From an uncultured Alistipes sp. (GTDB lineage Bacteria; Bacteroidota; Bacteroidia; Bacteroidales; Rikenellaceae), in NCBI GenBank assembly GCA_944321945.1, contig CALUNE010000002.1, positions 222,287-286,286 on the forward strand: a stretch of DNA of 64,000 bases, written 5' to 3'. Positions 1-64,000 of this stretch are shown piece after piece (the stretch's first letter is position 1; every line of letters begins with the position of its first letter). The notes below the pieces were generated by a model. The model saw nothing but the letters and a program-made list of their open reading frames with translations, was not told where the DNA came from and ran no database searches. Made by a program: the position numbers and the translations under genes.

Positions 1-2
1 AG

Positions 3-410
3 TCGGTGGACAGCGCCCGGCTGGCCGAGGCCATCCAGAAGGAGGCGGCCAAATACGACCGCGTGATCGACATCCTGCTCGAAATCCACGTGGCGCAGGA
101 GGAGACCAAAACGGGTTGGAATCTCGACGAACTGCGCGACTATCTGGCCGGAGCACCCTTTGCCGGGCTGCCCAACCTGCGTGTGCGCGGTGTGATGGGC
201 ATTGCCACCAATACGGACGACCAGGCGGTCATTCGTCACGACTTCGAGGCGCTGCGCCACTGCTTCGAGACGCTGCGCCCGCAGTTCGGCGAGGCGTTCG
301 ACACCCTCTCGATGGGCATGTCGCACGACTACCGGCTGGCCGTTGAGTGCGGCTCGACGATGGTGCGCGTCGGCTCGTCGATCTTCGGCGAACGCGACTA
401 CTCGAAATAA
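3..410 (+). CDS. YggS/PLPBP-family pyridoxal phosphate-binding protein, C-terminal part
   Basis: The reading frame is open to the left window edge, so the true start lies outside and only about the last 135 residues are present. The visible part reads like the C-terminal half of the YggS/PROSC family: the IHVAQEETKTGW stretch, the RGVMGIAT segment, and the C-terminal SMGMSHDYRLAVECGSTMVRVGSSIFG block that binds the PLP phosphate. Proteins of this family bind PLP in a single TIM-barrel domain and take part in vitamin B6 and amino-acid homeostasis; no enzymatic reaction is firmly assigned. It ends in a normal TAA shortly before proC, a neighbour often seen with yggS. Confidence 0.9.
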   Translation, partial: SVDSARLAEAIQKEAAKYDRVIDILLEIHVAQEETKTGWNLDELRDYLAGAPFAGLPNLRVRGVMGIATNTDDQAVIRHDFEALRHCFETLRPQFGEAFDTLSMGMSHDYRLAVECGSTMVRVGSSIFGERDYSK

Positions 411-477
411 CGGATTGTTCAATCCGGTTGCCGAGGCGGCTTTCACGGCGCGGCAACCGCCCTATTTTGATATGCTT

Positions 478-1254
478 ATGAAAATCGGATTCATCGGATT
501 CGGAAACATGGCCCAGGCGCTGGCCCGCGGACTGGTGCGCGGTGGTGCCGTCGAGGCCGACCGGATCGGGGCCTGCGCCCGCGATCGGGCCAAACTGCAA
601 CGCAATACGGAGCCCTATGGCTACCGGGGCTTTGATACGGCGGCCGAGGTTGCCGCGTTTGCCGACGTGGTCATCATCGCCGTGAAACCCTATCAGGTCG
701 AGGGGGTGGTCACGCCGGTCAGGGAGTTGCTGAAAACCAAGGTGGTAGTTTCGGTGGCTGCCGGTGTGACGTTCGACGATTACGAGCAGATGCTCGCCCC
801 CGGTACGGCCCACTTGAGCACCTGTCCCAATACACCGGTTGCGGTGTGTGAGGGCATCGTGGTTTTCGAACGCCGCCACTCGCTCTCGGACGAACAGCTG
901 GCTGCCCTTCAGGAGCTCTTCTCGCACGTGGGACTGGTACTGTCGGTCGATACCTCGCTGCTGGGTGTGGCTGGCACCGTCTGCGGATGCAGCCCGGCCT
1001 TTGTGGCAATGTTCATCGAGGCGCTGGCCGATGCGGCGCTCAAGTACGGCATCCCGCGGGCCGATGCCTACCGGATGGTGAGCCAGATGATCGTCGGCAC
1101 GGGCAAGCTCCAGCTTGAGACGGGCGAGCATCCCGGGGCGATGAAGGATGCGGTCTGCTCGCCGGGCGGCACGACGATCGTCGGGGTCTCGGAACTCGAA
1201 CGCGAGGGGTTCCGCGGATCGGTCATCGCGGCCATCGATGCCATTCTGGGCTGA
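478..1254 (+). CDS. proC: Pyrroline-5-carboxylate reductase
   Basis: Last step of proline synthesis: NAD(P)H-dependent reduction of 1-pyrroline-5-carboxylate to proline in the cytosol. The product of 258 residues has the usual length. The N-terminus MKIGFIGFGNMAQALARG is a classic Rossmann dinucleotide-binding start (GxGxxA/G). The C-terminal signature region (VCGCSPAFVAMFIEALADA, then CSPGGTTIVGVSELE) is the dimerisation/substrate domain of P5CR. An ATG two codons upstream (472) is also possible; 478 puts the Rossmann strand directly at the N-terminus as in the family. It follows the yggS-family gene by 67 bases and is closed by a strong hairpin at 1281-1318. Confidence 0.95.
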   Translation: MKIGFIGFGNMAQALARGLVRGGAVEADRIGACARDRAKLQRNTEPYGYRGFDTAAEVAAFADVVIIAVKPYQVEGVVTPVRELLKTKVVVSVAAGVTFDDYEQMLAPGTAHLSTCPNTPVAVCEGIVVFERRHSLSDEQLAALQELFSHVGLVLSVDTSLLGVAGTVCGCSPAFVAMFIEALADAALKYGIPRADAYRMVSQMIVGTGKLQLETGEHPGAMKDAVCSPGGTTIVGVSELEREGFRGSVIAAIDAILG

Positions 1255-1280
1255 TTCATCCCGGGGAGGTTTTCCGCAAA

Positions 1281-1318
1281 AGAGAAGCCCGGACCGCACA
1301 TACGGTCCGGGCTTCTCT
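1281..1318. terminator. Bidirectional hairpin between proC and the M23 peptidase gene
   Basis: Perfect 16-bp stem (1281-1296 with 1303-1318) and a 6-base loop, between convergent genes. There is no long T-run on the plus strand. A 13-base copy of the 3' arm region (CGGGCTTCTCTGG, 1308-1320) is repeated at 1324-1336, just before the convergent stop codon. Confidence 0.75.
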
Positions 1319-1337
1319 GGATTCGGGCTTCTCTGGC

Positions 1338-2540
1338 TTATCTGACGCGCAGCGAGCGGCCGATGCGCAGAATGGTTGTCGATTTGATCCCATTCAGCCG
1401 GCAAATGTTCGATACGGTGGTTCCGTAGCGGCGGGCGATGGCACCCAACGTATCGCCCGAGCGGATTTTGTGATAGCGCATGGCGGCCTTTTCGGCAGCC
1501 TCCTTCTTGTCCTGCTCTTCGTTGGCGATCTCGTCCTCGAAATCCTGTCCGGCATTGGAGTTGATGCTGAAGAAGGATTTCTTCAGGAGGAAGGTTTCGC
1601 GGCAGAGCATGCCGTTCTTGAAATCGATCAGCCGTTCGGGGTCGAAAGCCTGTCCGTAGTAGCGGGTTTCGAAATGGAGATGCGGGCCGGTCGAGCGACC
1701 CGTCGAGCCGCCCTTGCCGATGATGTGTCCGGCCTCGACCCAGTCGCCGGGTTTTACGAGCCGTTCCGAGAGGTGGCCGTAGTAGGTTTCCAGACCGTTG
1801 TCGTGGCGGATGATGACCAGGTTGCCGTATCCGCGGACATACTGCGAGATACGCACCCGTCCGCAGAAGGTTGCATAAACCGGTTCGCCCATTTTGAGCG
1901 GCAGGTCGACGCCCTGATGGCGGCGTCCGCGGCGGGGTCCGTACTTGCCGCGGGGATTTACGGCTCCGCGATAGGGATAGTGGTAGCTTTTCGTCGAATC
2001 GATCAGGTCGATGACCACCGACTGGGGCATGCCGGCGATGCTGACATCCTTATAGGGGAAAAGCGTGGTTGTGTCCCAGTATTTTTCGAAGATGGTGCTG
2101 TCCTTGGCCACGGCGCGGTTGCGGGCGTATTTCCAGGTGTTGTTGCCGTAGAGAATGACATAGAGGGCGTCATTTCCGGAGTTGAGCGTATCGATGACCG
2201 TCAGACCGGCGGTGTCGAACGTCGATTCGATCTCCTTGCGGCGCAGGCGGAGCTGCAGGTTGGCCACCGAATCTTCGGCGGCCTGTTTGGGATCCACCGC
2301 CGTCGAGGCCCCCGTTGAGCGGGAGGTTCGGGCTTCGAGCTGCGTCTGCATGTTGTCGAGCAGGGTTTGCAGCGAATCGATGGCGACGCTCTGCACGTCG
2401 GAGAGCCGGCGCAGCGAATCGGCCTCGGCCATTGCTTCGATGGTCTGTTCCTGGAGTTGGGCCCGTGTGGGACGGGGCGAACGGGCTTCGGCCGTAGCGG
2501 TCAGTGCGACGACCGCAAGGGGCAGCAGGTATTTTTTCAT
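1338..2540 (-). CDS. Secreted M23-family metallopeptidase with C-terminal LysM domain
   Basis: Predicted peptidoglycan endopeptidase or amidase activator. Residues 1-19 (MKKYLLPLAVVALTATAEA) form a Sec signal peptide. Residues about 25-105 are a helical, probably coiled-coil region. The M23/LytM domain covers about 185-300 and keeps the zinc ligands H208 and D212 (HQGVD) and the HLH motif at 287-289. A LysM domain (about 355-400, YHKIRSGDTLGAIARRYG) should bind peptidoglycan. A linker rich in E and K (about 330-355) joins the two. All visible zinc ligands are present, so an active peptidase is more likely than an inactive EnvC/NlpD-like regulator. It is the last gene of the minus-strand cluster from yicC, 99 bases after the DUF3109 gene. 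Confidence 0.9.
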   Translation of the reverse strand: MKKYLLPLAVVALTATAEARSPRPTRAQLQEQTIEAMAEADSLRRLSDVQSVAIDSLQTLLDNMQTQLEARTSRSTGASTAVDPKQAAEDSVANLQLRLRRKEIESTFDTAGLTVIDTLNSGNDALYVILYGNNTWKYARNRAVAKDSTIFEKYWDTTTLFPYKDVSIAGMPQSVVIDLIDSTKSYHYPYRGAVNPRGKYGPRRGRRHQGVDLPLKMGEPVYATFCGRVRISQYVRGYGNLVIIRHDNGLETYYGHLSERLVKPGDWVEAGHIIGKGGSTGRSTGPHLHFETRYYGQAFDPERLIDFKNGMLCRETFLLKKSFFSINSNAGQDFEDEIANEEQDKKEAAEKAAMRYHKIRSGDTLGAIARRYGTTVSNICRLNGIKSTTILRIGRSLRVR

Positions 2541-2639
2541 CTTTTGTTTTTCATTTTCGGGGTGTCGCCTGAGAGGACACCTATATTGTATAAGGTTCTG
2601 TCGGGGTTATTCCGGCAGCAGCCGGTCCGGGCATTATGT

Positions 2640-3212
2640 CTATTGCTTTTTCAGCAATTTTTCGGCGGCCTCGAGCGCCTGGTAGAAATCTTCGCCGAAA
2701 CGACGGATGATCGGTTCGCGCAGGGCCTTGTAGACCGGAATTCCGAGTTTGGCGCCGCATCTCCGGGCCGGTTCGCATACCGACCAGCGGTGGTAGTTCA
2801 GTCCGATGCTCCCGTTCGAGAAGCGCATCAGCCGGATCGGATAGAGGTGGCACGAGATCGGTTTGCGAAAGGTCGTCTTACCCTCCTGCCAGGCCTTTTC
2901 GATGGCGCATAACGTCACGCCGTTCTCCTGGTAGGCGTAGGCACACTGGGCGTCGTTGACCAGCGGAGTGGTCCGGTCGCCCTCCTCGTCGAGGACCATG
3001 AATCCCTGCCGTTCGACGGCATCGACGCCTTCGCCGGTCATGTAGTGGCGGTAATTCGGGTATTCGCGGCGGAGGATCTCCACCTCGTCGGCCTCGAGCG
3101 GCGCCCCGGCATTGCCTTCGACGCAGCAGATGCCCTTGCATTGCGCCAGGTCGCACGCGAAGCATTCGCGCAGCAGATCGACGCTCACGATCTTGTCATC
3201 GATTTCGATCAT
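2640..3212 (-). CDS. DUF3109 family cysteine-rich protein
   Basis: 190 residues. The conserved Cys pattern is visible: CFACDLAQCKGICCVEG near the N-terminus, then single cysteines in AQCAYAY, VTLCAIEKAW, ISCHLYPIR and VCEPARRCG. This matches DUF3109, a Bacteroidetes family related to the YkgJ/Fe-S- or zinc-chelating Cys-rich proteins; the cysteines suggest metal or cluster binding (inference). No function is established. Its ATG overlaps the ddl stop by four bases (ATGA), so it is translationally coupled to the D-Ala-D-Ala ligase gene. Confidence 0.9.
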   Translation of the reverse strand: MIEIDDKIVSVDLLRECFACDLAQCKGICCVEGNAGAPLEADEVEILRREYPNYRHYMTGEGVDAVERQGFMVLDEEGDRTTPLVNDAQCAYAYQENGVTLCAIEKAWQEGKTTFRKPISCHLYPIRLMRFSNGSIGLNYHRWSVCEPARRCGAKLGIPVYKALREPIIRRFGEDFYQALEAAEKLLKKQ

Positions 3213-4192
3213 TTGCGGCAGGTATCGGCGATAATCAGGTCATACAGTTCCCCGAGCGACAAGCCCATCTGGCGGACCTGTTTCGGGACGATGCTTCCGG
3301 CGCTCATGCCCGGGATCGAGTTCAGTTCGATGAAGTAGGGCTTTCCTTCGGGGGTGACGATGAAGTCGACCCTCACGACGCCCGAGCAGCGGCATAGCCG
3401 GTAGGCCTCGCGTGTCATGCGGTTCAGTTCGGCGCGCACCTCGTCCGGGATCGGGGCCGGGGTGATCTCCTCCGAGCGGCCGGCCGTGTATTTGGCCTCG
3501 TAGTCGAAGAAGTCGTTCTTGGGGACGATCTCCGTAACGGGGAAGATGTACTCGCGCTCGCGCGTAACGAGGATTCCGCAGCCCATTTCGCGCCCCGTGA
3601 TGCACTCTTCGACGAGGATTTCGTCGCCCTGGGCGAAGGCCGCGTCGATGGCCGCGGGCAGCTCTTCGGCCGTGTGGACCTTCGTCACGCCGAACGACGA
3701 ACCGTTGGCATTGGGCTTCACGAAGAGCGGCAGACCCAGCTCGGCGACGATTGCATCCGTATCATACCGTTCGCCGCGGCGCAGAAAGCGTTCGCGGGCC
3801 AGGTTGACATGTCCGGCCAGTGTGCGCTTGGTGGTGATCTTGTCGAAGGTTACGACCGACGAGACCATCGAGCACGACGAATAGGGAATGCCCATCATGT
3901 CGAGATAGCCCTGCAGCCGTCCGTCTTCGCCCGGCGTACCGTGGATGAGGATCAGGGCGTAGTCGAAAATCCGGTGTTCGCCGTCGATCGTGATCGAGAA
4001 GTCGTTCTTGTCGACCTGCCACTGCCGGCCGTCGGGCGAGGTGTGGTGCCAGTCGCGGTGATGGAGGTCGATGACCGTGATATCGTATTTCGAGTGATCG
4101 AGCGCCGCTTCGATCTGCGCGGCACTTTGCAGGGCGATTTCCCGCTCGGGGGAGTCGCCGCCCGCCAGGAGGGCGATCTTCAAACGTGTCAT
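3209..4192 (-). CDS. ddl: D-alanine--D-alanine ligase
   Basis: ATP-grasp enzyme that joins two D-alanines for the peptidoglycan stem peptide in the cytosol. 327 residues, normal length. N-terminus LKIALLAGGDSPEREIALQSA matches the Ddl signature with the SxE substrate loop. The ATP-grasp core includes PLFVKPNANGSSFGVTKV, EILVEECITGREMGCGIL, and the metal-binding VRVDFIVTPEGKPYFIELNSIPGMSAGSIVPK near the end. I chose the ATG at 4192; an in-frame open stretch upstream to 4324 lies inside nadD and is a shadow. It starts 2 bases after nadD ends and overlaps the DUF3109 gene. Confidence 0.95.
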   Translation of the reverse strand: MTRLKIALLAGGDSPEREIALQSAAQIEAALDHSKYDITVIDLHHRDWHHTSPDGRQWQVDKNDFSITIDGEHRIFDYALILIHGTPGEDGRLQGYLDMMGIPYSSCSMVSSVVTFDKITTKRTLAGHVNLARERFLRRGERYDTDAIVAELGLPLFVKPNANGSSFGVTKVHTAEELPAAIDAAFAQGDEILVEECITGREMGCGILVTREREYIFPVTEIVPKNDFFDYEAKYTAGRSEEITPAPIPDEVRAELNRMTREAYRLCRCSGVVRVDFIVTPEGKPYFIELNSIPGMSAGSIVPKQVRQMGLSLGELYDLIIADTCRK

Positions 4193-4194
4193 TT

Positions 4195-5007
4195 TCAGGG
4201 ATTGTATATGTCTTTGTATCGGAATTCGAAGATTTCCTGCACCATCCGGGCGAACTGCCGGGCCTCGACATGTTCGGCGTCGATGCGCAGTACGGCGTTG
4301 AAGTCGTTCAGCGCCGGGCCCCATTCGCTGAGCCGGTAGTGGAGTTTTCCGCGTTCGAGCAGCAGGTCGACGTCATCGGGGTGTTCGGCCAGCCGTTCGG
4401 TGAGGGCGGCGATACGGGTTGCGGGGCTCCAGAGCCCCTTTTTGCGGATATATTCGATGACTTTCGGGTCGAGCATCGTCGAGACATCCTCGCCGCGGGC
4501 CATGCGTTCGCGGACATCCGTGGCGGCGAAGTCCTGCAGCGGAGCGCCGTCGAGCAGCGTGATGCGCTCTTCGAATCCCGGGACAGCCTCGCCGCCGCGT
4601 CGCGGGTAGACGTAGACCGGATAGTCGAGAATCCGCTCATACTCCTTCCACCCTTTCAGACCGGCGATCTGGTCGCTGCCCATCAGCACCGAGAACTCCA
4701 TCTGCGCGCCGAAGTTCTCTTGCAGATAGCGCAGCGTGTCGATCGTGTAGGAGGGTTTCGGGAGCAGGAACTCCACCACCGAGGGTTTGATGCGCTCGGG
4801 GTATTTCGATCCCTGGCAGGCGATTTCGGCCATTTCGAAGCGGTCGAGTTCGGGGGCCAGCTCCTCTTCCTGCTTGTAGGGGCTCTGGGGCGAGACGATC
4901 AGCGCCACCTCGTCGCAGAGACCTGCGTCCAGGACATATTCGGCCAGCGCCGTGTGGCCCTTGTGGATCGGATTGAACGACCCGAAGTAGAGCATTTCGC
5001 GTTTCAT
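4195..5007 (-). CDS. nadD: Nicotinate-nucleotide adenylyltransferase with C-terminal TPR-like extension
   Basis: Adenylylates nicotinate mononucleotide to deamido-NAD in NAD synthesis. The catalytic domain (residues 1 to about 193) has the nucleotidyltransferase motif FGSFNPIHKGH (HxGH at 15-18), VSPQSPYKQ, the PSYTIDTLRYL segment, and FAATDVRERMARGEDVSTML, the ISSTxIR-like region. The domain ends near YIRKKGLW, the usual C-terminus. About 75 further residues follow (LAEHPDDVDLLLERGKLHYRLSEWGPALNDFNAVL) that read as one to two tetratricopeptide repeats; this is not part of the usual NadD. The ATG at 5007 is preferred over a TTG at 5022, which would overlap gmk. Confidence 0.92.
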   Translation of the reverse strand: MKREMLYFGSFNPIHKGHTALAEYVLDAGLCDEVALIVSPQSPYKQEEELAPELDRFEMAEIACQGSKYPERIKPSVVEFLLPKPSYTIDTLRYLQENFGAQMEFSVLMGSDQIAGLKGWKEYERILDYPVYVYPRRGGEAVPGFEERITLLDGAPLQDFAATDVRERMARGEDVSTMLDPKVIEYIRKKGLWSPATRIAALTERLAEHPDDVDLLLERGKLHYRLSEWGPALNDFNAVLRIDAEHVEARQFARMVQEIFEFRYKDIYNP

Positions 5008-5011
5008 GGGG

Positions 5012-5575
5012 CTAACGGGCAAAAAATTCGTCGAGAATCCGGCAGGCTTCGGCCACGGCCTCGTCCAGACGGTCGTTGACCACCACGTGGTCGAACTGGG
5101 GAGCCTTCGTCAGTTCGAAGCGGGCCTTGGCCACGCGGCGTTCGATGGCTTCGGGGGCATCCGTGCCGCGTGTGACGAGGCGTCGGCGCAGCTCCTCGAC
5201 CGACGGCGGCATGATGAAGATCGAGCAGGCCGCCTCTCCGAAGATTCCCTTGAGGTTGATGCCGCCCATCACGTCGACATCAAAGACGATGACGTGTCCC
5301 TTGGCCCAGATGCGTTCCACTTCGCTGCGCAGCGTACCGTAGCAGGTGCCCTTGTAGACCTCCTCCCACTCGACGAAACGCTCCTCGGCGACGGCCCGTG
5401 CGAACTCCTCCTGCGAGAGAAAGTAATAGTCCACGCCGTTCTGCTCCTGTCCGCGGGGGGCGCGGCTGGTGGCCGAGATCGAGAACTCCAGCTGCGGATA
5501 GCGCGCGAGCAGCTCCCTGACGATCGTGGTCTTGCCCGAGCCGCTCGGGGCCGAAAATATGATGACTTTTCCCAT
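5012..5575 (-). CDS. gmk: Guanylate kinase
   Basis: Phosphorylates GMP to GDP in purine nucleotide metabolism. 187 residues, normal length. P-loop APSGSGKTTI at residues 8-17, GMP-binding region FSISATSRAPRGQEQNGVDYYFLSQEEF, then YGTLRSEVERIWAKGHVIVFDVDVMGGINLK and the lid RLVTRGTDAPEAIERRVAKA. Its stop lies 4 bases before the nadD ATG. The pairing yicC-gmk-nadD is common in Bacteroidetes. The 132 bases upstream (5576-5707), up to yicC, show no gene. Confidence 0.96.
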   Translation of the reverse strand: MGKVIIFSAPSGSGKTTIVRELLARYPQLEFSISATSRAPRGQEQNGVDYYFLSQEEFARAVAEERFVEWEEVYKGTCYGTLRSEVERIWAKGHVIVFDVDVMGGINLKGIFGEAACSIFIMPPSVEELRRRLVTRGTDAPEAIERRVAKARFELTKAPQFDHVVVNDRLDEAVAEACRILDEFFAR

Positions 5576-5707
5576 TTTCTATCGGTATGTCTGCCGGGTT
5601 GTCCGCTTTGTGGGATCGTTGCCAGTCCACAGACCTGCGGGAGCGCCATCGTGAGCTTATCTCCTGCGCGGCGGGCGAAATCCGCGGATCGTTCCGGCGG
5701 CGGTGTT

Positions 5708-6592
5708 TTACAAGATGTTGAGAACCTGCTCCTTGATCTTTTCCAGTTCGTCCTTCATCTTCACGACGAGGATCTGGATGTTCGTTTCGTTGGCCTTCGA
5801 ACCCATCGTATTGATTTCGCGGCCCATCTCCTGGGCGATGAATCCCAGTTTGCGGCCCACGCCCTCCTCCGAGGCGGCCACTTCGCGGAAGTAGCGGCAG
5901 TGGTTCTGCAGGCGGACCTTCTCTTCGGTGATATCGAGCTTCTCGAGGTAGAAGATCATCTCCTGTTCGAGGCGGTTGCGATCGACCTCGACGGCGAGTT
6001 TCGAGAGGTTGTCCAGAATGCGGGCCTTGATGGTCTCGGTGCGGGCCGTCTCGAAGGGCACGACTTCGTTCTTGTACTGTTCGATCAGGTCGACGCGGCG
6101 CAGCAGGTCGGCGATGAGCGTGGCACCCTCCTGCGAGCGGAAGGCGTCGAGTTGCCGGGCAGCGGCCTCGACGGCCGAGAGCAGTGCCGCATGCTCCTCG
6201 TCGGAGATGGTTTCGGTTTCGGTCGAGACCACGTCGGGCAGGCGCATGAGCGTCTGCAGCGCGGCGGCATTCCATGCCTCACCGGAGCCTTCGAGCCCGG
6301 CCGTGCGGGCCGCTTCGCGCAGCTGTGCGGCGTAGGCGGCGAAGACTTCGCGGTTGATGTGGGCCGAGGTCTCGACGACCTGGCTCTCCACCGAGACGAA
6401 GAGGTCGACCTTTCCGCGCTGAAGCAGCCGGGCGACGAGGTTGCGGATTTCGTATTCCGACTGTCGGTAGACGGCCGGGAGTTTTAGTGCGAGGTCCAAC
6501 TGTTTGGAGTTCAGGGATCGGATCTCGACGGTGATCTTCTTGTTCCGGATTACGGCTTCGCCTTTACCGAAGCCGGTCATGGATTTAATCAT
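5708..6592 (-). CDS. YicC family endoribonuclease-like protein
   Basis: 294 residues, full length. N-terminus MIKSMTGFGKGEAVIRNKKITVEIRSLNSKQLDLALKLP and C-terminal block LEQEMIFYLEKLDITEEKVRLQNHCRYF, then KLGFIAQEMGREINTMGSKA, are hallmarks of the YicC/YloC family. E. coli YicC has been described as an endoribonuclease acting on small RNAs; the role here is inferred from family only. It heads the minus-strand cluster towards gmk and shares a divergent promoter region with serC. Confidence 0.92.
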   Translation of the reverse strand: MIKSMTGFGKGEAVIRNKKITVEIRSLNSKQLDLALKLPAVYRQSEYEIRNLVARLLQRGKVDLFVSVESQVVETSAHINREVFAAYAAQLREAARTAGLEGSGEAWNAAALQTLMRLPDVVSTETETISDEEHAALLSAVEAAARQLDAFRSQEGATLIADLLRRVDLIEQYKNEVVPFETARTETIKARILDNLSKLAVEVDRNRLEQEMIFYLEKLDITEEKVRLQNHCRYFREVAASEEGVGRKLGFIAQEMGREINTMGSKANETNIQILVVKMKDELEKIKEQVLNIL

Positions 6593-6617
6593 AGGTCAGC
6601 ATCGCTTGTTTCGGGAA

Positions 6618-6625
6618 CAAAAGTA
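6618..6625 (-). promoter_or_regulatory. Bacteroidetes-type -7 box for yicC
   Basis: TACTTTTG on the minus strand, a full match to TAnnTTTG, 26 bases before the yicC ATG. No convincing -33 element is visible at the expected 19-21-base distance. Confidence 0.55.
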
Positions 6626-6686
6626 GTAAAAACAAATCAAAAAGGAGCGGGAAACCGTCCGGGGTGTAAAATTTATTTGGAAAACC

Positions 6687-6719
6687 TTGCATTTTCCGGG
6701 AATATTTTTTTTATATTTG
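6687..6719 (+). promoter_or_regulatory. Promoter of the serC-serA operon
   Basis: TATATTTG (6712-6719) matches TAnnTTTG; a TTG at 6687-6689 lies 22 bases upstream as a -33 candidate. The surrounding sequence is strongly AT-rich compared with the genes. A leader of roughly 45-50 bases would follow to the serC ATG. Confidence 0.65.
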
Positions 6720-6774
6720 TGTTAGAAAATTAACAGACTGAAATCAAATCATCCAAATCTCATAACAAATCATT

Positions 6775-7848
6775 ATGAAAAAGCACAATTTCAATGCGGG
6801 ACCGTCCATTCTTGCGGACGAAGTGATCGAAAAAGCAGCCAAAGCCGTACTCGATTTTAACGGATCGGGACTTTCGATTCTTTCGATTTCGCACCGTACG
6901 AAGGATTTCGACGCCGTGATGGCAGAGGCCGACGCGCTTTTCCGTGAACTGCTCCACATTCCGGACAATTACAAGATCATCTACCTGGGCGGTGGCGCAA
7001 GCACCTATTTTTATGAGATTCCCGCCAACTTCCTGGGCAAGAAGGCCGGCTACGTCAATACGGGCGTCTGGTCGAAGAAGGCCATCAAGGAGGCCAAACG
7101 CTATGGCGAAGTGGAGGTCGTGGCCTCGTCCGAGGACCGCAACTTCACCTATATCCCCAAGGGTTTCACCATCCCCGAGGATCTGGACTATCTGCACATT
7201 ACCTCCAACAATACGATCTACGGTACGGAATACCACGAGGATCTGACTTCGCCCGTGCCTCTGATCGCCGACATGTCGTCCGACATTCTGTCGCGTCCGG
7301 TCGACGTGACGAAGTATGCCATGATCTACGGCGGTGCGCAGAAGAACCTGGCTCCGGCCGGCGTGGCCTTCGGCATCATCCGCGAAGACATGCTCGACCG
7401 CATCGTGCGCGACCTGCCGACGATGATGTCCTACCGCACGCACGTCGAGAACAACTCGATGTTCAATACGCCTCCTGTCTTCCCGATCTACGTGCTGATG
7501 GAGACGCTGCGCTGGCTGAAGTCGATCGGCGGCGTTGAGGAGATCTACCGCCGCAACCGGGAGAAGGCCGCCCTGCTCTACGACGAGATCGATCGCAATC
7601 CGCTGTTCCGCGGTACGGTCGAGAAGGAGGACCGCTCGCTGATGAACATCTGCTTCGTCATGCAGCCCGGCTACGAGGAGCTGGCTCCCGAATTCCTGGA
7701 GTTCACCAAGAGCCGCGACATCGTCGGCATCAAGGGCCATCGTCTGGTGGGCGGTTTCCGCGCATCGTGCTACAATGCCCTGCCGATCGAGAGCGTGCGC
7801 GTGCTGGTGGAGTGCATGCAGGAGTTTGCGGCCAAACACGCCAAATGA
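6775..7848 (+). CDS. serC: Phosphoserine aminotransferase
   Basis: PLP-dependent transamination between 3-phosphohydroxypyruvate and glutamate, giving O-phosphoserine; it may also serve PLP synthesis. 357 residues, usual length. N-terminus [20 protein letters not shown], the cofactor region [18 protein letters not shown], and the Schiff-base lysine region [21 protein letters not shown] (K in AQKN) are present. The C-terminus contains [17 protein letters not shown], with substrate-binding residues. First gene of the serine operon with its own promoter; serA follows after 9 bases. Confidence 0.96.
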
Positions 7849-7857
7849 TCGCTTGAG

Positions 7858-8883
7858 ATGCCTCTTGTAACGCGCGTCCCGGCCGGATACGACACCCTCA
7901 CGGGCGAAGTGAAGGCCTGGGACTATAAGGAAATAATGAACGAAGAAATTTTGAAACCCATGAAAATACTGGTAGCAACGGAGAAGCCTTTTGCCAAGAA
8001 GGCGGTCGACGGCATCCGCGAGATCGTCGAAAAGGCCGGTTATGAACTGGCGCTCCTCGAAAAATATACCGACAAGGGTCAGCTGCTGGAGGCCGTGGCT
8101 ACGGCCGATGCGCTGATCGTCCGCAGCGACAAGGTGACCGCCGAGGTGATCGCCGCCGCTCCGAATCTGCGCATCGTCGTACGCGCCGGCGCCGGCTACG
8201 ACAACGTCGATCTGGCTGCCGCAACCGAACGCGGCATCGTGGTGATGAACACCCCGGGGCAGAATTCCAATGCCGTGGCCGAACTGGCCATCGCCATGAT
8301 GATCTACATGGCCCGCAACCGCTTCACGCCGGGTACGGGTTCCGAAATCCAGGGCAAGACGCTCGGGATCCATGCCTACGGACATGTCGGCCGGCTGGTC
8401 GGCCGCAAGGGCAAGGCGCTGGGCATGAACGTCGTGGCCTACGATCCCTTCATCTCCGATCCGGAGGTCTTCGCCGCCGACGGTGTCAAGCAGGTCGCAT
8501 CGGTCGAGGAGCTTTACAAGCAGTCCGACTACCTCTCGCTGCATATTCCCGCCACGGAGCAGACCAAAGGCTCGATCGGTTACAAATTGCTGATGTCGAT
8601 GCCCAAGGGGGCCACGCTGGTCAATACCGCCCGCAAGGAGGTGATCGACGAGGCCGGGCTGATGCAGGCGCTCACCGAACGGGAGGATCTGAAGTACATC
8701 ACCGACATTGCCGCCGGCAACCAGGCCGAACTGGACGAGAAGTTCGGCAAACGGGTCTTCGCCACGGCCAAGAAGATGGGTGCCGAGACGGCCGAGGCCA
8801 ACATCAATGCCGGATTGGCCGCTGCGAACCAGATTGTCGATTTCCTGAAGAACGGCAATCGGAAGTTCCAGGTCAACAAATAG
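7858..8883 (+). CDS. serA: D-3-phosphoglycerate dehydrogenase (short form)
   Basis: NAD-dependent oxidation of 3-phosphoglycerate to 3-phosphohydroxypyruvate. The 2-hydroxyacid dehydrogenase core is clear: VRAGAGYDNVDL, TPGQNSNAVAELAIAMMIYMARN, the nucleotide-binding GIHAYGHVGRLVGRKGKALGM, and SLHIPATEQTKGSIG. No ACT domain follows, as in short SerA forms. The family start MKILVATEKPFAKKAVDGI corresponds to the ATG at 7960. The frame is open back to an ATG at 7858, and codons 4-22 of this extension have GC-rich third positions like real coding DNA, so I give the longer form. The strongly A/T-rich stretch at 7928-7972 would also fit a start at 7936 or 7960. The end is certain, the start is not. 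Confidence 0.9.
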   Translation: MPLVTRVPAGYDTLTGEVKAWDYKEIMNEEILKPMKILVATEKPFAKKAVDGIREIVEKAGYELALLEKYTDKGQLLEAVATADALIVRSDKVTAEVIAAAPNLRIVVRAGAGYDNVDLAAATERGIVVMNTPGQNSNAVAELAIAMMIYMARNRFTPGTGSEIQGKTLGIHAYGHVGRLVGRKGKALGMNVVAYDPFISDPEVFAADGVKQVASVEELYKQSDYLSLHIPATEQTKGSIGYKLLMSMPKGATLVNTARKEVIDEAGLMQALTEREDLKYITDIAAGNQAELDEKFGKRVFATAKKMGAETAEANINAGLAAANQIVDFLKNGNRKFQVNK

Positions 8884-8902
8884 AAAAACCGAAGCGTGAA
8901 AG

Positions 8903-8936
8903 AGGCGGGTGCGACATGTACGGACCCGCCTTTTTT
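8903..8936 (+). terminator. Intrinsic terminator after serA
   Basis: 8-bp stem AGGCGGGT/ACCCGCCT (8903-8910 with 8924-8931), 13-base loop and a T-run (8931-8936). It stands between serA and the DUF1015 gene, with no clear TAnnTTTG box after it, so the downstream gene may depend on read-through. Confidence 0.75.
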
Positions 8937-8986
8937 ACCTCAAAACAACCGACAACCTGAAACAATAACCGAACAATCAAGAATTT

Positions 8987-10240
8987 ATGGTACGAATCAA
9001 ACCGTTCCGGGCGGTGCGTCCGCCCAAGGAGCATGCAGCCGAGGTGGCATCGCGTCCGTACGATGTGCTGAACTCGGCCGAGGCGAAGTCCGAAGCTACG
9101 GAGCGCTCGCTGCTTCACATCATCAAACCCGAAATCGACTTCGACCCCATTGCCGACGAACATTCGCAGGAGGTCTATGACAAGGCGGTGGAGAACTTCC
9201 GCGAATGGCAGAAGAAGGGCTGGCTGCAGCAGGACCCCGAGGAGTATTACTATATCTATGCCCAGACGATGGAGGGCCGCACGCAGTACGGACTGGCCAT
9301 GTGCTGCCACTTCGAGGATTACCTCTCGGGGGCGATCAAGAAGCACGAGTTGACGCGTCCCGACAAGGAGGAGGACCGCATGATCCACGTGCGCAATCAG
9401 CAGGCCAATATCGAACCGGTCTTCTTCGCCTACCCCGACAATGCGGAGATCGATGCCATCGTTTCGGACGTCGTGTCGAACAATGCTCCGGAGTATGACT
9501 TCACGGCGGCCGACGGTTTCGGCCACAAGCTGTGGGTAATCCGCGACCGCAAGACCAATGACCGTATCACGGAGATCTTTGCCGGAATTCCGGCTCTCTA
9601 TGTGGCTGACGGACATCACCGCACGGCGGCAGCGGCACGTGTGGGCGCCGAGTGCCGGGCCAAGAACCCCAACCACACGGGCAACGAGGAGTACTGTTAC
9701 TTCCTGGCGGTGACGTTCCCGGCCAGCCAGCTGCGGATCATCGACTACAACCGTGTGGTGAAGGACCTGAACGGCCTGACACCGGAACAGCTCGTCGAGA
9801 AACTCAAGGAGTCGTTCGAGGTCGAGGACAAGGGAACGGAGGAGTATCGTCCGACGGGGCTGCACAACTTCTCGATGTATCTCGAAGGGCACTGGTGGAG
9901 CCTGACGGCCAAGCCGGGCACCTATGACGACAACGATCCGATCGGCGTGCTGGACGTAACGGTACTGTCGAACCTGGTTCTGGACAAGATCTTGGGGATC
10001 AAGGATCTGCGTACGTCGAAACGGATCGATTTCGTGGGCGGAATCCGCGGTCTGGGCGAACTGAAGCGCCGTGTCGACAGCGGCGAGATGAAGGTGGCCT
10101 TTGCACTCTACCCCGTCTCGATGCAGCAGCTGATCAACATTGCCGACACGGGTAACATCATGCCTCCGAAGACGACGTGGTTCGAACCGAAACTGCGTTC
10201 TGGCGTGGTGATTCACTCGTTTGCCGAGGAGAAGAAATAG
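8987..10240 (+). CDS. DUF1015 family protein (possible free-serine kinase relative)
   Basis: 417 residues, full-length DUF1015. Landmarks are VRIKPFRAVRPPKEHAAEVASRPYDVL at the start and the ALYVADGHHRTAAAARVG motif in the middle (DGHHR, the family signature). It follows serC-serA, a recurring arrangement in Bacteroidales. Some DUF1015 relatives have been linked to phosphate transfer on free L-serine (SerK-like/PPi-dependent serine kinase); I recall this only at family level. No serB phosphatase gene is in the window. A role in the last serine step is therefore an inference from context. It has terminators on both sides and no clear promoter of its own. Confidence 0.88.
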   Translation: MVRIKPFRAVRPPKEHAAEVASRPYDVLNSAEAKSEATERSLLHIIKPEIDFDPIADEHSQEVYDKAVENFREWQKKGWLQQDPEEYYYIYAQTMEGRTQYGLAMCCHFEDYLSGAIKKHELTRPDKEEDRMIHVRNQQANIEPVFFAYPDNAEIDAIVSDVVSNNAPEYDFTAADGFGHKLWVIRDRKTNDRITEIFAGIPALYVADGHHRTAAAARVGAECRAKNPNHTGNEEYCYFLAVTFPASQLRIIDYNRVVKDLNGLTPEQLVEKLKESFEVEDKGTEEYRPTGLHNFSMYLEGHWWSLTAKPGTYDDNDPIGVLDVTVLSNLVLDKILGIKDLRTSKRIDFVGGIRGLGELKRRVDSGEMKVAFALYPVSMQQLINIADTGNIMPPKTTWFEPKLRSGVVIHSFAEEKK

Positions 10241-10271
10241 CAACGCCCGGCGTTTGACCGGAGCAATCGAC

Positions 10272-10309
10272 GGACGATCCGACCTGCGGGCCGGATCGTC
10301 CCTGTTTTT
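10272..10309 (+). terminator. Intrinsic terminator after the DUF1015 gene
   Basis: Perfect 10-bp stem GGACGATCCG/CGGATCGTCC (10272-10281 with 10292-10301), 10-base loop, then TG and a T-run at 10304-10309. Confidence 0.85.
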
Positions 10310-10362
10310 ATACGGATCGAGCTTTTTTCGCCCGAAAAGATGAATTTCCCGGAATAAAAACG

Positions 10363-10370
10363 TATCTTTG
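10363..10370 (+). promoter_or_regulatory. -7 box for the DUF805 gene
   Basis: TATCTTTG, perfect TAnnTTTG, 33 bases before the ATG at 10404. The -33 region is not obvious. Confidence 0.6.
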
Positions 10371-10403
10371 AATGAATTCAATGAACTTTAAAACTTTCGA
10401 TTT

Positions 10404-10877
10404 ATGAAATGGTTTCTCAAATGTATCCGTAACTACGTGAATTTTTCGGGACGCGCCCGCCGCAGGGAGTATTGGAATTTTGTCCTCTTTTCGGCCCTGC
10501 TTGTGATCGTGGCAATGATTCTCGATCTGATCTGTTTCGGCCGCAACAGTCTTTTCTACGGTCTGGCATGTCTGTTTCTCTTTCTGCCCCATCTGTCGGT
10601 CATGGCCCGTCGTCTGCACGATACGGGACGCAGTGCCAAGATCCTGATCTGGTATTATGCGGTGTGGTTCGTTTGGGTAATCGCCCTGGTGCTTTCGGGC
10701 GTTTCGGTCGTTCTGAATGGTGCGGGATCGATGTCGACGGGCTTCCTGATTCTGCTCGGCGGCGGTGCGTTGGTTTTCCTGATCTGGAGCATCTTCTTCC
10801 TGGTCTGGCTCTGCACGGCGGGAACCGTGGGCGAAAACAAGTATGGCCCCGATCCCAAACAAAACGAAGAACTTTGA
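10404..10877 (+). CDS. DUF805 family inner-membrane protein
   Basis: 157 residues with about four hydrophobic segments. The N-terminal block FLKCIRNYVNFSGRARRREYWNFVLFSALL is the DUF805 signature (a cytoplasmic RRxEYW motif before the first membrane helix). Other landmarks are LSVMARRLHDTGRSAK between helices 2 and 3 and, near the C-terminus, WLCTAGTVGENKYGPDPK, all typical. The family has no established biochemical function. Monocistronic: own -7 box and a strong terminator at 10883-10916. Confidence 0.9.
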   Translation: MKWFLKCIRNYVNFSGRARRREYWNFVLFSALLVIVAMILDLICFGRNSLFYGLACLFLFLPHLSVMARRLHDTGRSAKILIWYYAVWFVWVIALVLSGVSVVLNGAGSMSTGFLILLGGGALVFLIWSIFFLVWLCTAGTVGENKYGPDPKQNEEL

Positions 10878-10882
10878 CGACC

Positions 10883-10916
10883 AATCGGAGCCAAATTTTT
10901 GGCTCCGATTTTTTTG
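10883..10916 (+). terminator. Intrinsic terminator after the DUF805 gene
   Basis: Stem AATCGGAGCC/GGCTCCGATT (10883-10892 with 10901-10910), extendable by three A-T pairs into the loop, followed by a T-run to about 10915. Confidence 0.88.
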
Positions 10917-11009
10917 TTCCCGGAAGGATTGTGGCCCCGCAAAGTCAAAATTTTATTACGTTCAGGCGATATTTTATAACGAAAATAAAACCGGGCACAG
11001 AAAAATTTG

Positions 11010-11017
11010 TATATTTG
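11010..11017 (+). promoter_or_regulatory. -7 box for the korDABC operon
   Basis: TATATTTG, perfect TAnnTTTG, 28 bases before the korD ATG at 11046, in an AT-rich stretch. Confidence 0.6.
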
Positions 11018-11045
11018 TAAGCAACTTAACAATTACAATTGGCGT

Positions 11046-11273
11046 ATGGCTAAAATCAAAGGAACAATCGTCGTTGACAGAGAACGCTGTAAGGGATGTG
11101 GCGTGTGCGCTTCGGTGTGCCCGTGCAATGTCCTGGCCCTGTCGGCGGAGGTGAACAGCAAAGGCTATCCGGTGATGAAGATGGCGAATCCCGATGCCTG
11201 CACGGGTTGCGCATCGTGTGCGGTGATTTGTCCTGACAGCGTCATCACGGTTTATCGTCAAAAATTCGAATAA
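11046..11273 (+). CDS. korD: 2-oxoacid:ferredoxin oxidoreductase, delta (ferredoxin) subunit
   Basis: 75-residue 2[4Fe-4S] ferredoxin: CKGCGVCASVCP and CTGCASCAVICP, each CxxCxxCxxxCP. It passes electrons from the catalytic subunits to a soluble ferredoxin. The frame is open upstream to 11007, but MAKIKGTIVVDRERC is the normal N-terminus. First gene of a four-gene operon in the order delta-alpha-beta-gamma with 3-5 base gaps. The 2-oxoglutarate versus branched-chain 2-oxoacid specificity cannot be fixed from sequence alone. Confidence 0.93.
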   Translation: MAKIKGTIVVDRERCKGCGVCASVCPCNVLALSAEVNSKGYPVMKMANPDACTGCASCAVICPDSVITVYRQKFE

Positions 11274-11276
11274 GCG

Positions 11277-12371
11277 ATGGCAGAGAAGGAAGTAAAACTG
11301 ATGAAAGGCAACGAAGTGATCGCTCATGCGGCGATACGCTACGGTTGCGACGGATATTTCGGCTACCCGATCACCCCGCAGTCGGAGGTGATGGAGACGC
11401 TCATGGAACTCAAACCCTGGGAGACGACCGGCATGGTGGTCCTGCAGGCCGAATCGGAGGTTTCGTCGATCAACATGGTCTACGGAGGCGCCTCGACCGG
11501 CAAACGGGTCATGACCTCGTCGTCGAGCCCCGGTATCAGCCTCATGTCCGAGGGGCTGAGCTATCTGGCCGGAGCGGAACTCCCCTGCCTGGTGATCAAC
11601 TGCCAGCGCGGCGGTCCGGGTCTGGGTACGATCCAGCCTTCGCAGGGCGACTATTTCCAGGCCGTGAAGGGCGGCGGCCACGGGGACTATCACCTGATCG
11701 TCTTCGCGCCGAATTCCGTGCAGGAGATGCACGACCATGTGGCCGAGGCTTTCGACCTGGCCTTCAAGTACCGCAATCCGGCGATGATTCTGGCCGACGG
11801 TGCCATCGGCCAGATGATGGAGAAGGTCGTTCTGGCTCCGCAGCGTCCGCGTCGTACCGACGAGGAGATCAAGGCCGAATGCCGCTCGTGGGCCGCATAC
11901 GGCAAACCGGCCGACCGCAAGCGCAACGTCGTCACGTCGCTCGAACTGCAGTCCGAAAAGATGGAGGTCATCAACAAGCGGCTGCAGGACAAATACAAGG
12001 CGCTGGAGGAGAACGAGGTCCGTTACGAAGCCATCGAGTGCGACGATGCGGAGTATGTGATCGTGGCCTTCGGTTCGTCGGCCCGCATCTGCTCGGCAAC
12101 GGTTGAGATGGCCCGCGCCGAGGGGCTGAAGGTGGGCCTGCTGCGCCCGATCACGCTCTATCCGTTCCCGACGAAACAGCTGGCCGAACTGGCCGCACGC
12201 GGCGTGAAGGGCTTCCTGTCGGCGGAACTCAACGCCGGACAGATGGTCGAGGACGTGCGTCTGGCCGTCAACGGCAAGGCCCCCGTGGAGCACTACGGCC
12301 GTCAGGGCGGCATGATGTTTACGCCGGACGAGGTGCTGGAGGCCCTGAAGGAAAAACTGATTAAAAAGTAG
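11277..12371 (+). CDS. korA: 2-oxoacid:ferredoxin oxidoreductase, alpha subunit (VorB/KorA type)
   Basis: 364 residues. Pyrimidine-binding domain of the split TPP enzyme: MKGNEVIAHAAIRYGCDGYFGYPITPQSEVMETL (the YPITPxxE motif), AESEVSSINMVYGGASTGKRVMTSSSSPGISLMSEGLSYLAGAELPCLVIN, then the C-terminal transketolase-like domain (VIVAFGSSARICSATVEMARAEGLKVGLLRPITLYPFP). With korB it converts a 2-oxoacid and CoA to acyl-CoA and CO2 with reduction of ferredoxin. Bacteroidales annotations often call this family 3-methyl-2-oxobutanoate dehydrogenase VorB; KorA is equally possible. Confidence 0.93.
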   Translation: MAEKEVKLMKGNEVIAHAAIRYGCDGYFGYPITPQSEVMETLMELKPWETTGMVVLQAESEVSSINMVYGGASTGKRVMTSSSSPGISLMSEGLSYLAGAELPCLVINCQRGGPGLGTIQPSQGDYFQAVKGGGHGDYHLIVFAPNSVQEMHDHVAEAFDLAFKYRNPAMILADGAIGQMMEKVVLAPQRPRRTDEEIKAECRSWAAYGKPADRKRNVVTSLELQSEKMEVINKRLQDKYKALEENEVRYEAIECDDAEYVIVAFGSSARICSATVEMARAEGLKVGLLRPITLYPFPTKQLAELAARGVKGFLSAELNAGQMVEDVRLAVNGKAPVEHYGRQGGMMFTPDEVLEALKEKLIKK

Positions 12372-12376
12372 AAACG

Positions 12377-13147
12377 ATGGCAGAGGTTGAAATCAAACAG
12401 GAGAATCTGGTTTACACGAAACCGAAACTCATCACCGATAATGTCATGCACTATTGCCCGGGCTGCAGCCATGGTACGGTGCATAAACTCGTCGCCGAAG
12501 TGATCGACGAGATGGGTCTCGCAGACCGTACGGTGGGTATTTCGCCCGTCGGATGTTCGGTCTTCGCCTATAATTACATCGACATCGACTGGATCGAGGC
12601 GGCTCACGGACGTGCACTGGCCATCGCTTCGGCCGTAAAGCGGCTCTGGCCGAACAACATGGTCTTCACCTACCAGGGCGACGGCGACCTGTCGGCCATC
12701 GGTACGGCGGAGTCGATCCATGCGGCTGCACGCGGCGAGAATGTGGTGGCGATCTACATCAACAACGCCATCTACGGCATGACGGGCGGACAGATGGCCC
12801 CGACGACACTGCTCGGCATGAAGACGTCGACGACCCCCTACGGACGTGATCCGCGGCTGAACGGCTATCCGTACAAGATTGCCGAGATGATGGCCCATCT
12901 GGACGGTGCGACCTACATCACGCGTCAGAGCGTCCATACGGCGGCCAACGTGCGCAAGTGCAAGCGTGCGATCCGCAAGGCGTTCGAGAATGCGATGGCC
13001 GGGAACGGCTTCTCGCTGGTGGAGGTGGTTGCGACCTGCAACAGCGGTTGGAAACTCTCGCCGGTTGCCTCGAACCGCTGGCTGGAGGAGAACATGCTGC
13101 CCTACTATCCGCTGGGCGATATCAAGGACGTAAAAAAGGAGGAGTAG
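12377..13147 (+). CDS. korB: 2-oxoacid:ferredoxin oxidoreductase, beta (TPP) subunit
   Basis: 256 residues. Carries the TPP pyrophosphate-binding domain: HYCPGCSHGTVHKLVAEVI at the start, the VFTYQGDGDLSAIGTAESIHAAARGENVVAIYINNAIYGMTGGQM motif (GDG...NN), and YITRQSV. The cysteines in CPGC and VGCSVF may ligate the proximal cluster as in related enzymes. Starts 5 bases after korA and lies 3 bases before korC. Confidence 0.94.
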   Translation: MAEVEIKQENLVYTKPKLITDNVMHYCPGCSHGTVHKLVAEVIDEMGLADRTVGISPVGCSVFAYNYIDIDWIEAAHGRALAIASAVKRLWPNNMVFTYQGDGDLSAIGTAESIHAAARGENVVAIYINNAIYGMTGGQMAPTTLLGMKTSTTPYGRDPRLNGYPYKIAEMMAHLDGATYITRQSVHTAANVRKCKRAIRKAFENAMAGNGFSLVEVVATCNSGWKLSPVASNRWLEENMLPYYPLGDIKDVKKEE

Positions 13148-13150
13148 ACG

Positions 13151-13696
13151 ATGAAAGAGACATTGATCATAGCAGGATTCGGAGGACAGGGTGTCCTTTC
13201 GATGGGCAAGATTCTGGCCTATTCGGGCGTGATGCAAGGCTTCGAGGTTACATGGATGCCCTCCTACGGCCCGGAGATGCGCGGCGGTACGGCCAACGTG
13301 ACGGTGATTCTTTCCGACCGGAAGATCTCCTCTCCGATTGCGCATGAGTTCGACACGGCAATCATTTTGAACCAGCAGTCGATGGAGAAGTTCGAACCGC
13401 TGGTCAAGAAGGGCGGCGTGCTGATCTACGATACGAACGGCATTTCGCGCCATCCGGTCCGTACGGACATCTCGGTCTATGCGATCGATGCGACGGCCGA
13501 ATGTGCGAAGATGGGTCAGGCCAAGTTGTTCAATACGATGATTTTGGGCGGATATCTGAAGGTCTGCCCGGTAGTCGAGATGGAGAACGTGATGGTCGGA
13601 TTGAAGAAATCGCTTCCGGAGCGTGCATGGAAGATGCTTCCGCAGAACGAGGAGGCCATCCGCCACGGCGGCGAGATCATCCGCAAGATCCGATAA
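13151..13696 (+). CDS. korC: 2-oxoacid:ferredoxin oxidoreductase, gamma subunit
   Basis: 181 residues. Pyruvate/ketoisovalerate gamma domain: LIIAGFGGQGVLSMGKILAYSGVMQGFEVTWMPSYGPEMRGGTANVTVILSD is diagnostic (GFGGQGV...SYGPEMRGGTAN). It probably contacts CoA and completes the catalytic core with korA and korB. Last gene of the operon; terminated by the hairpin at 13741-13766. Confidence 0.94.
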   Translation: MKETLIIAGFGGQGVLSMGKILAYSGVMQGFEVTWMPSYGPEMRGGTANVTVILSDRKISSPIAHEFDTAIILNQQSMEKFEPLVKKGGVLIYDTNGISRHPVRTDISVYAIDATAECAKMGQAKLFNTMILGGYLKVCPVVEMENVMVGLKKSLPERAWKMLPQNEEAIRHGGEIIRKIR

Positions 13697-13740
13697 TGCC
13701 TACGGGAGGGGACGGGATCCGTCATCTCTCCTACGAAAAA

Positions 13741-13773
13741 GAGATTCTTCCAACTGGAAGAATCTCTTTTTTT
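13741..13773. terminator. Bidirectional terminator between korC and fmt
   Basis: Perfect 11-bp stem GAGATTCTTCC/GGAAGAATCTC (13741-13751 with 13756-13766), 4-base loop, A-run before and T-run after, so it can serve both the plus-strand kor operon and the minus-strand fmt operon. Confidence 0.9.
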
Positions 13774-13875
13774 GTGGTTGTTTCACCGTTTCGGATTCGG
13801 GGTTTCGCGGCAGTCCTGCTTGTTCCTCTCTTCACAGCAGGCTTTTCTGCCCTTCACCTCTTCGCGGACCGCTCC

Positions 13876-14850
13876 TTATTTCTCGAATCGGTACTGCAAT
13901 ACGTCTCTCCAGCCGAGGAGCAGTTCGTGGACCGGAAGCCTTTTCTTTCCTGCGATCTGCAGCTCTTCGAGGCGGACCCAGCCGTCGGCGCAGGCCACGC
14001 GGATAAAGGTCCGTCCGTCGCTTTCGACCGTTCCGCAAGCGATCTCCGGGTGGTCGGCAGCCTCGAACCTGGCCGCGAAGATCTTGGCCGTCTGCTCCTC
14101 CCCGGCTCCGTCGCGGTACATCGCGGTCCAGGCGGCCGGATAGGGCGACAGCCCGCGGATGAAGTCGATGATGCGCTTGCCGGGCTTCGACCAGTCGATG
14201 CGGCAATCCTCCTTGAAGATTTTCGGAGCCGGGTGCAGCGTTGTCTCGTCGATCCCCTGCTGTTCGATCGGTTGGATCTTCCCGGCGGCGATGCGTTCGA
14301 CGGTCTCCAGCACCAGTCCGGTTCCGATCCTCATCAGCCGGTCGTACATCGTGCCGATGGTATCCTCCGGATGAATCGGCTCGCGGATCTGCCCGATGAT
14401 GGCACCCTTGTCGATTTCGTGATTCAGCAGGAAGGTCGTGACGCCGGTTTCGGTCTCACCGTTGATGATGGCCCAATTGATCGGTGCGGCGCCGCGATAC
14501 TGGGGCAGCAGCGAGGCGTGGAGGTTGAAGGTTCCCAGACGGGGCATGGCCCAGATCATTTCGGGCAGCATGCGGAAGGCGATGACAATCCCCAGATCGG
14601 GCTGCAGGGCCCGCATGGCCTCGACGAATTCCGGATCGCGCAGTTTGACGGGCTGCAATATGGGCAATCCCAGCTCACGTGCGGCGATCTTCACGTCGCT
14701 TTCGTGCAGCCGCTGCCCGCGGCCGGCGGGTTTGTCGGGCGAGGTGACGACCCCCACGACGTTATAGCCGCCGGCGACCAGGGCCCGCAGCGAGGGTACG
14801 GCGAATTCGGGCGTACCCATGAAGACAATGCGCAACTCCTTGCCGTTCAT
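13876..14850 (-). CDS. fmt: Methionyl-tRNA formyltransferase
   Basis: Formylates initiator Met-tRNA using 10-formyltetrahydrofolate. 324 residues. N-terminus RIVFMGTPEFAVPSLRALVAGGYNVVGVVTSPDKPAGRG, the catalytic region AFRMLPEMIW, then TFNLHASLLPQYRGAAPINWAIINGETETGVTTFLL (the signature with N, H and downstream D) are all present. The C-terminal domain (RGLSPYPAAWTAM) is intact. Last gene of the operon after ribBA, 3 bases downstream. Confidence 0.96.
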   Translation of the reverse strand: MNGKELRIVFMGTPEFAVPSLRALVAGGYNVVGVVTSPDKPAGRGQRLHESDVKIAARELGLPILQPVKLRDPEFVEAMRALQPDLGIVIAFRMLPEMIWAMPRLGTFNLHASLLPQYRGAAPINWAIINGETETGVTTFLLNHEIDKGAIIGQIREPIHPEDTIGTMYDRLMRIGTGLVLETVERIAAGKIQPIEQQGIDETTLHPAPKIFKEDCRIDWSKPGKRIIDFIRGLSPYPAAWTAMYRDGAGEEQTAKIFAARFEAADHPEIACGTVESDGRTFIRVACADGWVRLEELQIAGKKRLPVHELLLGWRDVLQYRFEK

Positions 14851-14853
14851 ACC

Positions 14854-16077
14854 CTACTCTTTTTTCAGTCCGAGCGTGTGATGCATGCGCTCCTGTTTGG
14901 TCTCCAGATAGTGTGCGTTGTAGGGGTTCGGGGCGATGACGATCGGAACGATCTCATCGATACAGAGTCCGTAGCCCTCCAAACCGGCCCGTTTGAGCGG
15001 GTTGTTGGTCATCAGCCGCATGTGGCGGATGCCCAGTTCGCGGATGATGCTGGCGCCGACGCCGTAGTCACGCTCGTCGGCCTTGAATCCCAGTTTGAGG
15101 TTGGCGTCGACCGTATCGAAGCCCTCGTCCTGGAGTTTGTAGGCGTGGATCTTGTTGCAGAGGCCGATGCCGCGCCCCTCCTGGTTGAGGTAGATGATGG
15201 CGCCCTTGCCCTGCTTGTCGATCATCTGCATGGCACGGTGGAGCTGTTCGCCGCAGTCGCAGCGGTACGATCCGAAGATATCGCCCGTGGCGCACGACGA
15301 GTGTACGCGCACCAGTACGGGTTCATCTTCGGTCCATTCGCCCTTGGTCAGGGCGACGTGTTCCACACCGTTGGATTTCTGACGGAAGGGTGTGATTTTG
15401 AAGTCGCCCCAGGCCGTGGGCAGCGGTACCGTGACACCGCGTTCGATGATCGACTCCTGCTTGAGCCGGTAGGCGATCAGCGAGGCGATGGAGATGATCT
15501 TCAGTCCGAACTTTTTGGCTTTCTCCTGGAGTTGCGGCAAGCGGGCCATCGTGCCGTCTTCGTTCATGATCTCGATCAGGGCGCCGGCGGGCTGCAGTCC
15601 GGCCAGACGGGCCAGATCGACCGCGGCTTCGGTGTGTCCGGGACGGCGCAGCACGCCCTTTTCGCGGGCCCGCAGCGGGTTGATGTGCCCCGGGCGTCCC
15701 AGATCGGTCGGTTTGGTTGCGGGGTCGGCCAGCGCACGGATCGTGGCGGCACGGTCGTGGATCGAGACGCCCGTCGTGCAGTCGTGGCCCAGCAGGTCGA
15801 CCGTTACGGTGAAGGGCGTGCCCAGCAGCGAGGTGTTGTTCTCCTCCATCATGTTGAGCCCCAGCTCTTCGCAGCGTTTTTCCGAGAGCGGGGCGCAGAG
15901 CACGCCGCGGCCCTCCTTGAGCATGAAGTTGACGATTTCGGGGGTGATTTTCTCCGCGGCGATGATGAAGTCGCCTTCGTTTTCGCGGTCCTCGTCATCG
16001 ACGACGATGACGATTTTTCCGTTGCGGAAGTCCTCGATGACCTCCTCCACACTGTTCAGTATCGTCTCTTTAGCCAT
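14854..16077 (-). CDS. ribBA: Bifunctional 3,4-dihydroxy-2-butanone-4-phosphate synthase / GTP cyclohydrolase II
   Basis: Two entry reactions of riboflavin synthesis. The N-terminal RibB domain (about 1-205) has [18 protein letters not shown] with the acidic metal site and [14 protein letters not shown]. The C-terminal RibA domain (about 206-407) has the zinc cysteines in [22 protein letters not shown] and the catalytic [12 protein letters not shown]. Full length. I see no FMN riboswitch before it: it sits inside an operon and overlaps the end of the upstream permease gene by 8 bases. Confidence 0.95.
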
Positions 16078-17578
16078 TGCGTTTATTGCGTTTTTTGAAT
16101 TTTATCGTGTTTTTGAGTTTTGCGATCCAGGGGCTCAGCCAGCTTTCGATCTTCTCTTTCAGGGCCTTGAACTTGCCGGCATACCAGTCGGTATCGAGCA
16201 GTGCGGAGTCGTTCGTGGCCTTGTAGGTGAGGTAGATGGCGATGGGAGTCAGGATGAACGTGGAGATCCACATGCCGTAGATGGCATCCCACGTACCCTC
16301 CTTGGCCATCTTTTCGCCCGTAAGGCTGATGACGTAGTAGATGACGAAGAAGATCACCGACACGACCACCGGAAGACCCAGGCCGCCGCGGCGGATGATG
16401 GCTCCGAGCGGGGCGCCGATCAGGAAGAAGATCAGAATCGAGACCGGGAGTGAAATCTTGCGGTGCCATTCGATTTTCGACCGGTAGAGCTGGTTGAGCG
16501 CCTCCTTGGCCGTCGATTCGTCGAAGGCGAACATGTTTCGGGAGTTTTTGGCCAGTGTGCGGGCCTGATTCCAGATCTTCTCCTTGTCGCGGGTCGAGAG
16601 AGCCGGAATGGAGTCCGTGGCGAGCAGATCGCGGAAGTGGGACTTGTCGATCTTGAGGCTGTCGGGCACGGGCAGCACCGTGTTGTCGCGCACGAAGATC
16701 TGTTCCTTCAACAGCGGTTCGTAGGAGGTTGTCGTGGCGTCGTTGACGCGGATTTCGAGCGAATCGATATCGTGCTGCAGTTCGTGGATGTTCTTGGTCT
16801 GGGCGTTGGAGAACATGTCGGCGTCGGAGCGTCCCATGGCGAATCCGTCCATGGGGATGACCTGTTTCTGGAGGTCGAACGTATGGTGGCGCAGGGCGCT
16901 TTTGGTGAACCACTGGCTGTTTCGGGTCTGCTCGTAGGTCTGACCGTGATAGAGTGTGACGAGCAGGTATTTCTTGTCGTCCGAGAGGCGGATGTAGCCC
17001 GAATCGGCGACGATGGTGTTCATGTTTCCGTTGGCGGCTCGGTTGTCGTAGATCAGCACGTCGGTCAGCAGATGGGTTTCGGGATCCTGGTGGCTCACGC
17101 GGATCGACATGTTGTCGATGCCGTTGAAGAAGAGGCCGTCCTGGAATTCGAGGGTCTGTTTCTGCTGGCGGATGTCGTAGATGATGCTGAACATCTTCTT
17201 GTTGGAGTACGGCACCAGGTTGTTCGAGATGAAGAAGCTGCCCACGGCGACGATGCTCACCACGATGATCAGCGGTTTGGTGATCTGGACCAGCGACATG
17301 CCGGCGGACTTCATGGCCAGCAGTTCGTAGTTTTCGCCCAGGTTGCCCATGGTCATGATGGCGGCCAGCAGCATCGAGAGGGGCAGTCCCATGGGGATCA
17401 TGTTGGCCATGGCGTAGGACATCAGTTCGATGATGATTCCGGCGCTGAGGCCCTTGCCGACCAGCTCGTCGATGTAACGCCATACGAAGTTCATCATCAG
17501 CACGAACATGACGATGAAGAACGTGAGGACCATGGGGCCCAGATAGGCTTTCAGGACGAGTTTATGAATGGTCTTCAT
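16070..17578 (-). CDS. LptF/LptG (YjgP/YjgQ) family permease
   Basis: Predicted inner-membrane subunit of the LptB2FG exporter that extracts lipopolysaccharide. 502 residues. N-terminal membrane helices ([36 protein letters not shown]), [35 protein letters not shown] (the coupling-helix-like region of this family), a large periplasmic beta-jellyroll-like middle (about 130-350), and C-terminal helices after [36 protein letters not shown]. Whether it is LptF or LptG cannot be decided here. It overlaps ribBA by 8 bases and the ZnuB-type gene by 17. Confidence 0.9.
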
Positions 17579-18407
17579 GCGCGTGAAGCGGTTTTTTCGA
17601 GGACAAAGATAGAAGTTTTACCAATATGAGCGCAAGGGTGAGCGTAAATATTATGGCGGCACCGGGCGGGACTTCGAGGTGGTAGCTGATGATCAGCCCG
17701 ATGACGTTGCCGGCGACGGCGACGGCCGGAGCCGTGAGTGCGATCGTGCGGTAGGATCGGGCCAGCATATTGACGATCACGACGGGCATCGTCAGCAGCG
17801 AGATGAGCAGTACGATGCCCATGATGCGGATCGAGAGGACGATGGTCGTGGCCACCAGCGCAGCCATGACGTAGGAGATCACGCGTGTAGGGATGTTGCG
17901 CGAGCGGGCGAAGTCGCGGTCGAAGGCGACATACATGACGGGACGCAGCCAAAGCAGGGCGCCGACGAGGGTTACGGTGGTCAGCAGGGTCAGAGCCGCG
18001 ACGTCGCCATCCGTCACGGTGATGATGCTGCCGAAGAGGTAGGCGGCCAGATCACCCGACGTATATCCGGGTCGGAGGCTCATGAAGAGGGCTCCGACGG
18101 CCATGCCGATGGACCAGATGATGCCGATGGCGGAATCTTCGCGGATTCGGCCGCGGCTGCCGGCCCATTCGATGCCCAGCGACGAAAGGATGGCGAAGAT
18201 CAGGGCGCCGACGATGGGGTTTGCGCCGGCCCAGAAGGCGATTCCGAGGCCTCCGAACGAGGCGTGAGTGATGCCGCCGGCGAGGAAAACCATACGGCGG
18301 CAAACGACGTATGTGCCTATCAGTCCGCACGTTATGCCTGAAAGGATGCAGGCCGTGAGTGCGTTCGAGAGATAGCCGTATTGAAAGACGTCGCTGAAAA
18401 ACTCCAT
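17562..18407 (-). CDS. Zinc/manganese-type ABC transporter permease (ZnuB family)
   Basis: 281 residues, ABC-3 family permease with about eight membrane helices. Landmarks are GTYVVCRRMVFLAGGITHASFGGLGIAF (family signature), EDSAIGIIWSIGMAVGALF, and LLISLLTMPVVIVNMLARSY. The C-terminus HAHEDHS is histidine-rich and could bind metal. It should work with an ATPase and a binding protein, but neither is in the window. First gene of the operon, overlapping the LptF/G-type gene by 17 bases. Confidence 0.9.
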   Translation of the reverse strand: MEFFSDVFQYGYLSNALTACILSGITCGLIGTYVVCRRMVFLAGGITHASFGGLGIAFWAGANPIVGALIFAILSSLGIEWAGSRGRIREDSAIGIIWSIGMAVGALFMSLRPGYTSGDLAAYLFGSIITVTDGDVAALTLLTTVTLVGALLWLRPVMYVAFDRDFARSRNIPTRVISYVMAALVATTIVLSIRIMGIVLLISLLTMPVVIVNMLARSYRTIALTAPAVAVAGNVIGLIISYHLEVPPGAAIIFTLTLALILVKLLSLSSKKPLHAHEDHS

Positions 18408-18427
18408 GCTTTATTGGTGTAAGCGTG

Positions 18428-18435
18428 CAAATTTA
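18428..18435 (-). promoter_or_regulatory. -7 box for the ZnuB-type/ribBA/fmt operon
   Basis: TAAATTTG on the minus strand, perfect TAnnTTTG, 21 bases upstream of the permease ATG, in the 99-base divergent region with mtaB. Confidence 0.55.
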
Positions 18436-18506
18436 CGCTTTTTTATCGGAAAAGCCTCCTTGTTTCGGACAGATTTCGTAATTTCGTGCCGTAAAATTCG
18501 GAATTC

Positions 18507-19814
18507 ATGCAACCTCGAAGAGTCAATTTTCATACGTTGGGCTGCAAGCTCAACTTTTCGGAGACGTCGACGCTGGCCCGCGAATTCGAGCGGGGCGGAT
18601 TCGTGCGGGTATCGCCGGAAGCCGAGGCGGACATCTGTGTCATCAACAGCTGCTCGGTAACGGAGCATGCCGACAAGAAGTGCCGCAATCTGATCCGCAA
18701 ACTTCACCGTTGCAATCCGTCGGCGATCATCGCCGTGACGGGATGTTACGCACAGCTCAAGCCCGACGAAATAGCCGCGATAGACGGTGTAGATATTGTG
18801 CTGAGCAACAATGATAAGGGCGATTTATATAAACGGGTGGTTGAGCTTTCGGGCAAGGGCCATGCGCAGGTCTACAGCTGTGATACCGATTCGCTGACGT
18901 CGTTCTTTGCGGCCTTCTCGAGCGGCGACCGCACGAGGGCCTTTCTCAAGGTGCAGGACGGCTGCGACTACTGCTGCTCCTATTGTACGATCCACTATGC
19001 ACGCGGGTCGAGCCGCAATATGCCCATAGCCGATCTGGTGGCCGAGGCGCGTGAGATTGCGGCGGGCGGCCAGCGTGAGATCGTCCTCACGGGGGTCAAT
19101 ACGGGTGATTTCGGCCGTTCGACGGGCGAGCGTTTCATCGATCTGCTGCGGGCGCTGGTCGAGGTCGATGGGATCGACCGCTATCGTATTTCATCGATCG
19201 AACCGAATCTTTTAACGGATGAAATCATAGAGTTTTGCGCCTCGTCACCTAAAATGATGCATCACTTCCATGTCCCGCTTCAGAGCGGTTCGGACCGGAT
19301 CCTCGGACTGATGCGCCGCCGGTATACCACGGCCCGCTATGCCGACCGCATTGCCTCGGTGCGGCGGCTGATGCCCGATGCCTTCATCGGCATTGACGTC
19401 ATCGTCGGGTTCCCTGGCGAAACGGAGGCCGATTTCCGTGCGACGTACGATTTTCTGGCCGATTTGAAGCCTGCCTTTCTGCATGTCTTTCCCTTTTCGG
19501 AGCGTCCCGGCACGCCGGCCGTCGATCTGCCCGGCAAGGTGCAGTCGTCGGTGGCTACACGGCGCGTGGCCGAACTCGAGGCGCTTTGTGAACGGCTCCA
19601 CGGCGAATTCTGCGCCCGGGCTGTCGGCACCGAGGAGACGGTTCTCTTCGAGAGCACGCGCCGTGGCGGCATGATGTTCGGTTTCACGGGCAACTACCGC
19701 CGTGTGAAGGCTCCCTACGATCCGGCGCGCGTCAACACGATCTGTCGTGTGGCTCTCGGCGAGATGGATGCGGCGCACGATCTGGCGGGACAAATCCTTC
19801 CCGATGCGCAGTGA
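18507..19814 (+). CDS. mtaB: tRNA (N6-L-threonylcarbamoyladenosine(37)-C2)-methylthiotransferase
   Basis: Radical-SAM methylthiotransferase that turns t6A37 into ms2t6A in tRNAs reading ANN codons. 435 residues. The N-terminal UPF0004 domain (NFHTLGCKLNFSETSTLAREFERGGF, INSCSVTEHADKKCRN, VTGCYAQLKPDEI) has the three cysteines for the auxiliary cluster. The radical-SAM motif CDYCCSYC provides CxxxCxxC. HFHVPLQSGSDRILGLMRRRYT and a weak TRAM-like C-terminus follow. LGCKLN rather than LGCxKN points to MtaB rather than RimO or MiaB. Confidence 0.93.
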   Translation: MQPRRVNFHTLGCKLNFSETSTLAREFERGGFVRVSPEAEADICVINSCSVTEHADKKCRNLIRKLHRCNPSAIIAVTGCYAQLKPDEIAAIDGVDIVLSNNDKGDLYKRVVELSGKGHAQVYSCDTDSLTSFFAAFSSGDRTRAFLKVQDGCDYCCSYCTIHYARGSSRNMPIADLVAEAREIAAGGQREIVLTGVNTGDFGRSTGERFIDLLRALVEVDGIDRYRISSIEPNLLTDEIIEFCASSPKMMHHFHVPLQSGSDRILGLMRRRYTTARYADRIASVRRLMPDAFIGIDVIVGFPGETEADFRATYDFLADLKPAFLHVFPFSERPGTPAVDLPGKVQSSVATRRVAELEALCERLHGEFCARAVGTEETVLFESTRRGGMMFGFTGNYRRVKAPYDPARVNTICRVALGEMDAAHDLAGQILPDAQ

Positions 19815-19838
19815 ACGGCGGCGGCCGCGGTCAAAAAG

Positions 19839-19870
19839 TTTGGCTTTTGTTCCCGATTTTCGTATATTTG
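19839..19870 (+). promoter_or_regulatory. Promoter of the sensor-like gene / trkH unit
   Basis: TTTG at 19839-19842 and TATATTTG at 19863-19870 with a 20-base spacer: one of the best complete Bacteroidetes promoters in the window. The ATG is 26 bases after the -7 box. Confidence 0.8.
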
Positions 19871-19896
19871 CAGAATACAAGTAAATCGAGAAGAAT

Positions 19897-20703
19897 ATGA
19901 CGGGTTTGCGTAAACGGGTGACGGTCGGCTTTTTAAGCATCGTCTGCCTGCTGTTTTTTTCCGGAATGGTCTCGTTGCTCGAGTTGGGGCATCTGAGCCG
20001 CGATACGGGCGAAATCCTCAAGGCCAACGCGCGTAACATCGAGCTGGCCAAGGAGATGCTCGATGCCGCTCACGAGCAGAACATGGCCCTGATCCGGTTG
20101 TCGGTCTTCGGCGACCGGTCGCGCGACAGTCTCTGCCGGGCCTGCATGGACCGTCTGGAGAATACGTTGCTCGTGGCCCAGAACGAAGCCCTCGACAAGT
20201 CGTTTCTCGATTCGCTGGCCTTCGCCACGACCGAACTCCGCATCGTGACGGACAATTACCTGGCCTATGGCGATCTGCGCAGCGGTGATTCGCTGGCTGT
20301 CAGCAAGAACCGTCCCGCGGGAATGCCCGATTCGCTGGGCATCAAGTGGTACAACGATGAGTACGAGGCCCTGTACGGACGTCTGACCGCCGCCATCAAG
20401 AACTACATGACCTCGACGCAGAGTTCGCTGGCTCCGCGCGCCGAGCAGATGAAGAAAAACGCCTACCGGGCCGTAACTCCGGTGCTGATCTCCGTGGCGG
20501 TGATGATCGCCATCGTGCTGATGCTCTTCTACTTCATGTCGCTCTACTGCATCACGCCCATCGAACGCATGAACAAGAGCCTCGGCGACTGGCTCGCCTT
20601 CCGCATCCCCTTCACGGTGAAGGGCGATCTGAAGGACGAAGTGCTCGAACTCAAGGAGCGCATCGAAACGGTCATCAACCAGTCGAAACAACCCAAAGCC
20701 TGA
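19897..20703 (+). CDS. Membrane protein with four-helix-bundle sensor-like domain and HAMP-like tail
   Basis: 268 residues. TM1 about 9-29; a mostly helical extracytoplasmic stretch (about 30-190) that resembles the four-helix-bundle sensor domains of chemoreceptors and kinases; TM2 about 193-216; then a cytoplasmic HAMP-like segment (CITPIERMNKSLGDWLAF...LELKERIETVI). No kinase, cyclase or methyl-accepting domain follows, so any output must come through a partner. It starts a transcription unit with a strong promoter and lies 4 bases before trkH, which suggests a link to potassium uptake (inference). I do not recognise a named family. Confidence 0.75.
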   Translation: MTGLRKRVTVGFLSIVCLLFFSGMVSLLELGHLSRDTGEILKANARNIELAKEMLDAAHEQNMALIRLSVFGDRSRDSLCRACMDRLENTLLVAQNEALDKSFLDSLAFATTELRIVTDNYLAYGDLRSGDSLAVSKNRPAGMPDSLGIKWYNDEYEALYGRLTAAIKNYMTSTQSSLAPRAEQMKKNAYRAVTPVLISVAVMIAIVLMLFYFMSLYCITPIERMNKSLGDWLAFRIPFTVKGDLKDEVLELKERIETVINQSKQPKA

Positions 20704-20707
20704 ACCG

Positions 20708-22153
20708 ATGCGTGTCGAAGTGGTTTTGCGATATGTCGGGGTCGTGATGCTGTTCATCGCGATGTTCATGCTGCTCTCGGCGGGAATCTCCTACGTGAGC
20801 GGCGTGGATTCGGCGTTCTATCCCCTGTTGCTCTCGTCGCTGCTGACGGCTCTGCTGGGGGCCTTTCCGCTGATCTTCGTCGGGCGCTGCGAGCAGATCA
20901 CCAACAAGGAGGGGTTCTGCATCGTCGTCGGAGCATGGCTCGTGGCCTGTGTGGTGTCGATGTTCCCCTATCTGATCTGGGGCGGCGAATTTACGCTGGT
21001 CAATGCCTGGTTCGAGAGCGTCTCGGGCCTCACGACCACCGGTTCGACCATCCTGAACGACGTCGAGGCGCTGCCGCGCGGACTGCAGTTCTGGCGCTTT
21101 GCCACCACGTGGATCGGCGGTATGGGCGTGGTGATGTTCGCGCTGGTGATCCTCCCCTCGATGGGCCGCAGCAAGATGATGCTCTCGAACGTTGAACTCT
21201 CGTCGATGGCCCGCGACAACTACCGTTACCGTTCGCAGATTATCGTCCAGATCCTGCTGGTGGTCTACGTCGGGCTGACCGTCCTGTCGACCCTGCTGCT
21301 GAAGATGGCCGGCATGAACTGGTTCGATGCGCTGTGCCACGCCATGTCGGCCTGCGCCACGAGCGGCTTCTCGACCAAGAATGCCAGCATCGCCTACTTC
21401 AACAGTCCGGCCATCGATACGATTCTGATCCTGACGATGGCGACGGCCGGAATCCATTTTGGTGTGATCTATGCGACGCTCACCGGCAAACGCAACAATC
21501 TGTTCCGCTCGGAGGTGACGCGCTGGTACCTGGGCATGCTGCTTGTGGGCGGACTGCTCATCGCCGTGAGCATCTACGCCGCGGATCTCTACCCTACGTT
21601 CGGAGCTGCGCTGCGCCACGGCATGTTCCAGTTCGTGTCGCTGGTCTCCACGACGGGCTTCGCTACGGCCGATTCGAACACCTGGACGCCGTTTGCGGTC
21701 ATTCTGCTCATCTTCGGGTCGATCGTCTGTGCCTGTGCGGGCTCCACGGCCGGAGGCATCAAGGTCAACCGGCTGGTGTTGTCCGGGAAGATGATGCGCG
21801 CGAAACTCAAACTGCAGCAGCATCCCAACGCCGTCATCCGCATCCGTCTGGACGGGGTTATTCAGGATAACGAGGTGTTGCATGCAGTGATGATCTATAT
21901 CGTTGCCTATCTGATGTTCATCCTCATGGGCACGATTTTCGGGACGATGCTGGGGGTCGATCTGACGACGAGTTTCACGGGATCGGTTGCCTCGATGGGC
22001 AACGTCGGGCCGGGATTCGGCGAGGTCGGCTCGATGGATAACTTTTCGGCGCTGCCGTCGGGTTTCAAGGTGGCCAATACGCTGCTGATGCTGTTGGGCC
22101 GTCTGGAGATTTTCGGTCTGATTCAGATCTTTTTGATTAAATGGTGGAGATAA
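20708..22153 (+). CDS. trkH: TrkH family potassium uptake protein
   Basis: 481 residues, polytopic. The four pore-loop repeats of the SKT superfamily are visible: SGLTTTGSTI, SACATSGFSTKNAS, VSTTGFATADSNTW, and GSVASMGNVGPGFG, with the selectivity glycines. CAGSTAGGIKVNRLV is the TrkH landmark. The channel normally assembles with the regulatory NAD/ATP-binding TrkA ring; no trkA is in this window. It follows the sensor-like gene by 4 bases. Confidence 0.94.
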   Translation: MRVEVVLRYVGVVMLFIAMFMLLSAGISYVSGVDSAFYPLLLSSLLTALLGAFPLIFVGRCEQITNKEGFCIVVGAWLVACVVSMFPYLIWGGEFTLVNAWFESVSGLTTTGSTILNDVEALPRGLQFWRFATTWIGGMGVVMFALVILPSMGRSKMMLSNVELSSMARDNYRYRSQIIVQILLVVYVGLTVLSTLLLKMAGMNWFDALCHAMSACATSGFSTKNASIAYFNSPAIDTILILTMATAGIHFGVIYATLTGKRNNLFRSEVTRWYLGMLLVGGLLIAVSIYAADLYPTFGAALRHGMFQFVSLVSTTGFATADSNTWTPFAVILLIFGSIVCACAGSTAGGIKVNRLVLSGKMMRAKLKLQQHPNAVIRIRLDGVIQDNEVLHAVMIYIVAYLMFILMGTIFGTMLGVDLTTSFTGSVASMGNVGPGFGEVGSMDNFSALPSGFKVANTLLMLLGRLEIFGLIQIFLIKWWR

Positions 22154-22161
22154 TCCGGAGT

Positions 22162-23709
22162 ATGATTCACAAGACGTTCATATATGCGCTCGGGGCGATG
22201 TTCCTGACTACGGGAGCCTTGCTGGCACAACAACCTGCCGTGGAGCCCCGTATTGCCGGGTTGGAGAACAACGCGGAGTACATGTCGCTGCTCGGAGAGG
22301 ATGCACGGCTGCAGATGCGCGAGGATTCGATCGTGAATGCCGTGGCACAGCTGCGCCAACAACTGCGCGAGGATCCGACGCAGCGTCAGCGCTGTTCGCA
22401 GGAGATTCTGCAGCTCGAGAGCCGGATCTTCGAGATCCGCAATGCCAAGGGCCGGCTGATCGACCGGATCAACACGATCGAACAGGAGTGGGTGCTGGCC
22501 AATCTCGACGCGGGAAGCCCGACGACGGGCGCTGCGCGGACGGAGGCGGTTGTGACGATCCCCGATTCGCTGAAGGTGCGCAATCTGGTCGACAATCTCT
22601 ATTTTCGGGAGCATCTGGCCGATACGGACTATTCGGCTCTGCGTCGGGCCCAGCGACTGGAGCCTCAGGCCGAGGCGTATGTGAACCGCTTCAGGGCCAA
22701 CTACGACACGCTTGCCGAACTGGCCGAGGCCTATGCGACGGTCACAACCGAGGCCGAAGCGATGGAGATCTACGAGCGGATGAATGCCCTGCAGGGGGTG
22801 AACCGCGTGCTGGCCGATTCGCTCTCCGAGACGTGGAACTATATCTTCGACAACAAGAACTACGCCTACGGATACATCCTCGACGAACTCGGCCAGGAGG
22901 AGATCCTCACCCGTGAGGAGGATGCCCTCTCGCAGGCTTCGCGCCGGCTCTCCGAGCTGCGCGGCACGACGGCGTCGGATGCTGTCGCGGACTACTTCCT
23001 GCGCAAACGCGTGCTGGTCGACTATGAGGAGGCGGTGGCCGGAGTGCTGTCGCTTGATGCGGCACGGGATTCGCTCAAGGGCGTGGCAGCCCGGTTGGCG
23101 GAGAGCGACTTCCGGATGCCGCGCATCGATGTGGCCGAGCGCTATTTTCTCGACTACGACAGCGTGGCGTTCTCGTCGACGCCCAAATATTCGTACCAGA
23201 ACCCGATCCCCGAGTGCAAGGTCTACGCCAACGGCACGATCTACCGGATCCTGCTCGGAACGTTCAATACGAAGCGGGCCGTCTCGACCTTCCGCGGAGC
23301 CTATCCGCTGTTCTATCTGGTCAACGACGCCGGCAAGTGGTGTTACTATACGGGCGGCTTCGCTACGCTCGAGGAGGCCCAGGAGGCCCAGAAGCTTCTG
23401 AAGGAGCATGGATTCATCCGGCCGGAAATCGTCGTCTGGACCGACGGCGTGGAGCGTAATCTATCGCGCGATCCCGAGGCGCAGCACCTTGCTTTCCGGG
23501 TGGAGATCACCGGCCGGGAGGCTCTTTCCGAGGAAGTGAAGCGCGAGATCGCACAGACGGCTGCCGGACATGAACTTTCACGCGTCGGACAGCAGCTCTT
23601 TATCGTCGGAGGATTCGACGACCGGGCCGTTGCCGACCGTCTGGCCGAATCCATCCGCCAGTTGGATCCGGAGCTCGAAATAAAAGTCGTCGAGGTGGCG
23701 AATCCTTGA
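22162..23709 (+). CDS. Secreted protein with coiled-coil region and tandem SPOR-like C-terminus
   Basis: 515 residues. Signal peptide MIHKTFIYALGAMFLTTGALLAQQ. A long helical, acidic region covers about 25-320 (for example QLRQQLREDPTQRQRCSQEILQLESRIFEIRN). The C-terminal 150 residues contain two SPOR-like units: IYRILLGTFNTKRAVSTFRGAYPLFYLVND followed by YYTGGFATLEEAQEAQKLLKEHGF, and a second, LAFRVEITGREALS followed by LFIVGGFDDRAVADRLAESIRQ. SPOR domains bind denuded peptidoglycan, so a septal or cell-wall role is plausible. I prefer the ATG at 22162; an ATG at 22141 overlaps trkH by 13 bases. Confidence 0.8.
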   Translation: MIHKTFIYALGAMFLTTGALLAQQPAVEPRIAGLENNAEYMSLLGEDARLQMREDSIVNAVAQLRQQLREDPTQRQRCSQEILQLESRIFEIRNAKGRLIDRINTIEQEWVLANLDAGSPTTGAARTEAVVTIPDSLKVRNLVDNLYFREHLADTDYSALRRAQRLEPQAEAYVNRFRANYDTLAELAEAYATVTTEAEAMEIYERMNALQGVNRVLADSLSETWNYIFDNKNYAYGYILDELGQEEILTREEDALSQASRRLSELRGTTASDAVADYFLRKRVLVDYEEAVAGVLSLDAARDSLKGVAARLAESDFRMPRIDVAERYFLDYDSVAFSSTPKYSYQNPIPECKVYANGTIYRILLGTFNTKRAVSTFRGAYPLFYLVNDAGKWCYYTGGFATLEEAQEAQKLLKEHGFIRPEIVVWTDGVERNLSRDPEAQHLAFRVEITGREALSEEVKREIAQTAAGHELSRVGQQLFIVGGFDDRAVADRLAESIRQLDPELEIKVVEVANP

Positions 23710-23720
23710 GAAATTTTTCC

Positions 23721-23728
23721 TATCTTTA
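23721..23728 (+). promoter_or_regulatory. Near-consensus -7 box for nfeD-floA
   Basis: TATCTTTA differs from TAnnTTTG only in the last base; 38 bases before the nfeD ATG and just after the stop of the SPOR-like gene. Confidence 0.45.
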
Positions 23729-23765
23729 ACCACGACAACCCCACCCCTCAAAACCGGATCGTTTC

Positions 23766-24236
23766 ATGGAACTCTTCTATATCGTTCTGCTTGTCTTTTT
23801 CGGTCTGCTCTTTCTGGTGGCCGAACTGGTCCTGTTGCCCGGCGTATCGGTCGGCGCCATTCTCGCCATGGTCTGCTACGGAAGTTCGATCTATCTGGCA
23901 TTCCGGGATTTCGGGACGTTGGGCGGCGTCGTGGTCATTGTCGTCATTCTGGCTCTTTCGCTCGTGGCGATTGTGGTGTCGCTGCGGGCCAAGACCTGGC
24001 AGCGTTTTTCGCTGCGGCAGGAGATCCGCTCGTCGAACCTTGCGACGATGCCCGCCGACGAACTGCAGGTCGGTGATCGCGGCAAGACCCTTTCGCGCCT
24101 CTCGCCGATGGGCAAGGTCGAGATCGGCGGACGTATCTACGAAGCCAAATCGACGGGCGCCTATGTCGATCCGCAGCGCGAAGTCGAAGTCGTGGGATTC
24201 GAGAATTTCAGCGTCATCGTGAAAATTGTAGAATAA
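23766..24236 (+). CDS. NfeD-like membrane protein (short form)
   Basis: 156 residues. Membrane helices about 3-28, 30-46 and 50-75 are followed by a C-terminal OB-fold-like domain ([57 protein letters not shown]). This is the short NfeD1b type without the serine-protease domain. It is typically encoded next to, and works with, a flotillin-like protein in membrane microdomains, as here with floA 13 bases downstream. Confidence 0.9.
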
Positions 24237-24249
24237 AAACACCGAACTT

Positions 24250-25221
24250 ATGGATTTTCAGGTAGGAATGATCGTTCTGATCGTCTTTGTGAGTCTCTTT
24301 GCCATTTGGCTCATTTTCTATTTCATACCCGTCGGGCTGTGGTTTTCGGCGCTGGTGTCGGGCGTGCGGATCAGTCTGCTGCAGCTGGTGCTGATGCGGT
24401 GGCGCAAGGTTCCGCCTTCGATCATCGTTTCGTCGATGATCGAGAGTACGAAGGCCGGTCTTGCACTCAACCCCAACGAGTTGGAGGCTCACTACCTGGC
24501 CGGAGGCAACGTCACGAACGTCGTTCACGCACTGGTCTCGGCCCAGAAAGCCAACATCATGCTCGACTTCAAGATGGCTACGGCCATCGATCTGGCGGGC
24601 CGCGACGTCTTCGAGGCGGTCCAGATGTCGGTCAACCCGAAGGTCATCAACACGCCGCCGGTAGCCGCCGTGGCCAAGGACGGTATCCAGCTCATCGCCA
24701 AGGCCCGCGTAACGGTGCGTGCGAATATCAAGCAGCTGGTGGGCGGAGCCGGTGAGGAGACCGTTCTGGCGCGTGTGGGTGAAGGCATTGTCTCGTCGAT
24801 CGGTTCGGCCGCCACGCACAAGATCGTCCTCGAAAATCCGGATTCGATCTCGCGGGTGGTCCTCGAAAAGGGACTTGATGCCGGAACGGCCTTCGAGATT
24901 CTGTCGATCGACATTGCCGATATCGACGTGGGCAAGAATATCGGTGCCCAGCTTCAGATGGACCAGGCCCAGGCCGACAAGAACATCGCACAGGCCAAAG
25001 CCGAGGAGCGGCGTGCCATGGCCGTGGCTCTGGAGCAGGAGAATCGGGCCAAGGCGCAGGATGCGCGTGCGAAGGTGATTCTGGCCGAGGCCGAGGTGCC
25101 GCTGGCCATGGCCGAGGCGTTCCGCAACGGCAATCTCGGAATCATGGATTACTACCGGATGAAGAACATCATGGCCGACACGCAGATGCGCGAGACCATT
25201 GCCAAGCCCGAGAAGAAATAA
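24250..25221 (+). CDS. floA: Flotillin-like protein FloA
   Basis: 323 residues. N-terminal membrane anchor ([35 protein letters not shown]), then a PHB/SPFH-type domain and a C-terminal Ala/Glu-rich coiled coil ([44 protein letters not shown]). [48 protein letters not shown] is typical of the YqfA/FloA family. It scaffolds functional membrane microdomains. Operon with nfeD, closed by the hairpin at 25249-25277. Confidence 0.94.
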
Positions 25222-25248
25222 TCGAAGAGATTTCGGGGCAGATAACGT

Positions 25249-25283
25249 ACGGGGACATCCTTCATGGATGCCCCCGTTTTTTT
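25249..25283 (+). terminator. Intrinsic terminator after floA
   Basis: Stem ACGGGGACATCC/GGATGCCCCCGT (25249-25260 with 25266-25277) with one A-C mismatch, 5-base loop and a T-run at 25277-25283. Confidence 0.85.
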
Positions 25284-25336
25284 GCATTCGGCGCAAGTCC
25301 GGAAGACCCGGACCTCTCCCCTGCGTTCACTCCGGA

Positions 25337-26149
25337 TCACCCCTTTTCCGGAATGGCAAAGGCCTCATTCGGGGCGAAGGAATCCTCCTGTGCAGAGGGC
25401 CTGGCCTCCTCTTCGGACATGCTGTCAAGATGATCCTGCCACCGGATGGAGGCGTGCGAGCCGTCGCAGTAGGGCTTGTTGGCCGACTGCCCGCAGCGAC
25501 AGAGTACCATGCGGTTGCGGATTTCGTAGGTTTGTCCGGTTTCACGACGCAGCGGGATGCCTCCGCGAACCCATAACCCACCGCTGCTTCCGATGGTCGG
25601 ATCTTCGATCAACCCCAGACTTGGTTCGAAACGGAATTCGTAGGGGCGTCCCGAATCGCGGTCCCAGGCCATCAGCCGTCCGCCGGGACACATCGATGCT
25701 TCGCGGATGGCCAGACGGCGCGATGTCGGGTCGGCGGATCGTGCGGTGAGGCTCCACGCATCGCCCGCTGCATGGCAGAACCGGGCAAAGACGCAGTATT
25801 GCGGATTGTCGCTCAGGGCGAGAGTCTGTCCGCGTGTTTCGTTCGAATGTTCGAGCAGCGGTTCGTCCGGTGCCGTGAGGGTCGGATCCCATTGTGCTTT
25901 CAGATGGCTTCCGTCGCAATAGGGCTTGCGTTTCGAGGCTCCGCAGCGACACAGCGCCGTAGGTTCGGATTCGGTCGGGAAGCGACGTCCGGCCTGAAAA
26001 TACCAGCTTTCATACTCGGTGTTGAGCATGATGAACTGTGTGGCCAGCGGCGGTTGTCCGTAAACAAGATAGGGACCCTTTTCGCTGACCGTAATCGAGT
26101 ATCGTTCGTCGGCCTGACGACTGCCCGTTTCAATTTTCCGTGTCGACAT
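25337..26149 (-). CDS. Double-CDGSH iron-sulfur protein
   Basis: 270 residues. Two complete CDGSH motifs: CRCGASKRKPYCDGSH (first Cys at 67, His at 82) and CRCGQSANKPYCDGSH about 150 residues later. Each gives the three Cys and one His ligands of a redox-active [2Fe-2S] cluster. The region between (ARFCHAAGDAWSLTARSADP, REASMCPGGRLMAWD) carries further cysteines and resembles the middle part of two-CDGSH bacterial proteins. Role: probably electron or cluster transfer in the cytosol; the partner is unknown. No signal peptide. Monocistronic, divergent from the FISUMP gene and convergent with floA. Confidence 0.9.
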   Translation of the reverse strand: MSTRKIETGSRQADERYSITVSEKGPYLVYGQPPLATQFIMLNTEYESWYFQAGRRFPTESEPTALCRCGASKRKPYCDGSHLKAQWDPTLTAPDEPLLEHSNETRGQTLALSDNPQYCVFARFCHAAGDAWSLTARSADPTSRRLAIREASMCPGGRLMAWDRDSGRPYEFRFEPSLGLIEDPTIGSSGGLWVRGGIPLRRETGQTYEIRNRMVLCRCGQSANKPYCDGSHASIRWQDHLDSMSEEEARPSAQEDSFAPNEAFAIPEKG

Positions 26150-26246
26150 ACTATATGCGGTTAAGATTCGTTAATGGGTTGATGGCAATAATTGTTCCCG
26201 GATGCAAAATTCGCGGCTCCCGTATAGGAATTGTCCCGGTTTTTGG

Positions 26247-26254
26247 TATCTTTG
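26247..26254 (+). promoter_or_regulatory. -7 box for the FISUMP lipoprotein gene
   Basis: TATCTTTG, perfect TAnnTTTG, 36 bases before the ATG at 26291. Confidence 0.6.
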
Positions 26255-26290
26255 CAACGGTTTTTGGAATTGAAATTCAGTAAATACACG

Positions 26291-27721
26291 ATGAACAGAA
26301 AAAGATTCGCTGGGTGGTGCTGGGCTTTGGCCGCCGCCCTCTTCATTTCGTGCGGCGACGATGACGTGACCGGATCGCTTTCGTACGATTCGCCCGCCAT
26401 CTTCTTCGCCGAGGGCGAAACGGCGCCGGTGACGGTCCACTTCACGGCCTCGAACCTCAATAGCTTCACCGTATCGAGCAAACCTACCGGTTGGGACGAT
26501 ATCGTGCTCAATGCCGCATCGCAGACGGTGACGGTGACGCCTCCCACGTCGTTCGACAATGGCGAAGCAAAGACCGGCTCGGTGGTTTTGAGCGGTACGG
26601 GAGGCGGAGGAGCCACGGGTTCCGCCTCGCTTTTCGTCGGTGTGGTCGGTCGGGCGGATCTCTCCGCGCAGCGAGCCAACAGCTATATCATCAACAAGAA
26701 GGAGACCAACTACCTGATCGATGTCGAACATCGCAGCGACAATACCTCACTGGCAACGGCCTCGGTGGGTGTGATCTGGCAGAGCCGTACGAACCTGATC
26801 CAGTATCTGACGCTCGAGAACGGCAAGGCTTCGTTCTATGTGGGAGCCGAAACCGACGGCGAGGATCCGATCAAGTCGGGCAATGCCGTGATCGGAGCCT
26901 ACGACGCTGCGGGGGCCCTGCTGTGGAGCTGGCACGTGTGGGCGGCGGATTATGATCCGTCGCAGGCGGCCGGTCAGTGCACGTTCAACGGTTATACGAT
27001 GATGGACCGCAACCTCGGAGCTTTGGCTTCGAGCAATGAATCGATCGACAAACTGCTTGCCTCCTATGGACTCTACTATCAGTGGGGACGCAAGGATCCT
27101 TTCATCGGCCCGACGACCTACAGCTTTGCGAGCGGATCGGTAGCAACGATCTACAACGGTAATAATTCGAGCGTGACGGTGACACCGGTGGCATCGAGCA
27201 CTTCAAACGGGACGCAGGACTATGCGCGGCTCAATCCGCAGATCTTCATCTCGGGTGTGTCGGATTCGGATTACGACTGGCTGTGGAGCCACGATGCAAC
27301 GCTGTGGACTGCACCCGGAAGCGCCAAGAGCCTTTACGATCCCTGTCCGGAAGGCTGGCGCGTGGCTCCGGCGGCTGCTTTTGAGGGGCTGACTCCCACG
27401 GCCGAGAGCCTTGCATGGGCCAATACGAAATACAGCGTGACCCTCGGCAAGGAGGGCGTCACGTCGCTCTTCATGGGAACCGGTCGCCGCACCTATCACG
27501 ACGGAAAATTCCAGAATCTCTACTTCAGCGATGCCCAACCGATGAGTACGCGGGCCGATGAGGCTCAGCCGTGGATCGGACTTTATTGGACGTCCAATGC
27601 TGCGGGTGAAAATCTCTCGACGGCTCTCTACTTCCATTATGGAAATGCTGAAGCCGTGCAGACCGCCTATTCGTTGCGGCGGGCCAACGGACTGCCGGTC
27701 CGTTGTGTGAAGGCCGAATAG
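26291..27721 (+). CDS. Lipoprotein with FISUMP domain
   Basis: 476 residues. Lipoprotein signal peptide with LFISC lipobox, followed by GDDD, an acidic +2 region compatible with Bacteroidetes surface lipoprotein export. An Ig-like/BACON-type beta domain probably covers about 30-130 (PAIFFAEGETAPVTVHFTAS). The C-terminal two thirds show FISUMP (Fibrobacter succinogenes major paralogous domain) hallmarks: TMMDRNLGA, YYQWGRKDPF, YDPCPEGWRVA, GLYWTSN, and the terminal RRANGLPVRCVK. Such proteins are surface-exposed; ligand unknown. I start at the ATG giving the signal peptide; the frame is open 60 bases further upstream. Confidence 0.85.
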   Translation: MNRKRFAGWCWALAAALFISCGDDDVTGSLSYDSPAIFFAEGETAPVTVHFTASNLNSFTVSSKPTGWDDIVLNAASQTVTVTPPTSFDNGEAKTGSVVLSGTGGGGATGSASLFVGVVGRADLSAQRANSYIINKKETNYLIDVEHRSDNTSLATASVGVIWQSRTNLIQYLTLENGKASFYVGAETDGEDPIKSGNAVIGAYDAAGALLWSWHVWAADYDPSQAAGQCTFNGYTMMDRNLGALASSNESIDKLLASYGLYYQWGRKDPFIGPTTYSFASGSVATIYNGNNSSVTVTPVASSTSNGTQDYARLNPQIFISGVSDSDYDWLWSHDATLWTAPGSAKSLYDPCPEGWRVAPAAAFEGLTPTAESLAWANTKYSVTLGKEGVTSLFMGTGRRTYHDGKFQNLYFSDAQPMSTRADEAQPWIGLYWTSNAAGENLSTALYFHYGNAEAVQTAYSLRRANGLPVRCVKAE

Positions 27722-27770
27722 TCCCGCCGCCGGAGGGCCGTAGGTCGGTCTTCGGCCGGTTGGATCCGTA

Positions 27771-27870
27771 TCGGGAGGACCGGGACGGCTCTGTGTCTGG
27801 ATGATTGGGCGGAGACGGAAGGACCGGGACGGCTCTGTGTCTGGATGATTGGGCGGAGTCGGGAGGTCGG
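27771..27870. repeat. 44-bp direct repeat, two copies plus a fragment
   Basis: Within the 272-base gap between the FISUMP gene and the MFS gene, units 27771-27814 and 27815-27858 are identical over 38 bases (from GGACCGGGACGGCTCTGTGT onwards) and differ only in their first six. A third, degenerate start follows at 27859. The period of 44 is not a multiple of three. No gene or clear promoter is seen in the rest of the gap. Confidence 0.85.
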
Positions 27871-27993
27871 GATATCCGGTTCTGACGCCGGAGAAAACAA
27901 TGTGGCTCTCTGTAAGCATCAAACGGACGAATTGCCATACGTGGATCTGGTTTTCGGTATGACACTTGCAGGATTCGGAGAAAATCTTCGAAC

Positions 27994-29196
27994 ATGCAAA
28001 TTCATACAGGAAAAGGGACCATCCCGGTGATAGTTCTGCTGGCTATCTGGTCCGTGTCGGCCATTGCGTCGTTGCCCGGGCTGGCCATCTCGCCGATTCT
28101 GGGCGATTTGAACAAGGTGTTTCCCAAGGTGACGGATCTCGAGATCCAGATGCTCACCTCGCTGCCGTCGCTGCTGATTATCCCCTTCGTGCTGCTCTCG
28201 GGCAAGCTCTCCGAGGGACGGGACCAGTCGAGAATCCTGGCCGTCGGGCTGTCGATCTTCTTTTTAAGCGGTGTGGCGTGTCTCTTTCTGCGCAGCATCG
28301 TCGGACTGATCGTCGCCAGCTGTATCCTCGGCATCGGGGCCGGCATGGTCATTCCTCTCTCGACGGGGCTCGTTGTCGAGTACTTCACGGGCGACTGGCG
28401 GGTTCGTCAGTTGGGTTACAGCTCGGCGATCAACAATCTGACGCTTGTGCTGGCCACCATTCTGACGGGCTATCTGGCCGACGTCGACTGGCACCTCCCC
28501 TTTCTGGTCTACACGCTTCCGGGCGTGGCGCTTGTGCTGTCGTTCTTTCTGCGGCGACGGCGCCCGGCGCCCGAGCCCGCTCAGAGCATTCAGCTGCGAC
28601 ATCGGCGTATCGATACGCACAAACTCGTCGGGCTGATGCTTTTCTACTTCTTTGTCACCTATGCCGTGCTGGCCATCGTCTACTACGCGTCGTTTCTCGT
28701 CGACGACTATCACATTCGCAGCTCCTTCTCCGGGGTGTTGATCGCGCTCTTCTTCCTGGCCATCATGCTTCCGGGGCTCTACATCGACCGCGTCATCCGA
28801 CGGCTCAAGTCGTGGGTCAACTTCGTGTCGCTGCTCTCGGTGGCAGCGGGGCTGCTCTGCATCGGGATCTTCCGCAGCGAGGCGATGCTCGTCGTCGGAG
28901 CGCTGCTGACCGGTTACGGCTACGGCATCATGCAGCCGGTGATCTACGACAAGGCCGCGACGATTGCTCCGCCGCAGTCGGCCACACTGGCTCTGTCGTG
29001 CGTCATGGCGATGAACTATCTGGCGGTGATGGTTTGCCCGTTTGTGGTGGATCTCTTCCGGGAGCTCTTCCACAGCCATGGTGAGCATTTTCCCTTCCTG
29101 TTCAATGCCGCGCTGGTGCTCGTCGCGGCCGTCATCACCTGGCGCTGGCGCCGAAACTTCACCCTCGGTCTCGACGAAGCCTATTACAAGGAGTAA
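27994..29196 (+). CDS. MFS transporter
   Basis: 400 residues, about 12 membrane helices. The loop after helix 2 reads SGKLSEGRDQSRILAVGL, a variant of the MFS GxxxD(R/K)xGR(K/R) motif. IGAGMVIPLSTGLVVEYFTGDWR (helix 4 to loop) and, in the second half, YIDRVIRRLKSWVNFVS follow. The C-terminal half also has GALLTGYGYGIMQPVIYDKA. The sequence is of the general bacterial exporter/uptake type; the substrate cannot be read from it. It ends before a strong bidirectional terminator. Confidence 0.88.
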   Translation: MQIHTGKGTIPVIVLLAIWSVSAIASLPGLAISPILGDLNKVFPKVTDLEIQMLTSLPSLLIIPFVLLSGKLSEGRDQSRILAVGLSIFFLSGVACLFLRSIVGLIVASCILGIGAGMVIPLSTGLVVEYFTGDWRVRQLGYSSAINNLTLVLATILTGYLADVDWHLPFLVYTLPGVALVLSFFLRRRRPAPEPAQSIQLRHRRIDTHKLVGLMLFYFFVTYAVLAIVYYASFLVDDYHIRSSFSGVLIALFFLAIMLPGLYIDRVIRRLKSWVNFVSLLSVAAGLLCIGIFRSEAMLVVGALLTGYGYGIMQPVIYDKAATIAPPQSATLALSCVMAMNYLAVMVCPFVVDLFRELFHSHGEHFPFLFNAALVLVAAVITWRWRRNFTLGLDEAYYKE

Positions 29197-29241
29197 GCCG
29201 GTTTTACGGGGCCCTTCTACCCTGCTCCGCCTTCGCGCGAA

Positions 29242-29283
29242 AAAGGCAGGACGAAGCAAGACGAGCTTCGTCCTGCCTTTTTT
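29242..29283. terminator. Bidirectional terminator between the MFS gene and hom
   Basis: Perfect 16-bp stem (29242-29257 with 29265-29280), 7-base loop, A-run before and T-run after. It serves the MFS gene on the plus strand and can serve the met operon, whose last stop is 87 bases away on the other side. Confidence 0.9.
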
Positions 29284-29369
29284 CGATCGGGAGCCGATGC
29301 GTTCGGGGACGGTTGCCGTAAATCCTGGGCGAAAATCTCATGCGGCGTTTTCCGTCCCGCTTTCCGGCG

Positions 29370-30578
29370 TCAGTCGCGGTCGAGGAAGAAGATCGGAATA
29401 TTGGCCAGAAAGACATCTTTGCCCGAGAGCTGCGGCCGTTTTTCGATCAGTTCGCTCAGCAGGATGTCGCCGATGACGTAATTGCTCTCCTCGCTGATGA
29501 ACTGTTCGTGGATCTTCGTGAAGCGGAGGATCTGCCGCACGTCGGTTTCGCGGTAACGGGCGTAGATCTTCAGCTGGATGTCGGTCGTGTAGTCGGGTTT
29601 TTCGATGTAGTTCATCTTCTTGTACTCGTAGCGGTAGTTGTTCAGCCGGGCCATGATGTCGCTCAGGATCGACGAGGCTGTCGGGAGACTTCCGGCCCCC
29701 TTTCCGAACATGAACTGCCGGTCGTAGCATTCGCCGCGGATCACCACGCCGTTGTACTCGTCGTCGACGCTGTAGATGTACTTCGAGGGGGTGACGAACT
29801 CCGGCATGACGAACATCGTGAAGTGCTCGTCACTGACCTTGACGACCTGGGCCACCAGCTTGATCTTCACGTTTTTTTCGCGGGCGTAGCGGATGTCCGA
29901 ATCGTGGATCGTCGAGATGCCGTAGGTGAAGATCCGCTCCGGAGCGACGTACGTGCCCAGTGCGTGGACCGTGATGATGACCAGTTTGAAGAGCGAATCA
30001 TAGCCTTCGATGTCGAACGAGGGGTCGCTTTCGGCGAAACCGAGCGCCTGGGCCTGGGCCAGCGCATTGGCATAGGAGTCCCGGTGGTCGAAGACGCGCG
30101 AGAGGATGTAGTTCGACGAGCCGTTGAGAATGCCCTTTACCTCGAGCAGCAGGTCGTTGTCGTAATACTCCTCGAGGTTGCGGATCACGGGAATCGAACC
30201 GCACGACGAGGCGTCGTACAGCAGTGCCACGCCGCGTGTTTTCTGGATGTCGATCAGCTCGGGGAGGTGGTGGGCCAGCATGGTCTTGTTGCCCGACACG
30301 ACGGGGATTCCGCGCAGCAGGGCCCGTTTGACGATGCTGTAGGCAGCCTCGGCATTGTCGATCACCTCGACGACCAGGTTGACGTTCTGATTGTCGAGGA
30401 TGTCGTCCACCGAGGTGGTGAAGAGCGACGGATCCACGGCGATCTTGCGGGGTTTGTGCGGGTCGCGCACGCAGATTTTCACGATCTCGGCGTGGGCGTT
30501 CTTCGATTTGCGCACCACTTCGTAGATGCCCTGTCCGACGACGCCGAATCCGAACAGTCCGATTTTGATTTTCGTCAT
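29370..30578 (-). CDS. hom: Homoserine dehydrogenase (monofunctional)
   Basis: Reduces aspartate semialdehyde to homoserine. 402 residues. N-terminal Rossmann start IKIGLFGFGVVGQGIYEVV, VSGNKTMLAHHLPEL, the substrate region LEVKGILNGSSNYILSRVF, and the catalytic-domain DPSFDIEGYDSLFKLVIIT with the expected Asp and Lys. It has no aspartokinase domain. The C-terminal 90 residues are an ACT-like or linker region of uncertain fold. Third gene of the metY-metX-hom operon, 40 bases after metX, so homoserine supply is placed under the same leader as methionine synthesis. Confidence 0.94.
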   Translation of the reverse strand: MTKIKIGLFGFGVVGQGIYEVVRKSKNAHAEIVKICVRDPHKPRKIAVDPSLFTTSVDDILDNQNVNLVVEVIDNAEAAYSIVKRALLRGIPVVSGNKTMLAHHLPELIDIQKTRGVALLYDASSCGSIPVIRNLEEYYDNDLLLEVKGILNGSSNYILSRVFDHRDSYANALAQAQALGFAESDPSFDIEGYDSLFKLVIITVHALGTYVAPERIFTYGISTIHDSDIRYAREKNVKIKLVAQVVKVSDEHFTMFVMPEFVTPSKYIYSVDDEYNGVVIRGECYDRQFMFGKGAGSLPTASSILSDIMARLNNYRYEYKKMNYIEKPDYTTDIQLKIYARYRETDVRQILRFTKIHEQFISEESNYVIGDILLSELIEKRPQLSGKDVFLANIPIFFLDRD

Positions 30579-30618
30579 AGCCGTATGATTTTTGTTGTAT
30601 GTTGTGCGGTATTGGGGG

Positions 30619-31635
30619 CTATTGCTCCGCCTCGAAAGGCAGCAGCAGGGCGTTGAGTTGCTCGTATTCGACCAGGAAACCGTCGTGTCCGAACGGCGAA
30701 TCGATTTCGCGGTAGCGGCTTCCGGGGATTTGTTGGTTGAGGCGCCGCATCTCTGCCGGGGTGAAGATGATGTCGGTGGTGATTCCGACGATCAGCGTCC
30801 GGGCCTGGATCCGCTCCAGAGCAGCCTCTACCCCGTCCCGTCCGCGGCCGACGTCGTGCGTATCGAAGGCGTCGAGGATCGCGTGGTACGAATAGGCGTT
30901 GTAGCGCCGGCAGAGTTTCTCGCCCTGATACTGCTGGTAGGTGCAGGCGCGGTGTATGGCGGGTGCCTCCTCGCGATCCTGCTGCGTGAGGTTGTAGCCC
31001 TCCGGGCCGCGGTAGCTCAGCAGACCCAGGGCCCGGGCCGTAGCGAGCCCCTTCATGCCGGCATCGTCGCGCTCCTGACCGTAGGTCGAATCGGCCTCGA
31101 TGGCCATGCGCTGCGTCTCGTTGATGGCGATGTTCCAGGGCGAGGCCTTGGCGTCGGTGGCGATCAGCGCCAGCCGTTCGATCCGCGCGGGCTCCTCCAC
31201 GGCCCACTCCACAGCCTGGAATCCCCCGACCGAACTTCCGACCAGCAGTGCGATCCGCCCGATTCCGAGGGCATCGGCCAGCAGGCGGTGGGCCCGCACC
31301 ATGTCGCGGATCGTGAATGCCGGGAAGCTTCCGTACCAGGGACGCCCCGTGGCGGGGTTCACGTGCAGCGGGCCGGTGGTTCCGTAGTGCGATCCGAGGA
31401 TGTTGGCGCAGATCACGAAGTAGCGCTCCGGATCGAGAAACCGTCCCCGTTCCACCGTGTGGGGCCACCAGTCGGCGACCTCCGAATTGGCCGTCAGCGC
31501 ATGGCAGACCCACGCCACGTTGTCGCGAGCGGCATTCAGCCGGCCGTAGGTATGGTAGGCGATGCGCAGTTCGGGGAGCAGCACGCCCGATTCGAGTTCG
31601 AAAGGCTCCGGGGCCTGGTAGATCAACGGTTCCAT
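30619..31635 (-). CDS. metX: Homoserine O-acetyltransferase
   Basis: Alpha/beta-hydrolase that acetylates (or succinylates) homoserine. 338 residues. Substrate loop ELRIAYHTYGRLNAARDNVAWVCHALTAN, NILGSHYGTTGPLHVNPATGRPW, the nucleophile elbow LLVGSSVGGFQAVEWA (catalytic Ser), and the late Asp/His region (ITTDIIFTPAEM ... SPFGHDGFLVEYEQL). The acyl donor cannot be decided with certainty; pairing with metY favours acetyl. Lies 18 bases after metY. Confidence 0.95.
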   Translation of the reverse strand: MEPLIYQAPEPFELESGVLLPELRIAYHTYGRLNAARDNVAWVCHALTANSEVADWWPHTVERGRFLDPERYFVICANILGSHYGTTGPLHVNPATGRPWYGSFPAFTIRDMVRAHRLLADALGIGRIALLVGSSVGGFQAVEWAVEEPARIERLALIATDAKASPWNIAINETQRMAIEADSTYGQERDDAGMKGLATARALGLLSYRGPEGYNLTQQDREEAPAIHRACTYQQYQGEKLCRRYNAYSYHAILDAFDTHDVGRGRDGVEAALERIQARTLIVGITTDIIFTPAEMRRLNQQIPGSRYREIDSPFGHDGFLVEYEQLNALLLPFEAEQ

Positions 31636-31653
31636 GATGCGGTAGGCGGTGAG

Positions 31654-32940
31654 TTATTCGACGTGGGTGAAGGCCTGTTCGAAATCCTCGATCAGGTCCT
31701 CGACATTCTCCAGACCGACCGAGATGCGCAGCATGGTCGGTGTGACGCCTGCGGCGGCCAGATCGGCCTCGCTCAACTGCTTGTGGGTGGTCGAGGCGGG
31801 ATGGGTCACCACCGTGATCGAGTCGCCGATCATCGTCATGTTGGCCGCCAGATGCAGCGACTCGACGAACCGTACGGTGCTTTCCAACGTACCCTTGAGT
31901 TCGATGGTGAAGACGGCCGACGAACCGAAACGATAGTATTTGCGGGCGTTGTCATGGCTCGGGTGGGTATCGAATCCGACGTAGCTGACGCTTTGGACCT
32001 TCGGATGGAGGCGGCAGAATTCGGCCAGCCGGCGTGTCGACTCCACCTCCTGACGCACGCGCAGCGAGAGGGTCTCCAGCCCGATCAGCATCAGGTACGA
32101 ATCGAACGGCGAGGGGCAGCAGCCCATGTCGCGCAGGCCGTCGACGCGACACTTGACGATGAAGGCCGCCGCGCCGAACGCCTCGTGGAGATTCAGTCCG
32201 TGATAGCCCTCCGAGGGGCCGTCGATCTGGGGGAATTTGCCGTTGGCCCAGTTGTAGTTTCCGCCGTCGACGATCACGCCGCCCATCGACGTGCCGTGGC
32301 CGTTGATCCACTTTGTGGCCGAATCGACGACGATGTTGGCCCCCCACTCGAAGGGGTTGCACAGATAGCCCGCCGCGCCGAACGTGTTGTCGACCACCAG
32401 CGGAACGTCGCGCCGCCGGGCCAGTTCGCCCAGCGCTTCCAGATCTGCGACGGCGCACGTCGGATTTCCCATGCTCTCGACGTAGAGGGCCTTCGTGTGC
32501 TCGTCGATCAACGCTTCGAACGATCCAGGCTCTTCACTCGGGGCGATGCGGCAGTCGATGCCCAGTTTGCGCAGTGTGATGCGGAACTGGTTGTAGGTTC
32601 CGCCGTAGAGGAACGGCGAGGTGACGATGTTGTCGCCCTCCTGGGCCAGCGAAAGCACCGTGACCAGAATGGCCGACATGCCCGACGAGACAGCCAGGGC
32701 GCCGACGGCACCGTACAGGGCGGCGATCCGCTCTTCGAAGGCGGCCGTCGTGGGGTTCTGCAGCCGTGTGTAGATGTTTCCGGCCTCGCTCAGTTCGAAG
32801 AGCCGGGCGGCGTGGTCGCAGCTCCGGAAACGATAGGCCGCCGTGGGCCAGATGGCAATGCCGCGCGAACCGGTCGGTTCGTCGGGGTTGAGTCCGGCAT
32901 GGATCTGCCGGGTCTCGAATCGGTACTTTCGGGTATCCAT
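31654..32940 (-). CDS. metY: O-acetylhomoserine sulfhydrylase (aminocarboxypropyltransferase)
   Basis: PLP enzyme of the Cys/Met metabolism fold-type I family, making homocysteine from O-acetylhomoserine and sulfide. 428 residues. YRFETRQIHAGLNPDEPTGSRGIAIWPTAAYRF, YTRLQNPTTAAFEERIAALYGAVGALAVSSGMSA, the PLP lysine in VDSATKWINGHGTSMGG, and the C-terminal RISVGLENVEDLIEDFEQAF are all canonical. I start at the ATG at 32940; the frame stays open upstream through the terminator hairpin, which is not coding. First structural gene after the Met leader/attenuator. Confidence 0.95.
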   Translation of the reverse strand: MDTRKYRFETRQIHAGLNPDEPTGSRGIAIWPTAAYRFRSCDHAARLFELSEAGNIYTRLQNPTTAAFEERIAALYGAVGALAVSSGMSAILVTVLSLAQEGDNIVTSPFLYGGTYNQFRITLRKLGIDCRIAPSEEPGSFEALIDEHTKALYVESMGNPTCAVADLEALGELARRRDVPLVVDNTFGAAGYLCNPFEWGANIVVDSATKWINGHGTSMGGVIVDGGNYNWANGKFPQIDGPSEGYHGLNLHEAFGAAAFIVKCRVDGLRDMGCCPSPFDSYLMLIGLETLSLRVRQEVESTRRLAEFCRLHPKVQSVSYVGFDTHPSHDNARKYYRFGSSAVFTIELKGTLESTVRFVESLHLAANMTMIGDSITVVTHPASTTHKQLSEADLAAAGVTPTMLRISVGLENVEDLIEDFEQAFTHVE

Positions 32941-32963
32941 TTTACACGTTGTATGAATGTCAC

Positions 32964-32994
32964 AAAAAAATCCGACTTTTTTCAAAGCCGGATT
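32964..32994 (-). terminator. Attenuator terminator hairpin before metY
   Basis: On the minus strand, an 11-bp stem AATCCGGCTTT/AAAGTCGGATT (32994-32984 with 32979-32969, one G-U pair), GAAA loop and seven U. It lies between the Met leader peptide stop (33019) and the metY ATG (32940), where a terminator makes sense only as a regulated one. Its 5' arm (ATCCGGC, 32993-32987) can pair instead with the leader (GCCGGGT, 33029-33023). Confidence 0.88.
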
Positions 32995-33018
32995 GTGTCG
33001 TTTCAGCACACGAAAAAA

Positions 33019-33120
33019 CTACACCCGGCGAACTCGGCTGCACATGACCATGACCATCATCATCGACATTCCGCGGGTGATTCCGTCGGTATATCCGAGA
33101 TATGTGTGTCGGGCAGCCAT
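33019..33120 (-). CDS. Methionine-rich leader peptide of the metY-metX-hom operon
   Basis: 33 codons from ATG at 33120 to TAG at 33019. The peptide has seven Met in 33 residues; the core MSMMMVMVM (codons 18-26) holds six in nine. It lies after a good promoter and before an intrinsic terminator, upstream of methionine genes. Pairings read from the sequence: segment 1 CACCCG (33079-33074, before the Met codons) with segment 2 CGGGTG (33027-33022, at the stop codon); segment 2 GCCGGGT (33029-33023) with segment 3 ATCCGGC, the terminator 5' arm. A ribosome stalled on Met codons would mask segment 1 and let 2:3 prevent termination. This is the classic trp-type logic; the regulation is inferred, not shown. 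Confidence 0.85.
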   Translation of the reverse strand: MAARHTYLGYTDGITRGMSMMMVMVMCSRVRRV

Positions 33121-33154
33121 CGTATCGGTCTGAGGTTTTCGTGTTGTTCAAGTG

Positions 33155-33185
33155 CAAATATAGAAAAAGATTTTAATAAATGCAA
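33155..33185 (-). promoter_or_regulatory. Promoter of the met leader and metY-metX-hom
   Basis: On the minus strand TTG (33185-33183), a 20-base spacer and TATATTTG (33162-33155), a full Bacteroidetes promoter match. The leader peptide ATG lies 35 bases after the -7 box. Confidence 0.8.
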
Positions 33186-33196
33186 TATTGCAAAAG

Positions 33197-33227
33197 AAAA
33201 GCTCCGCATTTTCGATGCGGAGCTTTT
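33197..33227 (-). terminator. Terminator after the RND/TetR operon
   Basis: 13-bp stem AAAAGCTCCGCAT/ATGCGGAGCTTTT (33197-33209 with 33215-33227) with a 5-base loop; on the minus strand it is followed by a T-rich tract. It separates the tetR-ended efflux operon from the met promoter immediately downstream. Confidence 0.85.
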
Positions 33228-33253
33228 CGCAATGACGATTTTGGAGGAAGGGA

Positions 33254-33862
33254 TTACTCCTCGGTTGAAGTCCGAGTTACACCTTGTCGGTCGATTTGCT
33301 CGATACCCTGGCGGGTGGCGGCGCCGCGCAGAATCGTGCGACCGAAAAGGCTCAACTCTTCGCGCGAGGTCCCGTTCAGCCTCAGATCGAGCAGCGTCCC
33401 CATCAGCTGTTCGGCAAAGGCCGAGGCGTCGATTTCCGGCAGGAGCAGTTTTTGATTGCGACAGGTGTCGAGCTGGAGGCTCAACTCCTTGTGCCAGAAT
33501 TCGCGGTGTTCGTCGTAATGTTCGGCGAAAGCCACCTTGCGGCGCAGATCCGACAGAAAGCTGTGATCCACCTTGTAGAGATTCTCGATGTATTCGTTCA
33601 TCAGTCGGACGGCCTTTTTCAGGGGATTTCCGCTCCGGCGTTTGCGGCAGGCGACGATACGTTGCTGCTGTTCGTCGCGCATGGCATCGAGACAGGCGCC
33701 GATCAGATCGTTCTTGTCGGCGAACATTTCGTAGAGGGTGCGTTTCGAGATACCGAGCGTCTGCGCGATCTCATCGACCCGCACGGCACGGATGCCGTTG
33801 CGGGAGATGAACTCCTGCGTCGTGCGGATGATCTCTTCCTTGGTCGCTCCCCGTTTCATCAC
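33254..33862 (-). CDS. TetR/AcrR family regulator (RND operon 1)
   Basis: 202 residues. N-terminal helix-turn-helix GIRAVRVDEIAQTLGISKRTLYEMFADKNDLI (about 23-54) is the TetR DNA-binding domain; the rest is the ligand/dimer domain. It is the last gene of the operon adaptor-pump-OMF-tetR and overlaps the OMF gene by four bases (ATGA). Likely a repressor of its own pump operon that responds to pump substrates (inference). It is unusual in being promoter-distal rather than divergent. Confidence 0.9.
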   Translation of the reverse strand: MMKRGATKEEIIRTTQEFISRNGIRAVRVDEIAQTLGISKRTLYEMFADKNDLIGACLDAMRDEQQQRIVACRKRRSGNPLKKAVRLMNEYIENLYKVDHSFLSDLRRKVAFAEHYDEHREFWHKELSLQLDTCRNQKLLLPEIDASAFAEQLMGTLLDLRLNGTSREELSLFGRTILRGAATRQGIEQIDRQGVTRTSTEE

Positions 33863-35232
33863 TTCTCCTCCCCGGTTGCAAGGTCACGTCCGCCGCCGAG
33901 AGCCTGATAGAGGTTCACGACGCCCTGAATTTCGTCAAACTGGTCGGAGATCTGCGACAACTGGGCCGAGAGCAGCGACTGCTGGGCGGTCAATACCTCG
34001 AGGTAGGTCGTCGTACCGTGCTGCATGAGCAGTTCGGTCGATTCGACGGCACGCTCGAGCGCCTTGATCTGACCGATCCGCAGATCGGTCTTGGCGCGTG
34101 CCGACTGACACTGCACCAGGGCGTTGTTGACTTCGGCGCCGGCATTGAGCAGAGCCTGCTGGAATGCCAGGCGAGACTCCTCCTGCTGAGCCTTGGCGAT
34201 CTTCACCTGGGCGCGGTTGGCGTTGGCGTTGAAGATCGGCTGCAGCAGCGACGCGGCGGCCGTCCAGATCAGCTTGCCCGGATCGACGATGATGCCGTTG
34301 TTGTTCGTCCAGCCGAGCGTACCGCTCAGCGTGATCGACGGATAGAGGGCCGATCGAGCGCTGGCCGTTGCATAGTAGGACTGCATGAGCGAGTATTCGG
34401 CCTGACGGATGTCGGGACGGTTCGAGAGCATCTGCAGGGGCACACCCACGGCCAGTGTCTGAGGCATGTGCTGAGCCTCCAGCACGCCGCGTTTGATCGG
34501 GTGCGGAGCCTCGCCCAGCAGCGAGCAGAGGCTGTTTTCGGTCTGCGTGCGCTGATAGGCCAGATCGTGCAGCGAGGCTTCGATCGAGAGCGTGTTGGCT
34601 TCGTACTGGGCCACGCCGGCTTCGTTGGTCAGACCGGCATCCTTCATGGCGCGCATCATTTCGACGCTCTGACGCCATTTGGCGGCCGTCTCCTCGGTCA
34701 CGTTGTACTGGCTGTCGAGCATCAGCAGCGTGTAGTAGAGGTTGGCGACGCTGGCGATGAGCTGCGTCTTGACGGCCTGTTCATACTCCTTGCTTTGCAG
34801 GTAGAGGGCCTTGGCCTTGCGTTTGGCGTTGGTCAGACCGTTGAAGATGTCGATCTGCCAGCTGGCCGTCACGGGGATCGAGTAGGTCTTCGTCGGCGTG
34901 GCGCCGTCGAAGCTGCTCATCGAACCCTGGGGGGCGAAGTTGAACGACGGCAGGTAGGCCAGCCGCGCCGATTTGAGCGTGGCTTCGGCCTCCTTGACGC
35001 GCCAGCCGGCCGATTGCAGGTCGGTGTTGTTTTCCAGGGCCCGAGTGATGAGCGTCTGCAGCTGCGGATCGGTGAACATCTCCTGCCAGCTGATGTCGCC
35101 CAGGGTCGCCGAATCGGTGGTTTCGGCCGTGCCGTACAGTCCATCGGTCTTCACCTCGGGACGCGTGTAGGGCTTGTAGATGCCGCAGCCGGTCATGGCC
35201 GCTGCAGCCAGTATGATGATGGCTTTTCTCAT
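33859..35232 (-). CDS. Outer-membrane efflux lipoprotein (NodT/OprM family), RND system 1
   Basis: 457 residues. Lipoprotein signal MRKAIIILAAAAMTGC, then GIYKPYTRPEV. TolC-like repeat domains follow: ISWQEMFTDPQLQTLITRALENNTDLQSA, a periplasmic helical barrel region, LSNRPDIRQAEYSLMQSYYATASARSALYPSITLSGTLGW in the middle, and LEVLTAQQSLLSAQLSQISDQFDEIQGVVNLYQALGGG at the end. It forms the trimeric exit duct for the AcrB-like pump encoded directly upstream (3-base gap). Confidence 0.93.
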   Translation of the reverse strand: MRKAIIILAAAAMTGCGIYKPYTRPEVKTDGLYGTAETTDSATLGDISWQEMFTDPQLQTLITRALENNTDLQSAGWRVKEAEATLKSARLAYLPSFNFAPQGSMSSFDGATPTKTYSIPVTASWQIDIFNGLTNAKRKAKALYLQSKEYEQAVKTQLIASVANLYYTLLMLDSQYNVTEETAAKWRQSVEMMRAMKDAGLTNEAGVAQYEANTLSIEASLHDLAYQRTQTENSLCSLLGEAPHPIKRGVLEAQHMPQTLAVGVPLQMLSNRPDIRQAEYSLMQSYYATASARSALYPSITLSGTLGWTNNNGIIVDPGKLIWTAAASLLQPIFNANANRAQVKIAKAQQEESRLAFQQALLNAGAEVNNALVQCQSARAKTDLRIGQIKALERAVESTELLMQHGTTTYLEVLTAQQSLLSAQLSQISDQFDEIQGVVNLYQALGGGRDLATGEEK

Positions 35233-35235
35233 GTT

Positions 35236-38200
35236 TTATTCCTCCTCTTTCTCGTTTTTAACCTCTTCGACTTCGGCACGTACGGCCCACTGCGGATCGG
35301 GATCCAGTTCGAGGGGTTTGACCTTCTCCTGGAGCGTCTCGAAGACGATGAACAGCGTCGGCACGAGGAACAGCAGGGCCAGCGTTCCGACGATCATACC
35401 GCCGACGACACCCGAACCCAGCGTCGAGTTGCCGTTGGCACCTACGCCGTGCGACAGTACCAGCGGGATCATACCGAAGACGCAGGTCAGCACGGTCATC
35501 AGGATAGGACGCAGACGGGCCTTGGCGGCCGAGACGGCGGCCTGCGTGAGGCTCATGCCCGCACGGCGGCGGTCGGCGGCATACTCCGTGATCAGGATGG
35601 CGGTCTTCGACAGCAGACCGATCAGCATGATGATACCCGTCTGCAGGTAGATGTTGTTCTCCAGACCCATGATCTTGGCCAGCAGGAACGAACCCATCAG
35701 ACCGCACGGTACGGCCAGAATCACGGCGAACGGCAGCAGGAAGCTCTCGTACAGGGCGCTCAGGATCAGATAGATCAGCAGGATACAGATTCCGAAGATG
35801 ATGATCGTGTTGCTGCCGGTCTGAGCCTCTTCACGCGTGATGCCGTCGAATTCGTAGCCGTAGCCACGGGGCAGCACCTCGGCGGCAACCTCCTGGATGG
35901 CCTTGATGGCATCACCCGACGAGTAGCCGTCGGCGGCCGTACCGTTCACGGCGATCGAGTTGTACATGTTGAATCGGTTGAGCACCTCCGAACTGTAGAC
36001 ACGCGTCAGTTTGACGAACTGGCTCAGCGGGGCCATCTCGCCGCTCTCGGTGCGGACGAAGACGTTGTTGAGCGATTCGGTGTCGAGACGGTATTTCGGA
36101 TCGGCCTGGATGGTCACGTAGTACATCTTCGAGAATCGGTTGATGTTCGAGACATACTGGCCTCCGTAGTATCCCGAGAGGGTCGAGAGGATGGTCGAGG
36201 GCGAAACGCCGGCGCGTTTGGCCTTGGCGGCGTCGATGTCGACCATGTACTGCGGGAAGTTGATGTTGAAGGTCGAGTAGGCGCGGGCGATTTCGGGACG
36301 CTGGTTCAGCGCGGCGATGAACTGCAGGTAGACGTTGTAGAAGTCGGTCAGTTCACCTCCGGCCTTGTCCTGGAGGTTCATCGAAAAACCGGTCGACGTA
36401 CCGTAACCCGAGATCATCGGGGGTGCTACGGCGAAGAGCTGTGCATCCTTGATATCGGCCGTGCGGGCGTAGATCTGGTTGATGACCGCATTGACGGCAT
36501 CCTCCTTGTCGGGGCGCTCGTCCCAGTCCTTCAGCTTGATGATACACATACCGTACGACGTACCCTGACCGGCGATCATGCCGTAACCGGCCGTCTGCAT
36601 GAAGTCCTTGATCTGCGGGATGCTCCGTACGCGTCCGGCGATCTCCTCCATGACCTTGTTGGTTTCGGAGAGGGTCGAACCCGGGGCGGTGGTGACGTTG
36701 ACCATGATGGTACCCTGGTCCTCGTCGGGCACCAGACCCGTCTTGGTGGTGTTCATCAGCACGATCAGAGCCGCGAAGGCCAGGCAGAGCGTCGACCACA
36801 TGAGCCACTTGTGCTTGATGAAGAGCATTACGCCGTGCTTGTATTTGGCCACCAGGGCGCCGAATGCGGTGTTGAAGGCCTTGCGGAAGCGGGCGGCGAA
36901 GTTGTCGCGCATCTCGCCGTTTTCATCCAGATAGGGCTTCAGAATCAGGGCGCAGAGGGCCGGCGAGAGGGTCAGGGCGTTGACGGCCGACAGACCCACG
37001 GCCACGGCCATCGTGATACCGAACTGCGTATAGAAGACACCCGACGTACCGCCCATCATCGCAACGGGGATAAACACGGCCATGAAGACCAGCGTCGAGG
37101 TTACGATGGCCGACGTGATACCCGACATGGCGTCAATCGTAGCCATGTAGGAGGATTTGTAGCCGGCGTCGAAACGGGCCTGGACGGCTTCGACGACGAT
37201 GATGGCATCATCGACGACCGTACCGATGGCAAGAACCAGGGCGAAGAGCGTCAGCAGGTTGATCGAGAATCCGGCCACAGACAGGAAGGCGAACGTTCCG
37301 ACCAGGGCCACGATGATCGAGACCGTCGGGATGAGCGTCGAGCGGATATCCTGCAGGAAGACGTACACCACGAGGATCACGAGCAGGATGGCTTCGAAGA
37401 GGGTTTTGATCACCTCCTTCATCGAGGCGTAGAGGAAGTCGTTGACGCTCTGCAGGTGGGCGATGGCGACGCCTTTGGGCAGTTCCTGCGAGATTTCGTC
37501 GAGCAGGGCGTTGATGTCGTTGACGACCTGCGTGGCGTTCGAGCCGGCGGTCTGGAAGACCATGGCGCTGACGCCCGGGTGACCGTTCGTGTAGCCCTTG
37601 AAGGCGTAGGATTCACGTCCGAGTTCGATGTCGGCAATATCCTTCAGCCGGAGCACATTGCCGTCGGCATCCGAGCGGATGACGACCTGGCCGAACTCTT
37701 CGGGGGTCTGCATACGTCCGCGATACTTCATCGTATACTGGAACGTATTGTCGGAGTTTTCACCCAGCGTACCGGTAGCCGATTCGATGTTCTGTTCGGC
37801 CAGAGCAGCCGTCACGTCCGACGGAATGAGTTTGTACTGGGCCATGATGTCGGGCTTCAGCCAGACACGCATCGAGTAGTCGGCACCCAGCGTGAAGGCC
37901 TCGCCGACGCCCTGGATACGCAGGATTCGGGGCTCGATGTTGATCTTCAGGTAGTTCGACAGGAACGTTTCGTCGTAGCTGTCATCGGGGCTGTAGAGCG
38001 AGAAGATCTTCACCATGGAGGTCTGACGCTTCATGGTCGTCACACCGATCTGCGTTACTTCGGAAGGCAGCTGACCGGTGGCCGTCGAGACCTTGTTCTG
38101 AACGTTCACGGCTGCCATGTCGGGGTCGGTGCCCTGGCGGAAGTAGATCGAGATCGAGGCGCTTCCGGCGGCGGCACTCGAGGTCATGTAGGTCATGTTC

Positions 38201-38421
38201 TCGACGCCGTTGATGGCCTCCTCGAGGGGCACGACGACCGATTTCTGAATGGTCTCGGCGCTGGCGCCCGGATACGAGGCGCGCACCATGACCGTCGGGG
38301 GTGCGATGTCGGGGTATTGCTCGATAGGCAGGGTTGCCAGGCCGATCAAGCCCGCAATCACGATCACAATGGAGATGACCGACGCCAATACGGGTCGTTC
38401 AATAAAATGCTTGAGTGTCAT
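35236..38421 (-). CDS. RND efflux pump, AcrB/MexB type (system 1)
   Basis: 1061 residues, 12 membrane helices, HAE1 family. N-terminus LKHFIERPVLASVISIVIVIAGLIGLATLPIEQYPDIAPPTV. The proton-relay aspartates lie in LAIGTVVDDAIIVVEAV (TM4), and a lysine in GLLSKTAILITEYA (TM10). The porter-domain and funnel segments are complete. Proton-driven export of hydrophobic compounds, with adaptor and OMF from the same operon (gaps of 3 bases on both sides). A long open frame on the opposite strand here is a GC-rich shadow. Confidence 0.95.
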   Translation of the reverse strand: MTLKHFIERPVLASVISIVIVIAGLIGLATLPIEQYPDIAPPTVMVRASYPGASAETIQKSVVVPLEEAINGVENMTYMTSSAAAGSASISIYFRQGTDPDMAAVNVQNKVSTATGQLPSEVTQIGVTTMKRQTSMVKIFSLYSPDDSYDETFLSNYLKINIEPRILRIQGVGEAFTLGADYSMRVWLKPDIMAQYKLIPSDVTAALAEQNIESATGTLGENSDNTFQYTMKYRGRMQTPEEFGQVVIRSDADGNVLRLKDIADIELGRESYAFKGYTNGHPGVSAMVFQTAGSNATQVVNDINALLDEISQELPKGVAIAHLQSVNDFLYASMKEVIKTLFEAILLVILVVYVFLQDIRSTLIPTVSIIVALVGTFAFLSVAGFSINLLTLFALVLAIGTVVDDAIIVVEAVQARFDAGYKSSYMATIDAMSGITSAIVTSTLVFMAVFIPVAMMGGTSGVFYTQFGITMAVAVGLSAVNALTLSPALCALILKPYLDENGEMRDNFAARFRKAFNTAFGALVAKYKHGVMLFIKHKWLMWSTLCLAFAALIVLMNTTKTGLVPDEDQGTIMVNVTTAPGSTLSETNKVMEEIAGRVRSIPQIKDFMQTAGYGMIAGQGTSYGMCIIKLKDWDERPDKEDAVNAVINQIYARTADIKDAQLFAVAPPMISGYGTSTGFSMNLQDKAGGELTDFYNVYLQFIAALNQRPEIARAYSTFNINFPQYMVDIDAAKAKRAGVSPSTILSTLSGYYGGQYVSNINRFSKMYYVTIQADPKYRLDTESLNNVFVRTESGEMAPLSQFVKLTRVYSSEVLNRFNMYNSIAVNGTAADGYSSGDAIKAIQEVAAEVLPRGYGYEFDGITREEAQTGSNTIIIFGICILLIYLILSALYESFLLPFAVILAVPCGLMGSFLLAKIMGLENNIYLQTGIIMLIGLLSKTAILITEYAADRRRAGMSLTQAAVSAAKARLRPILMTVLTCVFGMIPLVLSHGVGANGNSTLGSGVVGGMIVGTLALLFLVPTLFIVFETLQEKVKPLELDPDPQWAVRAEVEEVKNEKEEE

Positions 38422-38424
38422 GGG

Positions 38425-39636
38425 TTATTCCTCCTTTTCGGTTTGGGTTTGGGCGGCAGCGTCCTTCACCTCGTTCTGGTCGGCGGCAGCAGCGGCCTCC
38501 TCATTGTTCTGCTCGGGTGCGGGGGTTGCGGCAGCTTCGCCCTTGGCTCGGATCGGCGTGCCTTCACGCATCAGACCGACACCTTCGGTGACGATCACGT
38601 CGCCCGGAACCAGACCCGACTTTACGATATACTCTTTGCCGTTGGAGATGGATTCAACGTCGATCGGGGCCGACGTGGCCTTGCCGTCCATTACCTTATA
38701 GGTGAACACCTTGTCCTGAATTTCGAACGTGGCGCTCTGCGGCACGACGATGCAGTCCTTGAAGGAGCTGGTCAGGATGACATTGCCCGAGCCACCGCTG
38801 TGGAGCAGACCGTTGGGGTTGGGGAAGGCGGCACGCAGCGAGACGCTGCCCGTCGAGGTATCGATCACACCGCTGATCGACTCCACGCGACCCTTCAGAT
38901 CGTAGATCGAGCCGTCGTTGAGTTGGAGCTGCACGTCGGGCATGCTCTTCAGGGTAGCCTCGATCGAGCCATAGCGGCGCGTGAGGTTGAGCAGCTGATT
39001 CTCGTTCATCGAGAAGTAGACATACATGGTCGAGTTGTCCGAGACGGTGGTCAGCGGCTGGGGCATCGAAGCGCTGACCAGAGCACCTACCCGATAGGGA
39101 AGCGTACCGACAACGCCGTTCGACGGAGCCTTGACAACCGTATAGGAGAGGTTGTTGGCGGCATTGACGCGCTGGGCCTCGGCCTGAGCCAGCTGAGCCT
39201 TTGCGGTCAGCAGGTTGTTTTCGGCGGTCGAGAGGTCGAACTGCGAGACGACGTTGCGGGCGAAAAGTTCTTTTTTGCTGTCGTAGGTAAGTTGGGCCGT
39301 AGCCACACTGGCTTCAGCGGCGGCGACATTGGCCTCGGCGGTCTGCAGGGCGGCCTTGTAGGGGACCTGATCGATGATGAACAGGGTCTGCCCCTTCGAG
39401 ACGCTCTGACCTTCGTTGACGCAGAGCTGCCAGATGGTTCCCGAAACCTGCGGATAGATATCGATGTCCTGGCGACCGCGGATCGTAGCCGAGTAGTTGG
39501 TCGGGATTTCGCGGTCGGTCTTGGCAATGGTCATCACGGCATACTCGCCGGGACCCATGGCCGTCGGAGCCTGTCCACATGCAACGGCAGCCAGGCAACA
39601 AGCCCAAACGGCCGCTTTCACGAATGTTTGCTTCAT
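38425..39636 (-). CDS. RND efflux periplasmic adaptor lipoprotein (system 1)
   Basis: 403 residues. Lipoprotein signal MKQTFVKAAVWACCLAAVAC. Membrane-fusion-protein order: beta-barrel start YSATIRGRQDIDIYPQVSGTIWQLCVNEGQSVSKGQTLFIID (lipoyl half 1), a helical hairpin rich in Ala/Gln (about 95-165), lipoyl half 2 VVKAPSNGVVGTLPYRVGALVS, then barrel and membrane-proximal domains. The C-terminus is Ala/Glu-rich and low-complexity. It starts at ATG 39636; a longer frame to 39681 would destroy the signal peptide. First gene of the operon. Confidence 0.93.
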   Translation of the reverse strand: MKQTFVKAAVWACCLAAVACGQAPTAMGPGEYAVMTIAKTDREIPTNYSATIRGRQDIDIYPQVSGTIWQLCVNEGQSVSKGQTLFIIDQVPYKAALQTAEANVAAAEASVATAQLTYDSKKELFARNVVSQFDLSTAENNLLTAKAQLAQAEAQRVNAANNLSYTVVKAPSNGVVGTLPYRVGALVSASMPQPLTTVSDNSTMYVYFSMNENQLLNLTRRYGSIEATLKSMPDVQLQLNDGSIYDLKGRVESISGVIDTSTGSVSLRAAFPNPNGLLHSGGSGNVILTSSFKDCIVVPQSATFEIQDKVFTYKVMDGKATSAPIDVESISNGKEYIVKSGLVPGDVIVTEGVGLMREGTPIRAKGEAAATPAPEQNNEEAAAAADQNEVKDAAAQTQTEKEE

Positions 39637-39678
39637 AACTTTCCTTTTCTTTGTTATACTAAAAAACTTTTTCAGGTG

Positions 39679-39686
39679 CAAAAGTA
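39679..39686 (-). promoter_or_regulatory. -7 box of RND operon 1
   Basis: TACTTTTG on the minus strand, perfect TAnnTTTG, 43 bases before the adaptor ATG. The same octamer serves the second RND operon (54686-54693) and yicC. Confidence 0.6.
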
Positions 39687-39763
39687 TCTTAAAAACGGTG
39701 CCGATGTGCCTTATATTGCGAACAGTGTTGGTACATTTCGGAGCAATAATAGGATTATTCTCT

Positions 39764-39771
39764 TATTTTTG
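39764..39771 (+). promoter_or_regulatory. -7 box for the AraC-type regulator
   Basis: TATTTTTG matches TAnnTTTG, 29 bases before the ATG at 39800; an identical octamer at 39774-39781 is too close to the start to be the main one. Confidence 0.45.
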
Positions 39772-39799
39772 ATTATTTTTGTTCGAAAAAAGAATTCAT

Positions 39800-40654
39800 A
39801 TGCCCCTGATCAATCCATTAGTCACCTCTGCGGAGGAACCATTCATTGTTGGAGAATCCGATTTTTCCTACTTCGAGCAAAATGCCCATCGGCTTGAAGG
39901 GTGTGCCATACTCTTTTGTCGGGAGGGTACGGCCGAGGTGATGGTTGATCAGTGTCAGGGGCGTTTGCAGCACAATTCGACGGTATTGCTGTTGCCGGGC
40001 ACATACCTTCTGTTTCTCGACCGTTCGGAGGATTTCCGGGCATCATACTGTACCTTTTCGCGGGATCTGTTTCTGGAGGCGGCATTCCGCTTGGACCCCG
40101 GCTTTTTCGAGACCGTCCATCGGCGCCCCTTTTCGACGCCTCCGCAACGGATCGTCGACGGAACCAACATCTGGTTTCAGATGATGGCCTACAACTACTC
40201 GGACCGCCAGAATATTTTCCGATACACGATCGTCAAGAACCGCCTGCAGAATGTCTTGCTGGAGATCTACGACAAGATGCAGCGTATGGCATCGAAAGAC
40301 GCGTCGTCGAACGAATCGACGACGCGTCAGACGGAGTTGTTCCAGCGCTTCGCCGCCCTGGTTCACGAAAATTGCGCGCAGGAACGCGAGGTCTCCTTCT
40401 ATGCCGACAAACTCTGCATTTCGACGCGGTATCTTTCGACGATCGTGCGTTGCGTGGCCCACACGTCGGCCAAGGAGTTCATCGACCGGTCGGTGATGCT
40501 GGAGATTCGGATGATGCTGCGGTCGACGGATCTTTCGGTGCAGGAGATCGCCTATCGGTTGAAGTTTCCGGATCAGTCCTATCTGGGCCGATTCTTCAAG
40601 AAGCACGCCGGGGAGTCCCCTACCGAGTATCGCAACGCCAGACAGGGCCGGTAG
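39800..40654 (+). CDS. AraC family transcriptional regulator
   Basis: 284 residues. N-terminal cupin-like effector domain (about 30-110: CAILFCREGTAEVMVDQCQGRLQHNSTVLLLPGTYLLFLD). C-terminal double helix-turn-helix: VSFYADKLCISTRYLSTIVRCVAHTSAKEFIDR and LSVQEIAYRLKFPDQSYLGRFFKKHAGESPTEYRNA. Divergent from RND operon 1 with a 163-base shared region, so it may control the pump as well as itself (inference). ATG at 39800 is preferred over a TTG at 39779. Confidence 0.9.
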   Translation: MPLINPLVTSAEEPFIVGESDFSYFEQNAHRLEGCAILFCREGTAEVMVDQCQGRLQHNSTVLLLPGTYLLFLDRSEDFRASYCTFSRDLFLEAAFRLDPGFFETVHRRPFSTPPQRIVDGTNIWFQMMAYNYSDRQNIFRYTIVKNRLQNVLLEIYDKMQRMASKDASSNESTTRQTELFQRFAALVHENCAQEREVSFYADKLCISTRYLSTIVRCVAHTSAKEFIDRSVMLEIRMMLRSTDLSVQEIAYRLKFPDQSYLGRFFKKHAGESPTEYRNARQGR

Positions 40655-40901
40655 GGGCATCGGATCGATCCTCCCGTCGAGGAGTGACCTGTCGTGCTGG
40701 TTTCGGATCGAAGTTTGGACCCGAAATTGCAGCGGGTCGCATGTCGGCCGACCGAATGTGCGACGATCGGTTGTCGTCGCATAATAGGAACTCCGATTTT
40801 TCGTTTTACGTGTGTCGGAGGCGGTCCCGATCGGATTCAGCAGGTGTCGGCGTGGACGAGACGAGGCGGACCTGCCGGCAGAATGAAAAATATTGAATAC
40901 T

Positions 40902-41906
40902 ATGAAAGTCATGCTTTTCGGGACGCAGCCCTATGACCGGGAGTCCTTCGAGCGGATCCGGGCGAATTTCGGATTCGAGATCTGCTACCATCGCAGCCAT
41001 CTGAATGCCAACAACGTTGCCTTGGCGAAGGGCGCCGACGTCGTCTGCATCTTCGTCAACGATACGGCTGATGCGGAGACGATCCGGGCATTGGCGGAGA
41101 TGGGTGTGAAGCTCATTGCGCTGCGCTGTGCGGGGTTCAACAACGTGGATCTGAAGGCCGCGGCTCAGTACGGCATCCCCGTGGTGCGGGTTCCGGCCTA
41201 CTCGCCGCACGCCGTGGCAGAGCATGCCGTGGCCCTGATGCTGGCGCTCAACCGCAAGATCCACCGAGCCTACTGGCGGACGCGTGACGGGAACTTTTCG
41301 CTGCACGGACTGATGGGTTTCGACATGTACGGCAAGACGGCCGGCATCATCGGCACAGGCAAGATCGCGCGTGAACTGATCCGTATCCTGAAGGGATTCG
41401 GCATGGAGATTCTGGCCTACGATCTCTACCCCGATGCGGCGTATGCGGCACAGGCGGGCATCACCTACGTGTCGCTGGAGGAGTTGTACAAACGTTCGGA
41501 CATCATTTCGCTGCACTGCCCGCTGACCGACCAGACGCGCTACATGATCGGCGATGTGGCCATTTCGCAGATGAAGCCGGGTGTCGTGCTCATCAATACG
41601 GGCCGCGGACAGCTGATTCACACCGAGGCGCTGATCGACGGTCTGAAGGAGAAACGCATCGGAGCGGCCGGTCTGGACGTCTACGAAGAGGAGGCGGCCT
41701 ATTTCTACGAGGATACCTCGGACCGGATCATGGACGATGACGTGTTGGCGCGTCTGCTGTCGTTCAACAACGTGATCGTGACTTCGCATCAGGGCTTCTT
41801 CACGCGGGAGGCGCTGGATAACATTGCGCGGGTCACGATGCTCAACATCAGCGAATTCGAGGTTCACAAGACGCTGACGAACGAGGTGCATCTCGAAGCG
41901 GAATAG
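40902..41906 (+). CDS. ldhA: D-lactate dehydrogenase / 2-hydroxyacid dehydrogenase
   Basis: 334 residues. D-isomer 2-hydroxyacid dehydrogenase: substrate-domain LRCAGFNNVDLKAA, VRVPAYSPHAVAEHAVALMLALNRKIHRAYWRTRDGNFSLHGLMGFDMYGKTAGIIGTGKIARELIRILKGFGM (GxGxxxx Rossmann), catalytic Arg in INTGRGQLIHTEAL, Glu in LDVYEEEAAYF, and His in VTSHQGFFTREAL. The full set fits NADH-linked D-lactate formation from pyruvate in fermentation. Alone in its unit; the 247 bases upstream hold no gene and no clear -7 box. Confidence 0.93.
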   Translation: MKVMLFGTQPYDRESFERIRANFGFEICYHRSHLNANNVALAKGADVVCIFVNDTADAETIRALAEMGVKLIALRCAGFNNVDLKAAAQYGIPVVRVPAYSPHAVAEHAVALMLALNRKIHRAYWRTRDGNFSLHGLMGFDMYGKTAGIIGTGKIARELIRILKGFGMEILAYDLYPDAAYAAQAGITYVSLEELYKRSDIISLHCPLTDQTRYMIGDVAISQMKPGVVLINTGRGQLIHTEALIDGLKEKRIGAAGLDVYEEEAAYFYEDTSDRIMDDDVLARLLSFNNVIVTSHQGFFTREALDNIARVTMLNISEFEVHKTLTNEVHLEAE

Positions 41907-41938
41907 ATCCTTGCCGCGAGCTTTGTGAAGCCGTCGGG

Positions 41939-41969
41939 ACGAGGGGCTGGCCGGAGGCCGGCCCCTCGT
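41939..41969 (+). terminator. Hairpin after ldhA
   Basis: 14-bp GC-rich stem (41939-41952 with 41956-41969, one G-U pair) and a 3-base loop, 32 bases after the ldhA stop. There is no T-run, so it may act as a transcript 3'-end stabiliser or a Rho-assisted site. Confidence 0.6.
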
Positions 41970-42099
41970 TGCCGTTGAATGCGGTCGGATGGTTCTGCAG
42001 CCTGGGGGCTCCCGACGCTTCCCGGCTCCTATCCCGAAAAGAGGTAAAACGGGTAGGATGAACCGTAATCCGGGTATGGTTCCGGGGGTGGAAAGGGCT

Positions 42100-42107
42100 T
42101 AATTTTG
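42100..42107 (+). promoter_or_regulatory. -7 box for the cupin-CMD operon
   Basis: TAATTTTG, perfect TAnnTTTG, 25 bases before the ATG at 42133. Confidence 0.55.
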
Positions 42108-42132
42108 TATCGGAAACCCGTAAAAACCTGCA

Positions 42133-43404
42133 ATGATGAAAAGAATCCGGATGGTTGCCTGGATCGTTCTGTCCCTGACGATAGTCCTGCATGTACAAAC
42201 GTTAAAAGCTCAAGATATGGAAAAACCCCAGAAAGTCAGCCCGTTTCCCGTGGGCGACAAATTACCCGAACAATTTTCGAAATACTTCATCGGCCAGGCC
42301 TGGCTGGCTCCGCTGACCGGCCGGTCGGTCTTGAACGTGCCGGTTTCGAACGTGACCTTCTCGCCCGGATGCCGCAACAACTGGCACAGCCACACGGGCG
42401 GTCAGCTGCTCATTGCCGTCGGCGGCCGGGGTTATTATCAGGCCCGGGGCGAAGAGGCCCGCGAACTGCTGCCGGGCGACATTGTGGAGATTGCGCCCGA
42501 CGTCGAGCACTGGCACGGAGCGGCTCCCGACTGCTGGTTCTCGCATCTGGCCGTCGAGTGCAACCCGCAGACCAACGTCAATACCTGGCTCGAACCCGTG
42601 GACGACGCCCAGTATGCGGCTGCCACGAAGCCGGCTGCTTCCCGGATGGCGTTGCGGGATGACGCCCGGCAACTGCTTGCAACCCTTTTGCCCGGCGAAA
42701 CGTCCATTTTTTGGGGTGAAGATCCCGAACTGGCGGAAATTTTTGTTAATTTTGCACTCGGCGATGTGCCGGCTCACAGCGATCTCGATCTGCGGACCCG
42801 ACTGCTCTGTACACTGGCCTCGGCTGTTGCCACGCAGAGCCGTACGCTTTTCCGTACGACTCTCGAAGCGGCTCTGAACACGGGTGTCACACCCGTCGAG
42901 GTGAAGGAGGTCCTTTATCATGCGGTACCCTACGCCGGAATGGCGCGAGTGGCCGATCTGCTGCGGCTGACCAATGAGACGCTGCGGTCGCGCGGCGTGC
43001 AGCTGCCGCTCGAAGCGCAGGGGACGACCACACGGCAGTCGCGCTTCGAAAAGGGGCTCGACGTGCAGCGTGCGATCTTCGGCGCGGAGAACATCGACGC
43101 CATGCGCGCCGCGGCCCCCGATTCGCAGAAACATATTCAGGACTTTCTGTCGGCCAACTGCTTCGGGGACTACATGACCCGCCGGGGACTGGACGAGGCG
43201 GCCCGCGAACTGGTGACCTTCTCGATTCTCATCTCGCTCGGCGGTTGCGAACCCCAGGTCAAGGGCCACATTGCCGGCAACGTGAAGGTCGGCAACGACA
43301 AGCGGAAACTGCTCGCCGTCGTGACACAGCTGCTGCCGTGGATCGGCTACCCGCGGACGCTGAATGCCATCGGCTGTCTGAACGAGGTGCTGCCCGAAGA
43401 GTGA
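42133..43404 (+). CDS. Exported cupin + double carboxymuconolactone decarboxylase-like protein
   Basis: 423 residues. Signal peptide MMKRIRMVAWIVLSLTIVLHVQTLKAQ. A cupin domain (about 75-150) has NNWHSHTGGQLLIAVGGRGYYQ and the second-motif histidine in PGDIVEIAPDVEHWHG. It is followed by two CMD/AhpD-like helical domains (DLDLRTRLLCTLASAVATQ...EVKEVLYHAVPYAGMARV and DEAARELVTFSILISLGG...VVTQLLPWIGYPRTLNAI). The CMD domains lack the AhpD CxxC pair. Function unknown; such cupin-CMD proteins often sit with Fe-S aldo/keto reductases, as here, pointing to a periplasmic redox pathway (inference). An adjacent second ATG at 42136 is equally possible. Confidence 0.88.
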   Translation: MMKRIRMVAWIVLSLTIVLHVQTLKAQDMEKPQKVSPFPVGDKLPEQFSKYFIGQAWLAPLTGRSVLNVPVSNVTFSPGCRNNWHSHTGGQLLIAVGGRGYYQARGEEARELLPGDIVEIAPDVEHWHGAAPDCWFSHLAVECNPQTNVNTWLEPVDDAQYAAATKPAASRMALRDDARQLLATLLPGETSIFWGEDPELAEIFVNFALGDVPAHSDLDLRTRLLCTLASAVATQSRTLFRTTLEAALNTGVTPVEVKEVLYHAVPYAGMARVADLLRLTNETLRSRGVQLPLEAQGTTTRQSRFEKGLDVQRAIFGAENIDAMRAAAPDSQKHIQDFLSANCFGDYMTRRGLDEAARELVTFSILISLGGCEPQVKGHIAGNVKVGNDKRKLLAVVTQLLPWIGYPRTLNAIGCLNEVLPEE

Positions 43405-43465
43405 CACGGTCCGAATACCGCCCGAGCCGCCCGATGTGATACTTATTATATAAACTCGATAACCC

Positions 43466-45046
43466 ATGTTGCGAAAAATCCGGATCGCACTGGCGATCCT
43501 TTTCTTCGTTCTGATCACGCTGCTGCTGCTCGACTTCACGGGGAGCATCCATGCGTGGTTCGGCTGGATGGCCAAGATTCAGTTCCTGCCGGCCGTGCTG
43601 GCCGTGAATGTCGGCGTGGTGATCTTTCTGGTGGTGCTGACGCTGCTGTTCGGACGTGTCTACTGCTCGGTGATCTGTCCGCTGGGCGTTCTGCAGGATA
43701 TCGTGTCGTGGTTCTCGGGGCGGCGTCGCAAACATCGCAACCGCTTCGTCTACCGTCCGGCCCGGACGTGGCTGCGGTGGACGGTGCTGGTGCTCTTCGT
43801 GGTGGTGATGGCGGTCGGCCTCGGAAGCATCGGCGCCCTGATCGCCCCCTACAGCGCCTACGGACGCATGGTTCAGAGCCTTGTGGCGCCGTTCTATGAC
43901 TGGGGCAACAACCTGCTGGCCTGGGCGGCCGAACGCATGGAGAGCTATGCGTTCTATTCGGTCGATGTCTGGCTGAAGAGCCTTCCGACGCTGTTGATCG
44001 CCCTGGCGACCTTCGTGGTGATCTTCGTGCTGGCCTGGCGGAACGGACGCACGTGGTGCAATACGATCTGTCCGGTCGGGACGGTGCTGGGCGCGCTGTC
44101 GCGTTTTTCGCTCTTCAAGCCGCGTTTTGATCTTGCGAAGTGCAACGGCTGCAAGCTCTGTGCCCGCAACTGCAAGGCCTCGTGCATCGATCCGCAGGCT
44201 CACCAGATCGATTACAGCCGTTGTGTGGCCTGCATGGACTGTCTGGAGCATTGCCGTCAGGGAGCCATCTCCTATACGTGGCGGCGCGGGGTATCGGCTG
44301 CGGCCGGTGAGCAGGCTCCGAAAGCGCCGGAACGTCCGACGGTGAAACCGACCGTACAGGCTGCCGTAACGACTCAGGCTGCCGCAGCCGGCCCGTCGGC
44401 CGATACCGCCACGGCGGTCGATGCCTCGCGCCGCCGCTTCCTCGGCATGGTGGGGCTGTTGGTCGGCACAACCCTGCACGCACAGGAGAAGAAGGTCGAC
44501 GGCGGTCTGGCCCGTATCGAGAAGAAACGCATCCCGGAACGTTCGATGCCGATCGTGCCGCCCGGAGCCCGAGGCCTGCGCGAGTTCCTCACCCACTGCA
44601 CGGCCTGCCAGCTCTGCGTGGCGGTCTGCCCGAACGAGGTGCTGCGTCCGTCGGGCGATCTGATGCGGCTGATGAAGCCCGAGATGTCGTATGAACGCGG
44701 ATATTGCCGTCCGGAGTGTACGAAATGTGCCGAAGTCTGCCCGTCGGATGCCATTCATCTGTCGGATCTGGCCGAGAAGTCCTCGATCCAGATCGGTCAT
44801 GCCGTCTGGATCCCCGAAAACTGCGTGGTCCGGACCGACGGCGTGGCGTGCGGCAACTGTGCCCGCCATTGCCCGGTGGAGGCGATCCACATGGTTGCAT
44901 CCGACCCGTCCGATCCCAAGTCGTTGAAGATCCCGACGGTGGACGAAGCCCGTTGCATCGGTTGCGGGGCATGTGAGAACCTCTGCCCGGCCCGCCCGTT
45001 CAGTGCCATTGTTGTCGAAGGTCATTCGTGTCATAAAACCCTCTAA
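43466..45046 (+). CDS. Membrane polyferredoxin, NapH-NapG-like fusion
   Basis: 526 residues. N-terminal half (1 to about 270): membrane helices with two CxxxCP motifs (CSVICP 67-72, CNTICP 198-203) and two 4Fe-4S sites (CNGCKLCARNC, CVACMDCLEHC), as in NapH/CcoG-type quinol-linked proteins. A Pro/Ala-rich linker (about 285-318) leads to a twin-arginine-like motif RRRFLGMVG at 322-330 with a hydrophobic stretch. A four-cluster NapG-like ferredoxin follows (CTACQLCVAVCP, CTKCAEVCP, CGNCARHCP, CIGCGACENLCP). It probably carries electrons from the quinone pool to the periplasmic side. It lies between the cupin-CMD gene and the Fe-S aldo/keto reductase gene. Confidence 0.88.
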   Translation: MLRKIRIALAILFFVLITLLLLDFTGSIHAWFGWMAKIQFLPAVLAVNVGVVIFLVVLTLLFGRVYCSVICPLGVLQDIVSWFSGRRRKHRNRFVYRPARTWLRWTVLVLFVVVMAVGLGSIGALIAPYSAYGRMVQSLVAPFYDWGNNLLAWAAERMESYAFYSVDVWLKSLPTLLIALATFVVIFVLAWRNGRTWCNTICPVGTVLGALSRFSLFKPRFDLAKCNGCKLCARNCKASCIDPQAHQIDYSRCVACMDCLEHCRQGAISYTWRRGVSAAAGEQAPKAPERPTVKPTVQAAVTTQAAAAGPSADTATAVDASRRRFLGMVGLLVGTTLHAQEKKVDGGLARIEKKRIPERSMPIVPPGARGLREFLTHCTACQLCVAVCPNEVLRPSGDLMRLMKPEMSYERGYCRPECTKCAEVCPSDAIHLSDLAEKSSIQIGHAVWIPENCVVRTDGVACGNCARHCPVEAIHMVASDPSDPKSLKIPTVDEARCIGCGACENLCPARPFSAIVVEGHSCHKTL

Positions 45047-45058
45047 AGTACCGAAAAC

Positions 45059-46438
45059 ATGGAGAAAAACAAGATAGATCGCCGCGAATTTCTGAAGACC
45101 GCCGGCCTTGGCGTGGCTGCTACGACCGCCGCATTGTACGGTTGCACGCCGAAAGATGAAAACAAGATTCCGGCACCCTCCGGCGAGGTCCCGACCGATC
45201 GGATGACCTACCGCACCAACCCGACGACGGGTGACCGCGTGTCGCTGCTCGGATACGGATGCATGCGCTGGCTGCTGCTCGAAAAGCCTGCCGCCGACGG
45301 TAATCCCATCGACCAGCAGACGGTCAATTCGCTGGTCGACTATGCCCTGGAGCACGGTGTCAACTATTTCGATACGGCGCCGGTCTACCTGCAGGGATTT
45401 TCCGAACGTTCGACGGGCATTGCCCTGAAACGCCATCCGCGCGAGAGTTACTTCATCGCCACGAAGATGTCCAACTTCTCGAACTACACCTACGAAAATT
45501 CGGTAGCCATGTACCGGCAGTCGTTCCGCGAACTGCAGGTCGACTATATCGACTATTACCTGCTTCACTCGCTCGGAGGTCGGGGTCTCGAGGCTTTCCA
45601 GGCGCGCTTTGTCGACAACGGCGTGCTGGATTTCCTGCTGCGCGAGCGTGAAGCGGGGCGGATCCGTAATCTGGGTTGGTCGTTTCACGGCTCGAAGGAG
45701 CTCTTCGACCACATGCTCTCGCTGCACGACAGCGGCAGGGCCCGCTGGGATTTCGTCCAGATCCAGATGAACTACGTCGACTGGCACAATGCCACGGGCA
45801 GCCGCGTTACGGCCGAGTATCTCTACGGTGAACTGGCCAAGCGCAACATTCCGGCCGTCATCATGGAGCCGTTGCTTGGCGGACGGCTTTCGCGGCTGAA
45901 CGACTTCCTGGTCGGCCGTCTGAAGGAGCGCCGCCCGACGCAGAGTACCGCTTCGTGGGCCTTCCGTTTTGCAGGTTCCTATCCCGGGGTGCTCACCGTG
46001 TTGAGCGGGATGACCTATCTGGAGCATCTGCAGGACAACATCCGTACCTATTCGCCGCTCGAGGAGCTGACGGACGAAGAGTTTGCCCTGCTGGAGGATA
46101 CGGCTCAGGTGATGCGCCGTTTCCCCACCATCCCCTGCACCGACTGCCAGTACTGCATGCCCTGCCCCTATGGACTGAACATTCCGGCCATCTTCGCCCA
46201 CTACAACAAGTGTGTCAACGAAGGCAACGTCCCCAAGAACAGCCAGGATCCCGAATACCGGAAGGCTCGCCGCGCCTTTCTCATCGGCTACGACCGGTCG
46301 GTGCCGCGTCTGCGCCAGGCGAGCCATTGCATCGGTTGCCGGCAGTGTGTGTCGCACTGTCCACAGCGGATCGATATCCCGAAGCAAATGCACCGGATCG
46401 ACCGTTACGTCGAGCAGCTCAAGCAGAATAAGCTCTGA
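45059..46438 (+). CDS. Exported Fe-S aldo/keto reductase
   Basis: 459 residues. N-terminus has a twin-arginine-type motif DRREFLK (7-13) and a hydrophobic stretch ending in LYGC (Cys29), so a Tat-exported lipoprotein is possible. The aldo/keto reductase TIM barrel (about 50-345) has VNYFDTAPVYLQGFSE, then KRHPRESYFIATKM, VDYIDYYLLHSLGG and RNLGWSFHGSKELF. The C-terminus adds Cys motifs TDCQYCMPCPYGLNIP and CIGCRQCVSHCPQRIDIP, for two 4Fe-4S clusters. Electrons could come from the polyferredoxin encoded 12 bases upstream. Substrate unknown. Confidence 0.9.
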   Translation: MEKNKIDRREFLKTAGLGVAATTAALYGCTPKDENKIPAPSGEVPTDRMTYRTNPTTGDRVSLLGYGCMRWLLLEKPAADGNPIDQQTVNSLVDYALEHGVNYFDTAPVYLQGFSERSTGIALKRHPRESYFIATKMSNFSNYTYENSVAMYRQSFRELQVDYIDYYLLHSLGGRGLEAFQARFVDNGVLDFLLREREAGRIRNLGWSFHGSKELFDHMLSLHDSGRARWDFVQIQMNYVDWHNATGSRVTAEYLYGELAKRNIPAVIMEPLLGGRLSRLNDFLVGRLKERRPTQSTASWAFRFAGSYPGVLTVLSGMTYLEHLQDNIRTYSPLEELTDEEFALLEDTAQVMRRFPTIPCTDCQYCMPCPYGLNIPAIFAHYNKCVNEGNVPKNSQDPEYRKARRAFLIGYDRSVPRLRQASHCIGCRQCVSHCPQRIDIPKQMHRIDRYVEQLKQNKL

Positions 46439-46558
46439 TCCGGACACTCCGCGTGGTCCATTTCGGACCGTTTCACGACCCGTATCGGAACGTAATCCGC
46501 TTGTTCCGGGACGCTGTCCGGCAGCGCCGGGTCGTTCCGCCCGATTGCGTCGATCGTT

Positions 46559-46596
46559 CGGAAGCTCCCGACCGGAATGCCGGTCGGGAGCTTCCG
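46559..46596 (+). terminator. Strong hairpin after the Fe-S aldo/keto reductase gene
   Basis: Perfect 17-bp stem (46559-46575 with 46580-46596) with a 4-base loop, about 120 bases after the stop. No T-run follows, so it is a probable but not canonical terminator. The rest of the 243-base gap holds no gene. Confidence 0.65.
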
Positions 46597-46654
46597 CAAG
46601 ATGCCGCGACGTGATTTTTTACCCTATGTTAATTCTTCCCGACGGCGAAGCCCC

Positions 46655-46662
46655 TATCTTTG
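46655..46662 (+). promoter_or_regulatory. -7 box for the MATE exporter gene
   Basis: TATCTTTG, perfect TAnnTTTG, 19 bases before the ATG at 46682; the 5' leader would be very short. Confidence 0.6.
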
Positions 46663-46681
46663 TCCTCCGAAAACGAAAATC

Positions 46682-48034
46682 ATGAAAGACAGTATCGATT
46701 TCGCACGGATGGATATTCCGCAGCTGTTTCGCCGGCTGCTGATCCCGACGGTGTTGGGAATGGTCTTTTCGGCCGCCTTCGTCATCACGGACGGCATCTT
46801 CGTCGGGCATGGCATCGGCAGTGATGCCCTGGCGGCGGTCAACATCACTTCGCCGCTGTTCCTCCTCAGCACGGGTGTCGGGCTGATGTTCGGCGTCGGG
46901 GCTTCGGTCGTGGCTTCGATCCACCTTTCGCACGGCAAGGTGAAGACCGCGCGGATCAACATTACACAGGCTGCGGTCGTGTCGACGCTGTTGCTGGCCC
47001 TCTACAGCCTTGGTATTTCGCTCTTTGCACCCGAGGTGGCGCGTTTGCTCGGCAGTTCCGACCGACTGATGCCGCTGGCCGTCGAATACATGCGCTGGTT
47101 CGTTCCGTTCCTGCCCTTCAGCGCACTGTTAAGTTCCGGAATGTTCTTCATCCGCCTCGACGGCTCACCCAATTACGCCATGTTCTGCAACGTCGTGCCG
47201 GCCGTCATCAACATCGTGCTGGATTACCTCTTCATCTTCGTCTGCGGCTGGGGCATGCTGGGTGCCGCCCTGGCCACGAGCCTCGGTTATGTCGTCGGCG
47301 CCGCGATGATTGTCGTCTATCTGAGCCGCCGTCGGAACGTCATTCGCTTCTGCCGCGTGAAGACGAGCCGCAAGAGCCTGCAGCTGACCCGTCGCAACGT
47401 CGGTTACATGTGCCGTCTGGGCTTTTCGAGTTTTCTCTGCGAGGCGGCCATTGCCACGATGATGTTTGCGGGCAACTACGTCTTCATCCGCTACCTGGGT
47501 GAGGACGGTGTGGCGGCCTTCAGCATCGCCTGCTACTTCTTCCCGATCATCTTCATGATCAACAACGCCATCGGACAGTCGGCCCAGCCCATCCTGAGCT
47601 ACAACTTCGGCGCCGGGAATTCGGAGCGTGTCCGCAAGGCCTTCCATCTGGCACTGGCCACGGCCGTGAGCGTCGGGGCGTGCATCTTCCTGGTGACGCT
47701 CTTCTTCAGCCGCGGAATCGTCGCCCTGTTCATCGACGACGGCTATCCGGCCTACGCCATGGCCGTCGAAGGGCTCCCGCTCTTTGCCGCCGGGTTCATC
47801 TTCTTTGCCGTCAATATCGTGTCGATCAACTATTTCCAGAGTGTCGAACGGCCGCGCCCGGCCATGACTTTGACCCTTCTGCGCGGCTTCGTCTTTCTGG
47901 TGGGCTGCTTCTTTGGACTGCCCCTTGTGGCCGGTGTGCCGGGTATCTGGCTGGCTGTTCCGCTCTCCGAAGTGCTCACCTTCTGCGTGGTCATCGCCAT
48001 CTATACGCGCGACAGACTGCATCATGCCCGATGA
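46682..48034 (+). CDS. MATE family efflux transporter
   Basis: 450 residues, 12 membrane helices in two pseudo-symmetric halves. IPQLFRRLLIPTVLGMVFSAAFVITDGIFVGHGIGSDALAAVNITSP and FGVGASVVASIHLSHGK are the N-terminal landmarks; GQSAQPILSYNFGAGNSERVRKAF is the conserved motif of the second half. Na+- or H+-driven export of drugs or metabolites. I start at ATG 46682, just after the promoter; the upstream open frame lies across the hairpin and promoter. Confidence 0.93.
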   Translation: MKDSIDFARMDIPQLFRRLLIPTVLGMVFSAAFVITDGIFVGHGIGSDALAAVNITSPLFLLSTGVGLMFGVGASVVASIHLSHGKVKTARINITQAAVVSTLLLALYSLGISLFAPEVARLLGSSDRLMPLAVEYMRWFVPFLPFSALLSSGMFFIRLDGSPNYAMFCNVVPAVINIVLDYLFIFVCGWGMLGAALATSLGYVVGAAMIVVYLSRRRNVIRFCRVKTSRKSLQLTRRNVGYMCRLGFSSFLCEAAIATMMFAGNYVFIRYLGEDGVAAFSIACYFFPIIFMINNAIGQSAQPILSYNFGAGNSERVRKAFHLALATAVSVGACIFLVTLFFSRGIVALFIDDGYPAYAMAVEGLPLFAAGFIFFAVNIVSINYFQSVERPRPAMTLTLLRGFVFLVGCFFGLPLVAGVPGIWLAVPLSEVLTFCVVIAIYTRDRLHHAR

Positions 48035-48102
48035 GGATACCTCCGGACCGCTTGCCGTACAAAAAAAGAGGACTGGCCGGACGGTTTGCCGTCCGCTTTT
48101 CG

Positions 48103-48110
48103 TATCTTTG
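48103..48110 (+). promoter_or_regulatory. -7 box for the Crp/Fnr-type regulator
   Basis: TATCTTTG, perfect TAnnTTTG, 26 bases before the ATG at 48137. A TTTG at 48085-48088 is only 14 bases upstream, closer than the usual -33 distance. Confidence 0.6.
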
Positions 48111-48136
48111 TCCGACGAAATGAAATCGGCACGGCA

Positions 48137-48715
48137 ATGACCACCTTTCTCGAAAAATTCAGCCGCAAATACCACCTTCCGGCAGCCGCCAGCGAACGAT
48201 TGCTGCGGCGGATGGAGTGCCGCACGTTCCGCAAGGGAGACTGCGTGGTGCGTGAGGGTGAGCGGAACCGCGACCTCTATATGGTGAGCCGGGGCATCTG
48301 GCTCGGCCATTACCAGCGCGACGGGATCGATACATCGCTGTGGTTTGCCGGCGAGGGCGAGGCGATCTTCTCAACGCGGGGATATGTCTCCGACCGGCCT
48401 TCGCAGATCACCATCGAGGCGATGTGCGATGCCGAGCTCTATGCCATCTCCCACCCCGAACTGGAGGCCTTTTTCGGCGAATCGGTCGAGGCGGCGAATT
48501 TCGGCCGGCGACTTTTCGAGGAGCAGTTTCTCGATCTGGAGAACTGGCTGCTGGCGGGCGGAGCACCCCGGGCCGAAGAGCGTTACCGGTTGCTGATGGA
48601 GGAGAATCCCGAACTGCTGCGCATCGTACCGTTGAAATATATCGCCTCCTATCTGTGGATCACGCCGCAGTCGTTGAGCCGCATCCGCGCCCGTCTCAAC
48701 CGTCGCAAACCGTAA
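48137..48715 (+). CDS. Crp/Fnr family transcriptional regulator
   Basis: 192 residues. Cyclic-nucleotide-binding-like beta-roll (about 8-115: CRTFRKGDCVVREGERNRDLYMVSRGIWLGHYQRDG) and a C-terminal winged helix (about 150-190: ENPELLRIVPLKYIASYLWITPQSLSRIRARL). No Fnr-type N-terminal cysteine cluster, so it does not look like an oxygen sensor. The effector is unknown. It follows the MATE gene, but with its own promoter. Confidence 0.9.
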   Translation: MTTFLEKFSRKYHLPAAASERLLRRMECRTFRKGDCVVREGERNRDLYMVSRGIWLGHYQRDGIDTSLWFAGEGEAIFSTRGYVSDRPSQITIEAMCDAELYAISHPELEAFFGESVEAANFGRRLFEEQFLDLENWLLAGGAPRAEERYRLLMEENPELLRIVPLKYIASYLWITPQSLSRIRARLNRRKP

Positions 48716-48746
48716 CGCGGACCGTTTTTTCATCTGACGGCCTGCA

Positions 48747-48781
48747 AAAAAGCCTCCGGACACTCGATCCGAAGGCTTTTT
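48747..48781. terminator. Bidirectional terminator between the Crp-type gene and RND operon 2
   Basis: 14-bp stem AAAAAGCCTCCGGA/TCCGAAGGCTTTTT (48747-48760 with 48768-48781) with one mismatch and a 7-base loop, A-rich before and T-rich after. Confidence 0.85.
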
Positions 48782-48807
48782 CGTAATTTCGGCTGCACGG
48801 AGACTGG

Positions 48808-50259
48808 CTATGGCCGGTCGTCGGTCTCCGATACGTTCATCGAGACGGAGTTCTCTTCGGCCGCCTGCCTGAATGCTTCGCGGTCGACATTCCAGCCGCC
48901 GCCCAGCGCCTTGTAGAGCCGAACCAGCGCCAGATGTTCGTTGCGCACGGCGTTGCTCTCCTCGATCTGGGCGTCGAAGAACTTACGCTGGGCGTCCAGT
49001 ACGTCGATGTAGCGAATTACTCCGTTGATATACTGCAACTTGGCCAGAACGACATACTGCCGGGCCGCCTCGCGGAGGTTGTACTTCAGTTCGGCCGTGC
49101 GTCGTACGTTGCGGTAGGCCACCACGGCATCGTTGACCTCCTGGAAGACCTCCAGCACCTTCTGTTCGTACTCCAGCCGGGCTTGATCGTAAGCAGCCAA
49201 TGCGGCGCGGTACTTGGCGCGTTTCGTCCCGAAGGCGAAGAGCGGAGCCGTGAGGTTGCCGGCCATGTAGGTGAATGGCGATTCGAGCAGCCCCTTGAAG
49301 TGACCGTTTTCGACGCCTCCCGTCAGCGTGAAGGTCAACCTCGGGAACCGGTCGGCATAGGCCACCCCTACGGCCGCCATGGCGGCCTGCAACTGCTGCT
49401 CGGACTGCCGCACGTCGGGTCGGCGCTGCAGCAGTGTCGACGAGAGACCGATGGGCAGCGATTCGGGCATGACGATGCTCAGATCCAGTTTGGCCCGTTC
49501 GACCCGATCGGGAAAACCGCCTGCCAACACCGAGATCTGATTCTCCTTCTGGGCGATCTGCATCTCCAGATTCGGGATCAGTGCGGCGGCACTGGCCAGT
49601 TCGACCTTGGCCTGCTGGTAGTTCGTCTCGGAGGTCAGACCTCCTTCGAAACGCAGCCGGGCCTGCTCGACACTCTCCTCGCGGGTTTCGACCGTGCGGC
49701 GGACGATCTGCAGTTCGTTGTCCAGAGCCACCAGCTCGAAGTAGGCCGTGGCGACCTCGGCCACCAGAGCCATCTGCAGGGCCCGGGCCCCCTCGACCGA
49801 GGCCAGATACTCGGCGGCACCCTTGCGTTTGGCCCACCGCAGACTCCCCCACAGGTCGGCCTCCCAGCTCAGACGGGCCTTGATGCCGATTTCGGGGTCG
49901 TTCGAGAATTTCGTATCGGCGTAGTCGTTCGTTTCACGGTTGGCGTAGGCCGTACCGTCGATCGACGGGAGCCGTGCGGCCTTGCTGACGCGATAGAGTT
50001 CTTCGAGCTGCCGTACGCGGGCTTCGGCCGACTGCAGACTGCGGTTGTGTTCGAGCGTGCGTTCGATCAGGCGGCAGAGTGTCGAATCGGAGTAGATCTC
50101 CCACCAGTTTTGGTCGCTGATCGAGAGTGAGTCGCTCTCACCGGCGACGATCTCTCCGGGAACGTCCAGCTCCGGCGACTTGCACTTCTTCTGGATCGAG
50201 CAGCTGCCTGCCGTGAGCAGCAACGCTCCGCATATCATGTATAAGGGAATCCGTTTCAT
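48808..50259 (-). CDS. Outer-membrane efflux lipoprotein (NodT/OprM family), RND system 2
   Basis: 483 residues. Lipoprotein signal MKRIPLYMICGALLLTAGSC. ISDQNWWEIYSDSTLCRLIERTLEHNRSLQSAEARV, LSSTLLQRRPDVRQSEQQLQAAMAAVGVAYADRFPRLTFTLTGG, and YIDVLDAQRKFFDAQIEESNAVRNEHLALVRLYKALGGGW are typical of the family. It overlaps the pump gene by four bases (ATGA at 50256-50259). Last gene of its operon. The C-terminal tail after GGGW is longer than in system 1. Confidence 0.93.
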   Translation of the reverse strand: MKRIPLYMICGALLLTAGSCSIQKKCKSPELDVPGEIVAGESDSLSISDQNWWEIYSDSTLCRLIERTLEHNRSLQSAEARVRQLEELYRVSKAARLPSIDGTAYANRETNDYADTKFSNDPEIGIKARLSWEADLWGSLRWAKRKGAAEYLASVEGARALQMALVAEVATAYFELVALDNELQIVRRTVETREESVEQARLRFEGGLTSETNYQQAKVELASAAALIPNLEMQIAQKENQISVLAGGFPDRVERAKLDLSIVMPESLPIGLSSTLLQRRPDVRQSEQQLQAAMAAVGVAYADRFPRLTFTLTGGVENGHFKGLLESPFTYMAGNLTAPLFAFGTKRAKYRAALAAYDQARLEYEQKVLEVFQEVNDAVVAYRNVRRTAELKYNLREAARQYVVLAKLQYINGVIRYIDVLDAQRKFFDAQIEESNAVRNEHLALVRLYKALGGGWNVDREAFRQAAEENSVSMNVSETDDRP

Positions 50260-53200
50260 CGTTTCGACCATTTTTCTTTCACTTTGTAGACCCAGACGAA
50301 GAACAACGGCACGAAGACGATGCCGACGGTAATGGCCACGAGCATGCCGAAGAAGACGCCCGTGCCGATGCCCTGGCGGCTGGCCGATCCGGGACCGCTG
50401 GCGAAGACCAGCGGCAGCATGCCCAGGATGAAGGCCAGCGAGGTCATGACGATGGGTCGGAAACGCAGGTGAGCGGCCTTGATGACGGCCGAGAGCGTAT
50501 CGCGGCCTTTTTCGACCTCATCCTTGGCGAACTCGACGATCAGAATGGCGTTCTTGGCCACCAGACCCACCAGCATTACCAGACCGATCTGGAAGTAGAT
50601 GTTGTTCTCCAGACCGCAGGCCCAGTTGCCGAGATAGGCGCCGATGCCGGCGATAGGCAACGAGAGGATCACCGCCACGGGGATCAGCCAGCTTTCGTAC
50701 TGAGCCGCCAGGAAGAGGAAGACGAACAGGAAGGCCAGTCCCAGCACATAGCCGGTCTGACCGCTGACGTGCTTCTCCTGATACGACAGTCCGCTCCATT
50801 CGATGCCGATTGTTTGGGGCAGATGGCGGCGTGCGATCTGTTCGAGGATGGCCATGGCCTGTCCCGAACTGTAACCCTGGGCCGATTCACCCGAGATGGT
50901 GGCGGAGTTGAACATGTTGAACCGTCGGATCGTACCCGGACCCGTGGTATAGGAGGTCGTGCCGAGGGCCGTGATGGGGATCATGGCCTTGTCGGCGCCG
51001 CGCACGAAGAACAGACCGAGGTTTTCGCGCTGGGCGCGATACGGAGCTTCGGCCTGGATGTAGACGCGGTAGATGCGGTTGAACATGTTGAAGTCGTTGA
51101 CGTAGACCGAACCGGTGAAGGTTTTCACCGTAGAGAAGATGTCGGCCATCGGGACGCCCAGCATCTGGGCCTTGTCGCGGTCGACGTCGAAATAGAGCTG
51201 CGGGATGTCGTTCTGCATCGACGACGAGAGTCCGGTCAGCTCCTTGCGCTGTGAGGCGTAGTGCAGCAGCGTGTCGACGGCTCGCTGGAGGTCGCTGTAC
51301 GAGGCGTCGCCGCGGGCCTCGAGCACCATCTCGAAACCTCCCGATGCTCCCAGACCCGGAATGACGGGGGGTGTCGACAGGTAGGCCTTGCTTTCGGGAT
51401 AGCGGTTCAGCTCCGCGCGTACGGCGGCCATCACTTCGCGGATGTCCGAGCTTTTGCGTTCTTCCCAGGGTTTGAGGATCACGGTCAGCTGGCTGCGCGA
51501 CTGGTTTGTACCCACGCGCGGGCTTGATCCCGTGACGTTGAGGACATATTCGATGTCGGGCAGCGACATCAGATAGGCCATGGCCCGGTCGGTGACCTTG
51601 CGCGTACGTTCGAGCGTGGCGCCTTCGGGGAGTTCCAGTTCGACGGTGAAGTATCCCTGATCCTCCTGGGGCATGAAGCTCTGGGGAACGACCTTGTTCA
51701 GCAGCCACAGCGCCACGAGCGTCAGTCCGAAGAGAGCCAGCATGCGTTTCGAGTGGCGGACGCCGCCGCGGATCATCTTTTCGTAGAATTTGTTGCCGCG
51801 GGCCAGCCAGAAGTTGATGCGGCGGAAGATGCGGTTTTTCTTCTTGCCCGAATCGGGACGCAGGATCAGGGCGCAGAGGGCCGGCGAGAGGGTCAGGGCC
51901 ACGAACGTCGAGATCAGCACCGACACCGCGATCGTGATGGTGAACTGCCGGTAGAGCTGTCCGGTGATTCCCGAGAGGAAGCTCACCGGCACGAATACGG
52001 CGCACAACACGAGCGACGTGGCGATGATGGCGCTGCCCAGACCGCTCATGGCCTTTTTGGTGGCTTCGTAGGGCGAGAGACCCTCTTCGTCCATCGTGCG
52101 TTCGACGGCTTCGACCACGACGATGGCGTCGTCGACGACGATACCGATTGCCAGAATCAGACCCAGCAGCGTCATCATGTTGAGCGAGAATCCGAAGGCG
52201 AGCATCACACCGAAGGTACCGATCAGCGAGATCGGCACGGCGATCGTCGGGATCAGCGTGGCGCGCCAGTTCTGCAGCGAGAGGAATACCACGAGAATCA
52301 CCAGCAGCAAGGCTTCGATGAGCGTGTGATAGACCTCGGTGATCGACTGCGAGATGTAGGAGGTCATGTCGAACGGGATCTCGTAGGAGATACCCTCGGG
52401 AAAGCTGCGGCTGATCTCCTCCATGGCCGCCTTGACCAGGCGGGCTACCTCCATGGCGTTGGCACCGGGCAGCATGTTGATGTTCATCACGGCGGCGTTT
52501 CCTCCGTTGATACCGCTTTCGGTGTTGTACGAGGCGGCTTCGAGCGAGACGCGGGCTACGTCGCGCAGGCGGATGAGCGATCCGTCGGGGTTGGCGCGGA
52601 TGACGATCTCCTCGAACTCGCCTACGGACGAGAGGCGTCCCTGGGCGATGATCGGCGTGGTGACGTCAAGATCGGTGATGGGCTGCTGGCCCAACACGCC
52701 GGCCGCCGATTCCCGGTTCTGGTCCTTGAGGGCCTTCTGCAGGTCCTGGACCGTCAGTCCGAGGTTGGCCAGCCGGTCGGGCTGCACCCAGATCTGCATG
52801 GCGTAGTAGCGGCTTCCGACATTCGAGACGCTTCCGACGCCCGGGACACGGCGCAACATGTCGACCACGTTCAGCGTGGCGTAGTTCGAAAGGTAGATTT
52901 CGTCGAACTTCGGGTCGTTCGACAGCAGCGTGATGGTCATCAGGCGGCTCGAGGCCTGTTTTTCGACCGAGATACCGTTTTGTACGACCTCGGCCGGCAG
53001 ACGGGCTTCGGCCTGCTTGACGCGGTTCTGGATCTCGACGGCGGCCAGGTCGGCATCGGTGTCGATGTCGAAGGTGACCGTGGCGGTGAAGCTGCCCGAG
53101 TTGGAGTTCGTCGACTCCATGTAGAGCATGCCGGGCGTACCGTTCAGTTCCTGTTCGATGGGGGTTGCGACGGCCTGCGTCACGGTTTGGGCGCTGGCGC

Positions 53201-53354
53201 CGGGGTACGAGGCCGAGATCTTGACCACCGGCGGCACGATGCGCGGATACTGATCGACGGGCAGCAGGACCAGACCCAGCAGACCCACGATGACGATGAC
53301 GATCGAGATGACGGTCGAGAATATCGGCCGGTCAATGAAGAAATCCGATTTCAT
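50256..53354 (-). CDS. RND efflux pump, AcrB/MexB type (system 2)
   Basis: 1032 residues. N-terminus MKSDFFIDRPIFSTVISIVIVIVGLLGLVLLPVDQYPRIVPPVV. Proton-relay aspartates in LAIGIVVDDAIVVVEAV and the TM10 lysine in LVGLVAKNAILIVEFAKDE. Complete HAE1 pump, distinct from system 1 in sequence. The ATG at 53354 gives the canonical N-terminus; the upstream open frame lies within the adaptor gene. It starts 7 bases after the adaptor gene ends. Confidence 0.95.
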   Translation of the reverse strand: MKSDFFIDRPIFSTVISIVIVIVGLLGLVLLPVDQYPRIVPPVVKISASYPGASAQTVTQAVATPIEQELNGTPGMLYMESTNSNSGSFTATVTFDIDTDADLAAVEIQNRVKQAEARLPAEVVQNGISVEKQASSRLMTITLLSNDPKFDEIYLSNYATLNVVDMLRRVPGVGSVSNVGSRYYAMQIWVQPDRLANLGLTVQDLQKALKDQNRESAAGVLGQQPITDLDVTTPIIAQGRLSSVGEFEEIVIRANPDGSLIRLRDVARVSLEAASYNTESGINGGNAAVMNINMLPGANAMEVARLVKAAMEEISRSFPEGISYEIPFDMTSYISQSITEVYHTLIEALLLVILVVFLSLQNWRATLIPTIAVPISLIGTFGVMLAFGFSLNMMTLLGLILAIGIVVDDAIVVVEAVERTMDEEGLSPYEATKKAMSGLGSAIIATSLVLCAVFVPVSFLSGITGQLYRQFTITIAVSVLISTFVALTLSPALCALILRPDSGKKKNRIFRRINFWLARGNKFYEKMIRGGVRHSKRMLALFGLTLVALWLLNKVVPQSFMPQEDQGYFTVELELPEGATLERTRKVTDRAMAYLMSLPDIEYVLNVTGSSPRVGTNQSRSQLTVILKPWEERKSSDIREVMAAVRAELNRYPESKAYLSTPPVIPGLGASGGFEMVLEARGDASYSDLQRAVDTLLHYASQRKELTGLSSSMQNDIPQLYFDVDRDKAQMLGVPMADIFSTVKTFTGSVYVNDFNMFNRIYRVYIQAEAPYRAQRENLGLFFVRGADKAMIPITALGTTSYTTGPGTIRRFNMFNSATISGESAQGYSSGQAMAILEQIARRHLPQTIGIEWSGLSYQEKHVSGQTGYVLGLAFLFVFLFLAAQYESWLIPVAVILSLPIAGIGAYLGNWACGLENNIYFQIGLVMLVGLVAKNAILIVEFAKDEVEKGRDTLSAVIKAAHLRFRPIVMTSLAFILGMLPLVFASGPGSASRQGIGTGVFFGMLVAITVGIVFVPLFFVWVYKVKEKWSKR

Positions 53355-53361
53355 GGGCGGG

Positions 53362-54636
53362 TCAGTTTTCGGGTTCGGCCGATTCCTCGGTTTGAGCGGC
53401 GGGGACAGGCTCCGATGCGGCAACGGGTTCGACCTTGTCGCCGTGGGTGAGTTTGTGGTAGCCTTCGGTGACGATCTTCTCGCCCGGTACGACACCGCGT
53501 TCGACGATCACCCGGTTGCCGAGTTCGGGGCCGAGTTCGACCATGCGGCGTTCGGCGACGCTGTCCGGGCGTACGATGAAGATGTAGGCGCCGCCCTTTT
53601 CGATGACCACCGACTTGGTGGGGATCACCATGGCGTTTTCGCGCACGTCGAGCAGCAGCCGCACCTTGGTGAACTGTCCCGGGAGGAGAATCCGGTCCGG
53701 GTTGGCCATTTCGGCGCGCACGGAGAAGGTTCCGGTTTCGGGATCGACCTGCGGGTCGGCGAAATCGACCAGTCCGGGGAGCGGATAGGGCGTGTTGTCG
53801 GGCAGCGTGATGGTGATGTAGGGGTTCCACTTGCGGGTGGTATCCTTCTGACCGATATTGACGTTGCGGGCCTTGCTCTTCAGGTAGTCGAGGCCCGTCA
53901 TGCTGAAGTCGACGCGCACGGTGTCGCTTTTGACGACGGTGGCCAGCAGTGATTTGCCGTTCGGTCCGACGAGCGTGCCGATGTCGACGCTGCGTTCGGA
54001 GATGTAGCCCGAGATGGGCGAACTGACGGTCGTGTAGCTCAGGGCGGTTTCGGCCTGCGTAAGGTCGGCCTCGCTCATGGCCACGGCGGCCGTTGCGCTT
54101 TCGTACGAGGCCACGGCATTGTCCAGGTCCAGCTGGCTGGCGGCATTCTGCTCATAGAGGGGCTGGATGCGCTGCAGGTCGCGTTCGGCCTTCTGGGCGA
54201 TTGCCTTGTCCTTGTTGAGTTGGGCGCGGGCCTTGTTGACGCGGGCTTCGTAGACCTTGGGGTCGATGATGAAGAGGGGCTGACCGCGGCGCACGTAGGT
54301 ACCCTCCTCGAAGAGCATCTTTTCGAGGAAGCCTTCGACGCGGGCGCGGATCTCGACGAATTGCTGGGCGCGGATGCGGCCGACATATTCGCCGTAGATT
54401 TCGATATCGTCCGTACGGACGGGTTCCACTTCGACGACGGGAAAGACGGGTTTCGGCGGCTCGGGACGGAAGAACCACCAGAGTCCTCCGGCGATCAGGA
54501 CGGCACAGACGGCCAGAATCCCCCACGTTCGCTTGGAAAAGCGGCGGATTTGTCCGCCGGCCTCTTTGCCGAGTTGGAGCGTGCGGCGCCCGGCGCGGGT
54601 CGCCTGCTGAACGATTTTCTCGCGTGATATGTTCAT
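53362..54636 (-). CDS. RND efflux periplasmic adaptor (system 2), membrane-anchored
   Basis: 424 residues. Unlike the system 1 adaptor it is not a lipoprotein: a basic cytoplasmic segment (1 to about 36, with Arg/Lys/Gln-rich helix) precedes one membrane helix (TWGILAVCAVLIAGGLWWFF). The MFP order follows: IEIYGEYVGRIRAQQFVEIRARVEGFLEKMLFEEGTYVRRGQPLFIIDP, a helical hairpin, YTTVSSPISGYISERSVDIGTLVG, barrel and membrane-proximal domains. The tail is rich in Glu/Pro/Ala. First gene of operon 2. Confidence 0.92.
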   Translation of the reverse strand: MNISREKIVQQATRAGRRTLQLGKEAGGQIRRFSKRTWGILAVCAVLIAGGLWWFFRPEPPKPVFPVVEVEPVRTDDIEIYGEYVGRIRAQQFVEIRARVEGFLEKMLFEEGTYVRRGQPLFIIDPKVYEARVNKARAQLNKDKAIAQKAERDLQRIQPLYEQNAASQLDLDNAVASYESATAAVAMSEADLTQAETALSYTTVSSPISGYISERSVDIGTLVGPNGKSLLATVVKSDTVRVDFSMTGLDYLKSKARNVNIGQKDTTRKWNPYITITLPDNTPYPLPGLVDFADPQVDPETGTFSVRAEMANPDRILLPGQFTKVRLLLDVRENAMVIPTKSVVIEKGGAYIFIVRPDSVAERRMVELGPELGNRVIVERGVVPGEKIVTEGYHKLTHGDKVEPVAASEPVPAAQTEESAEPEN

Positions 54637-54685
54637 GTTCAAAAAAGATCCGGAATGTTTGCCTGGTATTTTCCGGTTTTGGGGA

Positions 54686-54693
54686 CAAAAGTA
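54686..54693 (-). promoter_or_regulatory. -7 box of RND operon 2
   Basis: TACTTTTG on the minus strand, perfect TAnnTTTG, 50 bases before the adaptor ATG. Confidence 0.6.
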
Positions 54694-54879
54694 CGAATTT
54701 TTCTCCAACAAACGGATTTTCCGGCCAAATATGATGTATTTCGGAAGCATTTTCTCTGCTTTTTGCCATTGTGTCGATGATTCGGACTCCGGCTAGTGCG
54801 TTTGATGGATGCGAGGTTGTTCGATTTGTCGGCCTGATTGTTCTCTGTTTCGCTTTCCGGCGGATTGTTTCGCCGGAGG

Positions 54880-54910
54880 TTTGTTTCTTTTCAAATTGTT
54901 GTTACTTTTG
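54880..54910 (+). promoter_or_regulatory. Promoter of the tetR-tolC-ABC exporter operon
   Basis: TTTG (54880-54883), 19-base spacer, TACTTTTG (54903-54910). Complete Bacteroidetes promoter, 43 bases before the tetR ATG. Confidence 0.8.
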
Positions 54911-54941
54911 TGTTAACAATTCTGTTAAATAATTTTGTTAA
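54911..54941 (+). promoter_or_regulatory. Putative TetR operator: TGTTAA repeats at the transcription start
   Basis: TGTTAACA (54911-54918) is itself a palindrome; TTAACA/TGTTAA (54913-54918 and 54923-54928) form an inverted repeat with a 4-base spacer; TGTTAA recurs at 54911, 54923 and 54936, that is every 12-13 bases. The block begins directly after the -7 box, where a repressor would block initiation. Assignment to the TetR encoded next door is inferred. Confidence 0.6.
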
Positions 54942-54953
54942 TATCGCGAGACG

Positions 54954-55592
54954 ATGGCGGAACACACCCATCATACCAATACGGAGCAGGCGATTCTCGA
55001 GGCGGCCGAACGGGAGTTTCTGGCCAAGGGCTTCGAGGGTGCCCGCACGACCTCGATCGCACGGGCGGCCGGGGTGACACATGCCATGCTGCACTACTAT
55101 TTCCGCACGAAGGAGAAGATCTTCGAGCGGATTCTCGACGAGAAGATGCGTCTGATCGGCGAATCGGTGCTGACGGCCTTCGGGCAGCCGGGGCTTCCGC
55201 TTCCGGAGCGTCTGCGGCAGGGCATTGAAAACCATTTCGACCTTCTGGCGGCGCAGGCGGATCTTCCGCGTTTTGTGGTCACCGAGGTCTTTTCGCATCC
55301 CGAACGTTGCGAGGTGATGCGGCGGCGGATTCGACGGATTCTGGACCGCCTGCTGGTCGATCTGCAGCGGGAGCTGGACGAAGCGGCGGCACGCGGCGAG
55401 GCGGATCCGGTGGATGCGCTGACCCTGCTGCTGGACATCATTTCATTGAATGTCTTTTCGATTCTGGCCTATCCGCTGCTGGCTCCGCTGGTAGGAGATC
55501 CGGAGGGGGGCCGCGACCGCTTTTTTGCCATGCGCAAGGCTGAAAACGTGGCGGCAATCCGCAAACGAATCCTTAAAATTCCCGAACGATGA
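54954..55592 (+). CDS. TetR/AcrR family regulator (CecR-like position), ABC exporter operon
   Basis: 212 residues. Helix-turn-helix FEGARTTSIARAAGVTHAMLHYYFRTKEKIFERI (about 24-57). First gene of a seven-gene operon, like ybiH/cecR before ybhGFSR in E. coli. Likely an autorepressor that also controls the exporter; the TGTTAA repeats just upstream are its candidate operator. Overlaps tolC by four bases. Confidence 0.9.
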   Translation: MAEHTHHTNTEQAILEAAEREFLAKGFEGARTTSIARAAGVTHAMLHYYFRTKEKIFERILDEKMRLIGESVLTAFGQPGLPLPERLRQGIENHFDLLAAQADLPRFVVTEVFSHPERCEVMRRRIRRILDRLLVDLQRELDEAAARGEADPVDALTLLLDIISLNVFSILAYPLLAPLVGDPEGGRDRFFAMRKAENVAAIRKRILKIPER

Positions 55593-56902
55593 GACGTCTG
55601 TTGATTTTGTGGGTGTTGTTTGCGGGTCTTCCGCTGCAGGCACAGCCGACGCTGGACGAATGCCGGGAGCTGGCCCGGCGCCACTACCCTGCCATCCGGC
55701 AATATGACCTGATTCGCCGGACCGAGGCCTACAACCTCTCGAACGCCGCGCGGAACCGGCTGCCGCAACTCTCCTTCTCGGCGCAGGCGACCTGGCAGAC
55801 CGATGTGCCGACACTCCCCGATGCTCTGACCGAGATGTTGGACCGGCAAAATGTTTCCATTCCAGGACTTCACAAGGATCAATATAAAGTGATGCTTGAG
55901 GTGAATCAGGTCATCTGGGACGGTGGACGAATCGCTGCCGGAAGAGGGCTTTCCGAAGCCGAATCGGCGGCGGATCAGCGTGCGGCGGATGTCGATCTGT
56001 ATGCGCTGGAGGCGCGCATTGACGATCTTTACTTTGGGATTCTGCTCTTCGACGAGCGGATTGCACGGATGCAGCTGACGATCGACCTGCTGCAAAGCAA
56101 CCTCGACAAGCTTCGGGCCTACGTTCGCAACGGGGTGGCGATGGCGTCGGATGCCGATGCTGTGGAGGCCGAACTGCTGGCGGCCGGACAACAGCTCGGC
56201 GAGTACGAAGCGCGTCGCGACAGCTATCGACGGATGCTTGCACTCTTCGTCGGACGCGATCTGGAGGCGCGGCCGCTGGTGCGACCCGCTGCGGCTGATG
56301 CATTTTCGGACGTTGCGGAACGTTCGACGGCCGCCTGGACGGACGATGTTGCCGGGCGTCCCGAGATGGCCTGGTTCGATGCCCGGACCGATCTGGTTGC
56401 GGCGCGCGAACGGCAGCTGAAGGTAGCGACACGCCCCCGCTTCGGACTCTTTGCACAAGGCTATTACGGCTATCCGGGACTGGACTACTTCCGGAGCATG
56501 ATCTCGCCCGACTGGTCGTGGAATGCGTTGGTCGGGGTGCGCATGTCGTGGAGCTTCGGCGGATACTACACCCGGAAGAATTCGCTCGGCAAGCTGCACG
56601 TCGAGAGGGACCGGATCGAGATGCAGCGCGATCTGTTCCGATTCAACACCCGTCTGCAGGCCGTTGAGGAGAACGGCGAGGTGGTTCGTCTGCGCCGGGC
56701 GCTGGCCGATGACGACCGGATCGTGGCCCTGCGGCGTTCGGTGCGCGAGGCCGCCGAGTCGAAGCTCCGCAACGGGGTGATTGACACCGACGAACTGCTG
56801 CGCCGGATCACCGAGGAGAATCTGGCCGCCATGGCCCGCAGTGCCCGCGAACTCGAACTGTTGAAGACCATCTATGAACTGAAACATACGCTCAACCGAT
56901 GA
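55589..56902 (+). CDS. TolC family outer-membrane protein of the ABC exporter
   Basis: 437 residues. Sec signal peptide MRRLLILWVLFAGLPLQAQ; not a lipoprotein, unlike the two NodT-type factors in the window. TLDECRELARRHYPAIRQYDLI at the start and two helical repeats fit the TolC fold (about 20-220 and 230-437). VMLEVNQVIWDGGRIAAGRG and SWSFGGYYTRKNSLGKLHVERDRIEMQRDLFRFNTRLQ mark the family. E. coli ybhGFSR has no such gene; here the exit duct is encoded with the transporter. Overlaps the next gene by four bases. Confidence 0.9.
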   Translation: MRRLLILWVLFAGLPLQAQPTLDECRELARRHYPAIRQYDLIRRTEAYNLSNAARNRLPQLSFSAQATWQTDVPTLPDALTEMLDRQNVSIPGLHKDQYKVMLEVNQVIWDGGRIAAGRGLSEAESAADQRAADVDLYALEARIDDLYFGILLFDERIARMQLTIDLLQSNLDKLRAYVRNGVAMASDADAVEAELLAAGQQLGEYEARRDSYRRMLALFVGRDLEARPLVRPAAADAFSDVAERSTAAWTDDVAGRPEMAWFDARTDLVAARERQLKVATRPRFGLFAQGYYGYPGLDYFRSMISPDWSWNALVGVRMSWSFGGYYTRKNSLGKLHVERDRIEMQRDLFRFNTRLQAVEENGEVVRLRRALADDDRIVALRRSVREAAESKLRNGVIDTDELLRRITEENLAAMARSARELELLKTIYELKHTLNR

Positions 56903-57834
56903 AAAGAATCGTATTTTGTCTGACCGTGTCTTTGCTGGCCGCGGCGTGCGGAGGCGGAGGGGATTTCGATGCTTCGGGGACCTTCGAGGCAACCGAGGTG
57001 ACAGTATCGGCCGAGGCGGCCGGACGCATTCTGTGGTTTACGGCCGGCGAGGGTGACCGCCTCACGGCCGGCGAGCAGGTCGGAGCCATCGACTCCGTAC
57101 AACTCGAGCTGCAGAAGCGGCAGCTTGAGCGGCGGCTGGCTTCGGTCGCTTCATCGCGGCCCGATATTGCCAAGCAGGCCGCGGCCCTGCGCGAACGGAT
57201 TGCCCGCCAGCGGATCGAGTGCCGGCGGGTGGAGAACCTGCTCGCCGACGGAGCCGCCACACTCAAGCAGCGTGACGATACCCGGGCCCAACTCAAGGTC
57301 CTCGAAGGCGAACTGGAGGCGTTGCTCTCGACGCTCGGGAAGAGTCTCACGTCGATCGACGAGAATGCCTCGGCCATCGATCTGGAGATTGCGCAGCTCG
57401 ACGACCGGCTGTCGAAATGCCGGATTCTGTCGCCCGTGACGGGAACCGTCGTGGCCCGTTATGCCGAGCCCGGAGAGTTGGCGGCCGTGGGACGTCCGCT
57501 GATGAAGGTGGCCGATCTGGACCATCTCTTTCTGCGGGCCTACTTCACGTCGGACCAGCTGGCGCAGTTGCGTCTCGGACAGCAGGTGACGGTGACGGCC
57601 GATTTCGGAGGCGGCAGCCGCTACGACTATCCGGGGCGTGTGGTATGGATCGCCTCGGAGAGCGAATTTACCCCCAAGACCATCCAGACACGTGATTCGC
57701 GGGCCAATCTGGTCTATGCCGTCAAGATTGCCGTCGAGAACGACGGCCGGCTGAAGATCGGTCTTTACGGCGAGGTGCGGCTTGCGCACGACGATCTGCA
57801 AACCGACAACCCGCAAACCGGCGGACGGTCATGA
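56899..57834 (+). CDS. HlyD-family periplasmic adaptor lipoprotein (YbhG-like)
   Basis: 311 residues. Lipoprotein signal MKRIVFCLTVSLLAAAC. GTFEATEVTVSAEAAGRILWFTAGEGDRLTAGEQVGAID (lipoyl half 1), a long helical hairpin (about 75-165, with REREL-type heptads), then CRILSPVTGTVVARYAEPGELAAVGRPLMKVADLDHLFLRAYF and a barrel domain with ESEFTPKTIQTRDSRANLVYAVKI, a landmark of YbhG-type adaptors. Bridges the ABC permeases and TolC. Overlaps both neighbours by four bases. Confidence 0.92.
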   Translation: MKRIVFCLTVSLLAAACGGGGDFDASGTFEATEVTVSAEAAGRILWFTAGEGDRLTAGEQVGAIDSVQLELQKRQLERRLASVASSRPDIAKQAAALRERIARQRIECRRVENLLADGAATLKQRDDTRAQLKVLEGELEALLSTLGKSLTSIDENASAIDLEIAQLDDRLSKCRILSPVTGTVVARYAEPGELAAVGRPLMKVADLDHLFLRAYFTSDQLAQLRLGQQVTVTADFGGGSRYDYPGRVVWIASESEFTPKTIQTRDSRANLVYAVKIAVENDGRLKIGLYGEVRLAHDDLQTDNPQTGGRS

Positions 57835-58748
57835 CTGCCGATCGTGCCATACGGGTCGAAGGGTTGGTCAAACGCTACGGGACGATGACGGCCGTCGACG
57901 GCGTGACGTTCGACGTGCGTCGCGGCGAGTTGTTCGGGCTGATCGGTCCCGACGGTGCCGGGAAGACCACCCTCTTCCGGCTGCTGACGACGCTGCTTGT
58001 GCCCGATGCCGGGCGGGCCGAGGTCGACGGATTCGACATCGTACGCGATGCTCGGGCGATCCGCGCGCGGGTCGGTTACATGCCGGGGCGCTTCTCGCTC
58101 TATCAGGACCTTTCGGTCGAGGAGAATCTTTCCTTTTTTGCCGCGCTGTTCGGCGTCGGGGAGCGCGACAACTACGACCTGATTGCGCCGATCTACCGGC
58201 AGTTGGAACCTTTTCGCACGCGGCGGGCCGGAAAGCTTTCGGGCGGCATGAAGCAGAAGCTGGCGCTTTGCTGCGCGCTGATACACCGTCCGTCGGTGTT
58301 GTTTCTCGACGAGCCCACGACGGGGGTCGATCCCGTTTCGCGCGGCGAGTTCTGGGAGATGCTTGCCCGCCTGCGCGGCGAGGGGATTTCGATCCTCGCG
58401 GCGACGCCCTACATGGACGAGGCGCGGCGCTGCGACCGGGTGGCGCTCTGCGACAGCGGACGATTGCTTGCCGTCGAGACGCCCGAGGGGGTTGTGGCGT
58501 CGTTCGACGGTGAGCTGTATGCCCTGTCGGGTCGTGAGAGGTATGCCCTGCTGGCGGCGGCGCGGGCCGAAGCGGGAGTTGTGGCGTGCTACCCCTTCGG
58601 GGCGGAGCACCATCTGACCGTCGACGAGCGGTTCGATCCGGCGCATTTCCGGCAGCATCTGGCCGAGGCGGGGTTTCACGACGTCGAACTGCGGCGGGCG
58701 GAGCCCGGAATCGAGGATGTTTTCATGAAACGCATGCATCATGAATGA
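57831..58748 (+). CDS. ABC exporter ATP-binding protein 1 (YbhF N-half type, degenerate H- and Q-loop)
   Basis: 305 residues. Walker A GPDGAGKTT (39-47), signature LSGGM (136-140), Walker B VLFLDE (156-161). The Q-loop glutamine is replaced by Gly (GYMPGRFSLY, residue 86) and the H-loop histidine by Pro (AATPYMDEA, residue 193). The last 80 residues are an extra C-terminal domain. Corresponds to the first half of E. coli YbhF; here the two halves are separate genes. It should pair with ATPase 2, giving one degenerate and one intact composite ATP site. Confidence 0.92.
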   Translation: MTADRAIRVEGLVKRYGTMTAVDGVTFDVRRGELFGLIGPDGAGKTTLFRLLTTLLVPDAGRAEVDGFDIVRDARAIRARVGYMPGRFSLYQDLSVEENLSFFAALFGVGERDNYDLIAPIYRQLEPFRTRRAGKLSGGMKQKLALCCALIHRPSVLFLDEPTTGVDPVSRGEFWEMLARLRGEGISILAATPYMDEARRCDRVALCDSGRLLAVETPEGVVASFDGELYALSGRERYALLAAARAEAGVVACYPFGAEHHLTVDERFDPAHFRQHLAEAGFHDVELRRAEPGIEDVFMKRMHHE

Positions 58749-59487
58749 GCACGAAGCAGTCATATCGGTCCGCGAACTGACGAAGCGTTTCGGGACCTTC
58801 ACGGCCGTGGACGGCATCTCGTTTGAGGTCCGGCGCGGCGAGATCTTCGGGTTTCTCGGGGCCAACGGCGCCGGGAAGACCACCGCCATGCGGATGCTTT
58901 GCGGGCTGAGCTACCCCACGTCGGGTTCGGGACGCGTCGCGGGGTACGACATCGTCACCCAGAGCGAGTGCATCAAGCGCCGGATCGGCTACATGAGCCA
59001 GCGCTTTTCGCTCTACGACGACCTCACGGTGCTGGAGAACATCCGTCTGTTCGGCGGTATCTACGGTCTTGCGCCAGGGGCGATTCTGCGCCGGGCGGTC
59101 GAGCTGCTCGGACGGCTCGGCTTCCGTCGTGAGGCCCGTACGCGTGTCGGGGCGCTGCCGTTGGGCTGGAAGCAGAAACTGGCCTTTGCCGTGGCGACGC
59201 TGCACCGCCCCGAGGTGGTCTTTCTCGACGAACCCACCGGAGGGGTCGATCCCGTCACGCGGCGGCAGTTCTGGGAGCTGATCTACGAGGCTGCGGCCGG
59301 CGGCACGACGATCTTCGTCACGACCCACTACATGGACGAGGCCGAGTACTGCTCGCGGGTGTCGATCATGGTCGACGGCCGCATCCGCGCACTCGGGACT
59401 CCGGCCGAACTGAAACGTCGATTTGCCGTCGGGACGGTGGACGAACTCTTCCGTCTGCTGGCCCGCGGCGCAACCCGTTCGGAGTGA
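58741..59487 (+). CDS. ABC exporter ATP-binding protein 2 (YbhF C-half type, altered signature)
   Basis: 248 residues. Walker A GANGAGKTT (40-48), Q-loop Gln87 (GYMSQRFSLY), Walker B VVFLDE (159-164), H-loop His196 (VTTHYMDEA). The LSGGQ signature is replaced by LPLGW (139-143), as in the second half of YbhF. Complementary to ATPase 1: its own ATP site is intact but its signature, which completes the partner site, is not. Overlaps ATPase 1 by 8 bases. Confidence 0.92.
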   Translation: MNEHEAVISVRELTKRFGTFTAVDGISFEVRRGEIFGFLGANGAGKTTAMRMLCGLSYPTSGSGRVAGYDIVTQSECIKRRIGYMSQRFSLYDDLTVLENIRLFGGIYGLAPGAILRRAVELLGRLGFRREARTRVGALPLGWKQKLAFAVATLHRPEVVFLDEPTGGVDPVTRRQFWELIYEAAAGGTTIFVTTHYMDEAEYCSRVSIMVDGRIRALGTPAELKRRFAVGTVDELFRLLARGATRSE

Positions 59488-60602
59488 TGAAACGCAACGG
59501 TTTTTGGGCTTTTGTCCGCAAGGAGGCGCTGCATATCGTGCGCGATCCCCGTACGATGCTGATCGTGCTGGGAATTCCCGTCGTGCAGCTGCTGCTCTTC
59601 GGATTCGCCCTTTCGACCGAGGTCAACAACCTCGACTTTGCCGTCGCGGCTCCACACCGCTCCGAAGCCGTGCGGCAGGTGGTCGAACGCATCGCGGCCA
59701 ACGACTGTTTCACCTTCCGGGGATATGTCGATCCGGCGCAGATCGACCGTGTATTGCGTACGGGCCGGGCCGATGTGGTGGTGGCCTTTGCCCGAGACTT
59801 TGACCGGCGGCAGGCGGAGCATCTCCGTCCGGGAGGGGAAGCGGCTGCCGGAATGGGTGCCGGACCGGCCGTGCAGCTCGTTTTCGATGCGTCGAATCCC
59901 AATACGGCATCGGCCGGAGCGGGCTATCTGCGCCGTCTTCTGTCGGACGGCGATGCCGCCGCAGGTGTCGAGATGCATCTGCTCTACAATCCGCAGATGA
60001 AGAGCGCCTACAACTTTGTTCCCGGAATCATGGGGCTGCTGTTCATCCTGATCTGCTCGATCATGACCTCCGTCTCGATCGTCCGCGAAAAGGAGACCGG
60101 AACGATGGAGGTGTTGCTTGTCTCGCCCGTGCGGCCCGTCGGGATCGTCTTCGCCAAGATGATCCCCTACTTCGTGCTTTCGTGTGTGGATCTGGCCGTC
60201 ATTCTGCTGCTGGTCCGTTACGTGCTGGGTGTTCCGCTGTCGGGAAGTCTTGCGGCCGTGGTCGGGATTTCGGTCCTCTATCTGCTGCTCGCCCTGGCTC
60301 TCGGGCTCTTCATCTCGACGATCGCCGACCGCCAGGCCACGGCTCTCGTCATCTCGGCCATGCTCATGCTGTTGCCCGTTATCATGCTCTCGGGGATGAT
60401 CTTCCCGATCGAGAACATGCCGCGGATTCTGCAGGCCCTTTCGTGCGTGATCCCGGCCCGCTGGTACATCGAAGCCGTGCGCAAACTGATGATCCAGGCG
60501 CTGCCCTTTTCGGCCGTGCTGCGCGAATTCGGCATCCTGCTGGCCATGACCGTTGCACTGGTCGGTGTGGCCCTGCGCAAGTTCAACGACAAACTCGAAT
60601 GA
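59487..60602 (+). CDS. ABC-2 type permease 1 (YbhS/YbhR family)
   Basis: 371 residues. One N-terminal membrane helix (MLIVLGIPVVQLLLFGFALS), a large extracytoplasmic domain (about 45-175, LDFAVAAPHRSEAVRQVVERIAAND), then five helices starting KSAYNFVPGIMGLLFILICSIMTSVSIVREKETGTMEVLLVSPVRP (the ABC-2 signature EKExGTxExLLxSP). LSGMIFPIENMPRILQALS is the usual late motif. ATG 59487 overlaps the ATPase 2 stop (TGATG). Confidence 0.93.
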   Translation: MKRNGFWAFVRKEALHIVRDPRTMLIVLGIPVVQLLLFGFALSTEVNNLDFAVAAPHRSEAVRQVVERIAANDCFTFRGYVDPAQIDRVLRTGRADVVVAFARDFDRRQAEHLRPGGEAAAGMGAGPAVQLVFDASNPNTASAGAGYLRRLLSDGDAAAGVEMHLLYNPQMKSAYNFVPGIMGLLFILICSIMTSVSIVREKETGTMEVLLVSPVRPVGIVFAKMIPYFVLSCVDLAVILLLVRYVLGVPLSGSLAAVVGISVLYLLLALALGLFISTIADRQATALVISAMLMLLPVIMLSGMIFPIENMPRILQALSCVIPARWYIEAVRKLMIQALPFSAVLREFGILLAMTVALVGVALRKFNDKLE

Positions 60603-61711
60603 TTGCCATGCGTACGCTTCTGGTTTTGTTGGACAAGGAGTTCCGGCAGTTTTTCCGGAATCCGTTTCTTCCGAGGGTGGTCATCATCTTCCCGCTGATG
60701 ATCATGTTCGTCATTCCGTGGGTCACGACCCTCGACGTGCGGCATATCGACGTGGCGGTGGTCGATCACGACCGTTCGCAAACCTCGCGTCGCATCGTCT
60801 GCAAGATTGCCGCCTCGGATTACTTCACGCTCCGCGGTGTCGAGGCGGATTACGGTGCCGCGCTGCGCCGGCTCGAGGCGGGTGATGTCGATGCCATACT
60901 CGAGATCCCCGACCGTTTCGAACGCTCGCTCGCGGCGGCGGATCCCGAATGGGTCAGCATCGCGGCCAACGGTGTGAATGCCCTCAAGGGAAGTCTCGGC
61001 GGACAGTATCTCGCCGCGGTGGTCGGCGAAACCCTGGCCGAACTGGCGTGCGAACGCGGCGAAACGCTTCCGAACGCGGCTCCGATTGTGCAGAACCGCT
61101 ACAATCCGACGCTCGAGTACCGTTATTACATGATTCCGGCGCTGATGATCATGCTGCTGGTGATGCTTTGCGGATTCCTTCCGGCACTGAATCTCGTCGG
61201 CGAGAAGGAGGCCGGAACCATCGAGCAGATGAACGTCACGCCCGTCAACCGATGGACGTTTGCGCTGGCCAAACTGATCCCCTTCTGGCTGATCGGCCTG
61301 GTCGTGCTGGGTCTGGTGATGATCGTGGCCCGGGTGGTCTATGGTCTGGCGCCCGAAGGTTCGCCGGGCGCCATCTTTCTGGCGGCGGCGCTCTTTGTCT
61401 TTACGATGTCGGGCTTGGGATTCGGCGTTGCGAACGGTTCGTCGAACATGCAGCAGACCATGTTCGTGATGTTCTTCTTCGTGATGATCTTTATTCTGAT
61501 GAGCGGTCTGATCACCCCCGTCGAATCGATGCCCCGCTGGGCGCAGGGGTTGACCCGTGTTTTGCCGCCGCGTTACTTTGTCGATGCCATGCGCGCCCTC
61601 TACCTCAAGGGGGCCACGATTGCCGATCTGTGGGTCGAATACGTCGCGCTGACGCTCTTCGCGCTGCTCTTCAACGGCTGGGCCGCGTTGAGCTATCGGA
61701 AACAGCGCTGA
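60599..61711 (+). CDS. ABC-2 type permease 2 (YbhR/YbhS family)
   Basis: 370 residues, same layout as permease 1: N-terminal helix RVVIIFPLMIMFVIPWVTTL, extracytoplasmic domain, then EYRYYMIPALMIMLLVMLCGFLPALNLVGEKEAGTIEQMNVTPVNRW and ILMSGLITPVESMPRWAQGLTRVLPPRYFVDAMRALYLKG. The two permeases probably form a heterodimer. ATG 60599 gives the ATGA overlap seen throughout the operon; an ATG at 60608 is possible. Last gene; it ends 13 bases from the convergent response-regulator gene. Confidence 0.93.
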   Translation: MIAMRTLLVLLDKEFRQFFRNPFLPRVVIIFPLMIMFVIPWVTTLDVRHIDVAVVDHDRSQTSRRIVCKIAASDYFTLRGVEADYGAALRRLEAGDVDAILEIPDRFERSLAAADPEWVSIAANGVNALKGSLGGQYLAAVVGETLAELACERGETLPNAAPIVQNRYNPTLEYRYYMIPALMIMLLVMLCGFLPALNLVGEKEAGTIEQMNVTPVNRWTFALAKLIPFWLIGLVVLGLVMIVARVVYGLAPEGSPGAIFLAAALFVFTMSGLGFGVANGSSNMQQTMFVMFFFVMIFILMSGLITPVESMPRWAQGLTRVLPPRYFVDAMRALYLKGATIADLWVEYVALTLFALLFNGWAALSYRKQR

Positions 61712-61724
61712 TCCTGCCGCCGGG

Positions 61725-62540
61725 TCACTCCTTGCCGGGAAGACCGCCCGGAAGCAGGGCGTGGCGGGTGAGGAAATCGTAGAACGATTGCCGGTAGTTT
61801 TCCGAGATCGGGATACGCTCGTGGTCGAAGAGGATCCGGTTGCGTTCGATCGTGCGGATCTTCGACGGCTGGACGATGTACGAGCGGTGGACCCGCACGA
61901 ACCGGTCCGCCGGGAGTTGCTCCTCGAGCGTCTTCAGGCTCAGGAGCGAAACCACCGGATGGGCTTCGCCCTCGACGTGGATCTTCACGTAGTCCTTCAG
62001 CCCCTCGATGTAGCGGATCCGCTCCAGCGGGATCTGTTGCAGACGGTATTCGGTCTTGACGATAAGGCTTTGCGGCGCAGCCTCCCGTGGAGACGGAGTG
62101 GCCGGCGAGGTCTCCCCTGCTGCTTCTGAGGAGTTCGTGCCGGCTGCATCTTCGGTCCGTTCGGCCCGGCACTTCAGGTCGAACCACGCGAGAGCCTTGT
62201 TGGCCGCCGAGAGAAAGTCGTTGTAGCTGATCGGCTTGAGCAGGTAGTCCATCGCCTGGACCCGGAAACCCTCGACCGCATACTGGCTGAACGCCGTGGT
62301 GAAGATCACACGCGTCTGTCCGGGCAGCATCCGCGAAAGCTCCATGCCGCTCAATCCCGGCATCTGGATGTCGCAGAAGAGCAGATCGACCGGCCGTTCG
62401 CGCAGGGCCGCAAAGGCCGCCGTGCCGCTGCCGAAGGAGCCGGCCAGCTCGAGGAACGGCGTCTTGCGGACGTATCCCTCCATCAGTTCGACGGCCAGCG
62501 GCTCGTCGTCGATCACCATGCAGGTCAGTTTCCGATTCAT
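61725..62540 (-). CDS. LytTR-family response regulator
   Basis: 271 residues. Receiver domain (about 1-120): CMVIDDEPLAVELMEGYV, phospho-acceptor Asp in PVDLLFCDIQMPGLSG, Lys in MDYLLKPISYNDFL. A low-complexity linker of about 35 residues (AERTEDAAGTNSSEAAGETS) leads to a LytTR DNA-binding domain (RIRYIEGLKDYVKIHVEG, DRFVRVHRSYIVQPSKI, IPISENYRQSF). The ATG overlaps the kinase stop (ATGA at 62537-62540). The targets are unknown; the adjacent ABC exporter is convergent, not divergent. Confidence 0.93.
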   Translation of the reverse strand: MNRKLTCMVIDDEPLAVELMEGYVRKTPFLELAGSFGSGTAAFAALRERPVDLLFCDIQMPGLSGMELSRMLPGQTRVIFTTAFSQYAVEGFRVQAMDYLLKPISYNDFLSAANKALAWFDLKCRAERTEDAAGTNSSEAAGETSPATPSPREAAPQSLIVKTEYRLQQIPLERIRYIEGLKDYVKIHVEGEAHPVVSLLSLKTLEEQLPADRFVRVHRSYIVQPSKIRTIERNRILFDHERIPISENYRQSFYDFLTRHALLPGGLPGKE

Positions 62541-63586
62541 GACTCCGTCAGATTGATACACAGCAGTGCCGTGAAGGCATCTCCCGTACGTCCGTATTCG
62601 AGCGTGTAATGTCCGGGATAGATCATCTCCAGGCGTTTGGTGAGGTTAGAAAGTCCGATCCCCGAACCGCTTCGGTCCGAGGCGCCCGATTTGGGAAAAT
62701 AACTGTTCTCGATCCGGCCGATCAGCTGGTTGCCGATTTCGTGAATGTCGATGGCTATGTAGGAGGCCCGGTCGTTGTCGACGCCGTGTTTGAAGGCATT
62801 CTCCACCAGCGAGATGAACAGCAGCGGAGCAACGAGGCGCTGCGAGGGTTCGTCGGGCAGCGAGAGGACGAGCTTCACATGACGCGGCAGGCGGATGCGC
62901 ATCAGTTCGATGTAGTCGCGCAGGAAGCCGATTTCGGCCGCAACCGGGACTGTCGGCCGGCTGCTGTCGTAGAGCACGTAGCGCAGCAGGCGGCTCAGAT
63001 CATGCACGGCCTGCTGCGCCCGATCGGTATCGAGCTGGATGAGCGAATAGATGTTGTTGAGCGTGTTGAAGAGAAAATGGGGGTTCAACTGGCTCTTGAG
63101 ATTCTGCAGTTCGGCCTGTGTGTGGCTGTGTTCCAGCTCTTTGCGGGCGGCTTCGGCCCGATACCATCCGCTTGTCATGCGGATGGCCACGCTGACGCCC
63201 ACGACCAGCAGGTAGAGCGCCAGATTGCCTGCAAAGAAGCGGACCGTATGCTGCCAGGGACGGACCATCGGCGGGTGGTGCAGGTCGGGCGGAAGCACGT
63301 AGCGGAACAGCAGGTGGACCAGCACCATCACCGAGGCGATGAGCAGCAGGTTGTAGCCCGCATAGCGGCCGAAACGGCGTATGGTGAGGTAACGGTCGAT
63401 CAGCAGGAAATAGTTCGTATAGAAGACTGCCATGAACGAAATGGGCACGAGCAGGAACCGCACATATTGCGGGCCGTTCATCAGCGGCCGGTTGGGGCCC
63501 GTAAGGAAGAGCGGCATGCCGAAGATCACGGCCCAAACCGTGACGTGGATGAGCCACCCGGTGATTTTCGATTGTGAAGCGGTCAT
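62537..63586 (-). CDS. LytS-type (His_kinase family) sensor histidine kinase
   Basis: 349 residues. Four membrane helices (about 10-30, 42-62, 76-95, 117-138) with little extracytoplasmic sequence, a short coiled coil, then the His_kinase domain with the phospho-His in LNPHFLFNTLNNIYSL. The ATPase domain has PLLFISLVENAFKHGVDND (N box) and SGSGIGLSNLTKRLEMIYPG (G box). Partner of the LytTR regulator. A TAnnTTTG box lies only 5 bases before the ATG. Confidence 0.93.
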   Translation of the reverse strand: MTASQSKITGWLIHVTVWAVIFGMPLFLTGPNRPLMNGPQYVRFLLVPISFMAVFYTNYFLLIDRYLTIRRFGRYAGYNLLLIASVMVLVHLLFRYVLPPDLHHPPMVRPWQHTVRFFAGNLALYLLVVGVSVAIRMTSGWYRAEAARKELEHSHTQAELQNLKSQLNPHFLFNTLNNIYSLIQLDTDRAQQAVHDLSRLLRYVLYDSSRPTVPVAAEIGFLRDYIELMRIRLPRHVKLVLSLPDEPSQRLVAPLLFISLVENAFKHGVDNDRASYIAIDIHEIGNQLIGRIENSYFPKSGASDRSGSGIGLSNLTKRLEMIYPGHYTLEYGRTGDAFTALLCINLTES

Positions 63587-63590
63587 GGAA

Positions 63591-63598
63591 CAAAGGTA
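63591..63598 (-). promoter_or_regulatory. -7 box immediately before the histidine kinase ATG
   Basis: TACCTTTG on the minus strand, perfect TAnnTTTG, ending 5 bases before the annotated ATG (63586). Initiation about 5-8 bases downstream would give a leaderless mRNA. Confidence 0.5.
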
Positions 63599-63640
63599 AT
63601 AAAATTTTGGCTCGGCACTTCTCGGGACCGGCTTTTTAAA

Positions 63641-64000
63641 TTGGGCCGGGAGCGGATTCGCCGGTCGGGAACCTGGTAAGAGCCGATCGCCCCTAGGGCC
63701 GGCTTCTTAAGCCGGTTAAATTGGGCCGGGAGCGGATTCGACGATCGGAAACCAGGTAAGAGCCGATCGCCCCTAGGGCCGGCTTTTTAAGCCGGTTAAA
63801 CTGGGCCGGGAGCGGCTTCGCCGATCGGAAACCTGGTAAGAGCCGATCGCCCCTAGGGCCGGCTTCTTAAGCCGGTTAAGTTGGGCCGGGAGCGGATTCG
63901 ACGATCGGAAACCCGGTAAGAGTCGATCGCCCCTAGGGCCGGCTTCTTAAGCCGGTTAAGTTGGGCCGGGAGCGGATTCGACGATCGGAAACCCGGTAAG
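63641..64000. repeat. 80-bp tandem repeat array, four copies plus a partial fifth cut by the window edge
   Basis: Units start at 63641, 63721, 63801, 63881 and 63961, each beginning (T/C)TGGGCCGGGAGCGG, with exactly 80-bp period. A degenerate end of one more unit lies at 63624-63640. The right half of each unit is almost invariant and full of palindromes: CGATCG, CCCTAGGG, and CCGGCTT/AAGCCGG with a 3-base spacer. The left half varies at a few positions. 80 is not a multiple of 3 and each unit has TAA triplets, so it is not coding. The array continues past the window. Confidence 0.95.

Follow-up and report, generated by a model that had tools for sequence, protein, structure and literature searches.

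The metY-metX-hom operon of an uncultured Alistipes sp. is very probably controlled by a methionine-specific, ribosome-mediated transcription attenuator, as judged from a 64,000-nt stretch of its genome (contig CALUNE010000002.1, positions 222,287 to 286,286 of the forward strand; hereafter the window) and from comparison with related genomes. On the minus strand of the window, a promoter-like site, a Met-rich open reading frame (ORF) and an intrinsic terminator sit between a TetR-type gene and metY (Table 1). An attenuator of this kind had been proposed in the first-pass annotation of this DNA, and it now receives comparative support from the Met run, the position of the leader stop codon, an antiterminator pairing between segments 2 and 3 (2:3), the terminator and the operon. 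The genes behind the leader have a role in methionine biosynthesis, as this class of attenuator requires; metX scores below the curated cut-offs of both of its best families, with 336.3 bits for TIGR01392 (cut-off 500) and 309.9 bits for NF001209 (cut-off 331).

Table 1. Features of the metY leader region, its operon and the neighbouring gene in the window, with one class B leader from a related genome.
Feature	Coordinates	Strand	Basis or remark
Promoter-like site, Bacteroidota type	33155..33185	minus	TTG 33185-33183, 20-nt spacer, TATATTTG 33162-33155 (sequence)
Leader ORF, MAARHTYLGYTDGITRGMSMMMVMVMCSRVRRV and stop	33019..33120	minus	33 codons, seven Met counting the start
Last Met codon, proposed decisive stall site	33043..33045	minus	Eight codons before the stop
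Segment 1, better-supported candidate, TGCAGCCG	33035..33042	minus	Directly after the last Met codon; replaces CACCCG of the first-pass annotation
Segment 2, GCCGGGTGTA	33020..33029	minus	Last leader codons and stop; pairs with segment 1 or 3
Segment 3, terminator 5' arm, AATCCGGCTTT	32984..32994	minus	Aligned-leader pairing tests
Segment 4, terminator 3' arm, AAAGTCGGATT	32969..32979	minus	Followed by T run to 32964
metY, O-acetylhomoserine sulfhydrylase	31654..32940	minus	TIGR01326, 561.5 bits (cut-off 495.1)
metX, homoserine O-acetyltransferase-like	30619..31635	minus	Best families TIGR01392, NF001209
hom, homoserine dehydrogenase	29370..30578	minus	NF004976, 307.7 bits (cut-off 205); PF00742
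TetR-type gene	33862-33254	minus	PF00440; directly upstream, same strand
Hairpin 3' of TetR-type gene, likely its own 3' end	33197..33227	minus	Tail CTTTTG
Class B leader (example)	L044 241-319	minus	One of 36 rows of alignment A3

Because the TetR-type gene has a hairpin of its own, the leader looks like a separate unit. The 46-nt stretch containing that hairpin folds at -23.3 kcal/mol, and a terminator scan of the window did not flag it. A promoter had been placed at 33155-33185, and a promoter-like site is indeed present there in the sequence; its elements match TTG plus TAnnTTTG, which we take to be the consensus of Bacteroidota-type promoters. Of the 24 leaders of the class described below, 22 have a TAnnTTTG box that starts 119-191 nt ahead of the leader stop, and L118, one of the remaining two, consists of 47 nt of sequence only. 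Rfam gave no matches at gathering score in the window; SAM-I (RF00162) was found neither in the sequence of this genome (77.65% complete) nor, as a SAM aptamer, in the window.

The leader peptide of the window ends in MSMMMVMVMCSRVRRV, directly before the stop codon. The 33-codon leader with seven Met codons reported earlier is present where it was placed, and its in-frame Met run is beyond chance. Leaders of related genomes were assigned by eye to a class A when a Met-rich ORF was followed by a terminator, with spacing and pairings not among the criteria; the class A ORF qualifies as a leader by its reading frame and several Met codons, and its translation is predicted. Counts are given for 24 class A leaders, excluding L017 and L018 (upstream sequence identical to L016), L019 (truncated) and L022 (a near copy of L021). 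The leader frame is free of stops over its last 26 codons (fewer in L118) in all 24, with stops found in 23/24 and 3/24 leaders in the other two frames. Met accounts for 23.7% of codons in the leader frame versus 0.5% and 0.2% out of frame, a Met content that is partly the product of selection, since the class was chosen by eye for a Met-rich ORF. Counting back from the stop, an ATG stands at codon -8 in 24/24 leaders and at -10 in 23/24.

Segment 2 (GCCGGGT) starts 16 nt after the A of the ATG at codon -8. A ribosome reaches about 12-15 nt downstream with a codon in its A site; with the ATG fixed at -8, a ribosome stalled there would thus end just short of the antiterminator strand. Between this Met codon and the stop, residues vary at unpaired bases and the paired bases are kept. 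The residue at codon -7 is C, R or F and that at -1 is V, G, M or L; codon -3 encodes R, S, C or G, yet is always NGC, and codon -2 is CGG in 24/24 leaders.

The terminator (AATCCGGCTTTGAAAAAAGTCGGATT at 32994-32969, plus the T run) lies between the leader and metY, and it covaries. In alignment A1, which has 26 rows rather than 24 because L019 and L022 are included, 94.4% of its cells are paired and six pairs are changed on both sides; none of 500 shuffles was as high on pairing, both-side changes or covariation score, and 54 were as high on pair types. The intrinsic terminator annotated at 32964-32994 is therefore present and beyond chance. The 2:3 antiterminator, also anticipated in the first-pass annotation, brings together GCCGGGT (33029-33023) and ATCCGGC (32993-32987); as it uses the 5' arm of the terminator, the two structures would exclude each other. 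Its support comes through invariance and duplex strength, the pairing being near-invariant in class A. Over the six core positions of A1, columns 53-57 are paired in 26/26 leaders and column 58 in 25/26; five Watson-Crick columns show no variation or almost none. In 22/24 leaders, no more than 9 of 500 shuffles match the duplex; for L026 and L091 the numbers are 59 and 53 of 500, respectively. The pairing varies little: one pair is changed on both sides, a level reached by 156/500 shuffles, and some slid versions have a higher covariation score. The alignment of relatives that had been suggested as a check thus shows the Met run, stop position, 2:3 pairing and terminator to be kept and the terminator to covary, with little covariation in 2:3.

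Three mutually exclusive pairings had been proposed, and the terminator and 2:3 are the two that are conserved; the 1:2 pairing did not hold in the form given. CACCCG (33079-33074), the original segment 1, is complementary to CGGGTG (33027-33022) in the window, but across A1 its pairing stays at shuffle level (53.8% of cells paired, with shuffles at 53.7%), and pairing improves to 61.5% when the partner is shifted by +2 columns. A hairpin of TGCA(A/G)CCG with CGG(G)TGTA (33042-33035 with 33027-33020) has 78.4% of its cells paired, one conserved mismatch included, a level reached by 2/500 shuffles. Its covariation score is 0.049, lower than that of three among six slid versions, and departures from pairing are mostly unpaired cells. 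Modest support therefore makes TGCAGCCG a better candidate for segment 1 than CACCCG, and it would fall within the footprint of a ribosome stalled at -8. The leader RNA of the window folded alone was unremarkable (z -1.88; 11/200 shuffles as good).

The mechanism that follows is our inference, both for the start of transcription and for translation, ribosome stalling, timing relative to the polymerase and methionine as the signal. Transcription would start downstream of TATATTTG and a ribosome would translate the leader. With enough charged Met-tRNA, the ribosome would reach the stop codon and cover segment 2, so that segments 3 and 4 would form the terminator; once the ribosome had gone from the stop, segment 2 could fold back onto segment 1. 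When charged Met-tRNA is short, the ribosome would stall in the ATG run and, with the last ATG in its A site, would cover segment 1 and leave segment 2 free. Segments 2 and 3 would then pair while segment 4 is still to be transcribed, and the polymerase would continue into metY-metX-hom. When a ribosome was placed at the last Met and the RNA was cut off ahead of arm 4, folding gave 2:3 in 24/24 leaders, a result that is weak alone, since a shuffled segment 2 still gives at least five pairs to segment 3 in 50% of folds. Folding with the ribosome on the stop gave the terminator in 23/24, and ribosome-free leaders gave 1:2 in 20/24. The equilibrium fold of the full-length stalled RNA, arm 4 included, prefers the terminator in 21/24 leaders, and the switch could therefore only work kinetically.

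A covariance model of class A leaders (R1) scored at least 70 bits in 25 of 180 genomes of the genus. The next genus matches, with 48.7 bits (G167) and 45.1 bits (G075), both proved on inspection to have Met leaders, and the weaker ones inspected (L206-L208 and L296-L299, at most 37.3 bits) showed none. In the order, besides the window's own genome, a strong match was found in 1 of 295 genomes (G318, 72.1 bits), again before metY; ten weaker matches inspected there (L210-L217, L219) showed no Met leader before a methionine gene. At one of these, L219 (match at 1501-1634, minus strand), we observed a Thr/Ile-rich leader ending in MTIQHTTSIIMGSTSMSTITTTALYD before its stop, with a terminator and a next gene that is aspartokinase-like by eye. 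Viewing of 90 metY upstream regions of the genus (L009-L098) assigned 23 to class A, 27 to a second class, B, and 40 to neither, the last count referring to the sequence directly upstream of metY; at some of these 40, metY lies close behind another gene. Within the window's own genome, the R1 search gave one match only (E 0.01). A mechanical scan for Met attenuators across 400 kb of this genome plus the window returned 42 rows, among which only the metY leader was convincing by eye; a Met-rich row at L275 (MMMIDMS) was set aside by eye.

In the 19 other class A loci checked for gene order (L099-L101, L108, L110, L117, L118, L129, L228, L289-L295 and L300-L302), the leader is followed by metY, metX and hom in turn, with hom cut by the end of the stretch in L228. 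In five genus genomes among these (L289-L293), a class A leader stands before a metY only 48-52% identical to that of the window, with metX and hom 74.8-92.5% identical. Judging from these identities, metY has been replaced by a roughly 50% identical copy while leader, metX and hom stayed, suggesting that the leader follows the operon and not the gene copy. In G075 (L205 1501-2160), a class A leader precedes an operon relic in which only metY residues 1-49 and hom residues 292-399 are recognisable, and no metY was found in that genome at E 1e-60.

With the TetR-type gene immediately upstream in the same orientation, the terminator might simply be the ordinary terminator of that gene and the short ORF an accident, with no regulation involved. 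We give this reading hardly any credence: the gene has its own hairpin, the promoter-like box follows, divergent genomes retain the ORF together with its spacing and the pairings, and the weak genus matches to R1 that were inspected come without a Met leader. A directly ligand- or tRNA-binding RNA, either a riboswitch that went unrecognised or a T-box-like element, to which the presence of SAM-I before metY in relatives could point, deserves next to none: neither the window nor any of 20 metY loci taken from the genus and from class A relatives matched Rfam at gathering score, and the aligned leaders show little conservation outside the end of the ORF and the terminator.

Two further readings accept a role for the leader peptide. 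The peptide itself might sense methionine, SAM or another ligand within the ribosome as a nascent-peptide arrest switch, consistent with the R found at codon -2 in 24/24 leaders and at -5 in 21/24; this is very unlikely, as residues -7, -6, -4, -3 and -1 vary while the paired bases stay, which favours RNA pairing over a conserved arrest peptide, and the invariant parts are the ATG codons and the paired bases. A dual attenuator of sulfur supply, responsive to both methionine and cysteine, is suggested by Cys codons at -7 in 15/24 and at -9 in 13/24 class A leaders and by the poly-Cys leaders before metY homologues elsewhere (22/42 loci with at least six Met plus Cys), but Cys is absent near the stop in L013, L015, L021 and L118, and TGC at -7, being part of segment 1, may owe its conservation to pairing. 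We consider a dual sensor unlikely, and the well-conserved leader most likely acts as a classical-type attenuator whose methionine specificity and lineage are new.

Class B leaders of metY end in MRMCR before a stop codon that lies inside a hairpin (GTGCC-GNTA-GGCAC), and a second, covarying hairpin follows; no intrinsic terminator was seen. Across 36 class B sequences, 44 cells are changed on both sides; none of 500 shuffles attains this number or the covariation score, and 86/500 reach the count of six pairs so changed. The class B model (R2) matches 67 of 180 genus genomes, none of which is among the 25 class A genomes scoring at least 70 bits. Elsewhere in the order, R2 found class B in 0 of 247 genomes, and the class B pattern gave two chance-like matches in 296 genomes of the phylum. 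Ten class B loci searched against Rfam by E-value gave matches only to a tRNA, a TPP riboswitch and, below threshold, Phe_leader, all of them away from the class B leader itself.

Of 42 metY loci from the phylum and neighbouring groups, 22 are preceded by a short ORF whose last 16 residues include six or more Met plus Cys, often as poly-Cys; L145 was dropped from the set for its short upstream sequence, and Chlorobi, Melioribacter or cyanobacteria-labelled records contribute a few of its loci. The reverse-strand control of the 42 loci never exceeded four. Poly-Cys leader ORFs, such as one ending in GQQPCCMCCCCCCC before its stop, were seen upstream of metY homologues at L141-L144, L146, L158, L166, L174, L176 and L178. 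Among other Bacteroidales, 2 of 29 loci pass the same strict criterion, one of them the class A relative L228, with none passing in the reverse-strand control (maximum 3); the criterion therefore does not show leaders generally in other Bacteroidales.

SAM-I stands before metY at 12 of 20 loci scanned from this set of 29, and many of the SAM-I-bearing metY loci also carry a Met-rich short ORF behind the riboswitch. SAM riboswitches had been named as the better-known regulators of such genes; this contrast is right, but the two are not an either/or. Among 30 SAM-I loci from 99 Bacteroidales genomes, 19 have the gene at least 140 nt away, and 16 of these 19 contain a short ORF with at least two Met in its last ten residues, as do 0/11 loci with shorter gaps and 3.3% of shuffled and reverse-strand controls; these cut-offs were set post hoc, and by the first ATG alone 15/30 qualified. 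Examples in which SAM-I is followed by a Met-rich ORF end, such as TMPLMPMCMR and a stop, are L331, L325, L320, L312, L308 and L314. Rho and translational coupling are candidate modes of action for class B and the tandem ORFs. Taken together, class A, class B, poly-Cys and SAM-I tandem leaders raise the possibility, to which we lend a little less than even confidence with the 2/29 result weighed in, that Bacteroidota widely read methionine supply via short Met/Cys-rich leaders, with differing designs in front of the same genes. This wider pattern is more surprising, and less certain, than the attenuator in the window.

Upstream of a Melioribacter metY (L150, VEPI01000001.1), a Met-rich leader ending in MMAMMCMSDLMREGII before its stop, in letters unrelated to class A, was found within 230 nt of the gene, and it apparently represents an independent methionine attenuator. 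Its 8-bp antiterminator (GTGAAGGG/CCCTTCAC) has an energy of -15.0 kcal/mol (0/1000 shuffles), and its terminator one of -15.3 kcal/mol. Segment 2 starts 16 nt after the penultimate Met codon, compared with the last one in class A, the penultimate codon having been chosen post hoc. Rfam gave no match at L150.

Classical leader-peptide attenuators are known from the trp, his, thr, leu and phe operons, and bacterial methionine control is usually ascribed to SAM riboswitches, T-boxes and repressors. Work by Lopatovskaya (2010; doi 10.1134/S0026893310010164) may list attenuators of Bacteroidetes. Like the classical systems, class A has a leader ORF enriched in codons for the amino acid under control, proposed alternative pairings among segments 1-4 and a terminator before a biosynthetic operon; it differs in its methionine specificity, in belonging to no Rfam family at gathering score and in a segment 2 that overlaps the leader stop codon. 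SAM-I likewise controls methionine genes and stands before metY, but binds SAM through an aptamer. In Xanthomonas, SAM-I is reported also to sense uncharged initiator tRNA (PMC7270179), so that methionine supply is read through tRNA charging as proposed here, but by direct tRNA binding and translational control, with no leader peptide in the abstract. Poly-Cys leader peptides are described in Actinobacteria (PMC1262725); like class A, they place a run of sulfur amino acids near the leader stop, but the amino acid is cysteine and there is no conserved terminator hairpin, and that study saw no conserved RNA structure upstream of actinobacterial methionine operons.

A study from 2010 (PMC2965389) knew of leader peptides in no groups other than Proteobacteria and Actinobacteria, to which it added a histidine leader from Firmicutes. 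For B. thetaiotaomicron, short ORFs that resemble leader peptides are mentioned (PMC7366714), and the transcriptome of Flavobacterium psychrophilum gave strong clues for leader-peptide attenuation before amino-acid operons (PMC9723704), in a report whose main text does not contain the word methionine. The view that such a design would be unusual in the phylum is thus only partly borne out: leader-peptide attenuation as such was already indicated there (PMC9723704), whereas we found no description of a methionine case. The available portions of PMC4833913 and PMC1273637 hold nothing on methionine leader-peptide attenuation, and our literature search, in which subscription literature is thinly covered and which is no proof of absence, found no methionine leader-peptide attenuator.

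The class A leader is a compact candidate switch in a dominant gut phylum with little-studied RNA regulation. A conserved Met-codon attenuator would show that methionine, which is also the start amino acid, can be sensed via charging of its elongator tRNA. If true, the tandem of SAM-I and a Met leader would constitute a two-input gate for SAM and charged Met-tRNA. Related genomes carry different solutions at one locus, metY.
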